From assembly GCA_007745635.1 (NCBI GenBank), contig CP036272.1, positions 2,783,124 through 2,847,123 on the forward strand: DNA of 64,000 bases, read 5' to 3'. The notes beneath the pieces were generated by a model that saw nothing but the letters and a program-made list of their open reading frames with translations, did no database searches and was not told the origin of the DNA. The DNA is from Stieleria bergensis. Lineage in GTDB: Bacteria > Planctomycetota > Planctomycetia > Pirellulales > Pirellulaceae. The position numbers were made by a program, and so were the translations under genes. Shown here piece by piece: positions 1 to 64,000 of this stretch; position 1 is the first letter of the stretch, and each line of letters opens with the position of its first letter.

Positions 1-235
1 ATGCGGGGGGCGGCCGGAAACGGCCGTTCCTACCGTGACTGAAGTGGTTGGCAACGCCAACTGCAATGCAGCCACACCGAAACCCTCCCCGGCCGGCCAT
101 TGAGATTCGACCCGGTTTCGGGCTCGCCCATCGTCTCAATCATCAGCGGGCCACCACGACATGCCGTCCGGCCCTCTCGGAGGGAAGGGCTATTTGGGGA
201 CGCACCGTTGTGGCCCGTCAAAACCGTGGCAAACG

Positions 236-1168
236 TCAATGCGGCGGATGGAGACGGTGGCTGATGGGGTGGTCTTGGCTGCTGGTTTGCTGTTGTAGCG
301 CTTGATCAATGATCGTGATGTAGTGGTCGATCGAGTGATCAGCGAAATGGTCCAACTTGCCTCGCTTTAAACCGCGTACGAAACCATGCCAATGGTCGCG
401 GCGTCGCGCGGTGTCGTCCAAGCGGATGAGCTTGCCTTGACGATTGGCGTAGACTTCGCAGCCCGAATGCCGATAGCCGAGCCAAAGGGGCGGCACCTGA
501 GCAACGATGTCATTGTTGTTGACAAAGCGAAAGTGATTCAGGGGCGCGCTGGCGAGGTAGCGTTTGTTGCCAATTCGTGGGCTGCCGAATGTAAACAGTT
601 CCGCGGGATGGCTGGGGATGTGTGACTCAACGCAGCGGAGGGCGCAGATGGTCGCCATCGCAGCACCCAGTGAGTGACCGCAGAGATACAACTGCTTGGA
701 ATTGCGCAGCATCGAGGTTTCAACCAATGGCCACAGGTCGTCGGCTTCGCGCTTGAAGCCGCGATGGACTTTGCCAGCGAGTTCACTGAGCACGGTGCGA
801 ACTTTGGCGTCCGCGGCCAGATCATTCCACTGTTTGGGTTCGGTGCCACGAAAGGCAATGACACAGTTCACTGCGTTCTGAAAACGGTACGCTTGAGCCC
901 CGTCACGATCAAAGAACAGAGTGTCACCGAAGCCCAGTTCCCGTGCTTGCAGCCCGGCCTGCGCGGGTGGTGAATAGGCGATCTTGGAAAGCTTGGCGAA
1001 CAACAGGGCGCGTTCTAGGAAACTCAGCCTGTCAATCGCGGGGGAATCCTTCACGGGCTTGCCACGACTGGGGCCGCGAGGGTTGGGAATGCCACCACTG
1101 GGGCTGCCCGTGCGAGAATGAAGCGTCGGAGTCATGTTCCATCTGCCAAGAGCGACGAAAAGCGGCAT
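236..1168 (-). CDS. Class-3 (fungal-type) lipase family serine hydrolase
   Basis: Predicted alpha/beta hydrolase, about 310 aa, expected to cleave acylglycerols or other lipid esters. Landmarks in order: FRGT oxyanion-hole strand (~res 106-109), HRGF (~135), nucleophile elbow GHSLGAA (Ser ~166), TFGSPRIGN, an NNNDIV loop that would supply the acid Asp (~220), and a C-terminal DHSIDHY stretch that would supply the His. All three triad members are therefore present. No signal peptide or membrane helix is visible. The start is uncertain: a TTG one codon upstream, this ATG and an ATG 33 bases further in (MTPTLHSR) are all possible, and the first ~45 residues are Pro/Gly-rich linker. It lies downstream of the MoxR gene on the same strand after a 200-base gap, so co-transcription is possible but unproven. 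Confidence 0.8.
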   Translation of the reverse strand: MPLFVALGRWNMTPTLHSRTGSPSGGIPNPRGPSRGKPVKDSPAIDRLSFLERALLFAKLSKIAYSPPAQAGLQARELGFGDTLFFDRDGAQAYRFQNAVNCVIAFRGTEPKQWNDLAADAKVRTVLSELAGKVHRGFKREADDLWPLVETSMLRNSKQLYLCGHSLGAAMATICALRCVESHIPSHPAELFTFGSPRIGNKRYLASAPLNHFRFVNNNDIVAQVPPLWLGYRHSGCEVYANRQGKLIRLDDTARRRDHWHGFVRGLKRGKLDHFADHSIDHYITIIDQALQQQTSSQDHPISHRLHPPH

Positions 1169-1366
1169 CAATGCCGAGGTCTAATCAGTCAGTTTAGCGA
1201 ATGACAGCCACCGCCGCGATTGCAGAAATTTCAACGCAGAGAAGGCGGGAAAGTGAGCTGATAAGCGTCGCGTTAGCCGTTGAAGAGCGCGCCAAAACAT
1301 CCAGCGTTGGCGTGATCGTTCGCCGAGCATGCCGGCCAGAACGGAGTCTCGGCACCACAGCCGAGA

Positions 1367-2383
1367 TCACACCGTTGGAACGGCGATCTCGCTGATGATG
1401 TCTTGCAGAATGGTGTCGGCAGTGATTTTCCGCAAGCGACTTTCTGGACGCAAAATGACGCGGTGATTCATGACTGCGGGCAGGATGCGTTTGATGTCAT
1501 CGGGGGCGACGAAGTTGCGTCCCCGAATTGCTGCCATGGCTTGGCCACAGCGAAAGAGTGCAACGCTCGCGCGGGGACTGCCGCCAAGCGCCAGGTCGCT
1601 ATGCTGCCTGGTTTGCTGAATGAACTCCAGCATGTACTGTCGCACACTGGGCGCCACATGGATGTGCTTGATCGCTTGCTGGCCGGCAATCAGTTGCTGG
1701 GCCGTCGCCACCGGTTGCAAGCGATCGATGGGATGCTGATGCTGTAACATCTCCAGCATCTGCATTTCTTCTTCAAGGTTTGGGTATCCCAGCGAGAAAC
1801 GCATCAGGAAGCGATCGAGCTGGGCTTCGGGAAGCGGGAACGTGCCTTCGTGATCGACCGGGTTTTGCGTGGCGATGACAAGAAACGGTGGTTTCAGATC
1901 ATGCGTGGTGCCGTCCACGGTCACGCGGCCTTCTGCCATCGCTTCGAGCAATGAAGCTTGAGTCCGTGGTGTGGCGCGATTGATTTCATCGGCCAGCAGG
2001 ATTTGCGTGAACACGGGTCCGGGGCGAAATTCAAACTCGGACTTCTTCTGGTTAAAAATCGATGTGCCGGTGACATCGCTGGGCAGTAAATCGGGCGTGC
2101 ACTGCACACGTTTGAAATCGCAGCCGACGCTACTGGCCAAGGCTCGTGCCAGCATGGTTTTGGCGACCCCGGGAACGTCTTCCAGAAGCACATGACCACC
2201 GCTTAGCCAGGCGACCAATGAAAGCACCAGTTGCTTGCGTTTTCCCACGATGGCATGTTCTACATTGCCAATGATTCGTTTGGAGAGTTCAGCAACCAAC
2301 GCAGTCCCTTCCGCTGCGTTCCCATTGCCGGCTGGATCGGGTGGCATGGCGTCTTGATTTGCGACGGGTGGAGCTTCGGTCAT
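1367..2383 (-). CDS. MoxR-family AAA+ ATPase
   Basis: AAA+ ATPase of the MoxR/RavA clade, 338 aa, thought to act as a chaperone that remodels or helps activate protein complexes. Walker A lies in EDVPGVAKT (Lys75), Walker B in ILLADE (~128-133) followed by INRATPRTQASLLEAM (sensor region), then sensor-1 in VIATQNPVDHEG, and a C-terminal lid with GGSPRAS. The frame stays open 26 codons further upstream, but MTEAPP is chosen because it gives the usual family length and the extra residues show nothing domain-like. MoxR genes are usually followed by DUF58 and von Willebrand/membrane genes; here the next gene is a lipase, so this copy is separated from the usual partners. Function beyond ATPase is inference. 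Confidence 0.9.
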   Translation of the reverse strand: MTEAPPVANQDAMPPDPAGNGNAAEGTALVAELSKRIIGNVEHAIVGKRKQLVLSLVAWLSGGHVLLEDVPGVAKTMLARALASSVGCDFKRVQCTPDLLPSDVTGTSIFNQKKSEFEFRPGPVFTQILLADEINRATPRTQASLLEAMAEGRVTVDGTTHDLKPPFLVIATQNPVDHEGTFPLPEAQLDRFLMRFSLGYPNLEEEMQMLEMLQHQHPIDRLQPVATAQQLIAGQQAIKHIHVAPSVRQYMLEFIQQTRQHSDLALGGSPRASVALFRCGQAMAAIRGRNFVAPDDIKRILPAVMNHRVILRPESRLRKITADTILQDIISEIAVPTV

Positions 2384-2536
2384 GAGGTGCGTCAATGAGG
2401 GGAGAACGACAAGAACGAACTGGCGACAAGAGCAAACGGGTTCAACGGGCAGCGAAACCAAGCCTTGGCGTGGTCCGTCTGGAGCGATTCGATGCGATCG
2501 GCAGTCGCCACAACGGAACGAGGGAGCCGCCGGTCC

Positions 2537-2760
2537 CAGCGCTGGCAGTGCAGCGCTGGCAGTGCAGCGCTGGCAGTGCAGCGCTGGCAGTGCAGCGCTG
2601 GCAGTGCAGCGCTGGCAGTGCAGCGCTGGCAGTGCAGCGCTGGCAGTGCAGCGCTGGTAGTGCAGCGCTGGTAGTGCAGCGCTGGTAGTGCAGCGCTGGT
2701 AGTGCAGCGCTGGTAGTGCAGCGCTGGTAGTGCAGCGCTGGTAGTGCAGCGCTGGTAGTC
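2537..2760. repeat. 14-bp minisatellite, 16 contiguous copies in two blocks
   Basis: Sixteen perfect-register 14-bp units. Copies 1-8 read CAGCGCTGGCAGTG; copies 9-16 read CAGCGCTGGTAGTG (the last ends in C). The switch from C to T at unit position 10 happens once, exactly halfway, at 2649. Each unit contains the 8-bp palindrome CAGCGCTG, so both strands carry it. Degenerate remnants of the same kind (GTAGGCAGCACAGT-like) continue to about 2815. The array sits in the 743-base gap between the divergent MoxR and UbiB-like genes; from 2815 to 3126 nothing gene-like is seen. Long ORFs through the array are only repeat translations. Confidence 0.97.
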
Positions 2761-3126
2761 CTGTGTGGGCAGCACATTGTAGGCAGCACAGTGTAGGCAG
2801 TCCTGTGCGGGATGGTTTCGGCCATCAAGCGAAGCCAGTGTAACTGATTCTGTTCGAACAGTCAGTTGTTTAGCAAAAAGCACCGCGTGCTCGGATTTCC
2901 CGGAATTCATCGCTGCTCATGCGTTAAGCAATCGCTCAGCAGCCAATAATTCAGCAGGCAATGCTTGATAGACCCTTTGGAAAGGCTCTCTGGTTCGATT
3001 AGCTTATGATGCTGTCCAGCGGTCCAGAGAGCGACCTTTGGCGAATGCTTGGCTGACTCTGTCCTGTTCGATCCCCGTTGTCGTCCGTTTTTAGTGTTTT
3101 AGCCGCCGGTTTTGGCAGCGTACTCG

Positions 3127-4911
3127 ATGAAAATTTCCACCATCCCCAGCTTGTACAGAAACCTGCGACGCTGGCGTGAGATCTTGGCCGTCTTGCGTCG
3201 CTATGGGCTGGCGGACTGGTTGAGTCACTATGACCGCGTTCCGTTTCGTCGTTGGTTCAAAGATCAGGGTGGTCATCCGTTAGCTGAATACACTCGTGAG
3301 ACGCGAGTCAGGCTGGCCCTGACCGAACTGGGACCGACCTTCATCAAGCTCGGCCAGGTCTTGGCCGGTCGCCCTGATTTGGTAGGGGTTGCATTAAGTG
3401 AAGAGCTAAAGCGTTTGCGGGTGGACGTGCAACCGGACACCATCGAGCAAGTGCGTCAGACGCTGGCCGGTGAATTGGGTGACGACTACGAGCAGCACTT
3501 TCAATTCATTGATCCTGAGCCATTAGCCACAGCATCGATCGGGCAAGTGCATCGCGCGACGTTGAATGATGGAACAGCGGTGGTGATCAAAGTGCAACGC
3601 CACGGGATTGAGCGGACGGTGCAGCAGGATATCGAAGTCCTGGGGGGACTGGCCGTGCTGGCAGAGCGTGTGGATGTGATGGCCGCGTGGCGACCGACGG
3701 ACGTGGTTCGGCAGTTGGCTCCGATCATTCATCGTGAACTTGACTTTGAACGTGAACGCCAGTCTTTGGAGTTCTTCTCCGGTTGGATGCAGCAGCATTC
3801 CGAAGTCGTCGTGGTGCCCCAGCCATTGAGTGACTTGTGCACCAAACGGATTTTGGTGATGGAGGAGTTGCGCGGTCGATCCCTAGCTTCCTGTCTGGCC
3901 CAAAAGTCGCCAGCTAAAAAGACACCCACGGATGAGTCAACGTCTAACGAGTCGCCAGCTAACGAGTCGCCGACCTTTGAATTCGATCAGGGTTTGTCGG
4001 AGCAACAGCGCGAGCAGATTGCAGAACAGATTGCCAGCGTTTACGTGTCCATGATTTTCGATGAAGGCGTCTATCAAGCTGATCCCCACACGGGCAATTT
4101 GATCCTGATGGAGGATGGGCGCTTGGGGATTCTGGATTTCGGGATGAGTGGGCGTCTGGATGAGAACTTGCGCGAAACCATCGAGTCCATGGTGATCGCA
4201 ATCAGCGAAGCAGACCAATCCAGATTGACGCGTTTGATTCAACGCGTCGGCGAGACTCCGGCCCAGTTGGATCAGTCTGCGCTGGCCAACGATGTCGCTG
4301 ACTTTGTGGCTACTTACGGGCAGCAATCTCTGGATCGCTTCGATCTTGCCGGAGCGTTGACTGCCTTGACGGAACTGTTGCATTACCACTCGATCAAACT
4401 GCCCAATCAGTCCGCGCTGTTGTTAAAAACGTTGATCTCCTTGGAAGGCACCATGAGCGAGCTGGGGGCTAGTTTTGATTCCCTGCAAGTGATCCAGGAG
4501 ATGGCCCGCAAGTCAGCCTTGCGGCGGATGAGCCCTCGACGCCGCTTTCGACAAGTGCGACGAATCTATCTGGAAGCAGAAGAGTTCCTGGCGACGGCGC
4601 CAGCCGAAGTGGTCTCTTTGTTGCAAATGGTGCGTCGCGGTGAAACCAGCATTCACTTGGAACACAAACGTCTCAGTCCATCGATTAACCGATTGGTGTT
4701 GGGGATGATGGCCAGCGCGGTCTTCATGGGATCGGCCTTGATGCTTGCACGAGACGTGAAACCGCTGATGCATCTCAGGGTGTTGTCGTTTGATTCGGGG
4801 CCAATGAGCATGCTGGGTTTGTTTGGCGTCGTTGGCAGCATGTCCGTGATGGTGTGGTTGTTGATCGCGATTGCCAAGAGCGGGCATCTGACACGCGACA
4901 ACGAGGATTGA
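3127..4911 (+). CDS. UbiB/ABC1/AarF protein kinase-like family protein
   Basis: Atypical kinase-like ATPase of the UbiB/ADCK family, 594 aa, linked in other bacteria to isoprenoid quinone biosynthesis or lipid homeostasis at the membrane. The diagnostic KxGQ motif is at 74-77 (FIKLGQVLAGRPD), the Ala-rich nucleotide loop ATASIGQV at 134-141, the ATP-contacting Lys at 155 (VVIKVQ), then HRELDFERE, DPHTGN and LDFGMSGRL. Two C-terminal hydrophobic segments (~res 520-585) give the usual membrane anchor. An acidic Ser/Pro/Glu-rich insert (SPANESP-type repeats, ~265-285) interrupts the kinase fold and looks like an in-frame repeat expansion. ATG at MKISTIPS is preferred to a TTG five codons upstream. 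It ends convergent with flhB. Confidence 0.9.
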   Translation: MKISTIPSLYRNLRRWREILAVLRRYGLADWLSHYDRVPFRRWFKDQGGHPLAEYTRETRVRLALTELGPTFIKLGQVLAGRPDLVGVALSEELKRLRVDVQPDTIEQVRQTLAGELGDDYEQHFQFIDPEPLATASIGQVHRATLNDGTAVVIKVQRHGIERTVQQDIEVLGGLAVLAERVDVMAAWRPTDVVRQLAPIIHRELDFERERQSLEFFSGWMQQHSEVVVVPQPLSDLCTKRILVMEELRGRSLASCLAQKSPAKKTPTDESTSNESPANESPTFEFDQGLSEQQREQIAEQIASVYVSMIFDEGVYQADPHTGNLILMEDGRLGILDFGMSGRLDENLRETIESMVIAISEADQSRLTRLIQRVGETPAQLDQSALANDVADFVATYGQQSLDRFDLAGALTALTELLHYHSIKLPNQSALLLKTLISLEGTMSELGASFDSLQVIQEMARKSALRRMSPRRRFRQVRRIYLEAEEFLATAPAEVVSLLQMVRRGETSIHLEHKRLSPSINRLVLGMMASAVFMGSALMLARDVKPLMHLRVLSFDSGPMSMLGLFGVVGSMSVMVWLLIAIAKSGHLTRDNED

Positions 4912-4989
4912 ACCGAGTTTGCGTCTTGGCTGCGTTACCAGAACTGACGCATGGGTTCTGGCCGAGCGCGAGCCCAGGTTAGCGGACCA

Positions 4990-6063
4990 TTAGACTAGCG
5001 AGCGACTCTGGTAAACGAAGTTCAGGATCTCTGCGACGGCTTGATACAAGTCGTAGGGGATCGGCTGGTTGAGTTCAACATGTGCGTGTAAGAATCGAGC
5101 GATGGGTTTGCGCTGCACCACAGCGACGCGATTCTCTTTCGCGATTTCGATGATCTTCTGGGCTAGATGGTCCGCTCCCTTGGCAACCACGATGGGTGCA
5201 TCCATGTTTTCGGGGTCAAACTTCAAGGCAACTGCAAAGTGAGTCGGGTTGGTGATCACAACGGAAGCTTCTGGAACTTTGCTGAGCATGCGTTGGCGTC
5301 CCATTTCCGCTTGAATCTGCTTGATCCGAGCACGAATCAGCGGGTCACCTTCGGTCGATTTGTTTTCGTCTTTCAAGTCGCGACGACTCATTCGCATGTC
5401 TTGAAGGTGTTTCCATTTTTGAAAACCCAAGTCGATCAAACCGGTCACGCCCATGGTTCCAGCAATCGCCAGCGAGCAATAGAGAACCATCGTGGCAAGA
5501 AAAGAAAACAACTGCGAGATGCTGCCGAGGCCGCTGTTGAGAATATTGTTGATTTGGTTGTAGCTCACGACCAGTGCGACCACAATGATCAACGTTGCCT
5601 TGGCAATCGATAAGGCTCCACGCACAACGCTGCGGCTGGAAAAGATGCGTTTGAATCCCTCCACAGGACTCAACTTGTCGGTGCGGATTTCCAGCGGTTT
5701 GGTGCTGAAGTTAAAGTTGGTCTGCAGCAATCCGCTGGCGGTGGCGGCTATAAACACCGGGATCAGCAATCCCAATACTGCGCCACCGACACGCAGGGTC
5801 TCTGCGGAGAGCAACTGGATCAGCATGGTCGGTGATTCGATTGGCAGCTCAAACCAGGTCAGGCGATCGGCGATGCTATTGCGAAGGGTGCCAAAGAACC
5901 AGGAGCCGGACAGCCAGAAAAACAGCACGCAGGTCAGGACGATCACGCCGCCCAGGACTTCAGAGCTGTAACCGATCTGGCCCTCCTCGCGTGCCTTACG
6001 CAAACGCTGAGGAGTGGCCTGTTCGGTTTTCTGATCTTGTTCCTGCGATTGATTCTCAGCCAC
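4990..6063 (-). CDS. flhB: Flagellar export gate protein and specificity switch FlhB
   Basis: Inner-membrane component of the flagellar type III export gate, which switches export from rod/hook to filament substrates. 357 aa, near normal length. The N-terminus has the charged EQATPQRLRKAREEGQ stretch typical of FlhB, then four membrane segments, then the cytoplasmic domain. The autocleavage motif NPTH is intact at 272-275, so the protein should self-cleave between Asn and Pro. The start is GTG (MAENQSQ). It lies four bases after fliR and is the last gene of the flagellar operon; flhA, often next, is not here. The YscU family of injectisomes is the alternative, but the flagellar neighbours settle it. 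Confidence 0.96.
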   Translation of the reverse strand: MAENQSQEQDQKTEQATPQRLRKAREEGQIGYSSEVLGGVIVLTCVLFFWLSGSWFFGTLRNSIADRLTWFELPIESPTMLIQLLSAETLRVGGAVLGLLIPVFIAATASGLLQTNFNFSTKPLEIRTDKLSPVEGFKRIFSSRSVVRGALSIAKATLIIVVALVVSYNQINNILNSGLGSISQLFSFLATMVLYCSLAIAGTMGVTGLIDLGFQKWKHLQDMRMSRRDLKDENKSTEGDPLIRARIKQIQAEMGRQRMLSKVPEASVVITNPTHFAVALKFDPENMDAPIVVAKGADHLAQKIIEIAKENRVAVVQRKPIARFLHAHVELNQPIPYDLYQAVAEILNFVYQSRSLV

Positions 6064-6067
6064 TGTT

Positions 6068-6838
6068 TTATCCCATCATTGACGAAAGCAGGGATTCGAC
6101 TTCTTCTTTAGCGCGATACATGTAGTGTTCCAACGCAGCAAAGATTATCGGGCTAAACAGGCACAGCAGCAGGGCTCCCAAACCGACTCGCAGGGGCATT
6201 CCAATCGAGAACAAGTTCAGCGAAGGCGCAGCACGAATCAAGAAGGTCAAGATGACCGTGACCAGCATCAACAGAACTAAGATGGGGGCGATGATCAGCA
6301 ATCCCCAGTCGGTGCAGGCGGCGTAGGCTTGCACCCAGCCTTCGGTGGGCAGTTCCATGAGTCCAACATGTGTCATCACTCGCTTGAACGACAGGTCGAT
6401 GACCAGCAACATGAAGTGGTGTAAGTTCAAGGCAAAGAACAGCAGCACGCTGAACGATTCAAAGATGCGACTGACCAGAGTCGACGAATCTTGACTGTTG
6501 GGGTCACTGATGGAAGCCAGCGACAAGCCAATTTCTTGGGCAACGTATGCACCGGCAATTTTTGCAGGCCAAAAGAACAGCCCCATCAGCATCGCCAGCA
6601 GGAATCCAATGAACATCTGTTCAATGACCAGCAACGTAAAGTGCGGGCCACTGATATTCGGCAGGTCGATGGAGTTCAGTTCGGTGACCGCAGCGGGAGT
6701 CCAGAAAAGGGACAGCGCAGTCGCCAAGCCGAGCTTGACAAGGTTAGGGAGCTGCCGTCGAGCAAACAGCGGAAACAGGGCCACCAGGACCGAGACGCGA
6801 GCCAGGACGAGCAGGAACCCAATGACTTCTGCGGTCAT
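6068..6838 (-). CDS. fliR: Flagellar export gate protein FliR
   Basis: Integral membrane subunit of the flagellar type III export gate (FliP5-Q4-R1 in known systems). 256 aa, with about six hydrophobic segments and the family-typical stretches LARVSVLVALFPLF near the N-terminus, then GLFFWPAKIAGAYVAQEIGL, and FSIGMPLRVGLGALLL near the C-terminus. The start overlaps the fliQ stop by four bases (ATGA), so the two are translationally coupled. FliP, the third gate subunit, is not encoded next door as it usually is, and must come from another locus. Confidence 0.95.
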   Translation of the reverse strand: MTAEVIGFLLVLARVSVLVALFPLFARRQLPNLVKLGLATALSLFWTPAAVTELNSIDLPNISGPHFTLLVIEQMFIGFLLAMLMGLFFWPAKIAGAYVAQEIGLSLASISDPNSQDSSTLVSRIFESFSVLLFFALNLHHFMLLVIDLSFKRVMTHVGLMELPTEGWVQAYAACTDWGLLIIAPILVLLMLVTVILTFLIRAAPSLNLFSIGMPLRVGLGALLLCLFSPIIFAALEHYMYRAKEEVESLLSSMMG

Positions 6839-7104
6839 CGAATCAACTCAATCATCCGAGTGAAGATTAACGTTGTGTAGCTTTGCAACGTCGTCAGATA
6901 CCAGTTGGCCATGAAGATCAACAGCAGCACCACGGAAATGATCCGCGGGGCAAAGGAGAGCGTTTGTTCCTGAATGCTGGTCACGGTCTGGCCGATACTG
7001 ATCACCAGACCGACGATCAAACTGATCGCAACCACAGGGGCTGTGAGAAGCAGCGCCATGGAGAAAAATTCGCGTCCCATCAGGACGATGTCTTCGATGT
7101 CCAT
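6835..7104 (-). CDS. fliQ: Flagellar export gate protein FliQ
   Basis: Small membrane subunit of the flagellar type III export gate, 89 aa, the canonical length. Two hydrophobic hairpin helices are visible, with the family signature LIVGLVISIGQTVTSIQEQT between them followed by FAPRII. The start codon ATG at 7104 begins MDIEDIVLMGREFF. It overlaps fliR by four bases. Upstream is a 125-base gap to the MotE-like gene, and the expected fliK-flgD/E-fliL-fliM-fliN-fliO-fliP block is absent from this position. Confidence 0.95.
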   Translation of the reverse strand: MDIEDIVLMGREFFSMALLLTAPVVAISLIVGLVISIGQTVTSIQEQTLSFAPRIISVVLLLIFMANWYLTTLQSYTTLIFTRMIELIR

Positions 7105-7229
7105 CCTTGGACTTCCGTGAGTTTAAGTGTGGGGAGGGGAGGCAACGGAGTGGCGCTGTCGCGCTTGGGGGAGCATTGAGCACGGTCGTTGATTGGGGCA
7201 AACGAGCGTGACTCGGTCTTCAATCGGTG

Positions 7230-7943
7230 TTAGTTGTAGCCCTGTCGGCGGATCGCTGCGTCCATCAATTCTTGGGCAAGCGTTTTGTCTAACCGAGCCA
7301 AGATGTCCGCCATGTCGCGGGATTCCATTTGGCTAAGTGCCTGAGCGGCTAATTCAAGCCGCCCTGAATTCGCCATGGATTCAATGATCCCGGCAGCTTG
7401 CTGGGGTTCCATTTTGCCAAGGAATTTCAAGACGACATCGGTGGCGTCTTCTTCGGATGGGTTCGTCGTCGGATTGTTTGCCGCAGATCGTGGGTTCGCT
7501 GGGGCGGTGGCTTGTTGCCCCGCTGCCGTCATGGATTCGGCCATTTGAGTCAGCGTGGCGATGCGAGCGTCAATGCCTTCGGAGAGGGCTTTCATTTCAT
7601 CTTGTTCACGCTGCATGTCATCACGCATCATTTTGATCCGGATCTCCTCTTTCTTGAGCTTGCGTTCACGCTCGACCAGCTCCTGTTCCATGCGTTTGAT
7701 CGAGTCGCTCATCTGCATCACGGCTTCGATGGAGACACCCGATTCGGGGCGAAACGCGACGGGCACGCGCTCATTGGATCCGCCTGCTTGCGCGTCAGGA
7801 CGATTGGCAGTGTTGGTTTCCGCGCCGGTGTCGGCCACGGGATCCTGGTTGGCATCGGGATCATTCATCAGATAATGCGTTGTGCCAGCCGACAAGCCAA
7901 AGATCACAACACAGGTGACGATTGCTGCGATGATGGTTTTCAT
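7230..7943 (-). CDS. MotE/YlxF-like flagellar coiled-coil protein
   Basis: 237 aa. An N-terminal signal-anchor (IIAAIVTCVVIFGLSAG) is followed by a low-complexity periplasmic stretch, a long charged coiled coil (~res 80-130) and a C-terminal domain resembling the MgtE N-terminal fold (FLGKMEPQQAAGIIESM ... SRDMADILARL). That is the architecture of MotE, a stator/motor chaperone in epsilonproteobacteria, and of YlxF in Bacillus, whose gene follows fliJ in the fla/che operon just as here. A role in motor or stator assembly is therefore inferred from architecture and position. ATG start; it lies four bases after fliJ. Confidence 0.8.
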   Translation of the reverse strand: MKTIIAAIVTCVVIFGLSAGTTHYLMNDPDANQDPVADTGAETNTANRPDAQAGGSNERVPVAFRPESGVSIEAVMQMSDSIKRMEQELVERERKLKKEEIRIKMMRDDMQREQDEMKALSEGIDARIATLTQMAESMTAAGQQATAPANPRSAANNPTTNPSEEDATDVVLKFLGKMEPQQAAGIIESMANSGRLELAAQALSQMESRDMADILARLDKTLAQELMDAAIRRQGYN

Positions 7944-7947
7944 TGGT

Positions 7948-8382
7948 TTAGTTCCTTGCGTAATCCTTCATGGCGTTTTCGTCTGCGATCAGCATTTGTT
8001 GGTTCTCAAATTCTGCCTTGATCATTTCTTGAATCCGTTCTGCAAGGCGTTCCAAGCTTTTGATACGCGTCTGTTTCTTACTGATGCGATCGGCTGCTTG
8101 TCGACGTTGTTTGTCGTTCAGTTGAATTTCGTTATCCAGGCTCTGGATGGTTTCGGAAGTTCGCTCCAGCCAGACGAGGATGTTTTGTTGGGAGGTGACG
8201 CTCTGAGCGTGGGACGTTTCCAGTTGTTTGTCGCGGGTTGTAATCAGTTGTTTCTGTTTTGATTGCAGTTGCAGCAACGTGTTTTCGATTTTGGCGAGTT
8301 CGCCCAGCAAGGCCAGCAACCGGTTCTGTTCAATGTCTCGGATGCGGCAGATTCGTTGATGTCGCTTGCGATGCTCTTTCAT
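7948..8382 (-). CDS. fliJ: Flagellar export chaperone FliJ
   Basis: 144 aa, almost wholly predicted alpha-helical coiled coil (RDIEQNRLLALLGELAKIE ... LERLAERIQEMIKAEFENQ), the size and heptad character of FliJ, the stalk-like export component that works with the FliI ATPase ring. Sequence identity in this family is always low, so the call rests on length, coiled coil and location directly after fliI and before the MotE-like gene, the same order as in the Bacillus fla/che operon. Confidence 0.85.
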   Translation of the reverse strand: MKEHRKRHQRICRIRDIEQNRLLALLGELAKIENTLLQLQSKQKQLITTRDKQLETSHAQSVTSQQNILVWLERTSETIQSLDNEIQLNDKQRRQAADRISKKQTRIKSLERLAERIQEMIKAEFENQQMLIADENAMKDYARN

Positions 8383-8419
8383 GGTCGTCGTGGTGGTTCA
8401 TGTTCCAGCGGGATGAAGA

Positions 8420-9769
8420 TCAGAGCGGCTTGGTGATCATTTGTTGTAGACGCTGTAGTTCGTTCATCGTTGACTGAAAGTCGCTTGGTGAGTTCATTGC
8501 TTGACGGAGGAATCGGTTCAGTTCGGGGTGGATCGCGATGGCGCGATCGGTCTCCGGTAGGTTGCCCTTTTGGTAGGCACCAATCTGTAGCAGGTCTTCG
8601 ATTTCGCTGTAATTGGCTAACGCGCGACGAATATTGGAGGCGGCGGCCTGATGTTCGTTGGAGGTGACTTCTTGGAACAGGCGGCTGGCACTGTTCAAGA
8701 CATTCACGGCTGGGAAATGTCCTTGGTGTGCGAGCTTTCGGTCCAGAATGATGTGCCCGTCCAGGATCGCCCGAGCGGCATCTGAGACCGGTTCGTTCAT
8801 GTCGTCGCCGTCGACAAGGATCGTCAAAAGGCCGGTGATGACTCCGGCGTCATTGGTGCCCAGTTGTTCTAACAATTGTGCCATCTTGGCGAAGACGCTG
8901 GGTGTATAACCGCGCGCAGTGGGCGGTTCGCCCAGCAGTAGCCCCAATTCGCGTTGGGCATGCGCTAGACGTGTCAGGCTATCGAGCATGAACAACACAT
9001 TCTTTTGTTGATCACGGAACCAGCTGGCAATCGCAACCGCGGTTTCACTGGCCCGCACGCGCGCCAGTGGCGTCTGGTCGGACGTGGAAACAACGACAAC
9101 GCTGCGCGCCAAACCCTGTGGTCCGAGTGTGTCTTCGATCAGCGGGCGGAGCTCTCGGCCGCGTTCACCGATCATGGCGACGACATTGACATCGCAAACG
9201 GCATACTTCGCAATTTCACCCAACAGGGTACTCTTGCCGACTCCGCTGCCCGCAAACAGACCGACGCGTTGTCCCTGGCCGAGGGTCAGCATGCCGTCAA
9301 TCGAGCGAACGCCGGTGACAAAGGGCTTGCGGATCATCGGACGCTGCAACGGGTGCGGCGTTTTGAAAACAAGGTTCACGGAGTTTTCAATTTGCAAGGG
9401 TCCCTTGGAGTCGATGGGGCGACCCAAGGCGTCGACGACTCGGCCTAGCATTCCCCAGCCGGCAGGAACGCGAATGCGATTGCCGGTGGCAACCACGACG
9501 TTTCCGCGCTGGAAATCGACTCCAGTCTGATAGGGCATCAGTTGGGCCTTGTCATCGGTAAAGCCGATGACCTCTGCGAGCACCTTTTGGTTACGGGCGG
9601 CATAGACCTCCACCAGCTCACCGAGACGTGCATCGATGGTCGCACACATTGTGCCTTCGACGCTTTGCAGGCGTCCCGTACGACGTAGCCACGGCGGTGG
9701 CTCGTGCGAATTGGTTGCTGGGATCTCAGTACTCCAACCTGTTGTTAACTCGTGATCGATGGTGCTCAT
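8420..9769 (-). CDS. fliI: Flagellar export ATPase FliI
   Basis: Cytoplasmic ATPase of the flagellar type III export apparatus, homologous to F1 beta. 449 aa. Walker A AGSGVGKS at 173-180 (Lys179), Walker B region VLFMLDSLTRLAHAQRE with the flagellar-type GEPPTARGYTPSVF after it, then TILVDGDDMNEPVSDAAR and DGHIILDR. The N-terminal beta-barrel includes MLGRVVDALGRPID. ATG start overlaps the fliH stop by four bases. All catalytic landmarks are present, so it should be active. Confidence 0.97.
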   Translation of the reverse strand: MSTIDHELTTGWSTEIPATNSHEPPPWLRRTGRLQSVEGTMCATIDARLGELVEVYAARNQKVLAEVIGFTDDKAQLMPYQTGVDFQRGNVVVATGNRIRVPAGWGMLGRVVDALGRPIDSKGPLQIENSVNLVFKTPHPLQRPMIRKPFVTGVRSIDGMLTLGQGQRVGLFAGSGVGKSTLLGEIAKYAVCDVNVVAMIGERGRELRPLIEDTLGPQGLARSVVVVSTSDQTPLARVRASETAVAIASWFRDQQKNVLFMLDSLTRLAHAQRELGLLLGEPPTARGYTPSVFAKMAQLLEQLGTNDAGVITGLLTILVDGDDMNEPVSDAARAILDGHIILDRKLAHQGHFPAVNVLNSASRLFQEVTSNEHQAAASNIRRALANYSEIEDLLQIGAYQKGNLPETDRAIAIHPELNRFLRQAMNSPSDFQSTMNELQRLQQMITKPL

Positions 9770-10524
9770 GATGTCTGGTTCTCCGCCTTAGGAACGAGCG
9801 TTCTGACGGACGATTCCAGCAGTGCATCCAGAGAGGCGAGGAAGCCTTTGTCTCCCGATTCAATGCGACAGTCCCCTGGTAGCAGCGAGGGGTCCGGTTG
9901 GATCGCGACATGTTGATGAGATGAATCCGCCAGTGCTTCATGAATGGCGGGAATGCAAACTGGATGCACAAACAGAGTTGCCAGCGTGGTGTCTTCGCAT
10001 TCTTTGAGCAAGACTTGTGCAAAGTGCTGAACGCGTTCGGTGATTAAGTCATCGTCGCTTTCCAGGGTTTGGCGAGCCAGGCCAACGGCCAAGGAGACCG
10101 CGCGATCTTCGAGGCCCTGGATTGCATGATTGATCATTGAGTCAATCTCGCCCAGTTTCTTGATCAATGCTGGCTCGAGCGAAAGCTGTTTGGGTGGCTC
10201 GGGTTGCAATGTTTCCGTGGTGGTCGTTGAGAGGCTGGCGGCAAGTTCTGTTGGGCTGGCTTGTCGAGTGGCCAGCGGTTCTTTGGCAGCGGAGGCATCT
10301 TCGTGCAAGTTGTCCCAGTCGTTGGCTTCGTTATCCTGCCAGCTGGCAGTGACTTCAGCGGGCAGTGGCGAGGCGCTCAGTTCATGCAGCTTCACCGGGG
10401 TTGGAGCACCATCTGACGGACCGGTATTTGCCGGCTGCGCATCACGATCCGGATCGATCAATTCGCCGTCTTGAACGGTGATCGCGAGAGGAGCTTCGGT
10501 GAAGGTGATGGTAAACTCCAGCAT
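9766..10524 (-). CDS. fliH: Flagellar export stator FliH
   Basis: 252 aa. The N-terminal ~110 residues are acidic and Pro/Ala/Thr-rich; the C-terminal half (IKKLGEIDSMINHAIQGLED onward, with ERVQHFAQVLLKECED) resembles the helical and FliH/YscL-type C-terminal domain that binds FliI. FliH tethers FliI to the C-ring and regulates its ATPase. The ATG at MLEFTITF starts one base after the fliG stop and is preferred over an upstream start inside fliG. The assignment depends strongly on its place between fliG and fliI. Confidence 0.82.
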   Translation of the reverse strand: MLEFTITFTEAPLAITVQDGELIDPDRDAQPANTGPSDGAPTPVKLHELSASPLPAEVTASWQDNEANDWDNLHEDASAAKEPLATRQASPTELAASLSTTTTETLQPEPPKQLSLEPALIKKLGEIDSMINHAIQGLEDRAVSLAVGLARQTLESDDDLITERVQHFAQVLLKECEDTTLATLFVHPVCIPAIHEALADSSHQHVAIQPDPSLLPGDCRIESGDKGFLASLDALLESSVRTLVPKAENQTS

Positions 10525-10525
10525 G

Positions 10526-11524
10526 TTAATCCAGTCGCACCTCTCCGGATTCGGCAAGGTTGGCCAGCACGGTCACCAAGGCGGACTGAGCTTCGTCGAT
10601 CTCGTCCTCGGAGGCATCGGTTTTGAACTCCATTTCTTCCTGCAGTGTTTCCTTGGCTCGGCGTGACATGTTGGCGAGCACGAACTCCAGCATCTCCTCG
10701 CTGGCTTTTTGCAGGGCACAGACCAAGGTGTCGGTTTGGCACTGTCCCAGTAGTTTTTGCAGGTCGCGATTGCCGAGCTTTTCAATGTCCTCGAAACGGT
10801 ACAGTTTGCGGCGGACAGCTTCGGCTAACGCAGCGTCACGTTCGCCGAGTTCATCCAGCATCGGCTTGCGAAGTTTCCGAGGCAGAGAACGCACCAGGTT
10901 CGACATTTGATCGGTAGCGTCTTTGTCGTGGTCGCGTTGCTCGACCGCCATGGCCATTTCCAGCGTCTTACGGAGCACGCGTTCTTGTACCAACGATTTG
11001 GCTGTGCAGGGCGTGGCGAGTTCCATGAACACGCTCGGCCGCTTCAGTTCGGGAAGAAACTCCAGCGTCTTGGCCGCGTGTTCGTCGGCAAGGCGACGCA
11101 ATACAATCGCGGCGGTGATCGGTGATTCGTGACGCAGTGCGCGAGCAACCTGATAGGGGTGCATCTGATTCAAGTCAGTGACCACATCGCCGACAAGCTC
11201 TGGGGATTCAAAGCGTTTCAGTTGCACATGTTCCATCTCAAACGCTTCTTCGGTGCCATGCATCAGGCGCAGCGTGTGAGGTTGTTCTTCTTCTTCGGCA
11301 TCTGCCTCCTGTTCAGCGTTGTCCAGGGCCATCCGAAAGAACAGCGAGAAGTCGTCCAGAACTAGATCCACTTCTTCGCTGGTCGGTGGATAGCTCTGGA
11401 AGTCCTCCAGCGCGCTTTCGAGTTGGTCTAAAGCGTCACCGTTGACGCCTTGGCGGGCCAAGTCGGTGGCTTCATCACCCATCAGGTTCAGTAGCAGTGC
11501 AAGTCGTTCAGGTCGTGTAAGCAT
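10526..11524 (-). CDS. fliG: Flagellar motor switch protein FliG
   Basis: C-ring rotor protein that couples to FliF and takes torque from the stator. 332 aa, normal length. The N-terminal domain begins LTRPERLALLLNLMGDEA; the middle domain has RALRHESPITAAIVLRRLAD and LEFLPELKRPSVFMELA (FliG 'EHPQ' region equivalent); the C-terminal torque helix region reads EMLEFVLANMSRRAKETLQ followed by DEAQSALVTVLANLAESGEV. Charged residues of the torque helix are present. Start ATG (MLTRPER) is preferred to a TTG four codons upstream. An acidic patch (AEEEEQ) lies around residue 105. Confidence 0.95.
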   Translation of the reverse strand: MLTRPERLALLLNLMGDEATDLARQGVNGDALDQLESALEDFQSYPPTSEEVDLVLDDFSLFFRMALDNAEQEADAEEEEQPHTLRLMHGTEEAFEMEHVQLKRFESPELVGDVVTDLNQMHPYQVARALRHESPITAAIVLRRLADEHAAKTLEFLPELKRPSVFMELATPCTAKSLVQERVLRKTLEMAMAVEQRDHDKDATDQMSNLVRSLPRKLRKPMLDELGERDAALAEAVRRKLYRFEDIEKLGNRDLQKLLGQCQTDTLVCALQKASEEMLEFVLANMSRRAKETLQEEMEFKTDASEDEIDEAQSALVTVLANLAESGEVRLD

Positions 11525-11553
11525 GGTTGAATCCAATGTCTCCTGTGGCGCGG

Positions 11554-13095
11554 TTAAGCTGCCTTACTGGGTGGATTGGAATCAACGGTGGCGTATTCGT
11601 CGCTATGCGACCAAGAGCGAACCATTTGGGTAAACACTTCAGGGTTTTGATTGATCAGTCGAGAGAGTTCTTCGACACTTTCCCGACGATTGCGTTCGAG
11701 CAGCAATTGGTCGTCGCCACTGGATGGGGACGTTCTTGGAGCGTACTTGCGAAGCAACATCAGCCCCAGGAAGAACGCCAGTGTGGCGGCGATCGCGAGC
11801 GAAGCTTTCTCGATGATGGACGTGATTCGTGACCAGTCAAACGGGACCACGGTGGCGGTGTCGATGGCAAAGGCCGGAGCTGCGAACGGCTGGAAATCGA
11901 CCGTGATGCCATCGGTCATGTCTCGAAAGCCGATGGCGTTTTTGACAATGTTGCCAATTTTGGTTTCCAGTTCAGGGGAGACTCCGCCTGTGCTGGCAAT
12001 CCAGTCGGCGTCGGAGTTGACGACCACACTGACGGTCATCTGTTCCCGTACGGGAGTGACCGAGGTGTTGGTCTCTTTGACTTCGCCGTTAAGGTATTCG
12101 GTGTCAATGGTCTCTTCTTCATGAGAGAGCGTGAATGGATCGTTCTCGGGATCATTGGGCGTGATGTTGGAAGCCACTCCCGCAGCGCCCAGCGGCAACT
12201 GGTCCGCATTGGTCTTTTTGATCTCGGTGATGTTTTCTGATTTGCGAACCGATTGCTTTGGATCGTAGGTCGTCGAGGTGACGGTTTGTTGGTCAAAGCT
12301 AACGTCCAAGTTGACCTCCACGCTGGCGTTGCCATAGCCGACAAAACGGGTCAATTGATCCAAGGCTTTGTTGGACAGACGCTCTTCGAGTGCAGAGATG
12401 TAGGTCATTTGATCGCTGACGGCGTTCAGGCCTTCATCACCGGTTTGATAGGTGTATCCATTGCGGTCGGTGATCTTGACGTGGCTTTCCGTCAGTCCTT
12501 CGACGGCGTAGGCGACCAAGGAGGCAATGGAGTCCGCTTGGTGCTGGTTGAGCTTTTGGCCATAGACAAGCGTCAGCATCACGCTGGCCGAGGGCTCTTC
12601 GGTTTCACGTTCGAAGGCGCCTCGCTCTGGCACACTTAAGTGGACGACGGCTTTGTCGACAACCTCAATGTTTTCGATCGTTTGAGCCAAATTGATCTCG
12701 TCGATCCGGCGGGCATGTTCGCGGCGTTCGCGAGGCGTTCCGAAGAGGCCGCCCATTGGCATCTCTTGGACTTGAGGTTTGCCGGAGACCCCTGCACGCC
12801 GCGCTGCAATGCTGGCTTGAGCATAATCCTTTTGCGTGACCAGCAAGTTGCCACCTGCACCGGACAGTTGGTAATCGATGCCCTGGCTATCGAGTGAATC
12901 AATCACACGATCGATCTTGTCGGCTTCTGCCTGGCTAACGAGGATCACGTAGTCGGGCTGTAGCGACCAGTAACCGACGCCACCAATGCCAAGGATGCAC
13001 AGCACCGATAACAGTGCCATGCCGAATCGTGCCGTGGGCGAGCTGTCGCGCCACAGATTTAGCAATGCGTCTATGTAGGGTTGTATCGTGTTCAC
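11554..13095 (-). CDS. fliF: Flagellar MS-ring protein FliF
   Basis: Inner-membrane ring that nucleates basal-body assembly. 513 aa, slightly short for the family. The first membrane helix (ALLSVLCILGIGGVGYW) is followed by ring-building motifs (QEMPMGGLFGTP, INLAQTIENIEVVDKAVVHL, PSASVMLTL), the beta-collar (~230-380), a second helix (LAIAATLAFFLGLMLLRKY) and a C-terminal cytoplasmic tail with EELSRLINQNPEVFTQMVRSW that binds FliG. The start codon is GTG. It lies between fliE and fliG. Confidence 0.96.
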   Translation of the reverse strand: MNTIQPYIDALLNLWRDSSPTARFGMALLSVLCILGIGGVGYWSLQPDYVILVSQAEADKIDRVIDSLDSQGIDYQLSGAGGNLLVTQKDYAQASIAARRAGVSGKPQVQEMPMGGLFGTPRERREHARRIDEINLAQTIENIEVVDKAVVHLSVPERGAFERETEEPSASVMLTLVYGQKLNQHQADSIASLVAYAVEGLTESHVKITDRNGYTYQTGDEGLNAVSDQMTYISALEERLSNKALDQLTRFVGYGNASVEVNLDVSFDQQTVTSTTYDPKQSVRKSENITEIKKTNADQLPLGAAGVASNITPNDPENDPFTLSHEEETIDTEYLNGEVKETNTSVTPVREQMTVSVVVNSDADWIASTGGVSPELETKIGNIVKNAIGFRDMTDGITVDFQPFAAPAFAIDTATVVPFDWSRITSIIEKASLAIAATLAFFLGLMLLRKYAPRTSPSSGDDQLLLERNRRESVEELSRLINQNPEVFTQMVRSWSHSDEYATVDSNPPSKAA

Positions 13096-13239
13096 GGTTC
13101 ATCAACGGAGGTTGATTTCGCTGGAGGCGAAAACAGGTGGAGGTGGGGAGGCGTTGTTTGCCGTTCACACCGGTGCGTTGACCGTGTGTCAACACTCCAA
13201 GGCATGATTCCATTTGCAACAGAGGCAGTCGTGGTTCAG

Positions 13240-13596
13240 TTAGAACTGCATTCGTAACAGTTCGTTATAGGATTCCATCATTTGATTGCGCACTTCCATG
13301 AACATCTGGAAGGACATTTCTGCCTTGACGGTTTGCATCACCACGGCCTGGACATCATTGGTCTTGCCGCTGACCACGTCATTGATCGCGTTCTGCGCTG
13401 AATGTTGATCTTGATTGATCGAGTTGAACACATCCATGAAGGCATTTTGCGGTGCCGAGCTTCCCTCAGTGCTGATGCCACCGGTTGCCGGGTTGGCAGC
13501 GATGTTTTGAGTGGAGGTGGCGTTGTAAAGTGATCCCGTGACGGACTTGGAAGTCCCCATCGAGATGCTACCCATTGCGGCGTTGATCGACGACAT
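13240..13596 (-). CDS. fliE: Flagellar hook-basal body protein FliE
   Basis: 118 aa. Small exported protein at the junction of MS ring and proximal rod. The C-terminal half carries the family pattern: VVSGKTNDVQAVVMQTVKAE then FQMFMEVRNQMMESYNELLR. The N-terminal half is low complexity. ATG start overlaps the flgC stop by one base. A 144-base gap separates it from fliF. Confidence 0.93.
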   Translation of the reverse strand: MSSINAAMGSISMGTSKSVTGSLYNATSTQNIAANPATGGISTEGSSAPQNAFMDVFNSINQDQHSAQNAINDVVSGKTNDVQAVVMQTVKAEMSFQMFMEVRNQMMESYNELLRMQF

Positions 13597-14027
13597 TAGC
13601 GGCCTCCTTGTAGTAACGAGAGAGTTTGTTCAACCATTTCCTTGAACGCCGAGATGGCGCGTGTGTTGGCTTCATAAGCACGAGTGGCCGTGATCATGTC
13701 AACCATTTCGTCCGGGATTCGAACGTTGGTGAGCTTCACAAAGCCGTCGGCATCCGCATGCGGGTGACCCGGCTGATAGATCGTCGGGAATTCAGTGGGG
13801 TCACTTTGGACGCCCATGACCTTCACCCCAAGCATTTCTTCGTTGTCACTGGAGCCGAATAGCGGGTCGGCGAGTGAAGAAAACACGACTGCCTGACGTC
13901 GATAGGGTTCGCCGTTTTCGGTCATGGTGGTGTTGGCATTGGCGATGTTATTCGCCGTCACCTCCATCCGAAAACGTTCAGCGGACAGGCCGCTTGCCGC
14001 GATATCGATTGCCGGAAAGTTGATCAT
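13596..14027 (-). CDS. flgC: Flagellar proximal rod protein FlgC
   Basis: 143 aa, normal length. The N-terminus IAASGLSAERFRMEVTANN followed by IANANT is the flagellar rod signature. The middle has GVKVMGVQSDPTEFPTIYQPGHP, and the C-terminus NVRIPDEMVDMITATRAYEA then ALKEMVEQTL-like, the paired coiled coil of rod proteins. Exported through the type III gate and assembled into the proximal rod. It follows flgB after a 108-base gap. Confidence 0.96.
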   Translation of the reverse strand: MINFPAIDIAASGLSAERFRMEVTANNIANANTTMTENGEPYRRQAVVFSSLADPLFGSSDNEEMLGVKVMGVQSDPTEFPTIYQPGHPHADADGFVKLTNVRIPDEMVDMITATRAYEANTRAISAFKEMVEQTLSLLQGGR

Positions 14028-14135
14028 TTGCCCCAGTTCCCTGTTTGTCAGTTGTCTGACGTTCAGTCGTTGTTTGGTCGATAAGCCAAAATCAAACGCC
14101 CCGTTTGATCCTGGCTGTCAGTGCTTGTCTGCTCG

Positions 14136-14489
14136 TTATCCTGAAATGGCCCGCTGCATGGTGGACAGTCGCGAGGCCATCAACTTTGCAAACACTTGAT
14201 AAGCGATTGCATTTTTGTTGAGAGCTGCGACTTCCTTTTCCATGTTGACGTTGTTGCCGTCAACGCGCTCCTTCAGTCCTGTCATCTTTTCAATAGGCAA
14301 ATTGTCGGGGTCCTGTCTAGCCGAGTCGGTGGACCGTAGTTGTTTCATTGCCGCCTGAAAGTCCAGACGTTGGGTGTGATAGCCCGGCGTATTGACGTTG
14401 GCGATGTTTTGGCTCAGGACACGATGTGTCATCTCCGACGCTCGCAGAGCATCACCGAGATATCCGATTTGGTAATCTATTCCGTTCAT
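14136..14489 (-). CDS. flgB: Flagellar proximal rod protein FlgB
   Basis: 117 aa. Rod protein with the N-terminal signature LRASEMTHRVLSQNIANVNT then PGYHTQRLDF, and a C-terminal coiled-coil segment NMEKEVAALNKNAIAYQVFA then KLMASRL. It is the first gene of the twelve-gene flagellar operon reading leftwards; the promoter should lie in the 315-base divergent space to motA. Confidence 0.95.
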   Translation of the reverse strand: MNGIDYQIGYLGDALRASEMTHRVLSQNIANVNTPGYHTQRLDFQAAMKQLRSTDSARQDPDNLPIEKMTGLKERVDGNNVNMEKEVAALNKNAIAYQVFAKLMASRLSTMQRAISG

Positions 14490-14804
14490 ACCGCTTATTT
14501 CGGCGATCGTGCACCTTGGGGTTCACTACGCCTCTGGCAATGTCAAAAGAAAGCCTCGAATGATGTGGTTTAGTGCTGTCTGTTTTCCCTCTTTCAATGA
14601 ATACCGATCGGTTCTGATTAACTCGCTCAAGGTACCGGTTGGTTTGTAACCTACGAATCATGCAGTGCCTCACGCAACGGATACGACATGTGTTTCCTGG
14701 TCGCGTGAGGGTGAACGGACATGTCAGCCAAGCACGTTGTGACTTGGCATGAATTGACGTGGAATCGTACGTAGATTTGGAATCGTTGGGGGCAGTCGGG
14801 TTTC
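14490..14804. other. Divergent intergenic region between flgB and motA
   Basis: 315 bases with no convincing gene. It must hold the promoters of both the flagellar operon (leftward) and the stator operon (rightward). GACATGT occurs twice (about 14687 and 14722). I could not find a clean sigma-28 or sigma-54 promoter by eye. Confidence 0.5.
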
Positions 14805-15581
14805 ATGGATATCGCAACCATCATCGGTTTGGTTCTCGGTTTTGGCTTGATCTTGATCGCCATCCTCTTGGGTGGCGCAGGGCTTGAACCCTTTATTGAT
14901 ACAGCCAGTGTGATGATCGTCGTCGGGGGTGTGATTGCAGCGGCGTTGATCAACTTCCCCCTGCGGAATGTTTTGGGGACAGCGACCGTCGTCATGAAGT
15001 GCTTCCTCTTCAAGCTGCCCGATTCCATCGAAACCATTCGTCAGTTCAAGCACTTTGCCGAAGTGATTCGTAAAGATGGACTGTTAGCACTTGAGGATGA
15101 AGCCTCAGAGTTACCCGATGACTTTATGCGGCGAGGACTGGAAGCCCTCATCAGTGGCGTTCCGGCGGAGGATGTCTCGCGCTCGCTGGAAATCGAGCTG
15201 GCGTATCTCGAACAGCGACACCTTGTGGGCAAGAAAATGATGGACTCGGCCGGTGCGTCGGCTCCGGCCTTTGGAATGATTGGAACGCTGATCGGTCTGG
15301 TGCAAATGTTGCGGGCATTGGATGACCCCAGCAAGATTGGTGGCGGGATGGCGACGGCTCTGTTAACAACGCTCTATGGTGCGTTGATCGCGAACGTGGT
15401 TTGTATTCCGCTGGCCGGCAAGCTGGAGACTCGCAACGCCGAGGAAGGCCTGCTGCGAGAAATGATGATTCGCGGCATCGGCTTGCTGGGCGAAGGCGAA
15501 AGCCCTCGCGTGGTCGAGGAAAAGCTGATGGCGTTTATCTCGCCGAAGTCACGCAAGGCTCTCCAGCTGAAGGCCGCCTAA
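14805..15581 (+). CDS. motA: Flagellar stator protein MotA
   Basis: Ion-channel stator subunit, 258 aa. Four membrane helices: two at the N-terminus (IIGLVLGFGLILIAILLG and ASVMIVVGGVIAAALINFP), a long cytoplasmic loop with RRGLEALISGV and SAGASAPAFGMIGTLIGLV (the conserved Pro-containing third helix start), then LLTTLYGALIANVVCIPLAG. The last two stretches look more like PomA/MotP-type (sodium) stators than E. coli MotA, but coupling ion cannot be decided from sequence alone. It is one base upstream of the first motB gene, so the operon is tight. Confidence 0.94.
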   Translation: MDIATIIGLVLGFGLILIAILLGGAGLEPFIDTASVMIVVGGVIAAALINFPLRNVLGTATVVMKCFLFKLPDSIETIRQFKHFAEVIRKDGLLALEDEASELPDDFMRRGLEALISGVPAEDVSRSLEIELAYLEQRHLVGKKMMDSAGASAPAFGMIGTLIGLVQMLRALDDPSKIGGGMATALLTTLYGALIANVVCIPLAGKLETRNAEEGLLREMMIRGIGLLGEGESPRVVEEKLMAFISPKSRKALQLKAA

Positions 15582-15582
15582 C

Positions 15583-16236
15583 ATGCCCGCAGAAAAAGAA
15601 GAAGAAGTCACCGATGACGTCCCAGCGTGGTTCATGACCTTCAGTGACGTGATCACGTTGCTGATGACGTTCTTTATTTTGCTGCTGACGTTTTCTACGA
15701 CCGAACCGGAACGCTTTGAACAGATCACCGCAAGCGTGTTCGGCTCGGATGGCTCCACCGGTCACATCGGTACTGAACAACTGATGATGGACCGGGATTC
15801 ATGGAGCACTCGCGTGCGTCCTCGAGCCGCACGGATTGCGATCCAGGGCAGCGAAATGCCGCCGATCGTGAAAGAATACGCCGGTGGCCCCAGCGGTGAG
15901 GGCATCGCGGGACCTTCCGAAGAGGCCGAGAAGAAGGACGTCGTGAAGACCTATTCTTTCGAGCTGCCAATCGATCGCTTGATCAACCAAAACTTGCAGC
16001 CCACACGCAAGGGCATTCAAGCCTTGTCGAGTTTGGCGAAACAACTCGATTCGTTGGAACTGCATTGTGCGCTGGAAGTGTCCGACAAGACCGGCTCCGG
16101 CAAAGTCAGTGCGCTGGCAGATTATTTGTATCACAACCTGAATGTGCGACCCGGTCAGGTTGGCATTGGGTTCGTCCCAGATGTAAATTCTGGTTCGCTT
16201 CGCATCGTGTTTGAAAAATACGAGCCGCAACGATGA
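15583..16236 (+). CDS. motB: MotB-like stator protein 1, with degenerate OmpA domain
   Basis: 217 aa, short for MotB. A cytoplasmic acidic N-terminus is followed by the single membrane helix FMTFSDVITLLMTFFILLL, with the ion-binding Asp at residue 22. The periplasmic part (~150-215) has an OmpA-like alternation (SFELPIDRLINQ ... KGIQALSSLAKQLDSL ... RPGQVGIGFVPD ... SLRIVFE), but the usual peptidoglycan-binding NxxLSxxRA-type motif is not recognisable; KVSALADYLYHNL occupies that place. It should pair with MotA. It overlaps the next gene by four bases (ATGA). Confidence 0.88.
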   Translation: MPAEKEEEVTDDVPAWFMTFSDVITLLMTFFILLLTFSTTEPERFEQITASVFGSDGSTGHIGTEQLMMDRDSWSTRVRPRAARIAIQGSEMPPIVKEYAGGPSGEGIAGPSEEAEKKDVVKTYSFELPIDRLINQNLQPTRKGIQALSSLAKQLDSLELHCALEVSDKTGSGKVSALADYLYHNLNVRPGQVGIGFVPDVNSGSLRIVFEKYEPQR

Positions 16237-16967
16237 GCAAACCCAAGAAACGTAAAGGTAGTCCGCCAAGCCGCGCGTACTTGATCTCCTTTGGAGATAC
16301 CATGACGGCCCTGCTGGCGTTCTTTATCGCGCTTAACTCGCTGGCTCATGAACAAACCGGCGCACACCTCTACTCCGGTACCGGTGCCTTCATTCGAGCG
16401 TTTTCATCCGCAGGCCATGTGGGGCCGTTTCAATCCAGACGATCCAAGCGAGTCATTGCGCAGAATGAACGCGCGCCGCTGTATGCTTTGTCGGAGAACT
16501 TGGATAAAAATCAAGGCAAAGTCGGCCCAGACGAAAAGGGCAAGAACGAGCGCGTGCTGGATCGTGAGAAGGAGCAGTTTCAAAACTTCTTGCATCAATT
16601 GGAGCAGGAGGTCGACTTGAAAACCTTGCCACAACTCTCCGATCAAGTCGTGATCGACTCGTTTGAACGACCTGACAGCGAGACAGGCAAGCTAAGTTCG
16701 CATGCTTCGCAGTTGATCTCCGACGCCATCACGCGACTGCGACAGCCCAATACCACCATGGAGGTCATTTTATGGGCTAACATGCCAGCGGCCATCAGTT
16801 TGAACAAAAAAATGGACGAACTGAAACGGGTGCGGCAGGAGGTCGAGTCGGCATATTGGATGAACGCCAAACAGCGAGCGCGAGTCAAGTATCGCGTCAA
16901 GCCGTGGTTGTTTGCAGACGCCAAACGACCCTATCTATCCGTCGTGATTGGCAAAGAAGGCAAATAG
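16233..16967 (+). CDS. MotB-like stator protein 2 (second paralogue)
   Basis: 244 aa. Basic N-terminus (KPKKRKGSPPSR) then one membrane helix YLISFGDTMTALLAFFIALN with an Asp at residue 22, aligned with the ion-binding Asp of MotB 1. Spacing of basic tail, helix and Asp is that of MotB. The periplasmic part is charged and partly coiled coil; the last ~90 residues alternate strand and helix in a way that could be a divergent OmpA-like fold, but no peptidoglycan-binding motif is seen. Translationally coupled to MotB 1. It may form a heteromeric MotA-MotB1-MotB2 stator or a second stator type. The stop codon abuts an 8-bp repeat array. Confidence 0.75.
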   Translation: MSKPKKRKGSPPSRAYLISFGDTMTALLAFFIALNSLAHEQTGAHLYSGTGAFIRAFSSAGHVGPFQSRRSKRVIAQNERAPLYALSENLDKNQGKVGPDEKGKNERVLDREKEQFQNFLHQLEQEVDLKTLPQLSDQVVIDSFERPDSETGKLSSHASQLISDAITRLRQPNTTMEVILWANMPAAISLNKKMDELKRVRQEVESAYWMNAKQRARVKYRVKPWLFADAKRPYLSVVIGKEGK

Positions 16968-17110
16968 AATCGAGGAATCGAGGAATCGAGGAATCGAGGA
17001 ATCGAGGAATCGAGGAATCGAGGAATCGAGGAATCGAGGAATCGAGGAATCGAGGAATCGAGGAACCGAGGAACCGAGGAATCGAGGAATCGAGGAATCG
17101 AGGAATCGAG
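16967..17110. repeat. 8-bp minisatellite, 18 copies
   Basis: Eighteen head-to-tail copies of GAATCGAG; copies 13 and 14 carry GAACCGAG, and a partial GAACCGAT follows. The first base of the array is the last base of the TAG stop of MotB-like protein 2. It lies between two convergent genes. Because 8 is not a multiple of 3, all frames through it are open and yield spurious NRGIEES- or IPRFLDSS-type ORFs. Confidence 0.97.
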
Positions 17111-17128
17111 GAACCGATTGGGCACTTG

Positions 17129-17147
17129 CCCGGCGTTGGGCGCCGGG
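17129..17147. terminator. GC-rich hairpin between convergent motB-2 and glgP
   Basis: CCCGGCG, five-base loop, CGCCGGG: a 7-bp perfect stem. There is no T-run on either side, so it may be only a structural or Rho-assisted end, not a classical intrinsic terminator. Confidence 0.3.
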
Positions 17148-17177
17148 GGGCTTGCGAGCTTGCTGCCGGCGACAGGA

Positions 17178-19673
17178 TTAACCTTGGTTGCGAGGCAACG
17201 CTTGGGTCTGCCAGATCTCGTCGGCGTATTGCTGAATGGTGCGATCGCTGGAGAACCAACCACTGTTGGCGGTGTTCAGCACGCTCATGCGGTTCCATTG
17301 CACACTGTCCTTGTAGGCTTCGTTGACGCGTTGTTGTGCGTCGATGAAGCTGCGAAGGTCGGCAATGGTTAACCACTGATCGTTCGGGTTCCGCATCCCG
17401 GCAACCAGTTCACCAAACACACCGGGGTGGTTTTGGTTGAAACGACCGCCTTCGATCAATTCCATGATGCGTTGCAAATCGGAATCGGCTGCAATGATTG
17501 CATTGGGATCGTACTGACGGCGAGTCTCGGCAACTTCTGGTGCGTTCAAGCCGAACAAGAAGAAGTTTTCCGCGCCAGCTTTTTCACGAATCTCGATGTT
17601 CGCACCATCCAGGGTGCCGATGGTCAAGGCACCGTTCATCATGAACTTCATGTTTCCGGTACCCGACGCTTCTTTCCCCGCCGTTGAGATCTGCTCGGAG
17701 AGCTCGGTCCCAGGGCAGATCATTTCCATCGCCGAGACGCGGTAGTCGGGGAAGAACACACAGCGCAAGTGGTCCTTGCTGCGAGGATCGTCGTTGATTA
17801 CTTGGAAGACCGAGTTGGCAAAGCGAATGATCAGCTTGGCGATGTGATAACCGGGCGCGGCTTTACCACCCAACAGCACGCAACGTGGCACCATGCCTTC
17901 GGTGTCACCGCGAAGAATGCGATCATAGAGATGGATCACATGCAGGATGTTCATCAGTTGACGTTTGTATTCATGGATCCGTTTGACTTGGACGTCAATC
18001 ATGAATGAACTGTCAATGCTGATGCCTGTGTTGGCTTTGACGTAAGTGGCTAGACGCTCTTTATTGGTTTGCTTCACGCCTTTCCAGCGATGCAGGAAGT
18101 TTTCGTCATCGGCATAGGGCGCCAAATCAGAGAGCTGTTCCAAGTCATCGGTCCAGCCGGTTCCGATGGTTTCATTCAGCAGGTTTCGAATGCCGGGATT
18201 GCAGTGCGATAACCAGCGGCGCTGAGTGACACCATTGGTCTTGTTGTTGATCTTGCTAGGCCAGATTTTATGAAAGTCAGAGAACAAGCCTTGTTTCAAT
18301 AGATCTGTGTGCAGCTGAGCAACGCCGTTGACCGAGTAGCTGCCGACGATTGCCAAGTAGGCCATTCGTAGGTGAGGGTCATGTCCCTCTTCGACGATGG
18401 AGACACGCTTGATCAGTTCACTGTCGCCGGGGAAACGCTCAGCGACTTCGCCCAGGAATCGTTCATTGATTTCGTAGACGATTTCTAGCAGTCGTGGCAG
18501 CAGCCGGTCAAACATGCTGACCGACCAACGCTCCAGTGCTTCAGGCAGTAAGGTGTGGTTGGTGTACGCCATGCACTGACTGGTGATTTTCCAGGCTTCA
18601 TCCCAGCCAAGCAGGTACTGGTCCATCAGCAGTCGCATCAATTCTGGGACGGCACAGGCAGGGTGGGTGTCGTTGAGCTGGAAGCAGTTTTCGGCGGCAA
18701 AGTTAGTAAAGTCAGCGCCGTTCCGGCCGACCCAGTCTTTGAGCACGTCCTGAATGCTTGATGAGACCAGGAAGTACTGTTGTTTCAGACGGAGCTCTTT
18801 ACCGTTCTCGCTGGCATCGTTGGGGTACAACACCATCGAGATTTGTTCGGCGGTGTTTTTGTCTGCCACCGACTCGGTGTAATCACCAGCGTTAAATTCG
18901 CCTAAGTCAAATTCGTCAGTCGCGGTCGCTTTCCAAAGTCGCAGCGTATTGACGGTGCCGTTATCATGCCCAGGAATCGGCATGTCAAAGGGGACGGCCA
19001 GGATGTCCTGCGTTTCAACCCAGCGACTGTGCGGGCGACCATGTTCGTCGACGTAGCGTTCGGTTCGGCCATAGAACTGGATGTGCTTGGTGTCTTCGTG
19101 CCGTTCGACTTCCCAAAGGTTACCGTCACGCAACCAGTGGTCAGGAGCTTCGATTTGACGGCCCTTTTCAATGCTCTGCTTGAACATGCCGTATTCGTAG
19201 CGAATCCCGTAACCAGCAACAGGCAAACGCAGATTGGCGCAGCTATCCAAGAAGCAGGCCGCCAAACGACCCAGACCACCGTTGCCCAGACCCGCATCGT
19301 GTTCCTGTTCGACGATGTCTTCGAGATCAAGCCCCAGGTTCACCAATGCCGATCGCAAGTCACCTTCCAGGCCCAGGTTCATCACGGCGTTGTTCAGCGA
19401 ACGCCCCATCAAAAACTCGAGCGACAAATAGTGCACGTGCCGCGCTGGAGTCGATTGCATCCGCTGCCGCGTTTGCAGCCAGTTGTGCATGATCCGGTCT
19501 CGGACCGAGAAAGCCGTCGCACGAAAATTGTATTCGTTGTTGGCGCTTTGCGAGTCACATCCGAGCGAATACTGCATGTGTCTGCGTATGCCTTGCAGCA
19601 TGTTGCCCAGCAATGCGTTTTCGCTCAAATCGTTCGGATCGTTTGAAACGTGGGGTTCCATCGTATTTGACAT
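17178..19673 (-). CDS. glgP: Glycogen/starch/alpha-glucan phosphorylase
   Basis: 831 aa, full family length. Phosphorolysis of alpha-1,4-glucan to glucose-1-phosphate in the cytosol. Landmarks: YLSLEFLMGRSLNNAVMNLG near the N-terminus, GLGNGGLGRLAACFLDS, YGIRYEYGMFKQ, NDTHPACAVPELMRLLMD, NNKTNGVTQRRWL, RIHEYKRQLMNILH, VFFPDYRVSAME and the PLP site EASGTGNMKFMMNGAL with the Schiff-base Lys at residue 676. All catalytic regions look intact. ATG start (MSNTMEPH); an internal ATG four codons on is possible. A HAD protein resembling glucose-1-phosphate phosphatase lies 0.8 kb away on the other strand. Confidence 0.97.
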   Translation of the reverse strand: MSNTMEPHVSNDPNDLSENALLGNMLQGIRRHMQYSLGCDSQSANNEYNFRATAFSVRDRIMHNWLQTRQRMQSTPARHVHYLSLEFLMGRSLNNAVMNLGLEGDLRSALVNLGLDLEDIVEQEHDAGLGNGGLGRLAACFLDSCANLRLPVAGYGIRYEYGMFKQSIEKGRQIEAPDHWLRDGNLWEVERHEDTKHIQFYGRTERYVDEHGRPHSRWVETQDILAVPFDMPIPGHDNGTVNTLRLWKATATDEFDLGEFNAGDYTESVADKNTAEQISMVLYPNDASENGKELRLKQQYFLVSSSIQDVLKDWVGRNGADFTNFAAENCFQLNDTHPACAVPELMRLLMDQYLLGWDEAWKITSQCMAYTNHTLLPEALERWSVSMFDRLLPRLLEIVYEINERFLGEVAERFPGDSELIKRVSIVEEGHDPHLRMAYLAIVGSYSVNGVAQLHTDLLKQGLFSDFHKIWPSKINNKTNGVTQRRWLSHCNPGIRNLLNETIGTGWTDDLEQLSDLAPYADDENFLHRWKGVKQTNKERLATYVKANTGISIDSSFMIDVQVKRIHEYKRQLMNILHVIHLYDRILRGDTEGMVPRCVLLGGKAAPGYHIAKLIIRFANSVFQVINDDPRSKDHLRCVFFPDYRVSAMEMICPGTELSEQISTAGKEASGTGNMKFMMNGALTIGTLDGANIEIREKAGAENFFLFGLNAPEVAETRRQYDPNAIIAADSDLQRIMELIEGGRFNQNHPGVFGELVAGMRNPNDQWLTIADLRSFIDAQQRVNEAYKDSVQWNRMSVLNTANSGWFSSDRTIQQYADEIWQTQALPRNQG

Positions 19674-20449
19674 CGTATTCCTAGCGCTTGTTAGACAGTT
19701 GCCAACGCATTCGAACGTTTAGCAGGCCAACTGACCATTCAGTGTGGTGGTTAGATTCAATGCTCGCCGGCAGCCAAACGATTGCATCGTCGCTCGTTGG
19801 GCCGCCAAGCACGGTCGGGCATGTTGTGCACGCCTTGGGGGCAGCCTGGGTAAAGCGGCTGCCTGGGAAAGTTTGACGATTTGGGACGTTGGATCGAGTG
19901 CCAAGCTCACTAGCAGTGTTACGCGAATTTCCAGGAAATTCAAGCATCGCAACAGGCTTCTACGGGATGACGGAAGCTTGTTGACCAACAATGCCAGCTT
20001 AAGGAAAAGACGACGCAACTAGTGCTCTTCCCTTTCTTGGTTGAATCAACGCGGGTTCAATTCAGACGCTGTCTTCATTCGGCCAGATTGCGCGTTGACC
20101 CGCAAAGAATCCCCAGCAATTACGGTTGTCCCAGTGCGCAGCGGTCAACTAACTGGTATGATCGTTGCGACGCGCCGTGTTGCCTTTTAAGACGCGGCAA
20201 CCGTGCCAGGGACTGAGTGGTGTGCGGCGATCACCGTTTTCCAGGCGATCACCCTTTCCAGGCGATCACCCTTTCCAGGCGATCACCCTTTCCCGGCGAT
20301 CACCGTGTTGCGGGCTGAATCGTTGCGGGGGCAAGCGGCCACGGTGTCCGGCAACAGACGAGCAGGTCGCTAGGATCGTGTCTTTGGAACACTATCCTTA
20401 TCAAGCTGGGCCTTCCAACTGAGTTGATCCGTCGCGGGATTGCATCACG
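19674..20449. other. 776-base divergent intergenic region with a 17-bp repeat
   Basis: No gene with coding character is seen between glgP (leftward) and the HAD gene (rightward). It must contain both promoters. A short tandem repeat lies at 20227-20312; the rest shows no recognisable element. Confidence 0.5.
20227..20312. repeat. 17-bp tandem repeat, about 5 copies
   Basis: Unit GCGATCACCCTTTCCAG. The central units (20245, 20262, 20279) are near-perfect; the outer ones diverge (an 18-bp first unit with CCGTTTT, a last one with CCGTGTTG). Intergenic, about 140 bases upstream of the HAD gene. Confidence 0.93.
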
Positions 20450-21097
20450 ATGGCAAACATTGAATTCGTCTATTTTGACCTCGGTAACGTGTTGGTCCGT
20501 TTTGACCCTGCCCTGGCCTGCCGAAATTTGGCAACGCTGTTTGCCGTCAGCGAGCAGCGTGCCGAGCAGGCCTTGTATGGCAGTGGCTTGCAAACCGCGT
20601 ATGAACATGGCGAGCTGTGCGACCAGGAATTTGCACAGCAGCTCTGCAGTGATTTATGCAGTGATTTCATCAGTGCTCAGCAGACGGCCCCTGGGCGGTC
20701 AACGATTGCCCAGCAGGATGTCCTTGACGCGATCAGCGAAATGTTCACGCCGATCGAATCGATGGCCGGTGTGGTTGAAGATGTGCGTGAGCGATTGGGG
20801 CGTGTCGGGCTGTTGTCCAATACGTGCTTCGCCCATTGGGATTGGATTCGGCGACAGAATTGGGCGGTCTCGAAGCTCGACTTTGAAGTCACCCTGCTCA
20901 GTTGCGAGGTCGCGTCGATGAAACCGGACGCTGAGATCTATCGGTTGGCGCAGCAGGCCTGTGGACTCGCTGGGGAGCAGATTCTGTTTCTTGATGACAA
21001 AGCTGAAAACGTCGCCGCGGCGCGGAATCAGGGTTGGCACGCGGAATGTTGCTTTGGCGGCCAGCAGGCGATGGATGCCTTGGCGAAATATCTTTGA
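20450..21097 (+). CDS. HAD-superfamily hydrolase, YihX-like (glucose-1-phosphatase type)
   Basis: 215 aa. Motif I is FDLGNVLVRFD with nucleophile Asp10; the DLGN form is that of YihX rather than the common DxDx(T/V). Motif II is GLLSNTC, motif III the Lys in SMKPDAEIY, motif IV FLDDKAEN. A helical cap lies between motifs I and II. E. coli YihX releases glucose from alpha-glucose-1-phosphate, the product of glycogen phosphorylase, so proximity to glgP is suggestive, but the genes are divergent and 0.8 kb apart. Substrate is inference. ATG start MANIEF. Confidence 0.82.
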   Translation: MANIEFVYFDLGNVLVRFDPALACRNLATLFAVSEQRAEQALYGSGLQTAYEHGELCDQEFAQQLCSDLCSDFISAQQTAPGRSTIAQQDVLDAISEMFTPIESMAGVVEDVRERLGRVGLLSNTCFAHWDWIRRQNWAVSKLDFEVTLLSCEVASMKPDAEIYRLAQQACGLAGEQILFLDDKAENVAAARNQGWHAECCFGGQQAMDALAKYL

Positions 21098-21281
21098 CGC
21101 CACTGCGTGTTGCGAGCGCCACCGGCGGGCTTTGTGGCCATGGATTGTTTGCCAATTTGGCTCGGCCTTGTGCGAACCCTCGCCAGAGGACCGGATCTGA
21201 TGTATGAATAGTGGCTGTGCAGCGAAGGTTGTTTGGTTCGATCGCTGACTGATCATTGGTCTGTTCTTGGAGTGTTTTGTC

Positions 21282-22064
21282 GTGAGTCATCTTTCGGTCG
21301 CGATTCGTTTGGATTGTTTGCGTTTGCCGTTGCGGAAAGCACTGGATCAAGCCGCCAGGATGGGTGTTTCCATGGTTGAACTTGATGGCCGCGGTGAAAT
21401 TCACCCGGATTCGATGACGCAAACGGGATTGCGGCAGATCAAAAACTGGCTCGATGAACGCAACTTAAAGGTTGCTGCACTGCGTTTTCAGACCCGCCGG
21501 GGCTATGAGGTTGCCGACGGATTGCAGCGCCGTGTGGAGGCAACCAAAGCCGCGATGAAGCTGGCCTATGAATTCGGAGCCAGCCATGTCATCAATCAGA
21601 TTGGATACATTCCTGAAGACGCCTCTGATCCTCGTCATGAGACGCTTGAATCGGTGATCAGCGATCTGGGGCGATATGGAGCCAAAGTCGGTGCCTTCCT
21701 GGCTGCGGAAACGGGAGCGGAATCGGGCGATCGCTTGATGCAGGCCATCGCCGGTGATGAAGAAGGCTATGTTGCAGTTGCCTTCAATCCGGGACAGTTG
21801 ATTGTCAATCGCTTCAGCGTTTCCGAAGCGTTGGAGGCGTTGAAACAGCGAATTGGACTCTTGTGCGTCACGGACGGTGTGTTGGATCTAGCCGCCGGAC
21901 GCGGCATCTCGGTGCCGGTGGGCGAAGGCACCGCAGACTTTCCGCAGATCTTTGCTCAATTGGAAGATGTTGATTTTCACGGACCTTGCGTCGTCGGTCG
22001 CGCAGAATCCCAGCCAGTGGATTTGGAACAAGGCACGCTGTACCTTCGCAATCTATACTCATGA
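21282..22064 (+). CDS. Sugar phosphate isomerase/epimerase-like TIM-barrel protein
   Basis: About 260 aa, of the xylose-isomerase-like TIM-barrel superfamily. Visible pieces: LRKALDQAARMGVSMVELDG (first strand/helix), RNLKVAALRF, a helix then FGASHVINQIGYIP, KVGAFLAAETGAESG, YVAVAFNPGQLIVN, and the C-terminal ISVPVGEGTADFPQIFAQL then DFHGPCVVGR. Such proteins isomerise or epimerise sugars or cyclitols using a divalent metal; the classical metal ligands are only partly recognisable (E in AAETG, N in FNPGQ), so activity on a sugar is not certain. Start: GTG at 21282, with GGAG nine bases upstream, is preferred over a TTG five codons earlier. Confidence 0.75.
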   Translation: MSHLSVAIRLDCLRLPLRKALDQAARMGVSMVELDGRGEIHPDSMTQTGLRQIKNWLDERNLKVAALRFQTRRGYEVADGLQRRVEATKAAMKLAYEFGASHVINQIGYIPEDASDPRHETLESVISDLGRYGAKVGAFLAAETGAESGDRLMQAIAGDEEGYVAVAFNPGQLIVNRFSVSEALEALKQRIGLLCVTDGVLDLAAGRGISVPVGEGTADFPQIFAQLEDVDFHGPCVVGRAESQPVDLEQGTLYLRNLYS

Positions 22065-22095
22065 TGTCTTGTTTCATGTGCGAACTGCTAGGCTC

Positions 22096-22199
22096 GCCAG
22101 ACTGTTGGACTGCCAGACTGTTGACCTGCCAGACTGTTGACCTGCCAGACTGTTGACCTGCCAGACTGTTGACCTGCCAGACTGTTGACCTGCCAGACT
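22096..22199. repeat. 16-bp tandem repeat, about 6.5 copies
   Basis: Unit GCCAGACTGTTGACCT, perfect from the second copy on; the first has GTTGGACT. It starts 32 bases after the stop of the isomerase-like gene and ends about 90 bases before the DUF218 gene. Confidence 0.95.
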
Positions 22200-22289
22200 A
22201 ACGCTGAAAAGCAAGGCGTGATGCTCGTCGTCAACGGGCGTCGCAGCCACTAGGTGAGGTGAATCATTCAGGTCCGAGGGGAAATTGGG

Positions 22290-23252
22290 ATGGCAAAGAT
22301 GTCTGAGAAACAGTCGCCTAAAACAGGGACAGTGAGCGAGCTCCCGTCATCGGCAAGCTCTTCGATTCGGCAAGGGTTGTGGGATGTGACGCCCAGTCTG
22401 CTTGTTGTCGCAGTGATGGTGATTTGGTCAGCCATCTTCGGCGGTCGCTCGACTGCAGAGCGGGCCATCACGGACTTTGCCATGCCCTTGGGATTGTGTT
22501 GGCTGACGGGACTGTGGGCTGTCACGTTTTGTCTGCGTCGTCGTCGCTGGCTGATTGGATCGATCTGTTTGCTGTTTTGGTTGTTGTTGACCCTCGGTAG
22601 CAGCAACTACATCGCCAATGCCTTGGGGCAGTATGTGAGGTACGTTCCGCAGACCGATCCCGCGTCGGAAATTGAGCAACCGTTGGATGCGATCGTGTTG
22701 CTAGGTGGTTATGCCTATCCCAATCGCTTCAATGTCGCTGAGTTAGGGAGTGATGGACAAAGGCTGCTGTTGGCGGCTCAGTTGCTCCATGCAAACAAGA
22801 CCAAGACCGTCATTTGCACGGGCACGTCAGCCAGTGGCCAATCGCATCCCTCAGCGATTGGCAAGCAGATGCTGGTGTCATTGGGGGGCGATCCTGGAGT
22901 GATCTTTGAGGCCCCGGGGTTCAATACTGATGCCGAAATGCAGTCCTTGCAGGAGTTCTTCAGCAAGCCGCCGGATGATTGGTTGGCGCTGACCGGAGGT
23001 GAGAAAGAGGCTGGTGATGACAGCGGGGGAGATGCGGCTGGCTATCGATTAGGGCTGGTGACCAGTGCCACCCACATGCCAAGAGCGCTTCGGTTGTCAA
23101 AAACAGTCGGACTGAACTTTGAACCGTTGCCTTGTTGTCTCGCCGGCGGCGGCGGACCCTTTAACCCGCGTTCTCTGATTCCCAACGCTGGAGCGGCTAA
23201 AAACGTTTCCGCTTCCTTCAAAGAGGTGCTGGCGAAACTTGTGGGGCGTTAG
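22290..23252 (+). CDS. DUF218/YdcF-family membrane protein
   Basis: 320 aa. An N-terminal cytoplasmic stretch and three membrane helices (~33-52, 60-80, 86-104) are followed by a YdcF/ElyC-like domain: LDAIVLLGGYAY, RLLLAAQLLHANKTKTVIC then TGTSASGQ, a Gly-rich helix, FNTDAEMQSL, and GLVTSATHMPRALRLSKTVG. The DAIVLLGG, TG, NT and TSATHMPRA patterns are the family hallmarks. Members affect cell envelope or vancomycin sensitivity in other bacteria; substrate unknown. ATG start with AGGGG upstream (about 22277). An acidic Gly/Asp insert near residue 240 is unusual. Confidence 0.85.
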   Translation: MAKMSEKQSPKTGTVSELPSSASSSIRQGLWDVTPSLLVVAVMVIWSAIFGGRSTAERAITDFAMPLGLCWLTGLWAVTFCLRRRRWLIGSICLLFWLLLTLGSSNYIANALGQYVRYVPQTDPASEIEQPLDAIVLLGGYAYPNRFNVAELGSDGQRLLLAAQLLHANKTKTVICTGTSASGQSHPSAIGKQMLVSLGGDPGVIFEAPGFNTDAEMQSLQEFFSKPPDDWLALTGGEKEAGDDSGGDAAGYRLGLVTSATHMPRALRLSKTVGLNFEPLPCCLAGGGGPFNPRSLIPNAGAAKNVSASFKEVLAKLVGR

Positions 23253-23641
23253 TCAGCCTGTAGGTCGGTGCCCAATTCTGTGCGTCGGCGCCCAGTTCTG
23301 TGGGGGAGGGTGTGTTCCCGGTGTGGCGAGGGGGCTATCGGCTAGTCATGATGATTCTGGCGGCGAGTAGTCAAGAAAACGCTCTGGCACTGTCGGTGGA
23401 TCGACATTTGCTACCGCAATTTTTTAAAACAGGTCAAAACTGCAGGTTCGGGTGTTAATCTCCCATGGTGCCACCACTAGACTCTGTGTGGGCTGTACTT
23501 CCCTCTGCAGGCAGGGGGTCTGGTAACCTGTGTCTGACGTAGGCGAAATTCCCTCGAATTTCTCTACTTAGCCGGTTGTCAATAGCCCATAATGGTATGA
23601 TTGGCTGGGTGATACTGGACTAGTCTCGGAAGGGGATAGTG

Positions 23642-23669
23642 ACAAACGAGCTGGTTAGGCTTCGTTTGT
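23642..23669 (+). other. Inverted repeat (8-bp stem, 12-base loop)
   Basis: ACAAACGA at 23642-23649 pairs with TCGTTTGT at 23662-23669. It lies about 250 bases upstream of the regulator start. It could be an operator or an RNA hairpin; no T-run follows. Confidence 0.5.
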
Positions 23670-23900
23670 GGTTGTCAAACTGGATGATTAGGTCATCTTA
23701 ACCAGTGATCAGTCATTACGGCATTTCCAGGTAGCAGTGAATGGTCTCACAGGAACCCCTGTCGGTTGGTCGGGGACTCTGTCGGGCATTTTGGTCGTGA
23801 AATGGAGGCACCGCCGCGTGAGGTTGGATACCAATTTAAACATTCGAACAAGCTGAAAAGAGCAACGATTTCTAAAGGCAGCATGCGGCCTACGAATCGC

Positions 23901-23905
23901 AGGAG
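23901..23905 (+). promoter_or_regulatory. Shine-Dalgarno site of the response regulator gene
   Basis: AGGAG, 11 bases before the ATG at 23917. Noteworthy because most genes in the window have no obvious ribosome binding site; it fixes this start. Confidence 0.75.
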
Positions 23906-23916
23906 AATTTCAATCG

Positions 23917-24549
23917 ATGAGCAAGAAACTACTAGTTGTTGATGACCATTTGGTGATTCGAATGGGGCTCAGGTCGATGCTTCAGGGGACCGATCTAGAG
24001 GTCGCCGAAGAAACTTGTAATGCAGCAGAAACGCTTGCTGCAGTAGAGCGTTCCGTCCCCGACTGCGTGCTGATGGACATCCGCATGGAAGGTGGTGATG
24101 GCTTGAACACTTTGGGGCGCATTAAGCTGGATCACCCAGATCTGCCCATCGTGCTTTACTCGGCCTACGATAACCCCACTTACATTGCTCGCGCTGTTGC
24201 TCTCGGTGCGGCGGGTTATATCTTGAAGTCGGCTCCTCGTGAGAAGCTGATCAATGCCCTGAACACCGCTGCCAGCGGCGAGTCAGCGTGGACTCGTGAA
24301 GAACTGCGTCGGGTCACTGGTGCCTTGGCTACGCCACGTTTGAGCCAAGAGCTGGACGTGCCGTTGACTCATCGCGAAAGCGAAGTGTTGCGTCAAATGG
24401 CTCAAGGTCTGACCAACAAAGAAATCGCCAAGATGCTCGGCATCAGCTACGAAACGGTCAAAGAGCACGTGCAACACATCTTGCGAAAGATCGGTGTTAC
24501 CGACCGCACGCAAGCAGCTGTTTGGGCCGTTCGCAAGAACTTGGTCTAA
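23917..24549 (+). CDS. NarL/FixJ-family response regulator (REC-LuxR HTH)
   Basis: 210 aa, two domains. Receiver (1-120): acidic pocket Asp9-Asp10, phospho-acceptor Asp54 in VLMDIRM, Ser82 in VLYSAYDN, Lys104 in YILKSAP. LuxR-type helix-turn-helix (~150-205): LTHRESEVLRQMAQGLTNKE then IAKMLGISYETVKEHVQ. Should bind DNA as a dimer after phosphorylation. No histidine kinase is adjacent, so it is an orphan regulator. It is transcribed alone: long leader before, strong terminator after. Confidence 0.95.
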   Translation: MSKKLLVVDDHLVIRMGLRSMLQGTDLEVAEETCNAAETLAAVERSVPDCVLMDIRMEGGDGLNTLGRIKLDHPDLPIVLYSAYDNPTYIARAVALGAAGYILKSAPREKLINALNTAASGESAWTREELRRVTGALATPRLSQELDVPLTHRESEVLRQMAQGLTNKEIAKMLGISYETVKEHVQHILRKIGVTDRTQAAVWAVRKNLV

Positions 24550-24579
24550 TCGCTGCCTAAGCAAACGAATTCAAACAAG

Positions 24580-24618
24580 CGGATCGATGAACGCGATGGT
24601 TCATTGATCCGTTTTTTT
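24580..24618 (+). terminator. Intrinsic terminator of the response regulator gene
   Basis: A 13-bp stem (CGGATCGATGAAC / GTTCATTGATCCG, one G-T wobble) with loop GCGATG, followed by seven T. It lies 31 bases after the stop codon. Confidence 0.92.
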
Positions 24619-24733
24619 GCGCCAAACGCATCGCCGTCTAACCGCATGTAATTGCCCGTTTGGGGACGCAGTCCGGTTTCGCGGGAACAGTCGAGCGAGT
24701 CAGTTTGGGACTGGGGATGTCCAATTGATTGGC

Positions 24734-24769
24734 GGATGTCCCATCTGTTGTTAAAACTCTTGATGGTCT
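24734..24769 (-). repeat. 36-bp repeat, copy 1 (inverted)
   Basis: On the minus strand it reads AGACCATCAAGAGTTTTAAC then AACAGATGGGACATCC starting with the shared A. It matches copy 2 (26456-26491, plus strand) at 34 of 36 positions. It forms the left boundary of the gene-free accessory segment. Confidence 0.9.
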
Positions 24770-25026
24770 TGGCGTGCTCCCCAAAAGCTGATCCAACGGT
24801 TAGCAAGGTTGACCGGCCTTGATCGTCAGGATCAAGGACTGGTTACACACCCAGAAGATTCGCTTGCCTCTCAATGATCACATGAGAGACAACTGCTCTG
24901 CGCCTCTTAAGAGGGCTTGCCACATGAGCCAGCGCCGCTGACAACGTATGACAGAGAAACCTCCGGCGCAAGCCTGTGCAGCAGAGAACACTTGCTCTCC
25001 GGTCGGTGTGCCCCAAACCGCATGTA

Positions 25027-25121
25027 GAACACCTACGGCGTTCGGAGGTTTGATGGTTCCAGTGACCCAAGGTGCGCTTCGCGACCTTGGGCTGTGAAAA
25101 TGGAACACCTACGGCGTTCGG
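25027..25121 (+). repeat. Hairpin-bearing repeat unit, left arm
   Basis: Two direct copies of GAACACCTACGGCGTTCGG (25027, 25103) bracket a hairpin at 25066-25091: CCCAAGGT, G bulge, CGC, TTC loop, GCG, ACCTTGGG. The same architecture recurs in inverted orientation at 25222-25318. Confidence 0.9.
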
Positions 25122-25221
25122 CAGGCCAAGCTGACGTTCCTTCGAACCACATGATCAGAGAAACACGCCCAAGTAACCTGCCAAAGCCAAGGCGATGGCT
25201 TTCACAATCGCATCCCGATTT

Positions 25222-25318
25222 CCGAACGCCGAAGGTGTTCTACCCCAAAGCCCAGGGTCGCGCAGCGCACCCTGGGGACAGGCCCCACACACATCGTCTC
25301 CGAACGCCGTAGGTGTTC
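25222..25318 (-). repeat. Hairpin-bearing repeat unit, right arm (inverted)
   Basis: Reverse-complement version of the left arm: GAACACCTACGGCGTTCGG-type motifs at both ends (one with CTTCGG), and a central hairpin at 25251-25276, on the minus strand CCCAGGGT, G bulge, CGC loop GCG, ACCCTGGG. Compared with the left arm, stem pair A-T is replaced by G-C on both sides, a compensatory change. Confidence 0.9.
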
Positions 25319-25480
25319 TACAACGGGTTCGGGAGAGTCGCTTGGAATGCAAGGAACGCCAAGGCATCTTGCCCAAACCCTTGCACTAGAAAACTGACAC
25401 CAGCGCCGCTGGCCATGCAAACTCTGAGAATCTGCCGGGGACAGTCCACCGAAACTTGCAATCGTCGCAAAGCCGGCAAT

Positions 25481-25512
25481 AAACCACGAAGGACACGATG
25501 AGCACGAAGAAG
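25481..25512 (+). repeat. CCACGAAGGACACGA-type motif
   Basis: A run of ACGA(A/T)G-like units: ACCACGAAGGACACGATGAG followed by CACGAAGAAG. From memory, sequences of this form recur upstream of small ORFs in many PVC-phylum genomes; I cannot check that here. Only one copy is seen in this window. Confidence 0.5.
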
Positions 25513-25546
25513 GGAATCACAATCATCCTCCGCTGCAAAAACGGTG

Positions 25547-25816
25547 ATGGGCGTGTGCAGTTACATATACCCGCTGCTGGAAATTGCCGATCGGGCGCTG
25601 GATCAGCTTCAGCGTTGGCAGGACACCGAAGACTGGGAGCACTGACGGCAGGCGGTCGGAGTGGCGATTGTGCAGGCGGAAAGCTCGAGCACGCTGATTG
25701 AGAGTTTTCAACGCGGGGTGATGATACTGGATGACCAGTGGCTGAGCCGAGTGCTACAAACGATGGAATTGCTCGACGAGCTGCGGCCAGCCAACCAGGA
25801 GCGGCCACCCCCATAA
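25547..25816 (+). pseudogene. Broken small ORF with in-frame TGA
   Basis: From ATG at 25547 the frame reads MGVCSYIYPLLEIADRALDQ ... TEDWEH, meets TGA at 25643, then continues RQAVGVAIVQAESSSTLIES then FQRGVMILDDQW ... to TAA at 25814. Both sides look like coherent, charged helical protein, so one nonsense change in an 88-residue gene is likely. The part after the stop vaguely resembles the FtsK gamma winged-helix pattern (QAV, S-S-x-L, QR-x4-I); that is weak. No function is assigned. Confidence 0.4.
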
Positions 25817-26167
25817 TCGACAACAACGGGGCCATGACTGATGAGCGGAAAATCGAGACGTTCAAACTCGATCCGGCTAGCGGCATGCCATTACCAAATC
25901 TAAAGGCCTCAAAATCAAGCCATTTCAATCACCGGGCCAATCAAACGCACTCTTACTGCGTCAACACATCTCCAAGCAGTCAAACGCACGGCCTTTCTAA
26001 CCCAGCCGCCCAATCAAAAACGCCTTGGACACCCAAGTAAAACCAGGCAACCCATCAGGGCTCAAACTCCGTCTTCACTTCAGAACTCGGTTGATGGCCT
26101 GTTAAGTCAAGTCCACTGCCTCGAATGCGAATGGAGGCAGTTGCTGGAAATGGAGAACGCTAATAAG

Positions 26168-26213
26168 CACTAATAGGCTCTCATCGATTAGCCTTGATTA
26201 GTGCCTATTGGTG
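26168..26213. repeat. Palindromic CACTAATAGGC element
   Basis: CACTAATAGGC at 26168-26178 pairs with GCCTATTGGTG at 26203-26213 (one wobble), with a further GGCT...AGCC pair inside. It is the only copy in the window. Confidence 0.6.
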
Positions 26214-26455
26214 TTCCCGATTCGAGACGTCGAACATTCCGTCTCTTGTACGACGAGCGTGAAGCATGGGGGCAGCGTGAGCCACTGAGCGAAACGCGAC
26301 ATTCCACCGTCCCCCTTGCCCAACGATAAAAAGAGCTTCCGCAAACTTGCTGGTCACCAGCCACTACGGGCTTTGATCAAGGCACTGGCACGTCCCGGGG
26401 ACGTCGGCACCTGATCGGCTTGGCCCCTGTAAGCTCAACAAAGTAATCACCAGAG

Positions 26456-26491
26456 AGACCATCAAGAGTTTTAACAGCAGATGGGACGTCC
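26456..26491 (+). repeat. 36-bp repeat, copy 2
   Basis: Plus-strand partner of copy 1, 34 of 36 identical. It forms the right boundary of the accessory segment. Confidence 0.9.
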
Positions 26492-26549
26492 CTCGGTTGC
26501 AGCCAACGAAAATTGACAAATGGCGAAGGGCAGTATTCTGCCTTCCGGG

Positions 26550-26589
26550 AGACCATCTTTCAACTTTTAACAATCAGCGGGACGCTTCC
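26550..26589 (+). repeat. Diverged third copy of the 36-bp repeat
   Basis: Begins AGACCATC and shares CTTTTAACAA and GGGACG with copy 2, with a changed middle. It overlaps the 3' end of the guanine deaminase gene, whose TAA stop lies in the TTTTAA core. Confidence 0.65.
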
Positions 26590-27931
26590 TTGGGACTTGC
26601 TTAGTGTCTAAGTCACTGGTGTCTAAGCAGTTGGCGCCCAAGCAATACGTTCTCTGGATCCAGCGATCATCCCAGCTAAACATCAGTTGGCTGAGTGGTC
26701 GCTGGCTTGCCACTGGTGAGTCTGGGCCCAGCAGCAGTGGCTTTTCGCTTTCGCACCATGGGACATCAGGCCGAATGACGACTAAATCGGCCGGCGCAGC
26801 CGCTGCGATGCGTCCGGCATCCGGCCAGTTCAGAACATCGGCATTGCCAGCTGTGATTTGGTGCCAGGCCTGTGCAGCGGTGGGAACTCGGTCCCATCGA
26901 AACGCATGCTTGTTGCCTTGTGATTCGGTTAGCTCAACGTGAATCGCGGTCTCAATCATGGAGCGTGCGACGCGCACCATGGAGCGTTCATAACCGGCGC
27001 CGATGTCGCTTCCCAAGCCGATGCTGATGCCGGCCGCTTGGTATTCGGCCAATCGCATGCGACCACTGCCTAGAAAGACATTGGCTGTGGGGCAATGGGT
27101 AATGATGCTCGCTGTTTTCAGTAAGCGATCAAGGTCGGCAGTTTCCAGGTAGATGCCGTGTCCAAACAGGCTGCGTTCGGTCAGCAGCCCGCATTGCTGG
27201 TAAACCTCGGTGTACGAACGACTTGGATGATGCGTTTCAATCCAATCGCATTCGGCGGTGGTTTCAGCCAGATGCGTTTGGATCACGGCTTGACGTTGTT
27301 CGGCGAGCTGGCCTACGCTTTGCATGAGCGATTCGCTGCATGCCAGGGCGAATCGAGGTGCCAGGGCAGCGGCCAGTCGTTTGCCGGGTGGGAAGCGATC
27401 GAGCAACGTCGCTGATTGGTCGATCAATGCTTCGGCTGGGTGGCAAAGTTCGTCGGGGCCATTGATGTCCATCAACATCTGTCCGATAACGCCTCGCAAG
27501 CCACGGTTGCCGAAGCACTCCAGGGCTTTTTGCGTCGCCATTGCATTGGACGTAGCAAAGGCGCAAACACCTGTCGTGCCCATGGCAAGCAGTTGCTGAG
27601 CAACCTGTTGGCACAGGATCTGGGCTGTGTCCAAATCATTCCAGCGAATCTCGGCCGGGAAAATGCTGTTCTCCAGCCAAGTCAACAGCGGCATGCCCAG
27701 CACGCCGATGCGATCGAACTGAGGCAGGTGCACATGGCAGTCAATCAAGCCAGGAATGATCAGCGTGTCTGCGTCACCAAAGTCAGCCTGACCGGAAATC
27801 TCGCCCCAATTGATCTGCTTGACCAGTTGTCCAACGATTTCAAGAGTGCCTGTGCGCAAGTAGGCGAAACCTTGCGGGCTAGATTGCAAGATTTGGCCTG
27901 ATAAGGTCGTGCGCTGAGTGGCTGAATGCAT
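26567..27931 (-). CDS. Guanine deaminase-like amidohydrolase
   Basis: 454 aa metal-dependent deaminase of the TRZ/ATZ-guanine deaminase branch, converting guanine to xanthine if the call holds. HxH metal motif in IDCHVHLPQFD, the guanine-deaminase-like PLLTWLENSIFPAE just after it, then TGVCAFAT, QTHLAETTAECDWI (third His), LFGHGIYLETADLDRL (fourth His), HCPTANVFLGSGRM and GLGSDIGAGYERSM (catalytic Asp). The combination of LPLLTWLE-like, SGRM and GSDIGAG is specific for GuaD-like proteins rather than cytosine or TRZ enzymes. The last residues are encoded by a repeat (26550-26589), so the C-terminus may be altered. It stands alone. Confidence 0.85.
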   Translation of the reverse strand: MHSATQRTTLSGQILQSSPQGFAYLRTGTLEIVGQLVKQINWGEISGQADFGDADTLIIPGLIDCHVHLPQFDRIGVLGMPLLTWLENSIFPAEIRWNDLDTAQILCQQVAQQLLAMGTTGVCAFATSNAMATQKALECFGNRGLRGVIGQMLMDINGPDELCHPAEALIDQSATLLDRFPPGKRLAAALAPRFALACSESLMQSVGQLAEQRQAVIQTHLAETTAECDWIETHHPSRSYTEVYQQCGLLTERSLFGHGIYLETADLDRLLKTASIITHCPTANVFLGSGRMRLAEYQAAGISIGLGSDIGAGYERSMVRVARSMIETAIHVELTESQGNKHAFRWDRVPTAAQAWHQITAGNADVLNWPDAGRIAAAAPADLVVIRPDVPWCESEKPLLLGPDSPVASQRPLSQLMFSWDDRWIQRTYCLGANCLDTSDLDTKQVPRKRPADC

Positions 27932-28208
27932 CGGGTGTGAAGGTAGGCAGGAAAAACGGCTATCGCTGACGTCATAGCTTACCAGTTTTTCCTAGGCGTT
28001 GATTTCGGCATGAGCGGCGCTTGCGGACGAGCGAAACGCGATTAAGACGCTGGTGGCTGTGGATTTCGTTGTAGCGAATTTATCGCCGCGGACGATGAAG
28101 CGGGTTATCGGAGATAGCGCTCGTGGAGCTCCGTGGAAATTCCCTGCGAACCTTATTAGACCTACAGGTGTTGTTGTGCACCGATTGAAATCAATCATTA
28201 AAGCCCGC

Positions 28209-31200
28209 ATGACCAAACGTCAACGGATCGCCCCCGCAGCCTTGACAATCATGGCCATGGCTGCAAGTTCCAGTGCCTTGGCACAGGACTACTCGGTGGG
28301 CGTGCCTCAGTATCAGCAGCGGCAGGCCCAGCCTGGATATTATCCAAACGGGTCGAATTTGCCGCAGCGAGGGGTGGTGCAGCAGCAATCTCCGCCAGCG
28401 GCCTCATCGCGTTATGCGCCGCCTGTCAATCAAGGCATGCCTCAGCAATACGTCCCGGCCACGCAACCTGTCGCGGGCCAGGGGTACGGTGCTTCGGCAA
28501 ACTATCCGGTACCGACACAGCAAGTTCCGATTCAGCAAGCATCGGTGCAGCTGCAAAACGGCGTTCCCGCGCATGGCGCTGTGGCACAGCAAGGCCGCCC
28601 CGAGCTACGCATGCTGCCCGTTCCACAGGCTTACGCGACCTTGATCGCCGACAGTTTGAGCTTGCGTTATCAGCAACAAAAAGAAATCACGATTGCGTCC
28701 AATCCGCGCACCAGTGAACTGGTCGTTTTGGCTCCGCCACAGATGCAGGCGGCCATCGCGGGTGAAGTTCAGCAGATGGCTGCAAATCTGATGGGTCAAG
28801 CCAACGGCGCGGTCAACGCTCCGGTTGTCTGGCGTTTGCAAAACATCAGCTGGCAGAAGTTCGAGCAAGACCTGCGTCAGCTCGCCGGTCAAGAATTGCC
28901 AATGACCTCGCGCGACAACGGTGGGCAGGTTGCCTATCAAATGAACGTTGGTCGCATGCAAGGTTCAACGGTCAATGTCGACCGCCGCCAAAACCTGATC
29001 ACCGTTCAGGCACCTCGCACGGCTTCCGGTGGTTGGCGACAATTGTTGGAGTCATTAGACGGTCAGCCAACGCGATTTGATGATGTCACGATGGTGCACC
29101 GTTTGATCAAAGCCGAAATGGCTCCCGTTCAGCGCACCATGCGATTGCTACGCGGCCTGCCGGGCAACGATGCTCGCAGCAATCCCGCGATGACCGCCAA
29201 TGCCGCGTTCCAAAACCCTGCGGCACAGCCACCCGGTCAGCCTCAAGGCCAGACTCAGCCCGGTGCGAACATTGTCGCCGCTGACTCCGAGCCCTCTGGC
29301 CCGCTGGGCGATGTCCAGATCGAATACAGCCCCGATCTGAATACGATTATCGTCAAGGGGAACAAACGTGACGTGGCCCGAGTCATGGAGTTGATCCGTG
29401 AAATCGAAAACAAGGCCGAACTGACTCAGCCGCTTTCAGAAGTGGTGCAGTTAAAGTTTGCGGATGCCAACGCGGTTTCGGCTTTGCTGACTCAACTGTA
29501 CGAGGACGTGCTTTCGGCTCGTCAGGGAGACGTCAGCATTACCTCGCTGGATGCTCCCAACGCCTTGCTGTTGATTGGACGCGAAGAAGCGATTGTTGCA
29601 CTGAAAGAGTTGATTGCGAAAATCGATGTTGATATCGATGGTGACAGTCGTCTGCGAGTGTTCCGAATGCAAAACGCGTCCGCTCAAGATGCCCAGCAAA
29701 CGATTCTGGATCACTTTACCAATCGGCCCACCGTGGATCAGGAATACCGGGATGGATTGGGCCCAAGGGTCCGCATTTCCGCAGACATTCGGACAAACTC
29801 GCTGATCGTCAGTGCCGCGCCTCGCGACATGGTTGAAGTGACGCGTCTGATTGATGAACTGGACGTTGAGAAGACCGACGCTTCGAGCGAGATTCGTGTC
29901 TTCACACTTGCCAATGCCGTCGCCGATGACTTGGCAGTGACTCTGCAAGAAGCATTCTCAGGCGACTCGCTTGGTGCCAGCGACGACACCACGGTCCCGT
30001 CAACATCGCTCAAGATTGTTGCGTTGGACAACGCTTCCAAGCGTGTGGTCGAGTCAGGCATCTTGGCCGGAGCGACCATTTCGTCCGATCCCAACGGGAA
30101 CGCGATTGTTGTCAAAGCTCCATCGGCCAGCATGCCGCTGATTGCGGAACTGATCGCTCAGTTGGATCGCGCCCCTGGCGTCGAATCCATGGTCAAAGTG
30201 TTCACGATTGAATATGGTGACGCTCAGGCGTTGCTGACCAGTTTGGAAACTCTGTTCGGTTCAAGTGCCGGCACCGACGGAACGGCCATTGGTGCAGGAA
30301 ACCTGCCTGGTGGAACGGCCGCTGAAGAAAGCAGCTTGGTTCCACTGCGATTCTCCAGTGACATTCGAACCAATAGCATTGTGGCCAGCGGCTCGTTGGC
30401 AGACTTGGAAGTTGTCGAAAGCATTCTGTTGCGTCTTGATGGCGAAGGTTTCTCAGAGCGAATCACGGAGGTGATCTGGCTGCGAAACAACCAAGCCTCG
30501 TTGGTGGCTGACGCCATCACGGCATACGTTAACTCGCGGCAGAGTTCTCAGTTCGTCCAGCAGATTTCCCAGAATGGAATCGCACCGTACGACTTCGAAG
30601 ACCGTGACATCATTGCGGTTGCCGAACCGAACTTCAACACGATTCTTCTGAGCGTCTCGCCACGTCTGTACGAAGAAGTGCGAATGCTGATCGATCGCCT
30701 GGACCGCCCGCGTCCGATGGTCATGATCAACGTCATGATCGCTGAAGTGTTCCTGAACGATGTGTTCGAGATCGGAACTGAATTGGGCCTGCAAGATTCA
30801 CTATCGTTCGATCGCGGCAAGGCAGTGAGTGATGTTCCGGGAACGGTTGGTGCAGGGACACCTGGATTTAACTTCAACGATGCCAATGTGTCTAACGTGA
30901 ACAACTTGGCTCAGAGCACCGTGGCTGCGGCTGGCGTGTCAACCTTTGGCGTGGGCACATCGAATTCGAATCTGGGTTATGGTGGCTTTGTCTTGAATGC
31001 GGCCAGTGACTCCTTCAGTCTGCTGTTCCGTACTCTGCAAGATGCTCAGCGAGCACAGATCCTGAGTCGCCCTCAGTTGATGACAGCTGATGGTGCCGAG
31101 GCATTTCTGAATGTTGGTCGTCAGATCGCTCGATTCGGAGGTTCGGACGTGACTAACGTTGGAGCTTCGCAGAACATCGACGACGTTGATGTGGGGATTA

Positions 31201-32018
31201 ACCTGCGATTGTTCCCACGTGTCGGGCGTGATGGCACGATCATCATGGAAGTTGACGTGCGAAAATCTGACCGAGACACCAGCAGCGGTACGACCGTGAC
31301 TGACGGGACCGGCGGGACAGTGTTCATCGATGACATCATCGAAACGTTGGTTCAAGCAACGCTGTCGGTTAAGAGCGGTCAAACAGTGATCATTGGCGGT
31401 CTGATTCAGAAAGATCGTGTCAATCGATCACGACGGTTCCCGTTGTTGGCGAACGTGCCGATTGTTGGCAACTTGTTCAAGTACGACTTCGAGGAAGAAG
31501 GGCGTCGGGAAACCTTGATCGTGTTGACACCCATCTTGGTCTCCAGCGAGCAAGACACCGAATACATCAATCAAGTGGAATCATCCCGCATGAGCTGGTG
31601 CTTGGCCGATGTGATTGAAGCTCATGGTGACGTGGGGCTGAGCGGTGGCTATGGATTGTGGGGACCAGCCATTGGTCCAACCATCTATCCTGACTTGCAG
31701 CCAACCGTGATGGACGGCGGGGTTGAAATTCAGCCGCCAGCTGAAATGCTTCCGCAGTCGGAGGGCGTTCGGGAGGGCGATTTGCCTGGTCAAGCGATTC
31801 CTCCACAGGCTGTACCACAGTCGGTGATTCCACCAGCTCAATCGGGGACGCAGAATATCCCGAACTTGCAACCCGAGCTGAATCTTGGTTCTCAAGTTCC
31901 CAATGCCACTCCTGTTGCTCGGCAATTCAATCCGTCGACACGCAACGTGAATCAGCGTTCATCAGGTTTTGCTGTGCCCGACTCTGGGTTCGCTCAGCCG
32001 GCGTCCTTTCGTCGATAG
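28209..32018 (+). CDS. Large secretin (GspD/PilQ-type) with seven N-terminal modules
   Basis: 1269 aa outer-membrane secretin. Signal peptide at MTKRQRIAPAALTIMAMAAS with Ala-x-Ala before QDYS; ATG at 28209 chosen for that reason although the frame is open further upstream. A Gln/Pro-rich linker (~25-150) is followed by about seven secretin_N-type alpha/beta modules, beginning near residues 206, 294, 411, 482, 562, 663 and 754 (each with an x-F/W/H-x-L-x-N/Y/A pattern and a helix). The secretin pore domain (~830-1105) has MVMINVMIAEVFLND, AQILSRPQLMTADGAEAFLN, VDVGINLRLFPRV and SGQTVIIGGLIQKD then FPLLANVPIVGNLF. A Pro/Gln tail follows. No other type II or IV secretion gene is adjacent, except a lipoprotein just downstream. 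Confidence 0.92.
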   Translation: MTKRQRIAPAALTIMAMAASSSALAQDYSVGVPQYQQRQAQPGYYPNGSNLPQRGVVQQQSPPAASSRYAPPVNQGMPQQYVPATQPVAGQGYGASANYPVPTQQVPIQQASVQLQNGVPAHGAVAQQGRPELRMLPVPQAYATLIADSLSLRYQQQKEITIASNPRTSELVVLAPPQMQAAIAGEVQQMAANLMGQANGAVNAPVVWRLQNISWQKFEQDLRQLAGQELPMTSRDNGGQVAYQMNVGRMQGSTVNVDRRQNLITVQAPRTASGGWRQLLESLDGQPTRFDDVTMVHRLIKAEMAPVQRTMRLLRGLPGNDARSNPAMTANAAFQNPAAQPPGQPQGQTQPGANIVAADSEPSGPLGDVQIEYSPDLNTIIVKGNKRDVARVMELIREIENKAELTQPLSEVVQLKFADANAVSALLTQLYEDVLSARQGDVSITSLDAPNALLLIGREEAIVALKELIAKIDVDIDGDSRLRVFRMQNASAQDAQQTILDHFTNRPTVDQEYRDGLGPRVRISADIRTNSLIVSAAPRDMVEVTRLIDELDVEKTDASSEIRVFTLANAVADDLAVTLQEAFSGDSLGASDDTTVPSTSLKIVALDNASKRVVESGILAGATISSDPNGNAIVVKAPSASMPLIAELIAQLDRAPGVESMVKVFTIEYGDAQALLTSLETLFGSSAGTDGTAIGAGNLPGGTAAEESSLVPLRFSSDIRTNSIVASGSLADLEVVESILLRLDGEGFSERITEVIWLRNNQASLVADAITAYVNSRQSSQFVQQISQNGIAPYDFEDRDIIAVAEPNFNTILLSVSPRLYEEVRMLIDRLDRPRPMVMINVMIAEVFLNDVFEIGTELGLQDSLSFDRGKAVSDVPGTVGAGTPGFNFNDANVSNVNNLAQSTVAAAGVSTFGVGTSNSNLGYGGFVLNAASDSFSLLFRTLQDAQRAQILSRPQLMTADGAEAFLNVGRQIARFGGSDVTNVGASQNIDDVDVGINLRLFPRVGRDGTIIMEVDVRKSDRDTSSGTTVTDGTGGTVFIDDIIETLVQATLSVKSGQTVIIGGLIQKDRVNRSRRFPLLANVPIVGNLFKYDFEEEGRRETLIVLTPILVSSEQDTEYINQVESSRMSWCLADVIEAHGDVGLSGGYGLWGPAIGPTIYPDLQPTVMDGGVEIQPPAEMLPQSEGVREGDLPGQAIPPQAVPQSVIPPAQSGTQNIPNLQPELNLGSQVPNATPVARQFNPSTRNVNQRSSGFAVPDSGFAQPASFRR

Positions 32019-32092
32019 CTGATGTTAGCAGCGGCTTTCGAGCCGCTTGGCAGTCAATGTAGGTCCTCTCCTTTCGTTTGGTAGTGAATTCG

Positions 32093-33190
32093 ATGAAGGT
32101 ATTTCGTTTCAACGCGTTGATCAGTTTCCTGATCTTGATCGCCGGTCTGTTGTCTGTTGGCTGTAGTTCAATCAGCAAAACCAATGACCAAATGTTGACC
32201 GAACACCGAGTCAACGACTTCTTGAACTTTTCCAAAAAGGGCAAACGAAAAGAGGACGACAAGCACCCTCAGCCGTACCCGAATCCAGTGAAAATGGCTT
32301 CGACCTGGCAACCGGATGTTTTGATTCAGCAAGGACGTACACCGACCCGTGGCTTTGGCGGCCGACTGTTCTTCTTTGATGAAAAGTCTCGTGTTGTGCC
32401 TGTGGCGGGAACGCTGACCATTCACGGCTTTCAGGTCGGTGAGAACGGTGGCGATTCAGAGATCAAACCCTTTAAATTCTCTCCCGACCAGTTTACACAA
32501 CACTATAGCACTAGCGATTTTGGCGCAAGCTACAGCATTTGGATTCCCTGGGACGCCGTTGGCCAATTCGAAAAAGAAATCTCGTTGGTGCCTACGTTTC
32601 AGACCATCGAAGGCAAAGTTGTTCAGGGATCACCCACCTCGGTCATGTTGCCTGGGCCGAAACGTCAGTCCGAAGAACGAGTCGCTCGCAGTGATTGGTC
32701 ACCACAGTATCATGAGTACCGCAACGCCATCGCCGGCGAAACCAAGCGTCCCAGTGGCCTAGTGACAACCACCATCCGCCGTAGCACCGAAGGTCCCGAA
32801 GGCTCTCTGCAAGGAACTGAATTGCGTCAACGGATGGAACATCTAGCCGGTTCTCGCCAGCAAAGTCGGGGCGAGCGTTATGCTGATGTTCAATCTCAAC
32901 AGCTATCGCGTCGCCCTTTGGGGCCGCAGACGAATCAGCAAGGTGTGTTTCAAACTGCGAGCGCCCAGATTCCAGCCCAAAACCAGCCTGTAACAGGTCC
33001 TGCACCGACGAATGCACCGACGAACGCGGCGACGAACGCGGCGACGAACGCGGCGACGAACGCGGCGACGAACGCGGCGACGAACGCGGCGAATAGTGCG
33101 TTGCCAACCCACGGGCAATCTTTCGGTGTTCCGCCCGTTCAACCCAAGACCCCGGCTCCACGACGCGTTGGATTGGGGCGGTCCCTGTAA
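32093..33190 (+). CDS. Secretin-associated lipoprotein
   Basis: 365 aa. Signal peptide with lipobox LLSVGC (Cys ~25), so probably a lipidated periplasmic protein. The middle (~60-195) is a predicted beta-rich domain: GTLTIHGFQVG, DFGASYSIWIPWDAVG, SLVPTFQTIEG. The C-terminal third is Gln/Pro/Asn-rich and holds a TNAA repeat. It follows the secretin by 74 bases on the same strand and may be its pilotin or periplasmic partner; that is positional inference. The ATG at MKVFRFNA is preferred over a TTG five codons upstream. I do not recognise the family beyond a planctomycete-type hypothetical protein. Confidence 0.8.
   Translation: MKVFRFNALISFLILIAGLLSVGCSSISKTNDQMLTEHRVNDFLNFSKKGKRKEDDKHPQPYPNPVKMASTWQPDVLIQQGRTPTRGFGGRLFFFDEKSRVVPVAGTLTIHGFQVGENGGDSEIKPFKFSPDQFTQHYSTSDFGASYSIWIPWDAVGQFEKEISLVPTFQTIEGKVVQGSPTSVMLPGPKRQSEERVARSDWSPQYHEYRNAIAGETKRPSGLVTTTIRRSTEGPEGSLQGTELRQRMEHLAGSRQQSRGERYADVQSQQLSRRPLGPQTNQQGVFQTASAQIPAQNQPVTGPAPTNAPTNAATNAATNAATNAATNAATNAANSALPTHGQSFGVPPVQPKTPAPRRVGLGRSL
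33011..33091 (+). repeat. 12-bp in-frame repeat (TNAA) in lipoprotein gene
   Basis: Unit AACGCGGCGACG, about 5.75 perfect copies from 33023, preceded by AATGCACCGACG. It encodes (NAAT)n in the lipoprotein's linker. 12 bp is a multiple of three, so copy number change keeps the frame. Confidence 0.95.
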
Positions 33191-33205
33191 CGAAAAGCAA
33201 CCGTT

Positions 33206-34150
33206 TTGAACGCAGCGAACAGTCGAAAATCTAAGGCCGATCAGCGACCCGATGGGCCTCCTTGGCGCGTGCTGATGCACGACGTGATCTTTGAGTCCGA
33301 TACAAGGTCCGGATGGATCTTCGATGTGGGCCTGCTGATCGCGATCCTGATCAGCGTCTTTGTGACCTCGCTGGAAACCGTTCCCAACATCGCCAAGCTG
33401 GAGTTGCCGATCTTTCATCAGACCGAATGGTTTCTGACCATTCTGTTTAGTATTGAATACATCGCGCGGCTGTCCTGTGCCAAACGGCCTCTGCGATATG
33501 CGTTGTCGTTCTGGGGTGTCATCGATGTGCTCAGCATCTTGCCGTCTTACGTTGGCTTGTTGATTCCCGATGGTCAGACGGAATCATTCATGATGCTTCG
33601 CAGCATTCGATTGCTGCGTGCATTTCGAGTCTTGAAGATCTGGCGGATGGTTGACGATGCCGATGATCTGTATGGCGCGGTGGCACGTGCCAAGCATAAA
33701 ATCGTCGTCTTCTTGATGGTCGTGTTGGTCGCTGTGGTCATTAGCGGGACGCTGATGTATTTCGTCGAAACCGTGGTGCCAAACGTTATCGCACAGCGCC
33801 GCGGTTTAGAGCCCATTACCGAAGTACAATTCGAATCGATTCCCGAATCGATGTACTGGGCCATCGTGACGATGACAACCGTCGGTTATGGAGATGTGGT
33901 GCCGACAACTGGGATTGGGAAAATCATTGCTGCGACGCTGATTCTGCTGGGGTACAGCCTGATCATCGTTCCCAGTTCGTTTGTCGGTGCCGAATTGAAA
34001 GGCGGAACCCAAGACGGTCCGGCGTCCGAATCAGGCGTCGGTGGCAAAGCTGCTGGGGATCGGGGGATGGACAAGGCGTGTCCTCGCTGCGAAACGCCAG
34101 GACATCGCGGCGATGCCGTGTACTGTTTCAAGTGCGGTCAGCGGCTCTAG
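33206..34150 (+). CDS. Voltage-gated potassium-type channel with C-terminal zinc ribbon
   Basis: 314 aa, six membrane segments. S1-S4 run from VGLLIAILISVFVTSLE to the charged S4 LRSIRLLRAFRVLKIWRM; S5 is VVFLMVVLVAVVISGTLMYF; pore filter TTVGYGDV gives K+ selectivity; S6 is ATLILLGYSLIIVPSSF. After S6 a short acidic linker leads to a Cys4 zinc ribbon, CPRC ... CFKCGQRL. The first residues are hydrophilic. Start is TTG at 33206; an ATG 69 bases later (MHDVIFES) is the alternative. It begins 16 bases after the lipoprotein stop and may be co-transcribed. Confidence 0.9.
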   Translation: MNAANSRKSKADQRPDGPPWRVLMHDVIFESDTRSGWIFDVGLLIAILISVFVTSLETVPNIAKLELPIFHQTEWFLTILFSIEYIARLSCAKRPLRYALSFWGVIDVLSILPSYVGLLIPDGQTESFMMLRSIRLLRAFRVLKIWRMVDDADDLYGAVARAKHKIVVFLMVVLVAVVISGTLMYFVETVVPNVIAQRRGLEPITEVQFESIPESMYWAIVTMTTVGYGDVVPTTGIGKIIAATLILLGYSLIIVPSSFVGAELKGGTQDGPASESGVGGKAAGDRGMDKACPRCETPGHRGDAVYCFKCGQRL

Positions 34151-34425
34151 GGGAGTAAGCTCTGGCGTTGTCCAGGGGGCCGGCCGTTCCCGTTCTGAAT
34201 GAAACCACACGTGTCCAACTGAGCAAGCGCCAGCCACACCGGCAATTCATCCTGCCGCCGGCGAACAGAAGTTGCCAAGTCGCTCGTGCCATGCGGCTTG
34301 TTCTCATCGCTCGCGGCGTGGAGGTGCTCTGTGGTGGAGGGCTTTCGGTCTGTTCCGCTGGTCGCTGATTTGGGGTATCCTAGGGGCCGAATCCGCTTCC
34401 TCCTGAGAACCGTTAGGCAAATGAG

Positions 34426-35823
34426 ATGTGCCAGTGGCGAACCCCTTTAATCTGCTTGTCCTTGGTTTGCCTGGCGCTGCACAGCGGCTGCGCCGATAGC
34501 GACGAACCTCAGCCGGTTGCCGCGACCGAACCCGCGACCGAAACGGTGTCGATCGATGGCAGTTTTCCGCGTTTGCTGGGCGATCATTTTGATGGCCGCG
34601 CCGTCGGACAGGTTGCGCTGGATTGGTCCTCCAAGCCTCAGGTTGCTTGGACATTGCCCGTTGGGGCCGGCTATGGTTTGGGAAGCGCCGTCAATGGTGT
34701 TTACTATCAGCTTGATGCCGAGGCTCGGTTTCAAGGTGGCGTCGAACAACTGCGCGCCCTTGACTTTCAATCCGGCAAAGAGCTTTGGAAGGCCGAACGT
34801 AAGTTTAGTTATCAAGACCTCTATGGTTATGACAACGGACCACGCGGTACACCAACCGTGGCCGGGGATCGGATCGTTACCTTCGGCGTCGATGGGATGT
34901 TGTGTTGTCGACAATTGACCAATGGTGATCTGATCTGGAAAGTGAACACCAAGTCCAAGTACGGCGTGGTGCAAAACTTCTTCGGTGTCGGTGCGTCCCC
35001 GTTGATTCATGATTCTCTGGTGATCGTGCCCGTCGGGGGCAGTCCAGAAGAAAGCCAGCAAGTCGCGCCGGGCAGGCTGGACCGGATTCGATCTAATGAC
35101 TCCGCAGTTGTTGCCTTTGATTTGCAAACGGGCGAAGAGCGGTGGCATTGCGGCGAAGACTTTGCAAGTTATAGCAGTCCGCGGACGGCGACGATCGATG
35201 GCAAAACCGTCGTTCTGCAGCTGGCCCGAAATCAACTGTTGGTGATCGATCCTGACGACGGAAAAGTGCTTTGGCAGTACCCGCACCGTGCGAGCATCCT
35301 AGAAAGTGTCAATGCGTCGATGCCCGTTGTGAAGCAGGACGAAGTCTTCATCAGCGAATGTTATCAGGTCGGAAGTGCCCTGTTGCAGGTTCGCTTGGAT
35401 GGCCCCACACCGGTTTGGGTCGATCCACCCAGTCGACGGCGTGAACAGGCGATGCGTTGCCATTGGTCCACACCCGTGCTGGTCGGTGACTATTTGTACG
35501 GATGCAGTGGACGAAACAATCCCGATAGTGAATTCCGTTGCGTGCAGTGGTCCACCGGGAAAGTGATGTGGGGAGACGCCTCCCAAATCCGAACCAGTGT
35601 CGCCACCGCTGATGGGAAACTGGTGGTGCTTTCTGAGGACGGTGTGATCGAAATTTTGCAGCCCAACCCAGAACGCAAGCAGGTCCTGCACCGCTATGAT
35701 TTTGGCGACCAACTGAAGGCCCCCTGCTGGTCTGCTCCCATCATTGTTGGCAACCGGATGCTGATTCGTGGTGATGAAAAGGTGCTGTGTTTGTCGGTTG
35801 CTGCCGGCTCTGATACAAAATGA
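34426..35823 (+). CDS. PQQ-type beta-propeller lipoprotein
   Basis: 465 aa. Signal peptide with lipobox LALHSGC (Cys ~22) then an acidic linker, followed by an eight-bladed-type propeller with PQQ/BamB-like repeats: ALDFQSGKELWKAERK, GDLIWKVNTKSK, AFDLQTGEERWHCGEDF, LVIDPDDGKVLWQYPHR, VQWSTGKVMWGDASQ. Planctomycete genomes encode many such secreted propeller proteins; no cofactor-binding or catalytic residues are evident, so a scaffold or sensor role is as likely as an enzyme. Stands between the channel gene and the Nudix gene. Confidence 0.85.
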   Translation: MCQWRTPLICLSLVCLALHSGCADSDEPQPVAATEPATETVSIDGSFPRLLGDHFDGRAVGQVALDWSSKPQVAWTLPVGAGYGLGSAVNGVYYQLDAEARFQGGVEQLRALDFQSGKELWKAERKFSYQDLYGYDNGPRGTPTVAGDRIVTFGVDGMLCCRQLTNGDLIWKVNTKSKYGVVQNFFGVGASPLIHDSLVIVPVGGSPEESQQVAPGRLDRIRSNDSAVVAFDLQTGEERWHCGEDFASYSSPRTATIDGKTVVLQLARNQLLVIDPDDGKVLWQYPHRASILESVNASMPVVKQDEVFISECYQVGSALLQVRLDGPTPVWVDPPSRRREQAMRCHWSTPVLVGDYLYGCSGRNNPDSEFRCVQWSTGKVMWGDASQIRTSVATADGKLVVLSEDGVIEILQPNPERKQVLHRYDFGDQLKAPCWSAPIIVGNRMLIRGDEKVLCLSVAAGSDTK

Positions 35824-35921
35824 TTCCGGTCGCGTTTCACGGCTCGACAGATCGCAGTCCAAACGCAATCCTTAAGTGATCTTCGGTCTGCTCGTTTTAC
35901 TTTTTCATTCAGGACAACCTG

Positions 35922-36551
35922 ATGTCTGGCTCGGAAGAACATGTGCTTGTTATCCCCGCTGCGGTGATCGATCAGATTGGTCAGATTGATCAATTTGAGG
36001 CGGATGCCGATCGCTTTTTGAATCCTATTTTGCAAAGTGATCAGCTGTCCTACAAGCCACGCAGTGCGATGGAGGTGGATCCGCAGTTTAAGCAGTTGAT
36101 CCCCTACGTGGTGCTGCAATGCGTCACTCCCGATGGCAAGCTCGCCGTCTTCACGTACACGCGTGGCGGCGGTGGCGGAGAAACTCGCCTACACGCCAAA
36201 CGCAGTGTTGGAATTGGTGGCCACATCTCACTGGATGACGCCAGCAGTGATGCCAATGATCATCACGATGCCTATCAAAAGGGCATGGCCCGCGAGCTTG
36301 AGGAAGAGATCGTTCTGGACACTGCTTATGAGCAAGCGGTGGAAGGTTTGATCTATGACGACTCCAATGAAGTTGGCAAAGTTCACCTAGGCGTTCTGCA
36401 TCGGTTCTTTCTAGACGCTCCTAACGTCTCCAGTAACGAAGACGATTTAGCGGAGGGAGGCTTTTTGACAGTCGATGAACTGAGATCGGATTTCGATCGT
36501 TTGGAAACCTGGAGCCAGATCGCGATCAAGGCACTGTATGGGGACAACTGA
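35922..36551 (+). CDS. Nudix-family hydrolase
   Basis: 209 aa. Nudix box reads GGHISLDDASSDANDHHDAY ... GMARELEEEI: the pattern GG...G...ARELEEE is there, with an insert of about 15 residues between the first Gly part and REL. A beta-strand core (YVVLQCVTPDGKLAVFTYTR) precedes it. The N-terminal ~50 residues resemble those of IDI/NUDT-like phosphoesterase proteins in other bacteria (LVIPAAVIDQIGQ). The substrate, a nucleoside diphosphate derivative, is unknown. It ends 31 bases before the cysteine desulfurase gene. Confidence 0.85.
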   Translation: MSGSEEHVLVIPAAVIDQIGQIDQFEADADRFLNPILQSDQLSYKPRSAMEVDPQFKQLIPYVVLQCVTPDGKLAVFTYTRGGGGGETRLHAKRSVGIGGHISLDDASSDANDHHDAYQKGMARELEEEIVLDTAYEQAVEGLIYDDSNEVGKVHLGVLHRFFLDAPNVSSNEDDLAEGGFLTVDELRSDFDRLETWSQIAIKALYGDN

Positions 36552-36582
36552 TCGACGTTCATCGCGTGTTCAGTGATTGCAC

Positions 36583-37749
36583 ATGATTTATATGGATCAT
36601 CATGCCACAACACCCTGTGACCAGCGGGTTGTGGATCAGATGTTGCCCTGGTTTAGCCAGCAGTTTGGCAACCCTCACAGTTCCTCGCATGCATTGGGGC
36701 GGACTGCTGCCGACGCGATCGCGCGCGCGACAGCCAACATTGCTGAGTCGATTCATGTTGCTGAGGATCGCATTCTGTTCACCAGCGGCGCGACCGAAAG
36801 CATTAACTTGGCGATCGATGGCATCATGCGTCATCCCAGACAGCGCCGCCAGCACGTGGTCACCACGACCATCGAGCATCCCGCCGTCGGTGACGTCGTC
36901 GATCGATTGGAACGAGATGGGTTTGAGGTCACGCGTGTCCCGGTTTATCAGCAGGGCCATGACTTGGCGGGGCAGGTGGATTTAGATGCCTTGGCCGCAG
37001 CGGTCACCGATCGCACTGCCTTGGTGTCGGTACACTGGGCTAACAACGAGATTGGCGTGCTGCAACCCATGCAACAGATCGCCGACATCTGCCATGCTCA
37101 GGGAGCCCTCTTGCATAGCGATGCCACTCAAGCGGTTGGACGTGTTGCGGTTGATCTGAATGACAGCGACGTCGACTTGTTGAGTGCCTCGGCACATAAG
37201 TTCTATGGACCGAAGGGCGTTGGCTTGTTGACCTTCGGTGGTGGGCGTGATCAGCGTCGTATTCGGATCAAACCGTTAATCATCGGAGGTGGCCAGCAAT
37301 CTAATCTGCGCAGTGGCACGATGGCTCCAGCGTTAGTCGTTGGCTGTGCCGCTGCCTTGCAGTTGGCCGATGCAGAGATGGAGGCCACGCAAGAGAAGTT
37401 GCTTCGAGTGAGACAGCAGCTTTGGCAGGGCTTGCAGGATCAGATTGATGGCCTGGTCATCAATGGGCCGCCGTTAGACGCGCTCGTTCGATTGGCGGGC
37501 AACCTAAATTTCAGCGTTCCGTTGGTGGAAGGTGAAACTTGGATGGCTGCCTGTCCGGATGTCTGTTTCAGCAGTGGGTCCGCTTGCAGCAGTGCCAACC
37601 CCATGCCCAGTCACGTCCTGCGGGGCATCGGTCTTTCCGAACAGCTTGCCCGGCAGAGCGTTCGTTTTGGGCTTGGGAAAGAAAACACCGACGACGAGAT
37701 TCACAGCGCCGTCGAACGCCTGGTCAGCGCTTACAAGTCACTGGTCTAG
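36583..37749 (+). CDS. Cysteine desulfurase (NifS/IscS family)
   Basis: 388 aa PLP enzyme removing sulfur from cysteine for Fe-S or thiolation chemistry. IYMDHHATTP at the N-terminus, FTSGATESINLAI, His99 in TTTIEHPAV, Asp180 in LHSDATQAVG, the Schiff-base Lys206 in ASAHKFYGPKG, and the catalytic Cys335 in SSGSACSS. All active-site residues present. The Cys loop looks like the long IscS/NifS form. ATG start (MIYMDHH); a TTG two codons earlier is possible. No iscU, iscA or suf genes follow, so it is a stand-alone copy. Confidence 0.94.
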   Translation: MIYMDHHATTPCDQRVVDQMLPWFSQQFGNPHSSSHALGRTAADAIARATANIAESIHVAEDRILFTSGATESINLAIDGIMRHPRQRRQHVVTTTIEHPAVGDVVDRLERDGFEVTRVPVYQQGHDLAGQVDLDALAAAVTDRTALVSVHWANNEIGVLQPMQQIADICHAQGALLHSDATQAVGRVAVDLNDSDVDLLSASAHKFYGPKGVGLLTFGGGRDQRRIRIKPLIIGGGQQSNLRSGTMAPALVVGCAAALQLADAEMEATQEKLLRVRQQLWQGLQDQIDGLVINGPPLDALVRLAGNLNFSVPLVEGETWMAACPDVCFSSGSACSSANPMPSHVLRGIGLSEQLARQSVRFGLGKENTDDEIHSAVERLVSAYKSLV

Positions 37750-38074
37750 GCAATCGTTCGTGTCATCTTGGCGATCGCTTTCCAACGCCTGTGTCCAACG
37801 CTTTTTCTGAAGGGACGCAGGTCAGGGGCTTTCTGGCGGCCAGGGATTGACGGCAATTCGCTACCAACAGCTGGAGATTCTGGCGTTCAAGTCTGGTCGC
37901 TGGCAAGCCAGCCCGCATTCGGCTGAGCCGATTTTTCACACTGAATGTCTCAATTGTCATGATCCTGCGGCGAAACCAGCTTGGTTGGTACCCGATCCGA
38001 TTTCATCGGTGCATAATGGGAGAGTAATCGAGTCTCCCGCCTCCCACCAAGCTCCTTGAATCCCCAGAGTCACC
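37750..38074. other. 325-base intergenic region upstream of the redox pair
   Basis: No gene seen. A 70-codon frame contains a CLNCH pentapeptide, but without a heme-domain context it looks coincidental. The promoter of the following gene should be here. Confidence 0.4.
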
Positions 38075-40777
38075 ATGAAATCCCTGCTCCGCACCGCCTT
38101 GCGAATGGCGGTCCCTGTGTTCTTAGGCGTCACCGGTTTGGCGTCGTTGGCCGATGCTGGCGACCTCAAGCTTCAGAAGGGTGACCATCTTTGCCTGGTG
38201 GGTAACGCTCTGGGCGAGCGGATGCAGACACAGAACGAATGGGAAACATTGCTGCACACTCGGTTCCCCAATCACCAACTGGTCGTGCGCAATCTTTGCT
38301 TTCCCGGCGATGAGCCCTATCTGCGAATTCGTTCGAAGAACTTCGGTGACCCGACCAGTCACTTAAAGCACAGCCAAGCATCCGTGGTGATGTACTTTTT
38401 TGGTTACAACGAATCCTTCGCTGGTAAGAAGGGGCTAAAGAAATACGTTGCTGACTTGACCAAGCTGGTGACCGAAACTCAAGCTGCCGATTACGGCAAA
38501 GGCAATCCACAAGTTGTCTTGATTTCTCCGATTGCGTTTGAAGGTTCAGACGACCCGAACCTTAGCGACGGGATTGAGCAGAACAAGAATCTGGAGCTCT
38601 ACACACAAGCGATGCAAGAGGTCGCTGAAGCCACCGACGCAGTCTTTGTCGATCTGTTTGCCCCAACCGCAGCGTTGTATGCGGCGACCGAACAACCGCT
38701 GACCATCAACGGTTTTCAGCTGAATGATCTGGGCTACGAAGCGTTGGCGCCGGTTTTAGATCAGGCACTCTTCGGTGATGCATTGGCTGAGGCGGCACCC
38801 GCCGAGTTGAAGAACGAAATTGACAACAAAAACTTCCATTGGTTTCACCGCTATCGCGCCGTCAACGGTTTCTCCATTTACGGGGACCGAGGCCTAGCTG
38901 GACAAGATGGTCAACGCAAGTACAACAACCGCGACGTGATGGAGCGTGAGCGAGCAATCTTGGACCAGATGACAGCGACGCGCGATCAGCGCATTTGGGC
39001 CGTGGCGGCTGGCAAATCAGTTCCGGCAGTGATTGACGATTCCACCACCCTGCCCTTTTACGAACCAATCACGAACGTTGGGATTCCAGGTGATCGTAAC
39101 GCCAAAGCTGGCAAGCTTGGGAATCTGAAGTACTTGCCGGCAGCGGAGCAGATCAAGTTGTTTGATCTCGCAGAAGGGTTTGAAATCGAACTGGTCGCTT
39201 CCGAGGAACAGTTTCCAGAGCTTAGCAATCCTGTTGCCTTGAACTTTGACAGCAAGGGACGCTTATGGGTTGCGACGATGAAGTCTTACCCACACTGGAA
39301 GCCCAAGTCGCCGATGAACGATAAGTTGCTGATCTTTGAAGACCAGGATGGCGACCATGCAGCAGACGTGTGCAAAGTATTTGCTGACAATCTGCACCAA
39401 CCAACCGGTTTTGAATTGGGATTTGGTGGCGCGTTCGTGTCACGTCAACCTGACATCTGGTTCATGAAAGACACCGACGGCGACGACAAAGCCGATGAAG
39501 TCACACGCCAAATGATCGGCTTGGACTCCGCCGACTCGCACCACGGGATCGCTGCGTTTGAATGGGGCCCCGGTGGTAATCTGTACTTCGAAGAAGGCAC
39601 GTTTAAGTTCAGTGCGGTTGAAACTCCCCAAGGGGCTCGTCGTTTGGCTGAAGCGGGGATCTGGAAATACAACCATCGAACGCAGCAAATGGATGTTCAC
39701 TGCTCGTTTGCATTCGCAAACCCCTGGGGTTACGTCTACGATAAATGGGGACAAGATTTTATCGGTGACGCCTCTCCAGGAAACGCTTACTGGGCCGCGC
39801 CCATTACCGGTCATGTCGAGTTTCCCAATAAGCACCCCGGTGGTAGCCAGCATCGCCGCGTCGCTGCGATGGCAGGTGGTGATCCAAAGTATCGTCACCC
39901 GACGTTCTACAAAAAACGCATTCGGCCGCTGTCCGGTTGTGCCATGGTTAGCAGCCGACACTTCCCCGAAAGCATGCAGGGGAATTTCTTGGTCACCAAC
40001 GTGATCGGCGAGCGAGCGATTTTGAATCACGAGGTTCGACCAGCTGAGGGAAGCGGCTTCGTTGGCCAGGAGGTCAAGCCATTGCTTTCCTGCCGTGATG
40101 GAAATTTCCGACCGGTCGATTTGCAATTCGCGCCCGATGGTTCGCTTTACATCGTTGACTGGCACAATGCTTTGATTGGACACTTGCAGCACAACCTGCG
40201 TGACCCAAGTCGTGACCATTCCCATGGTCGCATCTGGCGAGTGACCTACAAAGGCAATCCATTGGTCACACCTGCCAAGATCGATGGTCAACCCATTGAT
40301 GATTTGTTGGAACTTTTGAAGGTTCCAGAAGACCGAACTCGGTACCGTGCCCGTCGCGAACTGGCCGCTCGGCCCAGCAAAGACGTGCTAGCCGGGTTGG
40401 ACAAATGGGTCGCTGATCTGGATGCTTCTGATCCCAATGTTGAGCACCAGCAGATGGAAGCTCTGTGGATGTATCAAACCCACAACCGAGTGAACCGTCC
40501 ATTGCTTGATCAATTGCTCAAGAGCGACAACTGGCGGGCTCGAGCCGCTTGTGTTCGTCTGGCTTGCCACATGATGGATGCCATTGAAGATGCCCCGGCG
40601 ATCTTCGAAAAGGCTATCCATGATCAGCACCCCACGGTACGCCTGGAAGGCGTTCGCGCGGCGAGCTTCCTGGACGGCGAAGAAGCGATTGAGATGGTCT
40701 TGGGAGTCCTTGAGTATGAGATGGACGATTACTTACAGTACACCCTTGATGAAACCATGCGACAACTGGAACAGTAA
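38075..40777 (+). CDS. Secreted GDSL-like/membrane-bound-dehydrogenase-type propeller protein
   Basis: 900 aa. Signal peptide (MKSLLRTALRMAVPVFLGVT then GLASLADA). The N-terminal domain (~25-240) is GDSL-like: LCLVGNALGERMQ, VVRNLCFPGDEP, VMYFFGYNESF, FVDLFAP; the classical catalytic Ser is replaced in this planctomycete family by the GNxL form. A middle domain (~360-720) is a seven-bladed-type propeller of the 'membrane-bound dehydrogenase' family (VALNFDSKGRLWVATMKSYP ... PDGSLYIVDWHNALIG). HEAT-like helices (~745-900) end it. No CxxCH is found here; it lies in the next gene. Periplasmic. Confidence 0.82.
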   Translation: MKSLLRTALRMAVPVFLGVTGLASLADAGDLKLQKGDHLCLVGNALGERMQTQNEWETLLHTRFPNHQLVVRNLCFPGDEPYLRIRSKNFGDPTSHLKHSQASVVMYFFGYNESFAGKKGLKKYVADLTKLVTETQAADYGKGNPQVVLISPIAFEGSDDPNLSDGIEQNKNLELYTQAMQEVAEATDAVFVDLFAPTAALYAATEQPLTINGFQLNDLGYEALAPVLDQALFGDALAEAAPAELKNEIDNKNFHWFHRYRAVNGFSIYGDRGLAGQDGQRKYNNRDVMERERAILDQMTATRDQRIWAVAAGKSVPAVIDDSTTLPFYEPITNVGIPGDRNAKAGKLGNLKYLPAAEQIKLFDLAEGFEIELVASEEQFPELSNPVALNFDSKGRLWVATMKSYPHWKPKSPMNDKLLIFEDQDGDHAADVCKVFADNLHQPTGFELGFGGAFVSRQPDIWFMKDTDGDDKADEVTRQMIGLDSADSHHGIAAFEWGPGGNLYFEEGTFKFSAVETPQGARRLAEAGIWKYNHRTQQMDVHCSFAFANPWGYVYDKWGQDFIGDASPGNAYWAAPITGHVEFPNKHPGGSQHRRVAAMAGGDPKYRHPTFYKKRIRPLSGCAMVSSRHFPESMQGNFLVTNVIGERAILNHEVRPAEGSGFVGQEVKPLLSCRDGNFRPVDLQFAPDGSLYIVDWHNALIGHLQHNLRDPSRDHSHGRIWRVTYKGNPLVTPAKIDGQPIDDLLELLKVPEDRTRYRARRELAARPSKDVLAGLDKWVADLDASDPNVEHQQMEALWMYQTHNRVNRPLLDQLLKSDNWRARAACVRLACHMMDAIEDAPAIFEKAIHDQHPTVRLEGVRAASFLDGEEAIEMVLGVLEYEMDDYLQYTLDETMRQLEQ

Positions 40778-40918
40778 TCGCTGAACGCCAGTTTGTCTGT
40801 TTAACCCTGTCTGTTTCGCCCAGCATGTTACGCCGGTTAGTGTGCTGCGGTCTCAGGGAGGATGCTGCCCGTGTTGATCTCCTGTGTCAACGAGTGCAGC
40901 ATCAAATCGAGCGATGTC

Positions 40919-40946
40919 CCGGCAGGCGTGATCGCCTGCCGGTTTT
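40919..40946 (+). terminator. Hairpin between the two redox genes
   Basis: CCGGCAGGCG TGAT CGCCTGCCGG, a perfect 10-bp stem with a 4-base loop, followed by TTTT. It lies 140 bases after the first gene and 20 bases before the second, so it could terminate the first or act in the leader of the second. Confidence 0.6.
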
Positions 40947-40964
40947 GAACCCATCACACTGTGA

Positions 40965-42896
40965 ATGATTTTGACCGCGACCATGCCACTGTTCTCATTG
41001 AAAAACTTGTTAGCTTTCCTGGTCGTTACAGCGGGGGTGATGCCCTGTGTTGTGACTTGTGTCCTGCCGGGTGCGGCCGCGATTGCCGACGACTCGCAGG
41101 CTCCCAAAATCTATTTGGATAAATCACCACGTGTGATCCAGTACCAGTTGAAACGGCTCAGTGATGAGCGTCTGTTATTGGTGGAACGTTCTTCCGATGA
41201 TGTGAAATACGTTCCGATTTATCAGGCGATTGTCGGGCGTTTGGCGATTCCAAGCGGGATTCGCGAGGAATCATTTCAGGCGTTGGCAACGCTGAATGAG
41301 ACCTCTGTCGCGGCCGAGATTCTGCAGGCAGTCGCAGCGATCAAGTCCAGTGATTCAGACGGTGATCGTCTGGCCGACTATCTGATCCGTGACTTGCTAA
41401 AACAAGACGGCCAAGCATTGGTGGCGATTAAAGAACAACTGGTTGAAGCCGCAGAGAGCGAGGATGCACCTCTGAATGTTGCCGCAATGGCAGCGTTGTT
41501 GCGTGCGGAGCAAACCGAGGTGGCGAAAGCGGCTGCCACCGACGATTCGCAGCGTGTCGCGTTGCTTGATGCCATCGAGTTATTGCCCAAGGATCAACAG
41601 CAAGCGTTGCGTTCGTTCGCCGTTGCCAACTTAGGCGGCGATCAGTCGGATCTTGTCCGAAAAGCTGCGTTGCATGCACTGTCCAAGATCGCGGCGGATC
41701 CAGCGGGCACCTTTGAGTTGTTGCAGCCCTTACTAGCTGAAGACACGTTGCGAGTCGAAGTTGCACGGGCCTTGCTGCGCGTGCCTTCGAAAGGGTTTGA
41801 CGCTGCTGTCTCCAAAGCCATTGCCGAGAAGTTGCTGGTGATGGCTGAAAGTACGCCGGCCAACCAACGGACGAGTGATGACTTTGTTGATCAAATGCGA
41901 TTGGTCGATCGATGCTTATCTGTGCTGGCTTCAGCCGATGCTAAAGCCATGCGGACTCGGTTGCGTGATGTCTATGTCCGTGTAATCAAGATTGGGACGG
42001 TTGAAGAGGAGATGCGTTACGACGTCCCTTACTTCGCTGTCGAAGCGGGTCGTCCGGTGCAAATTCTGTTGGAAAATCATGACCTGATGCCGCACAACTT
42101 GGTCTTTACGACGCCAGGTTCGCTGAAAAGCGTTGCCATGGCCGGGCTGACCGCTGGACCAACGGGCACCGATGGCTTGCCCTATGTGCCAGAATCGGAG
42201 GCGGTTTTGGCAGCCACGAAAATGATCGCGCCGGATCAATCGATTCGCTTGACGATTACCGCGCCCGATGAGCCCGGTGAATATCCGTATGTCTGTACCT
42301 TTCCCCAGCACTGGTATCGTATGTATGGCGTCATGGTTGTCGTCGAAGACTTGGATGCGTGGAATAAGAATCCGGTGGAGCCCGCCAATCCGCTGGGCAG
42401 CAACCGTAGTTTCGTACAGGCCTGGACGGTTGATGATTTCAAGGCTGAACTGCAAGAGTCGCTGGCGTCGCGAGACGCTGCGGCGGGCGAAAAGGTGTTC
42501 AACGAGGCGTCTTGTGTTGCCTGTCACGAAATCAAGAACGCTGGTGGTGCCGTCGGACCTGAGTTGACTGAGATCTTCAAGAAGTGGAAGGGCAATAAGC
42601 AAGGCATCCTGCGTGAAATCCTTGATCCCTCGCATCAGATTGACCCTAAGTATGTCACCCAAACGGTGCTGACAATTGAAGGACAGACCTACAGCGGGAT
42701 CGTTGTCCAAGAGGACGACGAGACGATTACGCTGCTGACCAGTCCTGACGCCAAAGAGCCGACCATCGTGTTGCAGGATGAGATTGAGTTCATCAAACGC
42801 AGTCCCACCTCCCTGATGCCCAAGGCTTTGATGGATCAATTTAGCAAAGAAGAGGTCTTGGATTTGATGGGATACCTGCAATCGGTCGCCCCCTGA
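40965..42896 (+). CDS. HEAT-azurin-cytochrome c (PVC heme-binding) protein
   Basis: 643 aa, exported (hydrophobic LLAFLVVTAGVMPCVVTCVL). HEAT-like repeats (~90-330) precede an azurin/plastocyanin domain: Cu ligands His in DLMPHNLVF, Cys in YVCTFPQHW, His in the same stretch and Met in RMYGVM. Then a C-terminal cytochrome domain with CVACH (~516-520), AGGAVGPELTEIFKKWKG and FIKRSPTSLMPKALMDQF, the planctomycete heme-binding domain. This gives a copper-to-heme electron relay in one chain. It follows the GDSL/propeller protein and probably acts with it in periplasmic oxidation. The start could be either of two ATGs, 40965 or 40983. Confidence 0.87.
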   Translation: MILTATMPLFSLKNLLAFLVVTAGVMPCVVTCVLPGAAAIADDSQAPKIYLDKSPRVIQYQLKRLSDERLLLVERSSDDVKYVPIYQAIVGRLAIPSGIREESFQALATLNETSVAAEILQAVAAIKSSDSDGDRLADYLIRDLLKQDGQALVAIKEQLVEAAESEDAPLNVAAMAALLRAEQTEVAKAAATDDSQRVALLDAIELLPKDQQQALRSFAVANLGGDQSDLVRKAALHALSKIAADPAGTFELLQPLLAEDTLRVEVARALLRVPSKGFDAAVSKAIAEKLLVMAESTPANQRTSDDFVDQMRLVDRCLSVLASADAKAMRTRLRDVYVRVIKIGTVEEEMRYDVPYFAVEAGRPVQILLENHDLMPHNLVFTTPGSLKSVAMAGLTAGPTGTDGLPYVPESEAVLAATKMIAPDQSIRLTITAPDEPGEYPYVCTFPQHWYRMYGVMVVVEDLDAWNKNPVEPANPLGSNRSFVQAWTVDDFKAELQESLASRDAAAGEKVFNEASCVACHEIKNAGGAVGPELTEIFKKWKGNKQGILREILDPSHQIDPKYVTQTVLTIEGQTYSGIVVQEDDETITLLTSPDAKEPTIVLQDEIEFIKRSPTSLMPKALMDQFSKEEVLDLMGYLQSVAP

Positions 42897-43129
42897 GGCG
42901 GTGATTTGCTACACTAAGCGTTGGCAGATTGAGTCGCCGGGCATGCATCTTGCCTATGCTGCTGTCTTGTTCTAGCAGAAGGGGCGACGTTGCCAGCGAC
43001 CAGTGGTTGGTTTTGCCAGCGGCTAGTCTCTGAGCGTGCCGGCGCCAGTGCCGGCGGCCAGTGTTGGCGGAGCTGATGACCGCTCGCGGCATCGACATTG
43101 CAGTGGAGCGGATTATTAAGGAAAGTTGA

Positions 43130-44863
43130 ATGAGCCAGCAGGACCCGTCAGATGATGTACCGGTTTCTGGTTCAGCGGAGGGCAGTCTTGAAACAGGCGA
43201 CAAAGCCGGCGAAGCATCGGATGCGCCAAGTTTCGATAGCGTGCTGACGCGATATTTTGACCAAGTAGACGGCGGACAAGATCCCGACCCGGCAACCTTC
43301 GTCAAGCAGTACCCGCAACACCAGGCAGAGCTCCGTTCGTTTTTTCGCAATCACTTTTGGATGGCGGGTGAGGAACTTCCCGAGCCGGCATCATTGTGTG
43401 GGCAAACGATCGGTTCTTATCAAGTCATCAGTGAATTGGCACGCGGTGGGATGGGGGTGGTTTACCGCGCCAAGCAAAATGAACTGCATCGCGACGTGGC
43501 CATCAAAGTCATCAGTACCGGCGTGTTAGCTGGCGACGAGGAGCGTCAACGGTTTCGGCAGGAGGCCGAGGCGGTTGCCAAACTCGATCATCCGGGCATC
43601 ATTGCGATTTATGACATTGGCCAGTGGAATGGTCACGAGTATTACTCGATGCCGTTGATCGAAGGTCCGTCACTGAATCAGTTTGTTGGCGACTTGTCTC
43701 TCAGTCAGGAAGATGCGGCTCGCATGGTGCGTGACATCGCTCGAGCGGTTGGGCAGGCGCATCAAGTCGGGATTGTGCATCGCGATTTAAAGCCCGAAAA
43801 CGTTTTGATCAAAGAGAACGACTGTCCCGTGGTTGTGGACTTTGGGTTGGCCAAATGGCAACGTGATGGCGCAACGTTGACGCGAACGGGGCAATTGCTG
43901 GGGACGCCTCATTACATGAGTCCCGAACAAGCGCGAGCAGCGGACGACGTCGGGGCCAGTGCAGACATCTATTCGTTGGGAGCGATCTTGTTTGCTCTGT
44001 TGACCGGCGTGCCACCGCATCAAGGGGAGAACACCGCCGAAATCCTTAACAGCGTGCTCTGCGATGATCCCTTTCCACCTCGGTCACACGATCCCGGGAT
44101 CGCCCGAGACCTTGATGCAATCTGTATGCAGGCGATGTCGCGTGAACCTGAACGCCGGTATCAGTCTGGTACGGAATTAGCCGACGAATTGGACCGCTTT
44201 CTGGATGGCGAACCCGTCTCCGCCGGCAACCGCAAGAACTTGTTCCGCAACCTCGCTTCGGCATTCAATAAAGACACGCATGGCAAGCAGTTTCAGCCTT
44301 GGCACACGACATTGATGATCCTTGGTAGCATCATTTTTGCCACGCACTTAACCATTTTTGGACTGATACAACTTGGTGCACCGCACGTGCTGGCTTACTG
44401 GGTTCCGCGAGCGTTGATGTTTCTGAGTATCGCTGGAACGATCTACCATGTTCGCGGCGGAACCATCTCACCACGTCGCAATGCGGAGCGACCGGTGTGG
44501 TCCATTTGGATTGGCTACCTTTCAGCGTTGGCGGTGATCAACGTGCTGATCATGATTAGCGATGTGCCCCAGGTCACAATGTTTCCGTTGGCTTGTGCGT
44601 TGAGCGGGTTTGCGTTCATCGCAATGGCGGGGCACATTTGGGCGGGGTCGGCGCTAATTGGCGTCGTCTTTTTCCTGATGTCACCGCTTGCCATTTGGTA
44701 CCCGGAGTTTTCGCCATTGATGTTTGGCTCGCTGTATTTCTTTGCCACCTTCGCGCTCAGTCGGCACTATCGCCGAGCGTCGCGGAAGGCGGCCTTGTCC
44801 ACGATGGGAACACCGCGTTCGTCGGCAAAGGTTGACAACTATGCAGTGACGCCTAAGCAGTAA
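43130..44863 (+). CDS. Membrane-anchored serine/threonine protein kinase
   Basis: 577 aa. N-terminal acidic stretch, then an ordinary Hanks-type kinase: Gly loop ARGGMGVVYRA (~105-115), Lys126 in VAIKVI, HRDLKPEN (217-224, catalytic Asp219), DFGLAKW (Asp237), activation segment ending GTPHYMSPEQA, and DIYSLGAIL. The C-terminal ~170 residues hold about five membrane helices (LMILGSIIFATHLTIFGLI onward), an unusual polytopic tail. The N-terminal 60 residues contain FDSVLTRYFDQVDGGQDPDP, a conserved-looking domain seen in planctomycete kinases. A good AAGGAAA Shine-Dalgarno site lies at 43118-43124. Ends two bases from the convergent oxidoreductase. Confidence 0.94.
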   Translation: MSQQDPSDDVPVSGSAEGSLETGDKAGEASDAPSFDSVLTRYFDQVDGGQDPDPATFVKQYPQHQAELRSFFRNHFWMAGEELPEPASLCGQTIGSYQVISELARGGMGVVYRAKQNELHRDVAIKVISTGVLAGDEERQRFRQEAEAVAKLDHPGIIAIYDIGQWNGHEYYSMPLIEGPSLNQFVGDLSLSQEDAARMVRDIARAVGQAHQVGIVHRDLKPENVLIKENDCPVVVDFGLAKWQRDGATLTRTGQLLGTPHYMSPEQARAADDVGASADIYSLGAILFALLTGVPPHQGENTAEILNSVLCDDPFPPRSHDPGIARDLDAICMQAMSREPERRYQSGTELADELDRFLDGEPVSAGNRKNLFRNLASAFNKDTHGKQFQPWHTTLMILGSIIFATHLTIFGLIQLGAPHVLAYWVPRALMFLSIAGTIYHVRGGTISPRRNAERPVWSIWIGYLSALAVINVLIMISDVPQVTMFPLACALSGFAFIAMAGHIWAGSALIGVVFFLMSPLAIWYPEFSPLMFGSLYFFATFALSRHYRRASRKAALSTMGTPRSSAKVDNYAVTPKQ

Positions 44864-44865
44864 GG

Positions 44866-46242
44866 CTAGCTGAGTTCGATCTCGTAACCTTTGCGTTTCT
44901 GGCGATTGACAAGTGCGTTGGCTTGGTCATCGTCAATCACAGCTTGCTTTTCGGGATCCCATTTCAGCTTGCGTCCTAATCGGGCTGCGATCCCGGACAA
45001 ATGGCAGGTGGACAGGGCTCGGTGATGGCTGAACACATCGGAGATTGGTTCGCTACGATCGGCGACACATTGAAAGAAGTTTTCCAGATGGCTGGTCAAC
45101 GCTTTGCCTTTGTAAACTTCGTCGAGTGCGCCATCGGGGAGCGGATTGGTCTTCAGTGCGTCTGCCGGGGCACCGGTCAAGCGACCACGGTTGACGAAAA
45201 TTCTTCCCTCGGTGCCTTCAAACAAAATGCCATTGTCTGTGTCGTGACGAAGCACCAATTCGACGCCATCAGCAAAGGTTGATTTGATATTGAATGCCGT
45301 CGGCGTGTTGTAACGATCAGCTTCAACCGGATAACCATCTTTGAATTCCACCGGGTGTTTGACCATGATTGGGTCAACGGTGACGGGGCCGGTTTCTGTT
45401 TTGCCCAAGCCCCAGGTCGCGATGTCAGCGTGGTGAGCTCCCCAGTCAGTCAGTTTGCCACCGGAGTATTCGTACCACCAACGGAAATCGTAATGCGTTC
45501 GAGACCAAGCTTTGACCTCGTTCGGCGCGCCGGCCAGGAGGCGAAAGTCGGTTTTCGGAGCCGGTCCCAACCAGCGATCCCAGTCAAAGTTCTTCGGTGG
45601 CGTTGCGATCGGCAGCGCTGGACTAGTGGGGCCGCCACCGATGGCACAGGTTGCGCGCGTCAGTTTGCCCAAGCGACCGGATTGGATCAACGCGATTGCA
45701 GTCAGGATTTGACGCATGCTTCGTTGTTGGGTGCCCACTTGGACGATCTGGTTTGTCTGCTTACAAACCTTGTCAACGAGCTGGCCTTCTTCGATCGTCA
45801 GCGTCATCGGTTTTTCGCAGTAAGCGTCCTTGCCCGACAGCATTGCTTCGATCAACACTTTGGCGTGCCAGTGATCCGGCGTTACGATATGCACGAGGTC
45901 GATGTCGTCGCGATCAATGATGCTGCGATAGTCAGTCGACTGATCGGGTGCGGTTCCCAGCCAGTCTTTGACCAAACCTGCTGCGCGCTCCGTGCGGTCA
46001 GAGTCCACATCGCAGACGGCAACAATGTCAGCGAACTTGGGGAAGTCCTTGCCAAGCCCATAGCTGCTTTTCAGGCCGGTGGCGCGCTGATCCCAACGAC
46101 TGCCACAACCCACAACGGCGACGCGCGGGCGATCGTTCGCGTTTTGAAATCCGAACGCTCGTGAAGAGGCGGCGGTGGCAATGCCAAAGCCAGCCAGTGA
46201 GCTGTTGCGTAAGAAGTCACGACGAGACGGGGAGCGATTCAT
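44866..46242 (-). CDS. Tat-exported Gfo/Idh/MocA-family oxidoreductase
   Basis: 458 aa. Tat signal RSPSRRDFLRNSSLAGFGIA (twin-arginine RRDFLR). Rossmann fold begins VAVVGCGSRWDQ; then DIVAVCDVDSDR, DIDLVHIVTPDHWHAKVLIE, AYCEKPMT (EKP motif) and the C-terminal domain YSGGKLTDWGAHHADIATWG. Members use NAD(P) to oxidise or reduce sugars or sugar derivatives; planctomycetes have many Tat-exported ones. The substrate is unknown, and no sugar transporter or sulfatase adjoins it. Confidence 0.9.
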   Translation of the reverse strand: MNRSPSRRDFLRNSSLAGFGIATAASSRAFGFQNANDRPRVAVVGCGSRWDQRATGLKSSYGLGKDFPKFADIVAVCDVDSDRTERAAGLVKDWLGTAPDQSTDYRSIIDRDDIDLVHIVTPDHWHAKVLIEAMLSGKDAYCEKPMTLTIEEGQLVDKVCKQTNQIVQVGTQQRSMRQILTAIALIQSGRLGKLTRATCAIGGGPTSPALPIATPPKNFDWDRWLGPAPKTDFRLLAGAPNEVKAWSRTHYDFRWWYEYSGGKLTDWGAHHADIATWGLGKTETGPVTVDPIMVKHPVEFKDGYPVEADRYNTPTAFNIKSTFADGVELVLRHDTDNGILFEGTEGRIFVNRGRLTGAPADALKTNPLPDGALDEVYKGKALTSHLENFFQCVADRSEPISDVFSHHRALSTCHLSGIAARLGRKLKWDPEKQAVIDDDQANALVNRQKRKGYEIELS

Positions 46243-46338
46243 GAAACTACCGAACGAATGAGGGATGATAACAATCAGCCCTCATTATAGACGTTCGCGC
46301 GTCGGAATTCAGCCAGTGCTGCAGTGCTGCAGTGCTCG

Positions 46339-46965
46339 CTAATTCGTCGCCGCAACCGTTCCCGTCGCCGCATCTTGATCGACGTCGGCGTTTTTCAAGG
46401 CCAACCCGATCGCGCTCCAGGTGATCCCATTAAAGATCATGTCAACGCCGAACAACGTGCCGATCAACCACAGCGCGCTTTCTGGGAACTGTTTGAAAAC
46501 CATCACCCCTAGCAGCAAGGTGACGCAGCCGTTTAGCAGTCCCCAGCCCCACTGCGAGTAACGCATGCTGATTGCCGAGGCGATGCGAAACACCCCGATC
46601 ACGCAAAACATCGATGCGGCCAGCATGGTGATGACCGCCGTCGATTGCAGAGGAGCTTCAGACACCATGAAACCGGTGACGGTGTAGATGATGCCCGCCA
46701 GCAAGTGGACCAGAAACGCACTCCAGTTCCCGGTCCAGAATGCACTGATAATCAGCGCTAATCCGGAGATCATCAGCACAACGCCAAAAGCAACCGTCAC
46801 GCCAACCGATGAAGCCAGCGGAAAGGCAATGGCGATAAAACCGCAAATCGAAAGTAAGACGCCCAGAGCCACCAAGCACCACCACTGGCGTTGGCAGTGG
46901 GCTAGTTCGGCGAGGGGGGCTGAGCTGGGAATCAGCGCGCTGCCGTCATTGCTTGTGTTTGACAT
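46339..46965 (-). CDS. HdeD/DUF308-family membrane protein
   Basis: 208 aa, about six membrane helices, in three pairs: WCLVALGVLLSICGFIAIAF, TVAFGVVLMISGLALIISAF, LLAGIIYTVTGFMV, ITMLAASMFCVIGVFRIASA, GLLNGCVTLLLGVMVFK and WLIGTLFGVDMIFNGITW. The repeated pattern GxxxLxxG...P is that of HdeD acid-resistance family proteins. Role in acid or envelope stress is from family, not from context. Confidence 0.82.
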   Translation of the reverse strand: MSNTSNDGSALIPSSAPLAELAHCQRQWWCLVALGVLLSICGFIAIAFPLASSVGVTVAFGVVLMISGLALIISAFWTGNWSAFLVHLLAGIIYTVTGFMVSEAPLQSTAVITMLAASMFCVIGVFRIASAISMRYSQWGWGLLNGCVTLLLGVMVFKQFPESALWLIGTLFGVDMIFNGITWSAIGLALKNADVDQDAATGTVAATN

Positions 46966-47271
46966 CTTGGGCCCTGTTCTTTCCTGGTTAGTACGACTTG
47001 GGTCGTTGGTTCAAATCAGACACGATGCCGTCTGCATTCAGACAGGAAACAACAGCGTCTGCGAAACTATAAACCACTCGATCGTCAATCCAAGAGATTT
47101 GACTGGATGCCCTCGATCTGGACCCGCGGGTGTGAGAATCAGCGGCGCGAGGCGATGGGGAAGTGAATGCCGGGTGAATTGGACTTTCGGCCGTCAACCA
47201 GAGTTTGCTAGTAGTTGGACCGTTCGTCTGTGAACGGACACGATCAAGGATTCTCGTTGGACAGCTGCACC

Positions 47272-47589
47272 ATGCCGGATGGATCAAAAGCAAGCACTAC
47301 TGAACCACGCGGGCTGAAGAAGCCTGGCGTCCATTGGGCGCAGTGTGCCTTCGCTGGAATCTGCGTGTTGGCGGTCGGCGGTTGCCAGGCTTTGCATGGG
47401 CGAAATTTGATCTCGCCCCCAGGTTCCGTGCTGTATCAGCAGGCAAATGCCACCATTCATGATCCCTTTCCCCAAGGGGACATCGGCCACAATGATGGAT
47501 CAATGCGGCCGCCAGATTATCAAGTGCCGATGCCACCGGCGGTCCGCAATCGGATGAAAGCCGACATCACGCCTTGGCTACAAGACTAG
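47272..47589 (+). CDS. Small planctomycete lipoprotein
   Basis: 105 aa. A signal sequence FAGICVLAVGGC (lipobox AVGGC) leads to a short mature part with LISPPGSVLYQQANATIHDP then MPPAVRNRMKADITPW. The mature protein is hydrophilic and Pro-rich. No known domain. An upstream TTG would add 19 residues. It ends 9 bases before the convergent aldose epimerase. Confidence 0.6.
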   Translation: MPDGSKASTTEPRGLKKPGVHWAQCAFAGICVLAVGGCQALHGRNLISPPGSVLYQQANATIHDPFPQGDIGHNDGSMRPPDYQVPMPPAVRNRMKADITPWLQD

Positions 47590-47597
47590 CCGATTGG

Positions 47598-48719
47598 CTA
47601 CTTGGCAGAGAACTTGAAGACCGTCTGGCTGACGTATTCGTCTTCAGGTTGCAGGATCGTGCTTGGGAAGCTGGGCTGGTTTGGGCTGTCGGGAAAGTGT
47701 TGTGTTTCCAGGCAGAATCCACCACGATGCACGTAGGGTTTGCCGGACTTGCCCTTCAGTCGGCCGTCTAAGAAGTTACCACAGTAAAATTGAATCCCTG
47801 GTTCTGTGGTGCTGATCTCCAGTTGGCGTCCGGTGGTTGGTTCGTACACCTTGGCGGCCAAGGTCAGTTCGCCGGTCTTGCCACCTTTATCCAACACCCA
47901 GTTGTGGTCGTAGCCGCCACCAAAGGTCAACTGCTCGTTTTCCTTGTTGATGTCTTTGCCGATCGCTTTTGGCTTGGTGAAGTCGAAGGGCGTGCCTTGG
48001 ACCTCGGGAGTCTTGCCGGTTGGGATCAGCGTCTCGTTTACAGGTGTGTAACGATTGGCGTTTAGCATCAGTTGATGGCCAAGGATGTTGCCGTTGCCTT
48101 CACCTTTGAGGTTAAAGTAAGTGTGCTGTGTTAAGTTAATTGGCGTGGCTTTATCGGTTGTTGCCAAGTAGTCGACCACGATCTCATTGTCGTCGGTGAG
48201 TGTGTAGGTGACTTGGCAATTCAAATTCCCCGGATAGCCTTCTTCGCCATCTTTTGACAGGTAAGACAGCACAACCGCCTCGCCTTCGTCAGCGACTTTG
48301 CCAGTCCAAACAACCTTGTCGAATCCGATGACACCACCGTGAAGGCTGTTTGGTGGGTTGTTGATCGCTAGGCTGTATTCGCTGCCGGCGATCACGAACT
48401 TGCCTTTGGCGATGCGGTTTCCATAGCGACCAACGATCGCACCAAAGTACGGTTTGTCAACGGCGTTTAGATACGATGCCATGTTGTCGTATCCAAGTGC
48501 CACGTCGCCCAGTTTTCCGTTGCGATCTGGCACCATGATCGACATGATGATGGCGCCAAAGTTGGTGAGCTTGACTTTCAAGCCCTGTTGGTTTGTCAGG
48601 GTGTAATACTGAATGTCACCGCTGGTTTCGACTTCGACGGCTGCCGCCTGTTGAAGCGTTTGGCCGGCAAAGAGTGCAAACAGCAATGAGAACACAGTCA
48701 GTGTGCGTCGAGCAATCAT
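47598..48719 (-). CDS. Exported aldose 1-epimerase (galactose mutarotase)
   Basis: 373 aa. Signal peptide (TLTVFSLLFALFAGQTLQQ then AAAVE), so periplasmic. Mutarotase motifs: NFGAIIMSIMVPDRNGK, NRIAKGKF, NPPNSLHGGVIGFDK (His), LTQHTYFNLKGEG (catalytic His), YDHNWVLDK, FYCGNFLDG, GFCLETQHFPDSPNQ (catalytic Glu). All active-site residues are there. Interconverts alpha and beta aldoses. The next gene upstream on the same strand is a Zn dehydrogenase, 102 bases away. Confidence 0.93.
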   Translation of the reverse strand: MIARRTLTVFSLLFALFAGQTLQQAAAVEVETSGDIQYYTLTNQQGLKVKLTNFGAIIMSIMVPDRNGKLGDVALGYDNMASYLNAVDKPYFGAIVGRYGNRIAKGKFVIAGSEYSLAINNPPNSLHGGVIGFDKVVWTGKVADEGEAVVLSYLSKDGEEGYPGNLNCQVTYTLTDDNEIVVDYLATTDKATPINLTQHTYFNLKGEGNGNILGHQLMLNANRYTPVNETLIPTGKTPEVQGTPFDFTKPKAIGKDINKENEQLTFGGGYDHNWVLDKGGKTGELTLAAKVYEPTTGRQLEISTTEPGIQFYCGNFLDGRLKGKSGKPYVHRGGFCLETQHFPDSPNQPSFPSTILQPEDEYVSQTVFKFSAK

Positions 48720-48821
48720 GGCAGGGATGTGGGGGTGGGATGATGTGAAAGGATGAGCCGCGAGTCGCTGTGCTTGCGGCGTACGGAGACAATACTGGTG
48801 TCCAACAGGTCGCGTCAGCGA

Positions 48822-49856
48822 TCACTGTGGTTGTAAAATCACTTTCATGGCACCGGGTTCGCCAGCGTATAAACGCGAGAACCATTCCGGTCCTTCGTCC
48901 AGCGTCGCTGTGGCGGTGATCAGTGGTTCCACTTTGATGGCCCCGCTAGCGATCAAATCAATGCATGCAGGATACTCGCCTTTGGAGGCGCATGTACCGA
49001 AAACGCTCAATTCGCGGGTAACAATCGCCTGGAGCGGGACTTCCACTCGTGGCGCCAGGTTGCCGACCAGCGTGATTGAACCGCCTTTGCGCACCGATTC
49101 GATTGCCGTCTCGATCGTGACCGTGGCGCCCACGACTTCCAAGGCAACATCAGCACCGCGACCACCGGTCAGCTTCTTCACCTCGGCCGGTACATCGACC
49201 TCGTCCGCCTTAAGCACATGATCAGCACCCAAAGACAGCGCTGTCTCGAGACGATTTTGGTCTAGATCCACTGCAATGACCTTGCTGCATCCAGCGAGCC
49301 GAATCGCTTGAATGGTTAGCAAGCCAATCATCCCGCTGCCGACGACCACCGCTGTGTCACCAAGTGTGACAGGTGTTCGGTTGGCGGCATGGACGGCAAT
49401 CGACACGGCTTCAATCAAGGCCGCATGTTCAAAAGGCATGCCTTCGGGCAGCTTGTAGCAAATGTGCTGCGGCACCGAGACCAGTTCTGCAAACGCGCCA
49501 TGACGGCGATACTCGCCACACGACACACCCAGGACCATGCGATTGTCGCACAGGTTGATGTCACCTTTACGGCAATAAAAGCAGTCACCACAAGAGACCG
49601 TTGAATCGAAGGTCACATGATCGCCAACGGCAAAGTCTTGCACTTCGCTGCCAACGGCTTTGACAACACCGGCTGCCTCGTGACCCATCACCAAGGGGGG
49701 AATGCGCCGTCCGCTGCTACCGTCGTAGCCGTGGATATCGCTTCCACAGATCCCGCAGGCACGGACATCGATCAGCAAGTCCTTTTCACCGACCGTCGGA
49801 TCGTCGACTTCAGTAACCTCAAGGTTCTTGTACTCAGTTAGCAGCATCGCTTTCAT
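48822..49856 (-). CDS. Zinc-dependent medium-chain dehydrogenase (sorbitol/galactitol-type)
   Basis: 344 aa. Catalytic zinc ligands: Cys37 in CGICGSDIHGYDG, His59-Glu60 in MGHEAAG; structural zinc Cys89, 92, 95 and 103 in CGDCFYCRKGDINLC. Rossmann NAD site AVVVGSGMIGLLTIQA. Resembles sorbitol or galactitol-1-phosphate dehydrogenases. The ATG at MKAMLLTEYK is preferred; the frame is open to a TTG 11 codons upstream. It precedes the aldose epimerase in the same direction, which fits polyol or sugar oxidation. Confidence 0.9.
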   Translation of the reverse strand: MKAMLLTEYKNLEVTEVDDPTVGEKDLLIDVRACGICGSDIHGYDGSSGRRIPPLVMGHEAAGVVKAVGSEVQDFAVGDHVTFDSTVSCGDCFYCRKGDINLCDNRMVLGVSCGEYRRHGAFAELVSVPQHICYKLPEGMPFEHAALIEAVSIAVHAANRTPVTLGDTAVVVGSGMIGLLTIQAIRLAGCSKVIAVDLDQNRLETALSLGADHVLKADEVDVPAEVKKLTGGRGADVALEVVGATVTIETAIESVRKGGSITLVGNLAPRVEVPLQAIVTRELSVFGTCASKGEYPACIDLIASGAIKVEPLITATATLDEGPEWFSRLYAGEPGAMKVILQPQ

Positions 49857-50055
49857 GCGACCGGTTCTCTCTTTCAGTGCGATGGTCAAGCGAGCAGATC
49901 ATGGGAACTGGCTGCCTGGAGGGTGGCCAGCGGATCGCTCGGTTTGGCGGGGCGGTTGCGGACAATTGTAGTCTACGTCCCTACAAGATAAATCAAAGAT
50001 CGGCTTTGCAATAGAGGACAATGGTAGGCATTGATGGGCAAAGCAAGCAGATGCC

Positions 50056-50871
50056 CTACTTGGCTAGCTGGGCCGCCAGAAATCGCTTGTATTGCTCGGC
50101 GATATGTCCCATGTAGTTCGCCGGTGCAACCTCCGCTGACTGGGTCATGTACTTCAACGCGGGCTTTGTGTTTCCCTGGGCGTCGGCATACAGGCCCAAG
50201 TAAAAATAGCCATAGAACTGAGCCGTGGTGCTGCGTGGCGAGTCTTTGAGCCGATCGATTTCATCCTGAACCGCCTGAGTGTTGCCCGTTTTAAACATTT
50301 GCAACACTTGTTCCATGGTTGGGCGAGGATCGTTCGGCGCGGGTAAGACCTCCTGGTCCGCTTTTTCGGGTGATTGATGCTTGGCCAAGCACAGATAGTG
50401 CCAAGCGGCGTTCTCAACATCGTTCGGATTGACTTCGCGGTGAATTTCAAACTGCTCGACGCCGTCCTTGTATCGCTCGACGAAATACAGTGCGATCCCG
50501 CGTTGCCAGAGAAACGGTTTGCGATCCGGGTGCGCTTTGGCATAGGCATCAAAACCCGGCAACGATTCTTCCACCAAGCCGCACTGCAACAAAAGATCGC
50601 TGGCGTTCAGTTTGAGACGCTCGTTCTTTGTGGTCTCGCTGAGTTTCTTTGCCAGGGCACCGGCCTGGACATACTCCCGTTTCTGCAACAGGTTTTGAGC
50701 ATCACGCAGCATGACCAGTTGGGAGGCTAAATCCTGCACCGCTTCTTCCTGTTGCGCTTCGCCCACTTCCTGAGCCAGGCAGGTTGCCGAGGGCAGCACC
50801 ATGCTGGTCGTGGCTAGCAGGACAGAAAAGCAAAACGTGACAGTAGGGAAGTGGCTATTGGGGGCTGTCAT
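50056..50871 (-). CDS. Exported TPR-type protein
   Basis: 271 aa. Signal peptide (VTFCFSVLLATTSMVLPSAT then CLAQEV). The mature part is alpha-helical with TPR-like pairs: REYVQAGALAKKL, GFDAYAKAHPDRKPFLWQRG, YKDGVEQFEIHREVNPNDVE, FYGYFYLGLYADAQGNTKPA then LKYMTQSAEVAP. A protein-protein interaction role in the periplasm is likely; no enzymatic motif. ATG at MTAPNSHF is chosen for the signal peptide. Confidence 0.78.
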   Translation of the reverse strand: MTAPNSHFPTVTFCFSVLLATTSMVLPSATCLAQEVGEAQQEEAVQDLASQLVMLRDAQNLLQKREYVQAGALAKKLSETTKNERLKLNASDLLLQCGLVEESLPGFDAYAKAHPDRKPFLWQRGIALYFVERYKDGVEQFEIHREVNPNDVENAAWHYLCLAKHQSPEKADQEVLPAPNDPRPTMEQVLQMFKTGNTQAVQDEIDRLKDSPRSTTAQFYGYFYLGLYADAQGNTKPALKYMTQSAEVAPANYMGHIAEQYKRFLAAQLAK

Positions 50872-51018
50872 GAAAGAGCCTGAGGAGGAGGTGAGGTGGG
50901 TTCGTCGGGTGCGTGCAAGCACGGCAGTCGACGTTTTGGTGCGCGGGTGCACGGCAGCCTACGTGTTGGTGCGCGGGAGCTGGCGTACTGCGGAGGTCCC
51001 TGAACTCAGCGATGTTGC

Positions 51019-51585
51019 TTATTGCGCAACGATTTCCAGCAACTCGATCGCCGGTTCACCATCGCAATAAATCAGGGCCGTGCGGCCAAACAGTGTATCG
51101 CCTTCCTGGCACGCAAGGTGGGTTGCCAATTGTGGGCCAGCGGAAAATTTCCACAGCCCGCACAACTGGACTTCACGCAGCACGTTGTGTTGAATCAACA
51201 CTCGGCCAAGAGGAATCTGGCGGGATTCAATTTCCGCCCAGACTTGTGGCGCCAAGGTGTTGACGTCCAGTCTGACGATCCCGTACTGGACGACTTTCCC
51301 GCTGCGGTGCGTTTTTAGCGTGATTTCGCGCGAGTACCAGTCGTGTCCCTGATCTTGATGGCGATGGTGTCGGTGAACGACGACATCCACTGAATCCTGA
51401 TGATGGGACTCGACCGTCACGGTCATATGAGCGTGATGATTGAGCAGTTTGTTGTAAGGCTCTGGCGGTGCATCGGTTGCCTCACACTTGCCTAGCTGAC
51501 TGAATTGATTTGCCGCATCATAAAATTCGGCCAGCAACAATTGAATGTCAACGCGTGCATCGTCTTGAGGAATCAGGCCAGCCAT
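51019..51585 (-). CDS. UbiC/chorismate-lyase-like protein (tentative)
   Basis: 188 aa. The C-terminal ~110 residues (REITLKTHRSGKVVQYGIVR ... PLGRVLIQHNVLREVQLCG ... GRTALIYCDGEPAIELLEIV) follow the strand order of the chorismate-lyase/UTRA-like fold: a substrate lid helix, PLG, a long strand, and R..LIY..G.P..EL. Chorismate lyase makes 4-hydroxybenzoate for quinones or phenolic head groups. The identity is by pattern only and could be wrong. Its neighbour, a polyprenyl synthetase, starts 148 bases downstream on the same strand. Confidence 0.45.
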   Translation of the reverse strand: MAGLIPQDDARVDIQLLLAEFYDAANQFSQLGKCEATDAPPEPYNKLLNHHAHMTVTVESHHQDSVDVVVHRHHRHQDQGHDWYSREITLKTHRSGKVVQYGIVRLDVNTLAPQVWAEIESRQIPLGRVLIQHNVLREVQLCGLWKFSAGPQLATHLACQEGDTLFGRTALIYCDGEPAIELLEIVAQ

Positions 51586-51733
51586 AAAAAAAATCTGCGT
51601 TCAGGAACCAAGTCAACGTGATGGATGGATTCACTGACTCGCGCAGGCAGTGAATCGTGTGTCAGTCAGTCCCGAGATGGAATGTGGCTGCTGAAGCCAC
51701 TCGGCGAGTACGCGGTGATTCAGCCGCAGTGAA

Positions 51734-53659
51734 TCAGGCCAACGGCACGGTGACTTGCAAGGGCACCACGGCGGGGGCTGGCATCTCAAGACGTTCCAGG
51801 ACGGTATCGACCAAATAATATAACAGACGCCGCAGTGCCTCGGGTTCGATTTGATCGGCAACCTGTTCGGCGCGTTGCTGGTGTTTGTCGACCAGTCGCA
51901 GCGCGGTTTCGAAGACGCCTGCTTTGTCGTACAACGCTCGGACTTGGTTCAATCGTGCTGCGGCTGGCAACTCACACTCTGGCGACGCCAGGGCGAGCAG
52001 TTTGTCTTTGGACGTTGGATTCAGGGATTCCAGCGCCAACGCCCACAGCAAGGTGGGGCGTCCACCGAAGAGGTCTTGGCCGGCCATCATTTTGTTGTGA
52101 TCGTCACCGGCAAAGTCGCCCAAGTCGTTCAGGATTTGGAAAGCCACGCCCAGGTTTCGACTGAAGGTGCGAATCGCGTCACGGTATTCTTTGGGATCTG
52201 CATCTGGCACCTTATCGCAACCCAAGCGGATACCGCTGAACAGGGCGGCTTCGAAGGCCGGCGAGGTCTTGAGTGCGTAGATCTTGAGCGCATCGAGCGG
52301 TGTCAGGTGGAGCTCGGTTCCGTCACGCCACAGCAGTTCAGCGCCCTGCCCTTCACCCAGACGCATGTGGGCGGCAGCCAAGCAATCGAGCACATCGAGT
52401 TGCGCTTCAGAGCTTGAAGCAGACATTCCCGGCCGATCGCTGATCATGCGATAACCCAGGCCAACCAGATAATCGCCCACGTTGATTGCCGTCGGCGTAC
52501 CAAAGGTCTTGTGCAGCGAGGGTTGGCCATATCGGAACGCATCGTCATCTTCGATGTCATCGTGGACCAAGCTGGCTTTGTGGAACGTTTCGATGCTCAT
52601 CGCAGCCCGGCGAACGCTCTCGGGTAGTTCCGCCAGCGACTTGGCCGCTTCGTGACCCGTGCAATCACCGCCGGCCATTGCATCGTAGGCCGCTAGCGTG
52701 ATAAAGGGACGGGAGTGCTTGCCGCCCCGTGTCAGGAAGTCATAGGCGATGTGTTCGGTCGCGCTGACAGCGTCCATCTCGGCAACCGCCTGGGCAGTCA
52801 ATGGATCGCCGCCGACGGGTTGTTTCTCTCGCACACGCGGAACAACATCGTCCAGATGTTCGGGTTGAAACAGATCGCTGGCAGCACGCATCAAGTGCAC
52901 ATAGCTACGAGTCTGTTGCTTGGCTGGCACATACGGCGTGCGAATCATTTGGTCGACCCAAGGTTCGTCCACCTTGGTGTTACGACAATCACTGCTCAGC
53001 AATGGAACCGCCATGCAGGGAATTCCGGCCAACAAGACTTTATCGATGGCCTTTTCCAAAACGTTCAAGCAGGCGACACCAATTACAGCGTCCACATAGC
53101 CACCGACAATGATTTTCATCACGACTGGAGAGCCTTCGGCGACCAGAACGCGATAGCCCATGTCTTCGGCCAGTCCGCGAAAGTCCGCGATGCTGCACGC
53201 GCCGCACTCTTTGCAGTTCATTCCGAATTCGTCGTATTCCGCTGGACAGCCTTCGGCATGTTTCAAGCAGTGCGGTAACAGAAACAGACGTCGTTCCGGG
53301 GGAACCGCCTGAAGCTCGTGCCGCCAAAATGAGCCACTGATCATGACCATGATCCAGCCGAGATAGCTTTCTGGCAGATCGGCTTCTTCCAAGGTGCGAC
53401 GGGAGATCTGCTCCAATTCGTCCTTGCTCATGGGGACACTGCGGTCTAAACGATCAGCGACCGCTTCACAACGTGCACGTAACGAATCACGCAGTTCTTG
53501 CGTTGGCGGGACTTCTTTCAAGTGGCTTGTCTTGCGACGTCGCTTGCTACCTGAAGAAGCACTGGGGGCGGTGTTGCTGATTCCTGTCGACAAACCAATG
53601 ACCTCTGGGCGGTGAACTTGGTGATGCTGTTTGTGACAAGCCCGAGCAGCGATGGACAA
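51734..53659 (-). CDS. DUF116-polyprenyl synthetase fusion protein
   Basis: 641 aa, two domains. N-terminal DUF116 (~75-280) has a Cys-rich signature: PHCLKHAEGC, NCKECGACS, later SSDCRNTK, suggesting a metal or Fe-S site. The C-terminal half is a trans-isoprenyl diphosphate synthase: GGKHSRPFITLAAYDAM, first Asp-rich motif VHDDIEDDD, KTFGTPTAINVGDYL, then the second motif NDLGD (first Asp replaced by Asn) in FQILNDLGDFAGDD and GGRPTLLW. It should elongate allylic diphosphates. The start is uncertain: TTG at 53659 gives the longest form; the first ATG lies inside the protein at residue 77. Directly upstream is a terpene cyclase-like gene. Confidence 0.88.
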   Translation of the reverse strand: MSIAARACHKQHHQVHRPEVIGLSTGISNTAPSASSGSKRRRKTSHLKEVPPTQELRDSLRARCEAVADRLDRSVPMSKDELEQISRRTLEEADLPESYLGWIMVMISGSFWRHELQAVPPERRLFLLPHCLKHAEGCPAEYDEFGMNCKECGACSIADFRGLAEDMGYRVLVAEGSPVVMKIIVGGYVDAVIGVACLNVLEKAIDKVLLAGIPCMAVPLLSSDCRNTKVDEPWVDQMIRTPYVPAKQQTRSYVHLMRAASDLFQPEHLDDVVPRVREKQPVGGDPLTAQAVAEMDAVSATEHIAYDFLTRGGKHSRPFITLAAYDAMAGGDCTGHEAAKSLAELPESVRRAAMSIETFHKASLVHDDIEDDDAFRYGQPSLHKTFGTPTAINVGDYLVGLGYRMISDRPGMSASSSEAQLDVLDCLAAAHMRLGEGQGAELLWRDGTELHLTPLDALKIYALKTSPAFEAALFSGIRLGCDKVPDADPKEYRDAIRTFSRNLGVAFQILNDLGDFAGDDHNKMMAGQDLFGGRPTLLWALALESLNPTSKDKLLALASPECELPAAARLNQVRALYDKAGVFETALRLVDKHQQRAEQVADQIEPEALRRLLYYLVDTVLERLEMPAPAVVPLQVTVPLA

Positions 53660-53846
53660 GTCGTGGTCGCTGCGTTGGGCAGTAAGGTGGGTGTGTGGCG
53701 CGCGGTGTCGTCAAAACAGTTTGTAAAACGTTTTGAGTGCTCTAGCAGCGTTCAGTGATGTTCAGGCAATCGCGGACGCGCTCGTGGCCCCATTGACCGA
53801 TCGGCAGCGCCGATTGAGACGTTGCGGGGCGATCGCTGCGGAGTTG

Positions 53847-55973
53847 TTATTGAGGCCATTCGGGGTCGTGTTGCGGGGCGGTACAACGCAGGAACTTTCC
53901 CAACGCAGCGGCAGTAAAAATGCTGGGGTAAAGTCGCTCATGGTACCATAATTTGGCAAAGTAAAAACCGATGGGCCACGAGATCCGGTGGCGCCGGTCG
54001 TCAACACTCTGTACCAAAAATGTCACTCCGGACAGTATAGCCGCCAGCAATGCCTGAGTCTCACTGTCATCGCCTGGATGCCAGGCAAATCCCGAGGTTT
54101 CCAGCGAGTTCGTTTCAGGCGGTCGACTGCGCTCAGCAGTTTCAAACCCTTTGGCGGACACATCGGACCGGTATTCTTGTTGGGATTTGTCTCTCAGCCG
54201 CAGAATCACGGTTGCCAAGGCGTCGACCGCCAACGCGGTTTCTTCAACGCTACTGATTAGGCCTTCTGGGATAAGTGTGTGGGCAGAGGACTCGTCGGGA
54301 GCCTGGTTTTCGGATGCTCTGGCGAGTTTCTCAACCATGCTATTGCCGCCCCCCCAGCCGCCGTCGGGATTCTGATTTTTAATCAGGAATTCTGCCGCCA
54401 GTTGCTGTGCTGCAGGTGGCAATTGAGACGCCATCAGCACCTTTGCCGTGCCGTAAATCGGATTTGATTCGTCGTCCCGATCTTGGTTGCCAAACCACAG
54501 TGGGTTCCAGCTGCCGTCTGTTTGTTGTTGCCGATCCAGAAAACGAATGCCTTGTTGGACTGCTTTGTGCGATCGCAGCGACGCGTCCGGGGCAAGTTGC
54601 TGGAGCGCTCGCATGGCATGTGCCGTTAAGTCCGTGCTGCTGCGGTCAAAAGGCAGCTTGCCCCAGCCCCGACAGAACGTAGGCCAGCCTCCGTTGCGAT
54701 TTTGGAGTTGCAACAACCAGCGCCCGGCCAGCAGGGTGGCTTGATCGATTTCGGCATTGAGTTCTGCTGAGCAAGAAGGTTTGGACAACAGCAGGGCCAG
54801 GATTGCCGCCGGAGTGTCATCGCTGTCGGGCACGGCGCCCGAGAGATCCGTCCATCCCCAGCCGCCCGGTCTTGCCCCCGTAAACGGATGCGGTTTGAGA
54901 TGCTGGCACGACAGATGCCAGCGAATAAGTGCTTCATCGCACCAGCTTCGATCGTCCTCTGGGTCACACGCCAGGGCATGCATCGAAAGTGAGGTGACCC
55001 AAGTTGCCAAATTGGTATCAATGGGCCAGCTGCCTTCATCGCGCATCGAGTCGCGCAAGAACTTCAGGCCCTCCTGAACGACGCTCAGCGATGTTCGTCC
55101 GGTGGCCGCGAGGCTCATCACAACAAACGCGGTCAGAGGCGTGGCTTCTAAATAACCACCGCTTTCCGGCTGCATCCGACGAAGCACCTTGAGCGTTGGG
55201 TTGATGCTCAGGTTGCGAATCACGCGCAGGGGGAACCAAGTTTTGCGGCCCAGTAAATGCCGAGCCTGGCCAATGGCAACCAAAGCCGGAATCGCGTAAC
55301 TAACCACAGGCATGCTTAAAAAGCGATACAGACTTTGAGGGAACACGGCGGCTTCAAAGGGCAGCGCTGGCACTTGATCCCAGGAGATCAACCCGGCAAT
55401 CGCCAAGTTGTTCATGATCGGAACCACAAAGGTTTTATCCTTGCCGTAACGTCGCCTTAGGCCATCGAGTTTCCCGGCGCGTTCGATGTAGGCGTTCAGT
55501 CGTTTTAAACTCTGCTCGCTGAGCCCTGGTCGGCCAATCTTCTCTGCCAGCGTCGATGCAGCGACGGCGAGGTAACTGGTGGCAATGTTGGAATGGCTGC
55601 GATCGGTATCGCCAAAGCCGCCATCATCGTTCTGTTGCTGTTGCAGGTAGGCGATGCCTCGGCTGATCAGATGTGGTAAATCGTTGTGTTGATCAGTCGT
55701 TGTTTTAGCGGTTTGATCAGATAAAAGTACAGCAGTAAAGGCGCTGATCGCGGTCGCGGTGCTCAGTGCGCTGGCGGCCAGTTCACCTTCCCAGTGGCCC
55801 TGTTCGTTTCGCTCAATAAGCAGTTCGTGACGCACGACATCCAATGCTCGGCGAGCTTCATCGCGGGCGTCATTTAGATGATTCTGGCTGGCTGATGTTT
55901 GCTGGGGCGGGTCAGCGCCAGGGGGCGACTGCCCGAGAGCCGTCATTTCGGTGGAAGGAATTGTCGATGCCAT
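53847..55973 (-). CDS. Squalene-hopene-cyclase-like terpene cyclase
   Basis: 708 aa, of the prenyltransferase/squalene-oxidase-repeat (triterpene cyclase) family. Several QW-type motifs: GGFGDTDRSHSN, GGWPTFCRGWGKLPFDRSST, GSWNPLWFGNQDRDDESNPI then YGTAK, GGWGGGN. The protonating motif is DSDDTP (Asp383-Ser-Asp385-Asp386), equivalent to DxDDTA of squalene-hopene cyclases. Cyclises squalene or a related linear polyprene; product unknown. Near full length for the family. ATG start. It precedes the polyprenyl synthetase in the same direction after 187 bases; the repeat at 56018-56136 is at its 5' side. Confidence 0.87.
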   Translation of the reverse strand: MASTIPSTEMTALGQSPPGADPPQQTSASQNHLNDARDEARRALDVVRHELLIERNEQGHWEGELAASALSTATAISAFTAVLLSDQTAKTTTDQHNDLPHLISRGIAYLQQQQNDDGGFGDTDRSHSNIATSYLAVAASTLAEKIGRPGLSEQSLKRLNAYIERAGKLDGLRRRYGKDKTFVVPIMNNLAIAGLISWDQVPALPFEAAVFPQSLYRFLSMPVVSYAIPALVAIGQARHLLGRKTWFPLRVIRNLSINPTLKVLRRMQPESGGYLEATPLTAFVVMSLAATGRTSLSVVQEGLKFLRDSMRDEGSWPIDTNLATWVTSLSMHALACDPEDDRSWCDEALIRWHLSCQHLKPHPFTGARPGGWGWTDLSGAVPDSDDTPAAILALLLSKPSCSAELNAEIDQATLLAGRWLLQLQNRNGGWPTFCRGWGKLPFDRSSTDLTAHAMRALQQLAPDASLRSHKAVQQGIRFLDRQQQTDGSWNPLWFGNQDRDDESNPIYGTAKVLMASQLPPAAQQLAAEFLIKNQNPDGGWGGGNSMVEKLARASENQAPDESSAHTLIPEGLISSVEETALAVDALATVILRLRDKSQQEYRSDVSAKGFETAERSRPPETNSLETSGFAWHPGDDSETQALLAAILSGVTFLVQSVDDRRHRISWPIGFYFAKLWYHERLYPSIFTAAALGKFLRCTAPQHDPEWPQ

Positions 55974-56329
55974 GGTATTAGTATAGTCGCCCCGGCTAGA
56001 GCGCCGTCAGTGCTTTCGAGTGGCGAGTGGCGAGTGGCGAGTGGCGAGTGGCGAGTGGCGAGTGGCGAGTGGCGAGTGGCGAGTGGCGAGTGGCGAGTGG
56101 CGAGTGGCGAGTGGCGAGTGGCGAGTGGCGAGTGGCGCTTGCTGCCAGGCTTCCGTGTTGGTAGGCTCACGGTTGATGAGTGCAAAGCATCGCGAGCGAC
56201 TGCAGAACCGGCCAATTCCGGGGCTTTCGGCCCTGTTTAGGCGGCGTTTTGCGGGCTGCATTTGGATTTCCGCGTGTGCTCAATGCCTGCAGCAGACCGA
56301 ACTGACCCATCTAACGAAAAATCGCATCC
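55974..56329. other. 356-base divergent promoter region with heptamer repeats
   Basis: Between the cyclase gene (leftward) and the ketoacyl synthase gene (rightward). It contains a 119-base heptamer array and no gene. Promoters for both directions must be here, so array length could affect expression. Confidence 0.5.
56018..56136. repeat. 7-bp minisatellite, 17 copies
   Basis: Seventeen perfect copies of GAGTGGC, no variants. It lies between divergent genes. Heptamers translate in all frames (ASGEWRV or LATRHSP), which explains long spurious ORFs. Confidence 0.98.
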
Positions 56330-57592
56330 GTGATCGCACCAAATTTGGCCTCCAAGCTTCCTGACGAACAACGCATTGTCATCACTGGAATTGGTTTGAC
56401 GGCGCCCAACGGCAACGATTGGGGAAGCTATCGCGAAGCGCTGCTGAACAAGCAAAGTGGCGTGCAGCCGTACGAAATTCGCTACTTTGGCGAGACGCTT
56501 GCTGGGATCTGTGATTTTGACGCCAAGCGTTATCAGTCCAAAAAAGACATCCGTCGCGGGACACGGGCTGGCAGCGTGGGGGTCTACGCTGCCAATGAGG
56601 CGGTCAAGAATTCCGGCATCGATTGGGAAAATACCGATAAGTCGCGCGTGGGCATTTATGTTGGCGTGACCGAGCACGGTAATGTGGAAACCGAGAACGA
56701 AATCTACATCATCAAAGGCTTTGATTACGACACCAGCTGCTGGTCGCATCACCATAACCCTCGGACGGTCGCTAACAATCCGGCCGGTGAAATTGCTTTG
56801 AACATGAGCATCACCGGGCCGCACTATACGATCGGAGCGGCCTGTGCGGCGGGTAACGCAGGATTGATTCAGGGTGCACAGATGTTGCGTCTTGGCGAAT
56901 GTGACTTGGCGATCGCGGGTGGTACCAGTGAAAGCGTTCACACCTTCGGCATTTTTGCCAGTTTCAACAGCCAGAACGCGCTGGCGACTCACGAGGATCC
57001 AACCAAGGCATCACGCCCGTTCGATGTTGATCGCAACGGCATTGTGGTTTCCGAAGGAGGTTGTTTGTACACGTTGGAACGTCTCAGCGACGCCAAGAAA
57101 CGCGGGGCCACTATTATCGGCGAACTCGTCGGCTATGGCATGAACACCGATGCGACGGACTTTGTCCTGCCGAATCCCGAACGTCAGGCCCAGTGCGTGC
57201 AGATGGCGCTTCAGCGTGCTGGAATTCAAGCCGAAGACATCGACATTGTCAGCACGCACGCCACCGGCACCAGCAGCGGTGATCTCCAGGAATGTGCCGC
57301 CTTGCGAAAGGTTTTTGGCGAGTGTGAAACGGTGCACATCAACAACACCAAGAGCTACATCGGTCACGCGATGGGTGCCGCTGGTGCACTGGAGTTGGCT
57401 GGGAATTTGGCTTCGTTTGACGACGGCGTGATCCATCCGACGATCAACGTGGATCAGCTTGATGAGGGCTGTCGGCTGCCCGGCTTGGTTCTCAATGAGC
57501 CCAAAGAAGGTTGTCAGGTGGATTATGTTCTCAACAACTCGTTCGGCATGCTGGGCATTAATTCGGTCGTGATCATCGCTCGGTATTCGTGA
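56330..57592 (+). CDS. Beta-ketoacyl-ACP synthase (FabF-type)
   Basis: 420 aa condensing enzyme. VVITGIGLTAPNGNDW near the N-terminus. Active-site triad Cys172 in IGAACAAGNAG, His310 in STHATGTSS, Lys341-His346 in NNTKSYIGHAMG; all present. It begins with GTG at 56330. A typical FabF has TACA(T/S)G at the Cys; here it is AACAAG. Context (ACP next, CrtI-like oxidoreductase after) suggests a specialised synthase rather than the housekeeping FabF. Confidence 0.92.
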   Translation: MIAPNLASKLPDEQRIVITGIGLTAPNGNDWGSYREALLNKQSGVQPYEIRYFGETLAGICDFDAKRYQSKKDIRRGTRAGSVGVYAANEAVKNSGIDWENTDKSRVGIYVGVTEHGNVETENEIYIIKGFDYDTSCWSHHHNPRTVANNPAGEIALNMSITGPHYTIGAACAAGNAGLIQGAQMLRLGECDLAIAGGTSESVHTFGIFASFNSQNALATHEDPTKASRPFDVDRNGIVVSEGGCLYTLERLSDAKKRGATIIGELVGYGMNTDATDFVLPNPERQAQCVQMALQRAGIQAEDIDIVSTHATGTSSGDLQECAALRKVFGECETVHINNTKSYIGHAMGAAGALELAGNLASFDDGVIHPTINVDQLDEGCRLPGLVLNEPKEGCQVDYVLNNSFGMLGINSVVIIARYS

Positions 57593-57934
57593 AAAACGAG
57601 CTGCTGATTGCCCGGTCTGCCATCTGGGGGATCGCGCCGGTGGCGATATTCGCTGCTGAGCGGGATTTTCGCCGTTGCAGGCCCTACGAAACCGCTGGCC
57701 GCTCCGGTACACTCTTACCCACCTCCTGACGCTGAGAGAGCGTCGGGACTTGAGCGGCGTGCCGTGTTGGCAACCAGTCTCTGCGACCGGTCCGAACCGT
57801 CAGTCATTTGATTGATGCTCGGTCGATCGTGCCAACTGGCTGCTGTGCTGCAGACACCGTCTGCCAGCTGCTAAGCGCTCGCTCACATCCAGATGATCAA
57901 CTAACCGCATTGTAGAACTGAAAGCCCAATAGCG
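57593..57934. other. 342-base intergenic region between KS and ACP genes
   Basis: No convincing gene. A 46-codon frame beginning GTG overlaps the ketoacyl synthase stop by four bases, but its product has no recognisable character. A short GACGCT...AGCGTC hairpin lies near 57732. Confidence 0.4.
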
Positions 57935-58195
57935 ATGACACCTGCTGAAATCCGCGACGAAATCTTGGACATTTTGGAAGACATCTCACCCGATGAGGAC
58001 CTCGATGGTCTGAAGGACGATGTTGCCTTCCGTGATCAATTGGAATTGGACAGCATGGACTTCTTGGACATCGTGATGGAGCTTCGTAAACGCCACCGCG
58101 TTCAGATTCCTGAAGAGGAATACGGGGCGTTGGCCAGCATGGCAACAACGGTGGAATACCTTGAGCCAAAAATGAAAGACATTGTAAAGTCTTAA
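57935..58195 (+). CDS. Acyl carrier protein
   Basis: 86 aa, acidic, all-helical. Phosphopantetheine attachment Ser40 in LELDSMDFLD, matching the DSL motif with Met for Leu. Helix IV contains YGALASMATTVEYLEPKM. Carries acyl intermediates for the ketoacyl synthase just upstream. Longer spacing (342 bases) from the synthase suggests its own promoter. Confidence 0.93.
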   Translation: MTPAEIRDEILDILEDISPDEDLDGLKDDVAFRDQLELDSMDFLDIVMELRKRHRVQIPEEEYGALASMATTVEYLEPKMKDIVKS

Positions 58196-58344
58196 TCATT
58201 GCATCAATCTGGGACGCATCCTGACTTTGCCAAGGCGGCGTTGGGATGGGCGTTTTGGTGACACCGTGACGTGATCATTCAAGTTCGCCAGCGCCCAGAT
58301 TGACTTCCCTTGGTTTCCGACAGTTTCATTCGGCGGGATCAATT

Positions 58345-59766
58345 GTGTCAGCTTCGACCGACGGCAATCATTACGATACCATCATTATCGGGGCCGGGAT
58401 GAGCGGTCTGGCCGCAGGCATCCGCTTGGCGCACTTCGATCAGCGTGTTTGCGTTCTTGAACGCCACTACACCATCGGTGGTTTGAATTCGTTCTATCGC
58501 ATGGGCGGTCGTGACTACGACGTTGGCCTGCATGCGATGACCAATTTCGCTCGCCGCGGCCAGAAAAAAGGGCCGCTGGCCAAATTGATTCGCCAGCTGC
58601 GATTTCGCTGGGAAGATTTTAAGCTTGCCGAACAAATCGGCTCCTCCATTCGCTTTCCAGGCGTCTCGTTGGACTTCACCAACGACATTGAACTGCTCGA
58701 ATCACAGATCGCAGCTGAGTTCCCCGGTCAAGCGGACGGGTTCCGCATGTTGTGTGATTCCCTGTTGGATTATTCCGACATGGACGGCGACGATCCACGC
58801 TTCATGCGTTCGGCACGAGAGGTGATGGCAGAACACATCACCGAGCCATTGCTGATCGAAATGCTGCTTTGTCCGCTGATGTGGTACGGCAATGCTCGCG
58901 AAAATGATATGGACTTTGGTCAGTTCTGCATCATGTTTCGCGCTTGCTATCTAGAAGGCTTTGGCCGGCCTTACAAAGGCGTGCGGATGATCCTGAAAAA
59001 CTTAGTTCGCAAGTTTCGCGGACTTGGTGGTGAACTGAAGCTTCGCAGTGGTGTGTCATCGATTCACGTCGACAATGATCGCGCCGTCGGTGTGGTGCTG
59101 GACAATGGCACCGAATTAACCGCTGATCGGATTTTGTCGTCCGCGGGAAATATTGAAACCTTACGGATGTGCGACGATATCACTGAAGTCGATGTCGCTG
59201 CGGCCGGGAAGCTATCCTTCATCGAATCCATTTCGATCTTGGATCGGATGCCACAGAAGTTCGGTTTTGATCGCACCATCGTCTTCTATAACGATAGTGA
59301 AACCTTCCACTGGAAACGCCCCGAAGATCAGCTCTGTGATTCCCGAACCGGTGTGATTTGTTCGCCCAATAATTACATCTATGACGAAGACGAAGGTGAG
59401 CTGCCCGATGGCGTGATTCGGATCACAACGTTGGCCAATCACGATCATTGGTGCGACCTTTCGGATGATCGTTACCGTGGGGAAAAGGTGCGGCAGTATG
59501 ACGATGCCGTCGCATCATCGGTGCGCTTTATGCCTGATTTCAGGCAGTACGTCATTGATACTGACGTGTTCACTCCCAAGACCATTCGTCGCTTTACCTG
59601 GCACGACAATGGCGCCGTTTATGGAGCGCCTGATAAGCAGCTCGACGGGACCACTCATTTGCCGAACGTCTTCTTGTGTGGCACCGATCAAGGCTTTGTC
59701 GGTATCGTGGGCGCGATCGTCAGTGGGATCAGCATGGCCAATCGCCACTGTCTGCAGCCCACCTAA
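58345..59766 (+). CDS. CrtI/phytoene-desaturase-like FAD oxidoreductase
   Basis: 473 aa from GTG at 58345; the frame is open to a TTG 45 bases earlier, so the start is not settled. Rossmann FAD site YDTIIIGAGMSGLAAGIRLA and ERHYTIGGLNSFYR; the family-typical YDVGLHAMTNFA follows. C-terminal FLCGTDQGFVGIVGAIVSGI then SMANRH binds FAD. Relatives are phytoene desaturase, CrtISO and retinol saturase, acting on polyene or acyl chains. It lies after the ACP gene; ladderane loci of anammox planctomycetes combine the same types of gene. Confidence 0.85.
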   Translation: MSASTDGNHYDTIIIGAGMSGLAAGIRLAHFDQRVCVLERHYTIGGLNSFYRMGGRDYDVGLHAMTNFARRGQKKGPLAKLIRQLRFRWEDFKLAEQIGSSIRFPGVSLDFTNDIELLESQIAAEFPGQADGFRMLCDSLLDYSDMDGDDPRFMRSAREVMAEHITEPLLIEMLLCPLMWYGNARENDMDFGQFCIMFRACYLEGFGRPYKGVRMILKNLVRKFRGLGGELKLRSGVSSIHVDNDRAVGVVLDNGTELTADRILSSAGNIETLRMCDDITEVDVAAAGKLSFIESISILDRMPQKFGFDRTIVFYNDSETFHWKRPEDQLCDSRTGVICSPNNYIYDEDEGELPDGVIRITTLANHDHWCDLSDDRYRGEKVRQYDDAVASSVRFMPDFRQYVIDTDVFTPKTIRRFTWHDNGAVYGAPDKQLDGTTHLPNVFLCGTDQGFVGIVGAIVSGISMANRHCLQPT

Positions 59767-59823
59767 CGGACGGCCCGTGAGTTTCTGGCGGTGAGTTGCC
59801 AGTCTTAAGTTGCCAGTCGTTGG

Positions 59824-61788
59824 TTAGGAAGTCTTTTTGCGAGCTTCCATGCCGGCCTTTAGGGTCGCAATGATCTCGTCGACATCGTACACGCTGCCGC
59901 CCCACGCGCCGCCGCCAACCTGCTGAAGGGCCGCCCATAAGCGAGTGTCATCGGGCAAGTCCTGCTCTTCTTTTAACTGGGGATGATCCTTGCGTTGGGT
60001 CAATGCGGTCTCGACGGTTTGGCCATCGATGCACTCAACCAGGTTTACTGTCCCAATTAATTGGTTGCGATCGACTTCAATCTCGATGATGTCTCCGTCC
60101 CGCACTTTGGCGATGGGGCCGCCAGCCAAGGCTTCCGGGCCGACGTGGCCGATGCATGCACCGGTGCTGACTCCGGAAAATCGCGCGTCGGTGATCAGAG
60201 CGACCTCTTTTCCAAAGCTCAAGTACTTTAGCGCTGACGTGATTTGATACGTCTCTTCCATGCCGCAGCCAAGCGGACCACGCCCGATCAAGACAATGAC
60301 ATCGCCGGCTTTGATTGGCTGGTCGGCTTGTCCCTTGACGGCCGCGATCGCGTCACGCTCGCTGACGAAGACGCGCGCCGGTCCGCGTTTGCGGTACACG
60401 TCATCATCGTCAATCACAGCGGGATCAATCGAAGTGGCTTTGATGACCGAACCTTCGGGGCAAAGGTTGCCAGTGGGGAAACAAACCGTTGGTGTCAGCC
60501 CTTTGCTAGTGGCCTGGGCGGGAGGCACGATCACGTCATCGGGATCAATGCCGTCAGCGTCCAGTAATCGTTGCCTGCAGATCTGTCTGCGATCGCTGGC
60601 ATGCCACTGATCAAGCAACTGGTCCCAGGTTTGCCCCGAGACGGTTTTGGCTTGGCTTTTTAGGAGCCCCAGTTCTCGCAGGTGCCAGGCGACTTCAGGG
60701 ACACCGCCGGCAAAGAAAAATTGGACCGTTGGATGCCCCACCGGACCGTTGGGCAGGCAGTCAACAAACCGGGGCACCGACAAATTGATCTCATTGAACG
60801 CCGCTGCATCGGGACGCGGCAAACCAGCCGCGGCGGCAATCGCAGGGATATGCAGCAATAAGTTTGTGCTGCCACCGACGGCCGCATGAATCAACATCGC
60901 ATTGTAAAAGGAATCTTCAGTCAGAATATCGGATAGGGTCAGCCGGTTGGCGACCATGTCCATCGCTGCGTCGGCGCTGCTGCGGGCCATGCTTGTCCAG
61001 ATCGGGCTTCCGCTGGGTGATAACGCCGCATGTGGCACGGTCATGCCCAGGGCTTCGGCAACGACTTGACTGGTCGCTGCGGTGCCTAAAAACTGACACC
61101 CACCACCGGGGGAGCCACAGGCGCGGCAACCTTCCAAGGAGGCCTGTTCTAACGACATCTCACCACGACTGTAGCGAACGCCGATTGATTGGACTTTGCC
61201 GGTGTCTTCGCCAACGGTGGCCGGCAAGGTGACTCCACCGGGGATCAATACACTTGCCAGTGAGCTTGAACCAGCCAGGGCCATCATCATCGCTGGCAAG
61301 CCTTTGTCGCAGGTGGCGATACCAATGATCGCTTTGCGCTGCGGTAGCGAACGAATCAGCCGACGAAACACAATCGCAGCGTCGTTTCGATACGGCAGTG
61401 AATCAAACATCCCTCGCGTCCCTTGGCTGCGCCCGTCGCAGGGGTCACTGCAATAGGCGGCGAAGGGAACTTTCTTTTGCGTGTTCAGCTGATCTGCCAC
61501 GGCTCGGACCAGCAAACCAATTTCCCAGTGCCCGGTATGGTAACCCAGTGCAACGGCGGTACCATCTTCGTCTCGTAAGCCGCCTTGCGTGCTAAGAATC
61601 AAGTACTGGTCACCAAGCACTCGTCTGGGATCGAAGCCCATGCCAACGCTTTGCGTCAGACCAAACAAGTCACCCGAAGACCAGTCGCGAAGGATTTCAT
61701 CGGACAACGGCAAGGCACCCTGTGGTCCTGGGGCGTGGGTCAGCAATTGCTGTGGGTCTTCAGGGGCCGGAAAGAGATTCAGTGACAT
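59824..61788 (-). CDS. IlvD/Edd-type dehydratase, YjhG/YagF-like (sugar acid dehydratase)
   Basis: 654 aa. Fe-S dehydratase of the IlvD/Edd superfamily; length and sequence fit the D-xylonate dehydratase YjhG/YagF group. Landmarks: [51 protein letters not shown] (Fe-S Cys), [20 protein letters not shown], and the C-terminal [23 protein letters not shown] at MSLNLFPA is preferred over an upstream in-frame ATG 47 codons earlier because it fits the family length. The gene runs opposite to the KS-ACP-CrtI cluster and is probably unrelated to it. Confidence 0.9.
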
Positions 61789-62013
61789 GATCAGTCCAGG
61801 CGGGGCGGTTAGCTGAACGCGCGATGCAATCCAGCAAGGAGGGGAGCTCGAATCCGCGCCGGCCGAACGACCGACGATTCGTGCCCATTGATGCGGCAAG
61901 CAAAACGAGGCCGCGCGGGAACGCCACACGCGGCAGTTGCTCTCTAGCAGAACACTGATAGGCGTCGCTGTCGACCGGGAATCTGCGACAACGACGTTCG
62001 CTCAGTCGGTGGA

Positions 62014-63957
62014 TCAGTTGCCCAAGCCTGGCAGTGGGCCAAATCCACCAGGTGGCTGGAAACCAGGGCGAACCGGCCCCAGTGGCGGTTGCACTGCGTT
62101 GGCTCCTTCGAACAGATTGTCCCGAGTCAGACGCAACTTGGAATAGGTGCTTTCGGGAATCTCGTAGTACCAGTCAGCGAAGCGTTGATTGAGTTGCTGG
62201 CTCTTTAGCTGAGCCGTGGCCATTCGATCCTTGCGTTCTTCCAGCAAACGCGCGTTGGCTTTCTGAATTTGCTCTTGGATCACAGCCAGCTTCTCTGCCT
62301 TTTCTTCGTCCGTCAGTTCGACGGGCGCTTCGTCCTCTTGAAAGGCTTGCCCGACCACGGTTTCCTGACCGCTACCGCTGGTTTCCACTGCAGCTGCATC
62401 GGATTTGTTGTCCGCGTCGGCGGCCGTCTCTTCAGCCGATTCGGTGGCTGGTGCCTCGCCTTCAGCTGCTGGTTGATCGGCGTCCACTTTCGGGTCCGCT
62501 GGCTTGTCTTTGTCGTCGGCCGCTGGAGGCTGCGGTTTGCTTTCGGAAGTGTTTTCTTCGGCTGGCTTCTCAGTGGCTGGCTTCTCAGTGGCTGGCTTCT
62601 CAGTGGCTGGTACTTCGGTGCCTTCGGCTTCCTGGGACTCAATGATCATGCCAGGTGGTAGCGAAGGGCCCGCTGCCGCAGCAGCCGCTGCGGCCTGAGC
62701 TTTCTCCCACTCTTCCAAGGTTTGTGGAATCGGTTGCAGCGCGGGGGCGGGGAAGAAGGAGTCGTCAACGGACGTGGTGACCATCAGGTAACGGTTGACG
62801 CCTTCTTGGGCGGCTTCGCTGGCAGCTGCCTCGTCACCTTCTTCGGGCTGTGTGGTCAGGCCACTGATGTTGCCAAAGTACAGGGTGTACTTGACGCCAT
62901 CGACGGTGCTTGCAGAGAGTTCGCCATTGGCCGAAACAATCTTAAACTCACCATCGGCGTTTTTGGTGGGAAAGAAGCCTCTTGTGAACAAGCTGGCTTG
63001 CGCTTCTTTGTTATTCGCCAGATCTGAATCGGCTTTCAAATCAGCGCTCAACCCTTCGGGCTTGCGTTTCACATCGACAAACTTCAGGTCATCCAGTGCG
63101 TCGACCAGTTCAGTGATGGTCGTCGCGTTCACTTTTTCCGGATCGAACTTAGGCTGTGTCGGTGGTTGATTGGGGTTGGCGGGGTCGTAGCGTTTCAGGG
63201 ACAGGAGTTTCCAGTCCGCGCCATCCTTCTCCAGCACAGCGGTCTGGTTCTTTGCGTAGCGATTGCCGTTGACGGTAACGGAAAAGCTGTAATTGTCCGA
63301 TCGGATTTGTTGGACATCGATGCTGGAAAGCTGCAACAAGTCGGCTTCGATCCACGCTTGAAAGTTACTGGTGATGGTGGCTTCGTCCAGGGCAACGACG
63401 TACACAGGCGATTGTCCTGGCTTGCGCACGTAAAGTTGCCCGGGCTGATCCTTAACGGGTTTACCGATGATCAGCGACGCGATGGTGTCACGTTTTTCGT
63501 CTTTGAAGGTCACCAGTTTGCCAACGCTACTGTCGGCGGTTTTCACCGAGTCTTCGGTTGGATCGATGACTCCCATTTCCTTGTGATCACCGGCGTTGTC
63601 GGTGGGGATATCCAGAACGGTAAGGTCAATCAAGCCATTAGCAGCCGTCTTCATTTGATTCACGGCATCGGCTGGATAGTCCGCTCGCGACGGAATCGTC
63701 CAGACCTTCGACGACGGGTTCTTGCGAACTTCAAACGTCACGGGCTTGCCGGTGTCAGCATCGAAACTGACGATCTTTAGCTCCGTTGCAGCCAGCGGAT
63801 CAGTGAAATCTTTGAATAGCGGTTGATTCCGCAACGCCTCCAGTCCGTCTTGCTCGACATCCGTGGTGGATGGTCGGACGATCAGGAAGGAAGCAGTCGC
63901 CATCAGCAGACCCGCTGCTAAAAAGATACCGGTCTTGGTTGTATCGTTAACCGACAT
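62014..63957 (-). CDS. DUF4340 domain-containing membrane-anchored protein
   Basis: 647 aa. N-terminal membrane anchor TGIFLAAGLLMATASFLIV, then a large extracytoplasmic part. The DUF4340 repeat pattern is visible: PVTFEVRKNPSSKVWTIPSR, KTAANGLIDLTVLDIPTDNA, LYVRKPGQSPVYVVALDEAT, DWKLLSLKRYDP, KYTLYFGNIS. A Pro/Ala/Glu-rich insert with (ATEKP)n repeats follows (~450-540), then a coiled-coil C-terminus. DUF4340 proteins often lie next to ABC-2/GldG-type transporter genes; those would be beyond the right edge of the window. Confidence 0.85.
   Translation of the reverse strand: MSVNDTTKTGIFLAAGLLMATASFLIVRPSTTDVEQDGLEALRNQPLFKDFTDPLAATELKIVSFDADTGKPVTFEVRKNPSSKVWTIPSRADYPADAVNQMKTAANGLIDLTVLDIPTDNAGDHKEMGVIDPTEDSVKTADSSVGKLVTFKDEKRDTIASLIIGKPVKDQPGQLYVRKPGQSPVYVVALDEATITSNFQAWIEADLLQLSSIDVQQIRSDNYSFSVTVNGNRYAKNQTAVLEKDGADWKLLSLKRYDPANPNQPPTQPKFDPEKVNATTITELVDALDDLKFVDVKRKPEGLSADLKADSDLANNKEAQASLFTRGFFPTKNADGEFKIVSANGELSASTVDGVKYTLYFGNISGLTTQPEEGDEAAASEAAQEGVNRYLMVTTSVDDSFFPAPALQPIPQTLEEWEKAQAAAAAAAAGPSLPPGMIIESQEAEGTEVPATEKPATEKPATEKPAEENTSESKPQPPAADDKDKPADPKVDADQPAAEGEAPATESAEETAADADNKSDAAAVETSGSGQETVVGQAFQEDEAPVELTDEEKAEKLAVIQEQIQKANARLLEERKDRMATAQLKSQQLNQRFADWYYEIPESTYSKLRLTRDNLFEGANAVQPPLGPVRPGFQPPGGFGPLPGLGN
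62561..62620 (-). repeat. 15-bp in-frame repeat (ATEKP) in the DUF4340 gene
   Basis: Unit GCTGGCTTCTCAGTG (plus strand), three exact copies at 62561, 62576 and 62591 and a fourth diverged at 62606. Encodes ATEKP repeats in the linker; multiple of three, so frame-neutral. Confidence 0.95.
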
Positions 63958-64000
63958 GTTCGTTTCAAGTTGAAATGGTAAGTGGTTGAAATGCTTGACA

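Follow-up and report, generated by a model that had tools for sequence, protein, structure and literature searches.

We find that six genes in the genome of Stieleria bergensis form two independent modules that are neighbours in one genus only, and we propose, at a probability of roughly 0.55, that the first of these represents the clustered portion of a pathway in planctomycetes leading to a polycyclic isoprenoid lipid or meroterpenoid that does not derive from squalene. This first module encodes a squalene-hopene-cyclase-like terpene cyclase (CYC), a fusion of DUF116 with a polyprenyl diphosphate synthase (PPS) and a UbiC-like protein; it is old and linked, and three proteins encoded elsewhere in the genome, a radical SAM enzyme, a ferredoxin-like protein and a GcvH-like protein, are inherited together with CYC. 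The second module encodes a beta-ketoacyl synthase (KS), an acyl carrier protein (ACP) and a FAD-dependent oxidoreductase (CRT).

The window, by which we mean the whole 64-kb stretch of DNA that was analysed (bases 2,783,124-2,847,123), belongs to a single-contig genome of 7.1 Mb. Family matches and conservation bear out all six genes at the positions assigned to them by an earlier, sequence-only reading (Table 1). That reading had also remarked that no squalene or phytoene synthase is present, which is correct for the window, but a pair of genes matching PF00494, the marker covering known squalene and phytoene synthases, lies about 1.9 Mb away. Two PF00348 enzymes besides PPS are encoded in the genome. 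The closest named relatives retrieved in the CYC search were Rhodopirellula, Stieleria and Roseiconus, and among 49 plasmid records with weak CYC matches none had a match spanning 80% of the protein.

Table 1. Genes and domains of the two modules, with positions in the window; positions with the prefix C1 lie outside it.
Feature	Position	Strand	Remarks
UbiC-like protein, 188 aa	51019-51585	-	Chorismate lyase/UTRA-type predicted fold; last gene in the Pirellulales form of the operon
DUF116-PPS fusion, 641 aa as listed	51734-53659	-	PF01976, PF00348
DUF116 domain	52925-53479	-	Seven Cys kept in all 39 rows; presumed metal/redox domain
CYC, squalene-hopene-cyclase-like class II terpene cyclase, 708 aa	53847-55973	-	PF13243, PF13249; DxDD at residues 383-386, H452
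KS, FabF-type beta-ketoacyl synthase	56330-57592	+	First gene of the KS-ACP-CRT module
ACP, acyl carrier protein	57935-58195	+	PF00550, 26.1 bits (cut-off 20.8)
CRT, FAD-dependent CrtISO/CrtI-like oxidoreductase	58300-59766	+	PF01593 (amine oxidase), 57.5 bits
Radical SAM partner	C1:5003486-5004676		
Ferredoxin-like partner	C1:543662-544672		
GcvH-like partner	C1:4726932-4727438		
PF00494 pair	C1:899706-901396		

CYC scores 103.6 bits against PF13243 and 48.9 bits against PF13249, and carries the signature of a class II enzyme: D383, D385 and D386, together with H452, are invariant in 97 of 97 alignment rows and align with the PDVDDT and TAH segments of 1gsz, H452 being what we take to be the histidine partner of the DxDD motif in squalene-hopene cyclases (SHC). 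The two halves of the fusion, DUF116 (residues 92-239) and PPS (residues 304-558), score 134.5 bits against PF01976 and 138.6 bits against PF00348, both well past cut-off; the TTG start listed for this frame possibly lies too far upstream. Small residues at positions -5 and -4 mark long-chain prenyl synthases. At the first Asp-rich motif of PPS, Ala occupies -5 and Ser -4 in 90 of 90 rows (as for CYC, sequences shorter than 500 aa were left out of the count), so that, under this chain-length rule, the product would be long-chain, C25 or longer. Comparison of the predicted fold of DUF116 with the PDB gave a best match of E 0.021 and none at E <= 0.001, and we therefore assign no fold, flavodoxin-like or otherwise, to this domain. 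Section 3.6 of PMC5898192 predicts DUF116 to be a metal-binding electron-transfer protein, and a DUF116-polyprenyl synthetase fusion, Psta_0175 of Pirellula staleyi, was noted in the same paper.

The sequence-only reading had taken the six genes for a hybrid isoprenoid/acyl cluster, an interpretation that we reject because both synteny and co-occurrence contradict it. Sixty genomes sampled from genus to order level (the order sample, in which CYC was called at E <= about 1e-87 and the 11 genomes with weaker or zero hits were scored as CYC-less) contain orthologues of CYC in 49 cases, of KS in 53 and of CRT in 52. KS and CRT are inherited together (both in 52 genomes, KS only in one, neither in seven; phi 0.93) and lie less than 5 kb apart in 43 of the 52 genomes having both, whereas the presence of CYC is nearly independent of that of KS (phi 0.23). 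Of the 45 genomes that have both CYC and KS, 11 carry them less than 6 kb apart, and all 11 belong to the window's genus. Within this genus KS adjoins CYC, in divergent orientation, in 11 of the 13 genomes having both (the window included), the two being separated in G004 and G008; outside it, KS stands apart from CYC in all 32 genomes having both. CRT lies 1.3 Mb from KS in one member of the genus (G012), and in another, the draft genome G009, orthologues of KS and CRT are both absent. Synteny across relatives, a comparison that the sequence-only reading had itself proposed, thus places KS beside CYC in a single genus, so that the cluster is not conserved; it is a local neighbourhood effect. 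What survives of the operon as first described is its isoprenoid part, namely CYC with DUF116-PPS, accompanied in most Pirellulales-type loci by the UbiC-like gene.

The association of CYC with the fusion was followed in 80 CYC loci from planctomycete records, two of them titled merely 'bacterium'. By tblastn, DUF116 was found beside CYC in 73 of these and was not found there in seven. Two of the seven (L053, L055) run into a contig edge and two (L073, L089) have about 2 kb of downstream sequence; in L063, L066 and L069 DUF116 is absent despite more than 4 kb of downstream sequence. ORF clustering covered those 67 of the 80 loci that exceed 9 kb, and gene content around the operon was variable across loci. 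For the phylum, we sampled 195 Planctomycetota genomes of at least 90% completeness (CYC threshold E <= 1e-20), in which genomes of the same clade are not independent counts: CYC occurs in 49 and DUF116 in 80, of which 50 are of fusion length, defined as a DUF116 match within an open frame of at least 579 aa whose PPS half was checked in part of the genomes. CYC and a frame of this kind are both present in 49 genomes and both missing from 145; the frame alone occurs in one genome, G124, which is without CYC and the three partners described below and keeps a diverged fusion (34% for DUF116, 48% for PPS). The distance from CYC to DUF116 is less than 8 kb in 46 of the 49, the exceptions being G150 and two genomes of one genus, G221 and G241. 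Standalone DUF116, inspected at 11 loci, adjoins def- and fmt-type genes in the nine where it was recognised (eight of family f50, one of f76), a neighbourhood that gave no functional hint.

CYC is co-inherited with three further proteins, the genes of which are scattered in the window's genome, away from CYC. In counts that favour co-occurrence, because the queries were taken from genes in loci that had been retrieved by way of CYC or DUF116-PPS, and because score gaps already seen guided the choice of threshold for the radical SAM and GcvH-like partners, the phylum sample contains the radical SAM partner in 49 genomes (with CYC in 48, each alone in one; phi 0.973), the ferredoxin-like partner in 50 (49 with CYC, one alone; phi 0.987) and the GcvH-like partner in 46 (45 with CYC, one alone, CYC alone in four; phi 0.931). 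Only radical SAM matches reaching 1e-150 and GcvH matches reaching 1e-36 were counted as the partner; the excluded radical SAM matches number six (2.6e-75 to 9.4e-51), five in CYC-less genomes and one a second copy in G150, and a score gap sets the GcvH-like partner off from other GcvH hits. Among the CYC genomes, the radical SAM partner is missing from G222 and the GcvH-like partner from G052, G082, G150 and G222, and in G227 all three partners are present and the contig breaks off inside DUF116. Eight families include both carriers and non-carriers, and the set moves together save for the individual genomes named. The radical SAM gene lies less than 20 kb from CYC in 25 of 48 genomes and the ferredoxin-like gene in 35 of 49. 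Longer runs occur in loci of other planctomycete families; one such locus (L241) holds genes for cysteine desulfurase, the GcvH-like protein, CobW, a protein of 118 aa, the ferredoxin-like protein, the radical SAM enzyme, DUF116-PPS, a single toroid and CYC. The radical SAM partner keeps the motif CxxxCxxC in 10 of 10 rows. Both GcvH-like members scanned match PF01597 (GCV_H), and Lys81, which we take to be the lipoyl-lysine site of GcvH, is kept in 11 of 11 rows; the protein is presumably a lipoylated carrier.

The UbiC-like protein is an accessory member of this set. It has no Pfam or NCBIfam match; 23 members of its family gave no Pfam match under E 0.001, and a family profile retrieved nothing from PDB sequences up to E 10. 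Its predicted fold (mean pLDDT 83) resembles DUF98, UTRA domains and chorismate lyase, and it has an invariant R86 and E184, which we assume may equal the catalytic Arg/Glu pair of UbiC. The gene was found by tblastn beside CYC in 61 of the 80 loci. In the phylum sample it occurs in 42 of 195 genomes and lies less than 10 kb from CYC in eight of the 35 having both; we rejected it as a core member of the pathway on the grounds that 14 of 49 CYC genomes are without it and seven CYC-less genomes have it.

Squalene would be an unlikely general substrate of CYC, because a PF00494 match is missing from 14 of the 49 CYC genomes in the order sample, including the single-contig genome G042 (96% complete). 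PF00494 was found in 44 of these 60 genomes, 35 with CYC and nine without, and its presence is uncorrelated with that of CYC (phi -0.09). Against TIGR01507, the squalene-hopene cyclase model, CYC scores 81.4 bits (cut-off 431.1), and against the squalene/oxidosqualene cyclase model 103 bits (cut-off 323). Scores below cut-off, together with CYC genomes devoid of a PF00494 match, disfavour its identity as an ordinary hopanoid cyclase.

From the linkage, co-inheritance and catalytic motifs, and from the many carriers that have no squalene synthase match, we propose a route whose chain length, order of steps and product are conjectural. The PPS domain would make an all-trans prenyl diphosphate of C25 or more, and CYC, using its DxDD motif to protonate the end of this chain, would cyclise it in the manner of squalene-hopene and tetraprenyl-curcumene cyclases. 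The radical SAM enzyme might modify the ring product with electrons from the ferredoxin-like protein and perhaps from DUF116, a step that the lipoyl carrier may join; a hydroxybenzoate head group may come from the UbiC-like protein in Pirellulales. Counted against this pathway are the 35 of 49 CYC genomes in the order sample that do have a PF00494 match, the absence of the radical SAM partner from G222 and the four CYC genomes without the GcvH-like partner. A bolder version, which we advance tentatively and at somewhat less than even odds, is a phylum-wide pathway that turns a long isoprenoid other than squalene into polycyclic lipids of a new class. The DUF116-fused prenyl synthase and the SHC-like cyclase would construct the skeleton, which a dedicated trio of radical SAM enzyme, ferredoxin-like protein and lipoyl carrier would complete through radical chemistry, possibly by sulfur insertion or formation of a new C-C bond.

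Other explanations account for parts of these observations. CYC could be a divergent squalene-hopene cyclase serving ordinary hopanoid synthesis, with PPS feeding FPP to the HpnCDE squalene route. We regard this as unlikely: PPS is not of the FPP type by the -5/-4 rule, CYC falls far under both curated cyclase cut-offs (81 of 431 and 103 of 323 bits), the carriers without PF00494 include one assembled as a single contig, and the presence of CYC is uncorrelated with that of PF00494, although CYC does belong to the SHC family with its DxDD motif and the genome of the window has a PF00494 pair. Hopanoids have also been reported from planctomycetes, and their polyprenyl-synthetase/terpene-cyclase clusters were previously interpreted as hopanoid or carotenoid ones (PMC8303584). 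The product might alternatively be a meroterpenoid in which 4- or 3-hydroxybenzoate released by the UbiC-like protein receives the PPS product from a UbiA enzyme, the prenyl tail then being cyclised by CYC. The frequent placement of the UbiC-like gene beside CYC among the 80 loci, its chorismate lyase/DUF98-type predicted fold and the occurrence of UbiA-family proteins in 60 of 60 order-sample genomes are compatible with such a scheme, but UTRA ligand-binding domains have the same fold, UbiA is absent among the neighbour clusters annotated (a subset), and the gene's patchy distribution and usual distance from CYC in the phylum sample make the scheme doubtful. UbiA-family proteins are, moreover, too general to be assigned to the operon.

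Two further readings carry much less weight. In one, the genes inherited together serve to assemble or repair a cofactor containing metal or sulfur, and the isoprenoid is its anchor or a minor part; this draws on the cysteine desulfurase, CobW and GcvH-like genes included in some runs outside Pirellulales and on the predicted role of DUF116 in metal binding and electron transfer (PMC5898192, section 3.6). Since few pairs are as constant as CYC with the DUF116-PPS frame, and CobW and the desulfurase stand beside CYC in certain lineages only among the loci viewed, we consider it improbable. The other is the single hybrid isoprenoid/acyl pathway of all six genes, to which the divergent arrangement of CYC and KS in most genomes of the window's genus lends its appeal; the failure of KS to appear near CYC in any genome outside that genus, and the weak CYC-KS correlation set against that of KS with CRT, leave it next to no credence.

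KS scores 321 of 494 bits against the fabF equivalog, and CRT is below the cut-off of the 25 NCBIfam families shown, the best being carotenoid isomerase (93 of 587 bits). In a tree of KS, which the sequence-only reading had also suggested, 19 orthologue rows (18 clustered orthologues, the window's included, and L302, which duplicates the gene of the L153 row) are divided from 19 other FabF-type copies (two of the three others in this genome and 17 from relatives) by one branch with 100/100 support, at which, as the tool warns, long branches meet. As far as this tree goes, KS does not group with these copies, and the split, under the same warning, disfavours its identity as a housekeeping FabF. 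Among 20 loci selected from other genera for their KS, ACP follows KS in all, and the next gene is CRT in 18; nine have a second CRT-like match, and gene families annotated in L144 and L154 as FabZ, FabI, OleD-like and OleC-like recur in some. No radical SAM gene was found among the annotated genes of L144 and L154 or the window genes scanned. The module is probably part of a FASII-like set that serves unsaturated acyl chains and, by analogy, may help to produce polyunsaturated chains of acyl or hydrocarbon type.

Planctomycetota membranes are unusual. If the product of the proposed pathway is a new polycyclic lipid, the interpretation of these membranes and of sedimentary terpenoid biomarkers would be affected, and DUF116 and a subfamily of radical SAM enzymes would gain a role. 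A cyclase separable from squalene synthesis, with four co-inherited partners, makes a defined gene set. In the titles and abstracts of the open-licence PMC papers that our searches listed, neither CYC with DUF116-PPS nor the radical SAM, ferredoxin-like or GcvH-like partners are described as a pathway.

KS, ACP and CRT are contiguous, as are their counterparts in ladderane clusters, and the module resembles in gene content the FASII clusters of anammox bacteria and Desulfotalea, which combine KS, ACP, phytoene-desaturase-like FAD enzymes and FabZ and were proposed to make ladderanes or polyunsaturated hydrocarbons (PMC2649909, PMC4790861); it differs in the OleD-like genes of L144 and L154 and the OleC-like gene of L154. 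In this literature, the desaturase-like proteins of Kuenenia are reported to have lacked CrtI-like activity in E. coli. Psta_0175 is a fusion of the same type as DUF116-PPS, for which section 3.6 of PMC5898192 proposes electron transfer and mentions no cyclase. The UbiC-like protein differs from the chorismate lyase UbiC/DUF98 family in having no Pfam or NCBIfam match, its likeness being one of predicted fold. With the hopanoid pathway (HpnCDE, HpnF, HpnH), in which HpnH transfers an adenosyl group to hopene, the first module has in common an SHC-family DxDD cyclase and a radical SAM partner; in contrast, CYC occurs without a squalene synthase match, and its radical SAM partner scores 37 of 225 bits against the HpnH model, with NirJ/AhbD models scoring better. 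The proposed route would operate in a similar way to the sporulene pathway and, through its radical SAM partner, to the HpnH step of hopanoid synthesis, but we claim membership in neither. The sporulene pathway joins a long-chain prenyl synthase to an SHC-family cyclase; here the two genes lie less than 8 kb apart in 46 of 49 genomes, and the long chain is predicted by the -5/-4 rule. In the Bacillus route to the sesquarterpene sporulene (HepS/HepT, YtpB, SqhC), a long prenyl diphosphate is cyclised without squalene (PMC7839719); here a long-chain synthase feeding such a cyclisation is proposed from the genes, with the PPS fused to DUF116 and accompanied by radical SAM, ferredoxin-like and GcvH-like partners.

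The operon of the squalene-hopene-cyclase-like gene (CYC), the DUF116-polyprenyl synthetase fusion and the UbiC-like gene is adjoined by a TPR protein gene conserved in 18 loci, the window counted among them. Eleven loci carry an FAD enzyme of the geranylgeranyl-reductase/halogenase type, mostly immediately after UbiC, which may tailor the predicted cyclic isoprenoid product. DUF116 also occurs unfused elsewhere: 11 loci were fetched and the domain was recognised in nine (L266-L272, L274, L276), with neighbours annotated by HMM in L266 and by clustering elsewhere. Peptide deformylase- and methionyl-tRNA formyltransferase-type genes adjoin standalone DUF116 in all nine, and an RsmB-type gene follows it in seven.

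The intergenic gap between CYC and the beta-ketoacyl synthase (KS) gene holds a perfect tandem array, and three near-perfect arrays lie elsewhere in the window. Two further genes lie beyond the CrtISO/CrtI-like FAD enzyme (CRT) that closes the KS-acyl carrier protein (ACP)-CRT module.

Features of the window (unprefixed positions) and of compared loci (L-prefixed)
Feature	Position	Remarks
TPR protein	50056-50952	weak NlpI-like match
FAD enzyme, geranylgeranyl-reductase/halogenase type	L112:9372-10634	type annotated in L112; 10 further loci
Tandem repeat, 14 bp	2537-2759	15.9 copies, near-perfect
Tandem repeat, 8 bp	16967-17117	18.9 copies, near-perfect
Tandem repeat, 16 bp	22096-22199	6.5 copies, near-perfect
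Tandem repeat, 7 bp (CGAGTGG)	56017-56137	17.3 copies, 100% match
YjhG/YagF-type D-xylonate dehydratase	59824-61929	1079 bits (cut-off 808)
DUF4340 protein	62014-63957	72.7 bits
Extended KS-ACP-CRT locus	L154:5405-16225	
Extended KS-ACP-CRT locus	L144:3976-11240	

In two loci of other genera (L154, L144) KS-ACP-CRT is accompanied by a second CRT-like gene, FabZ, FabI and OleD-like genes, and L154 has an OleC-like (beta-lactone synthetase) gene; this extended set is a candidate pathway for making polyunsaturated long-chain hydrocarbons.
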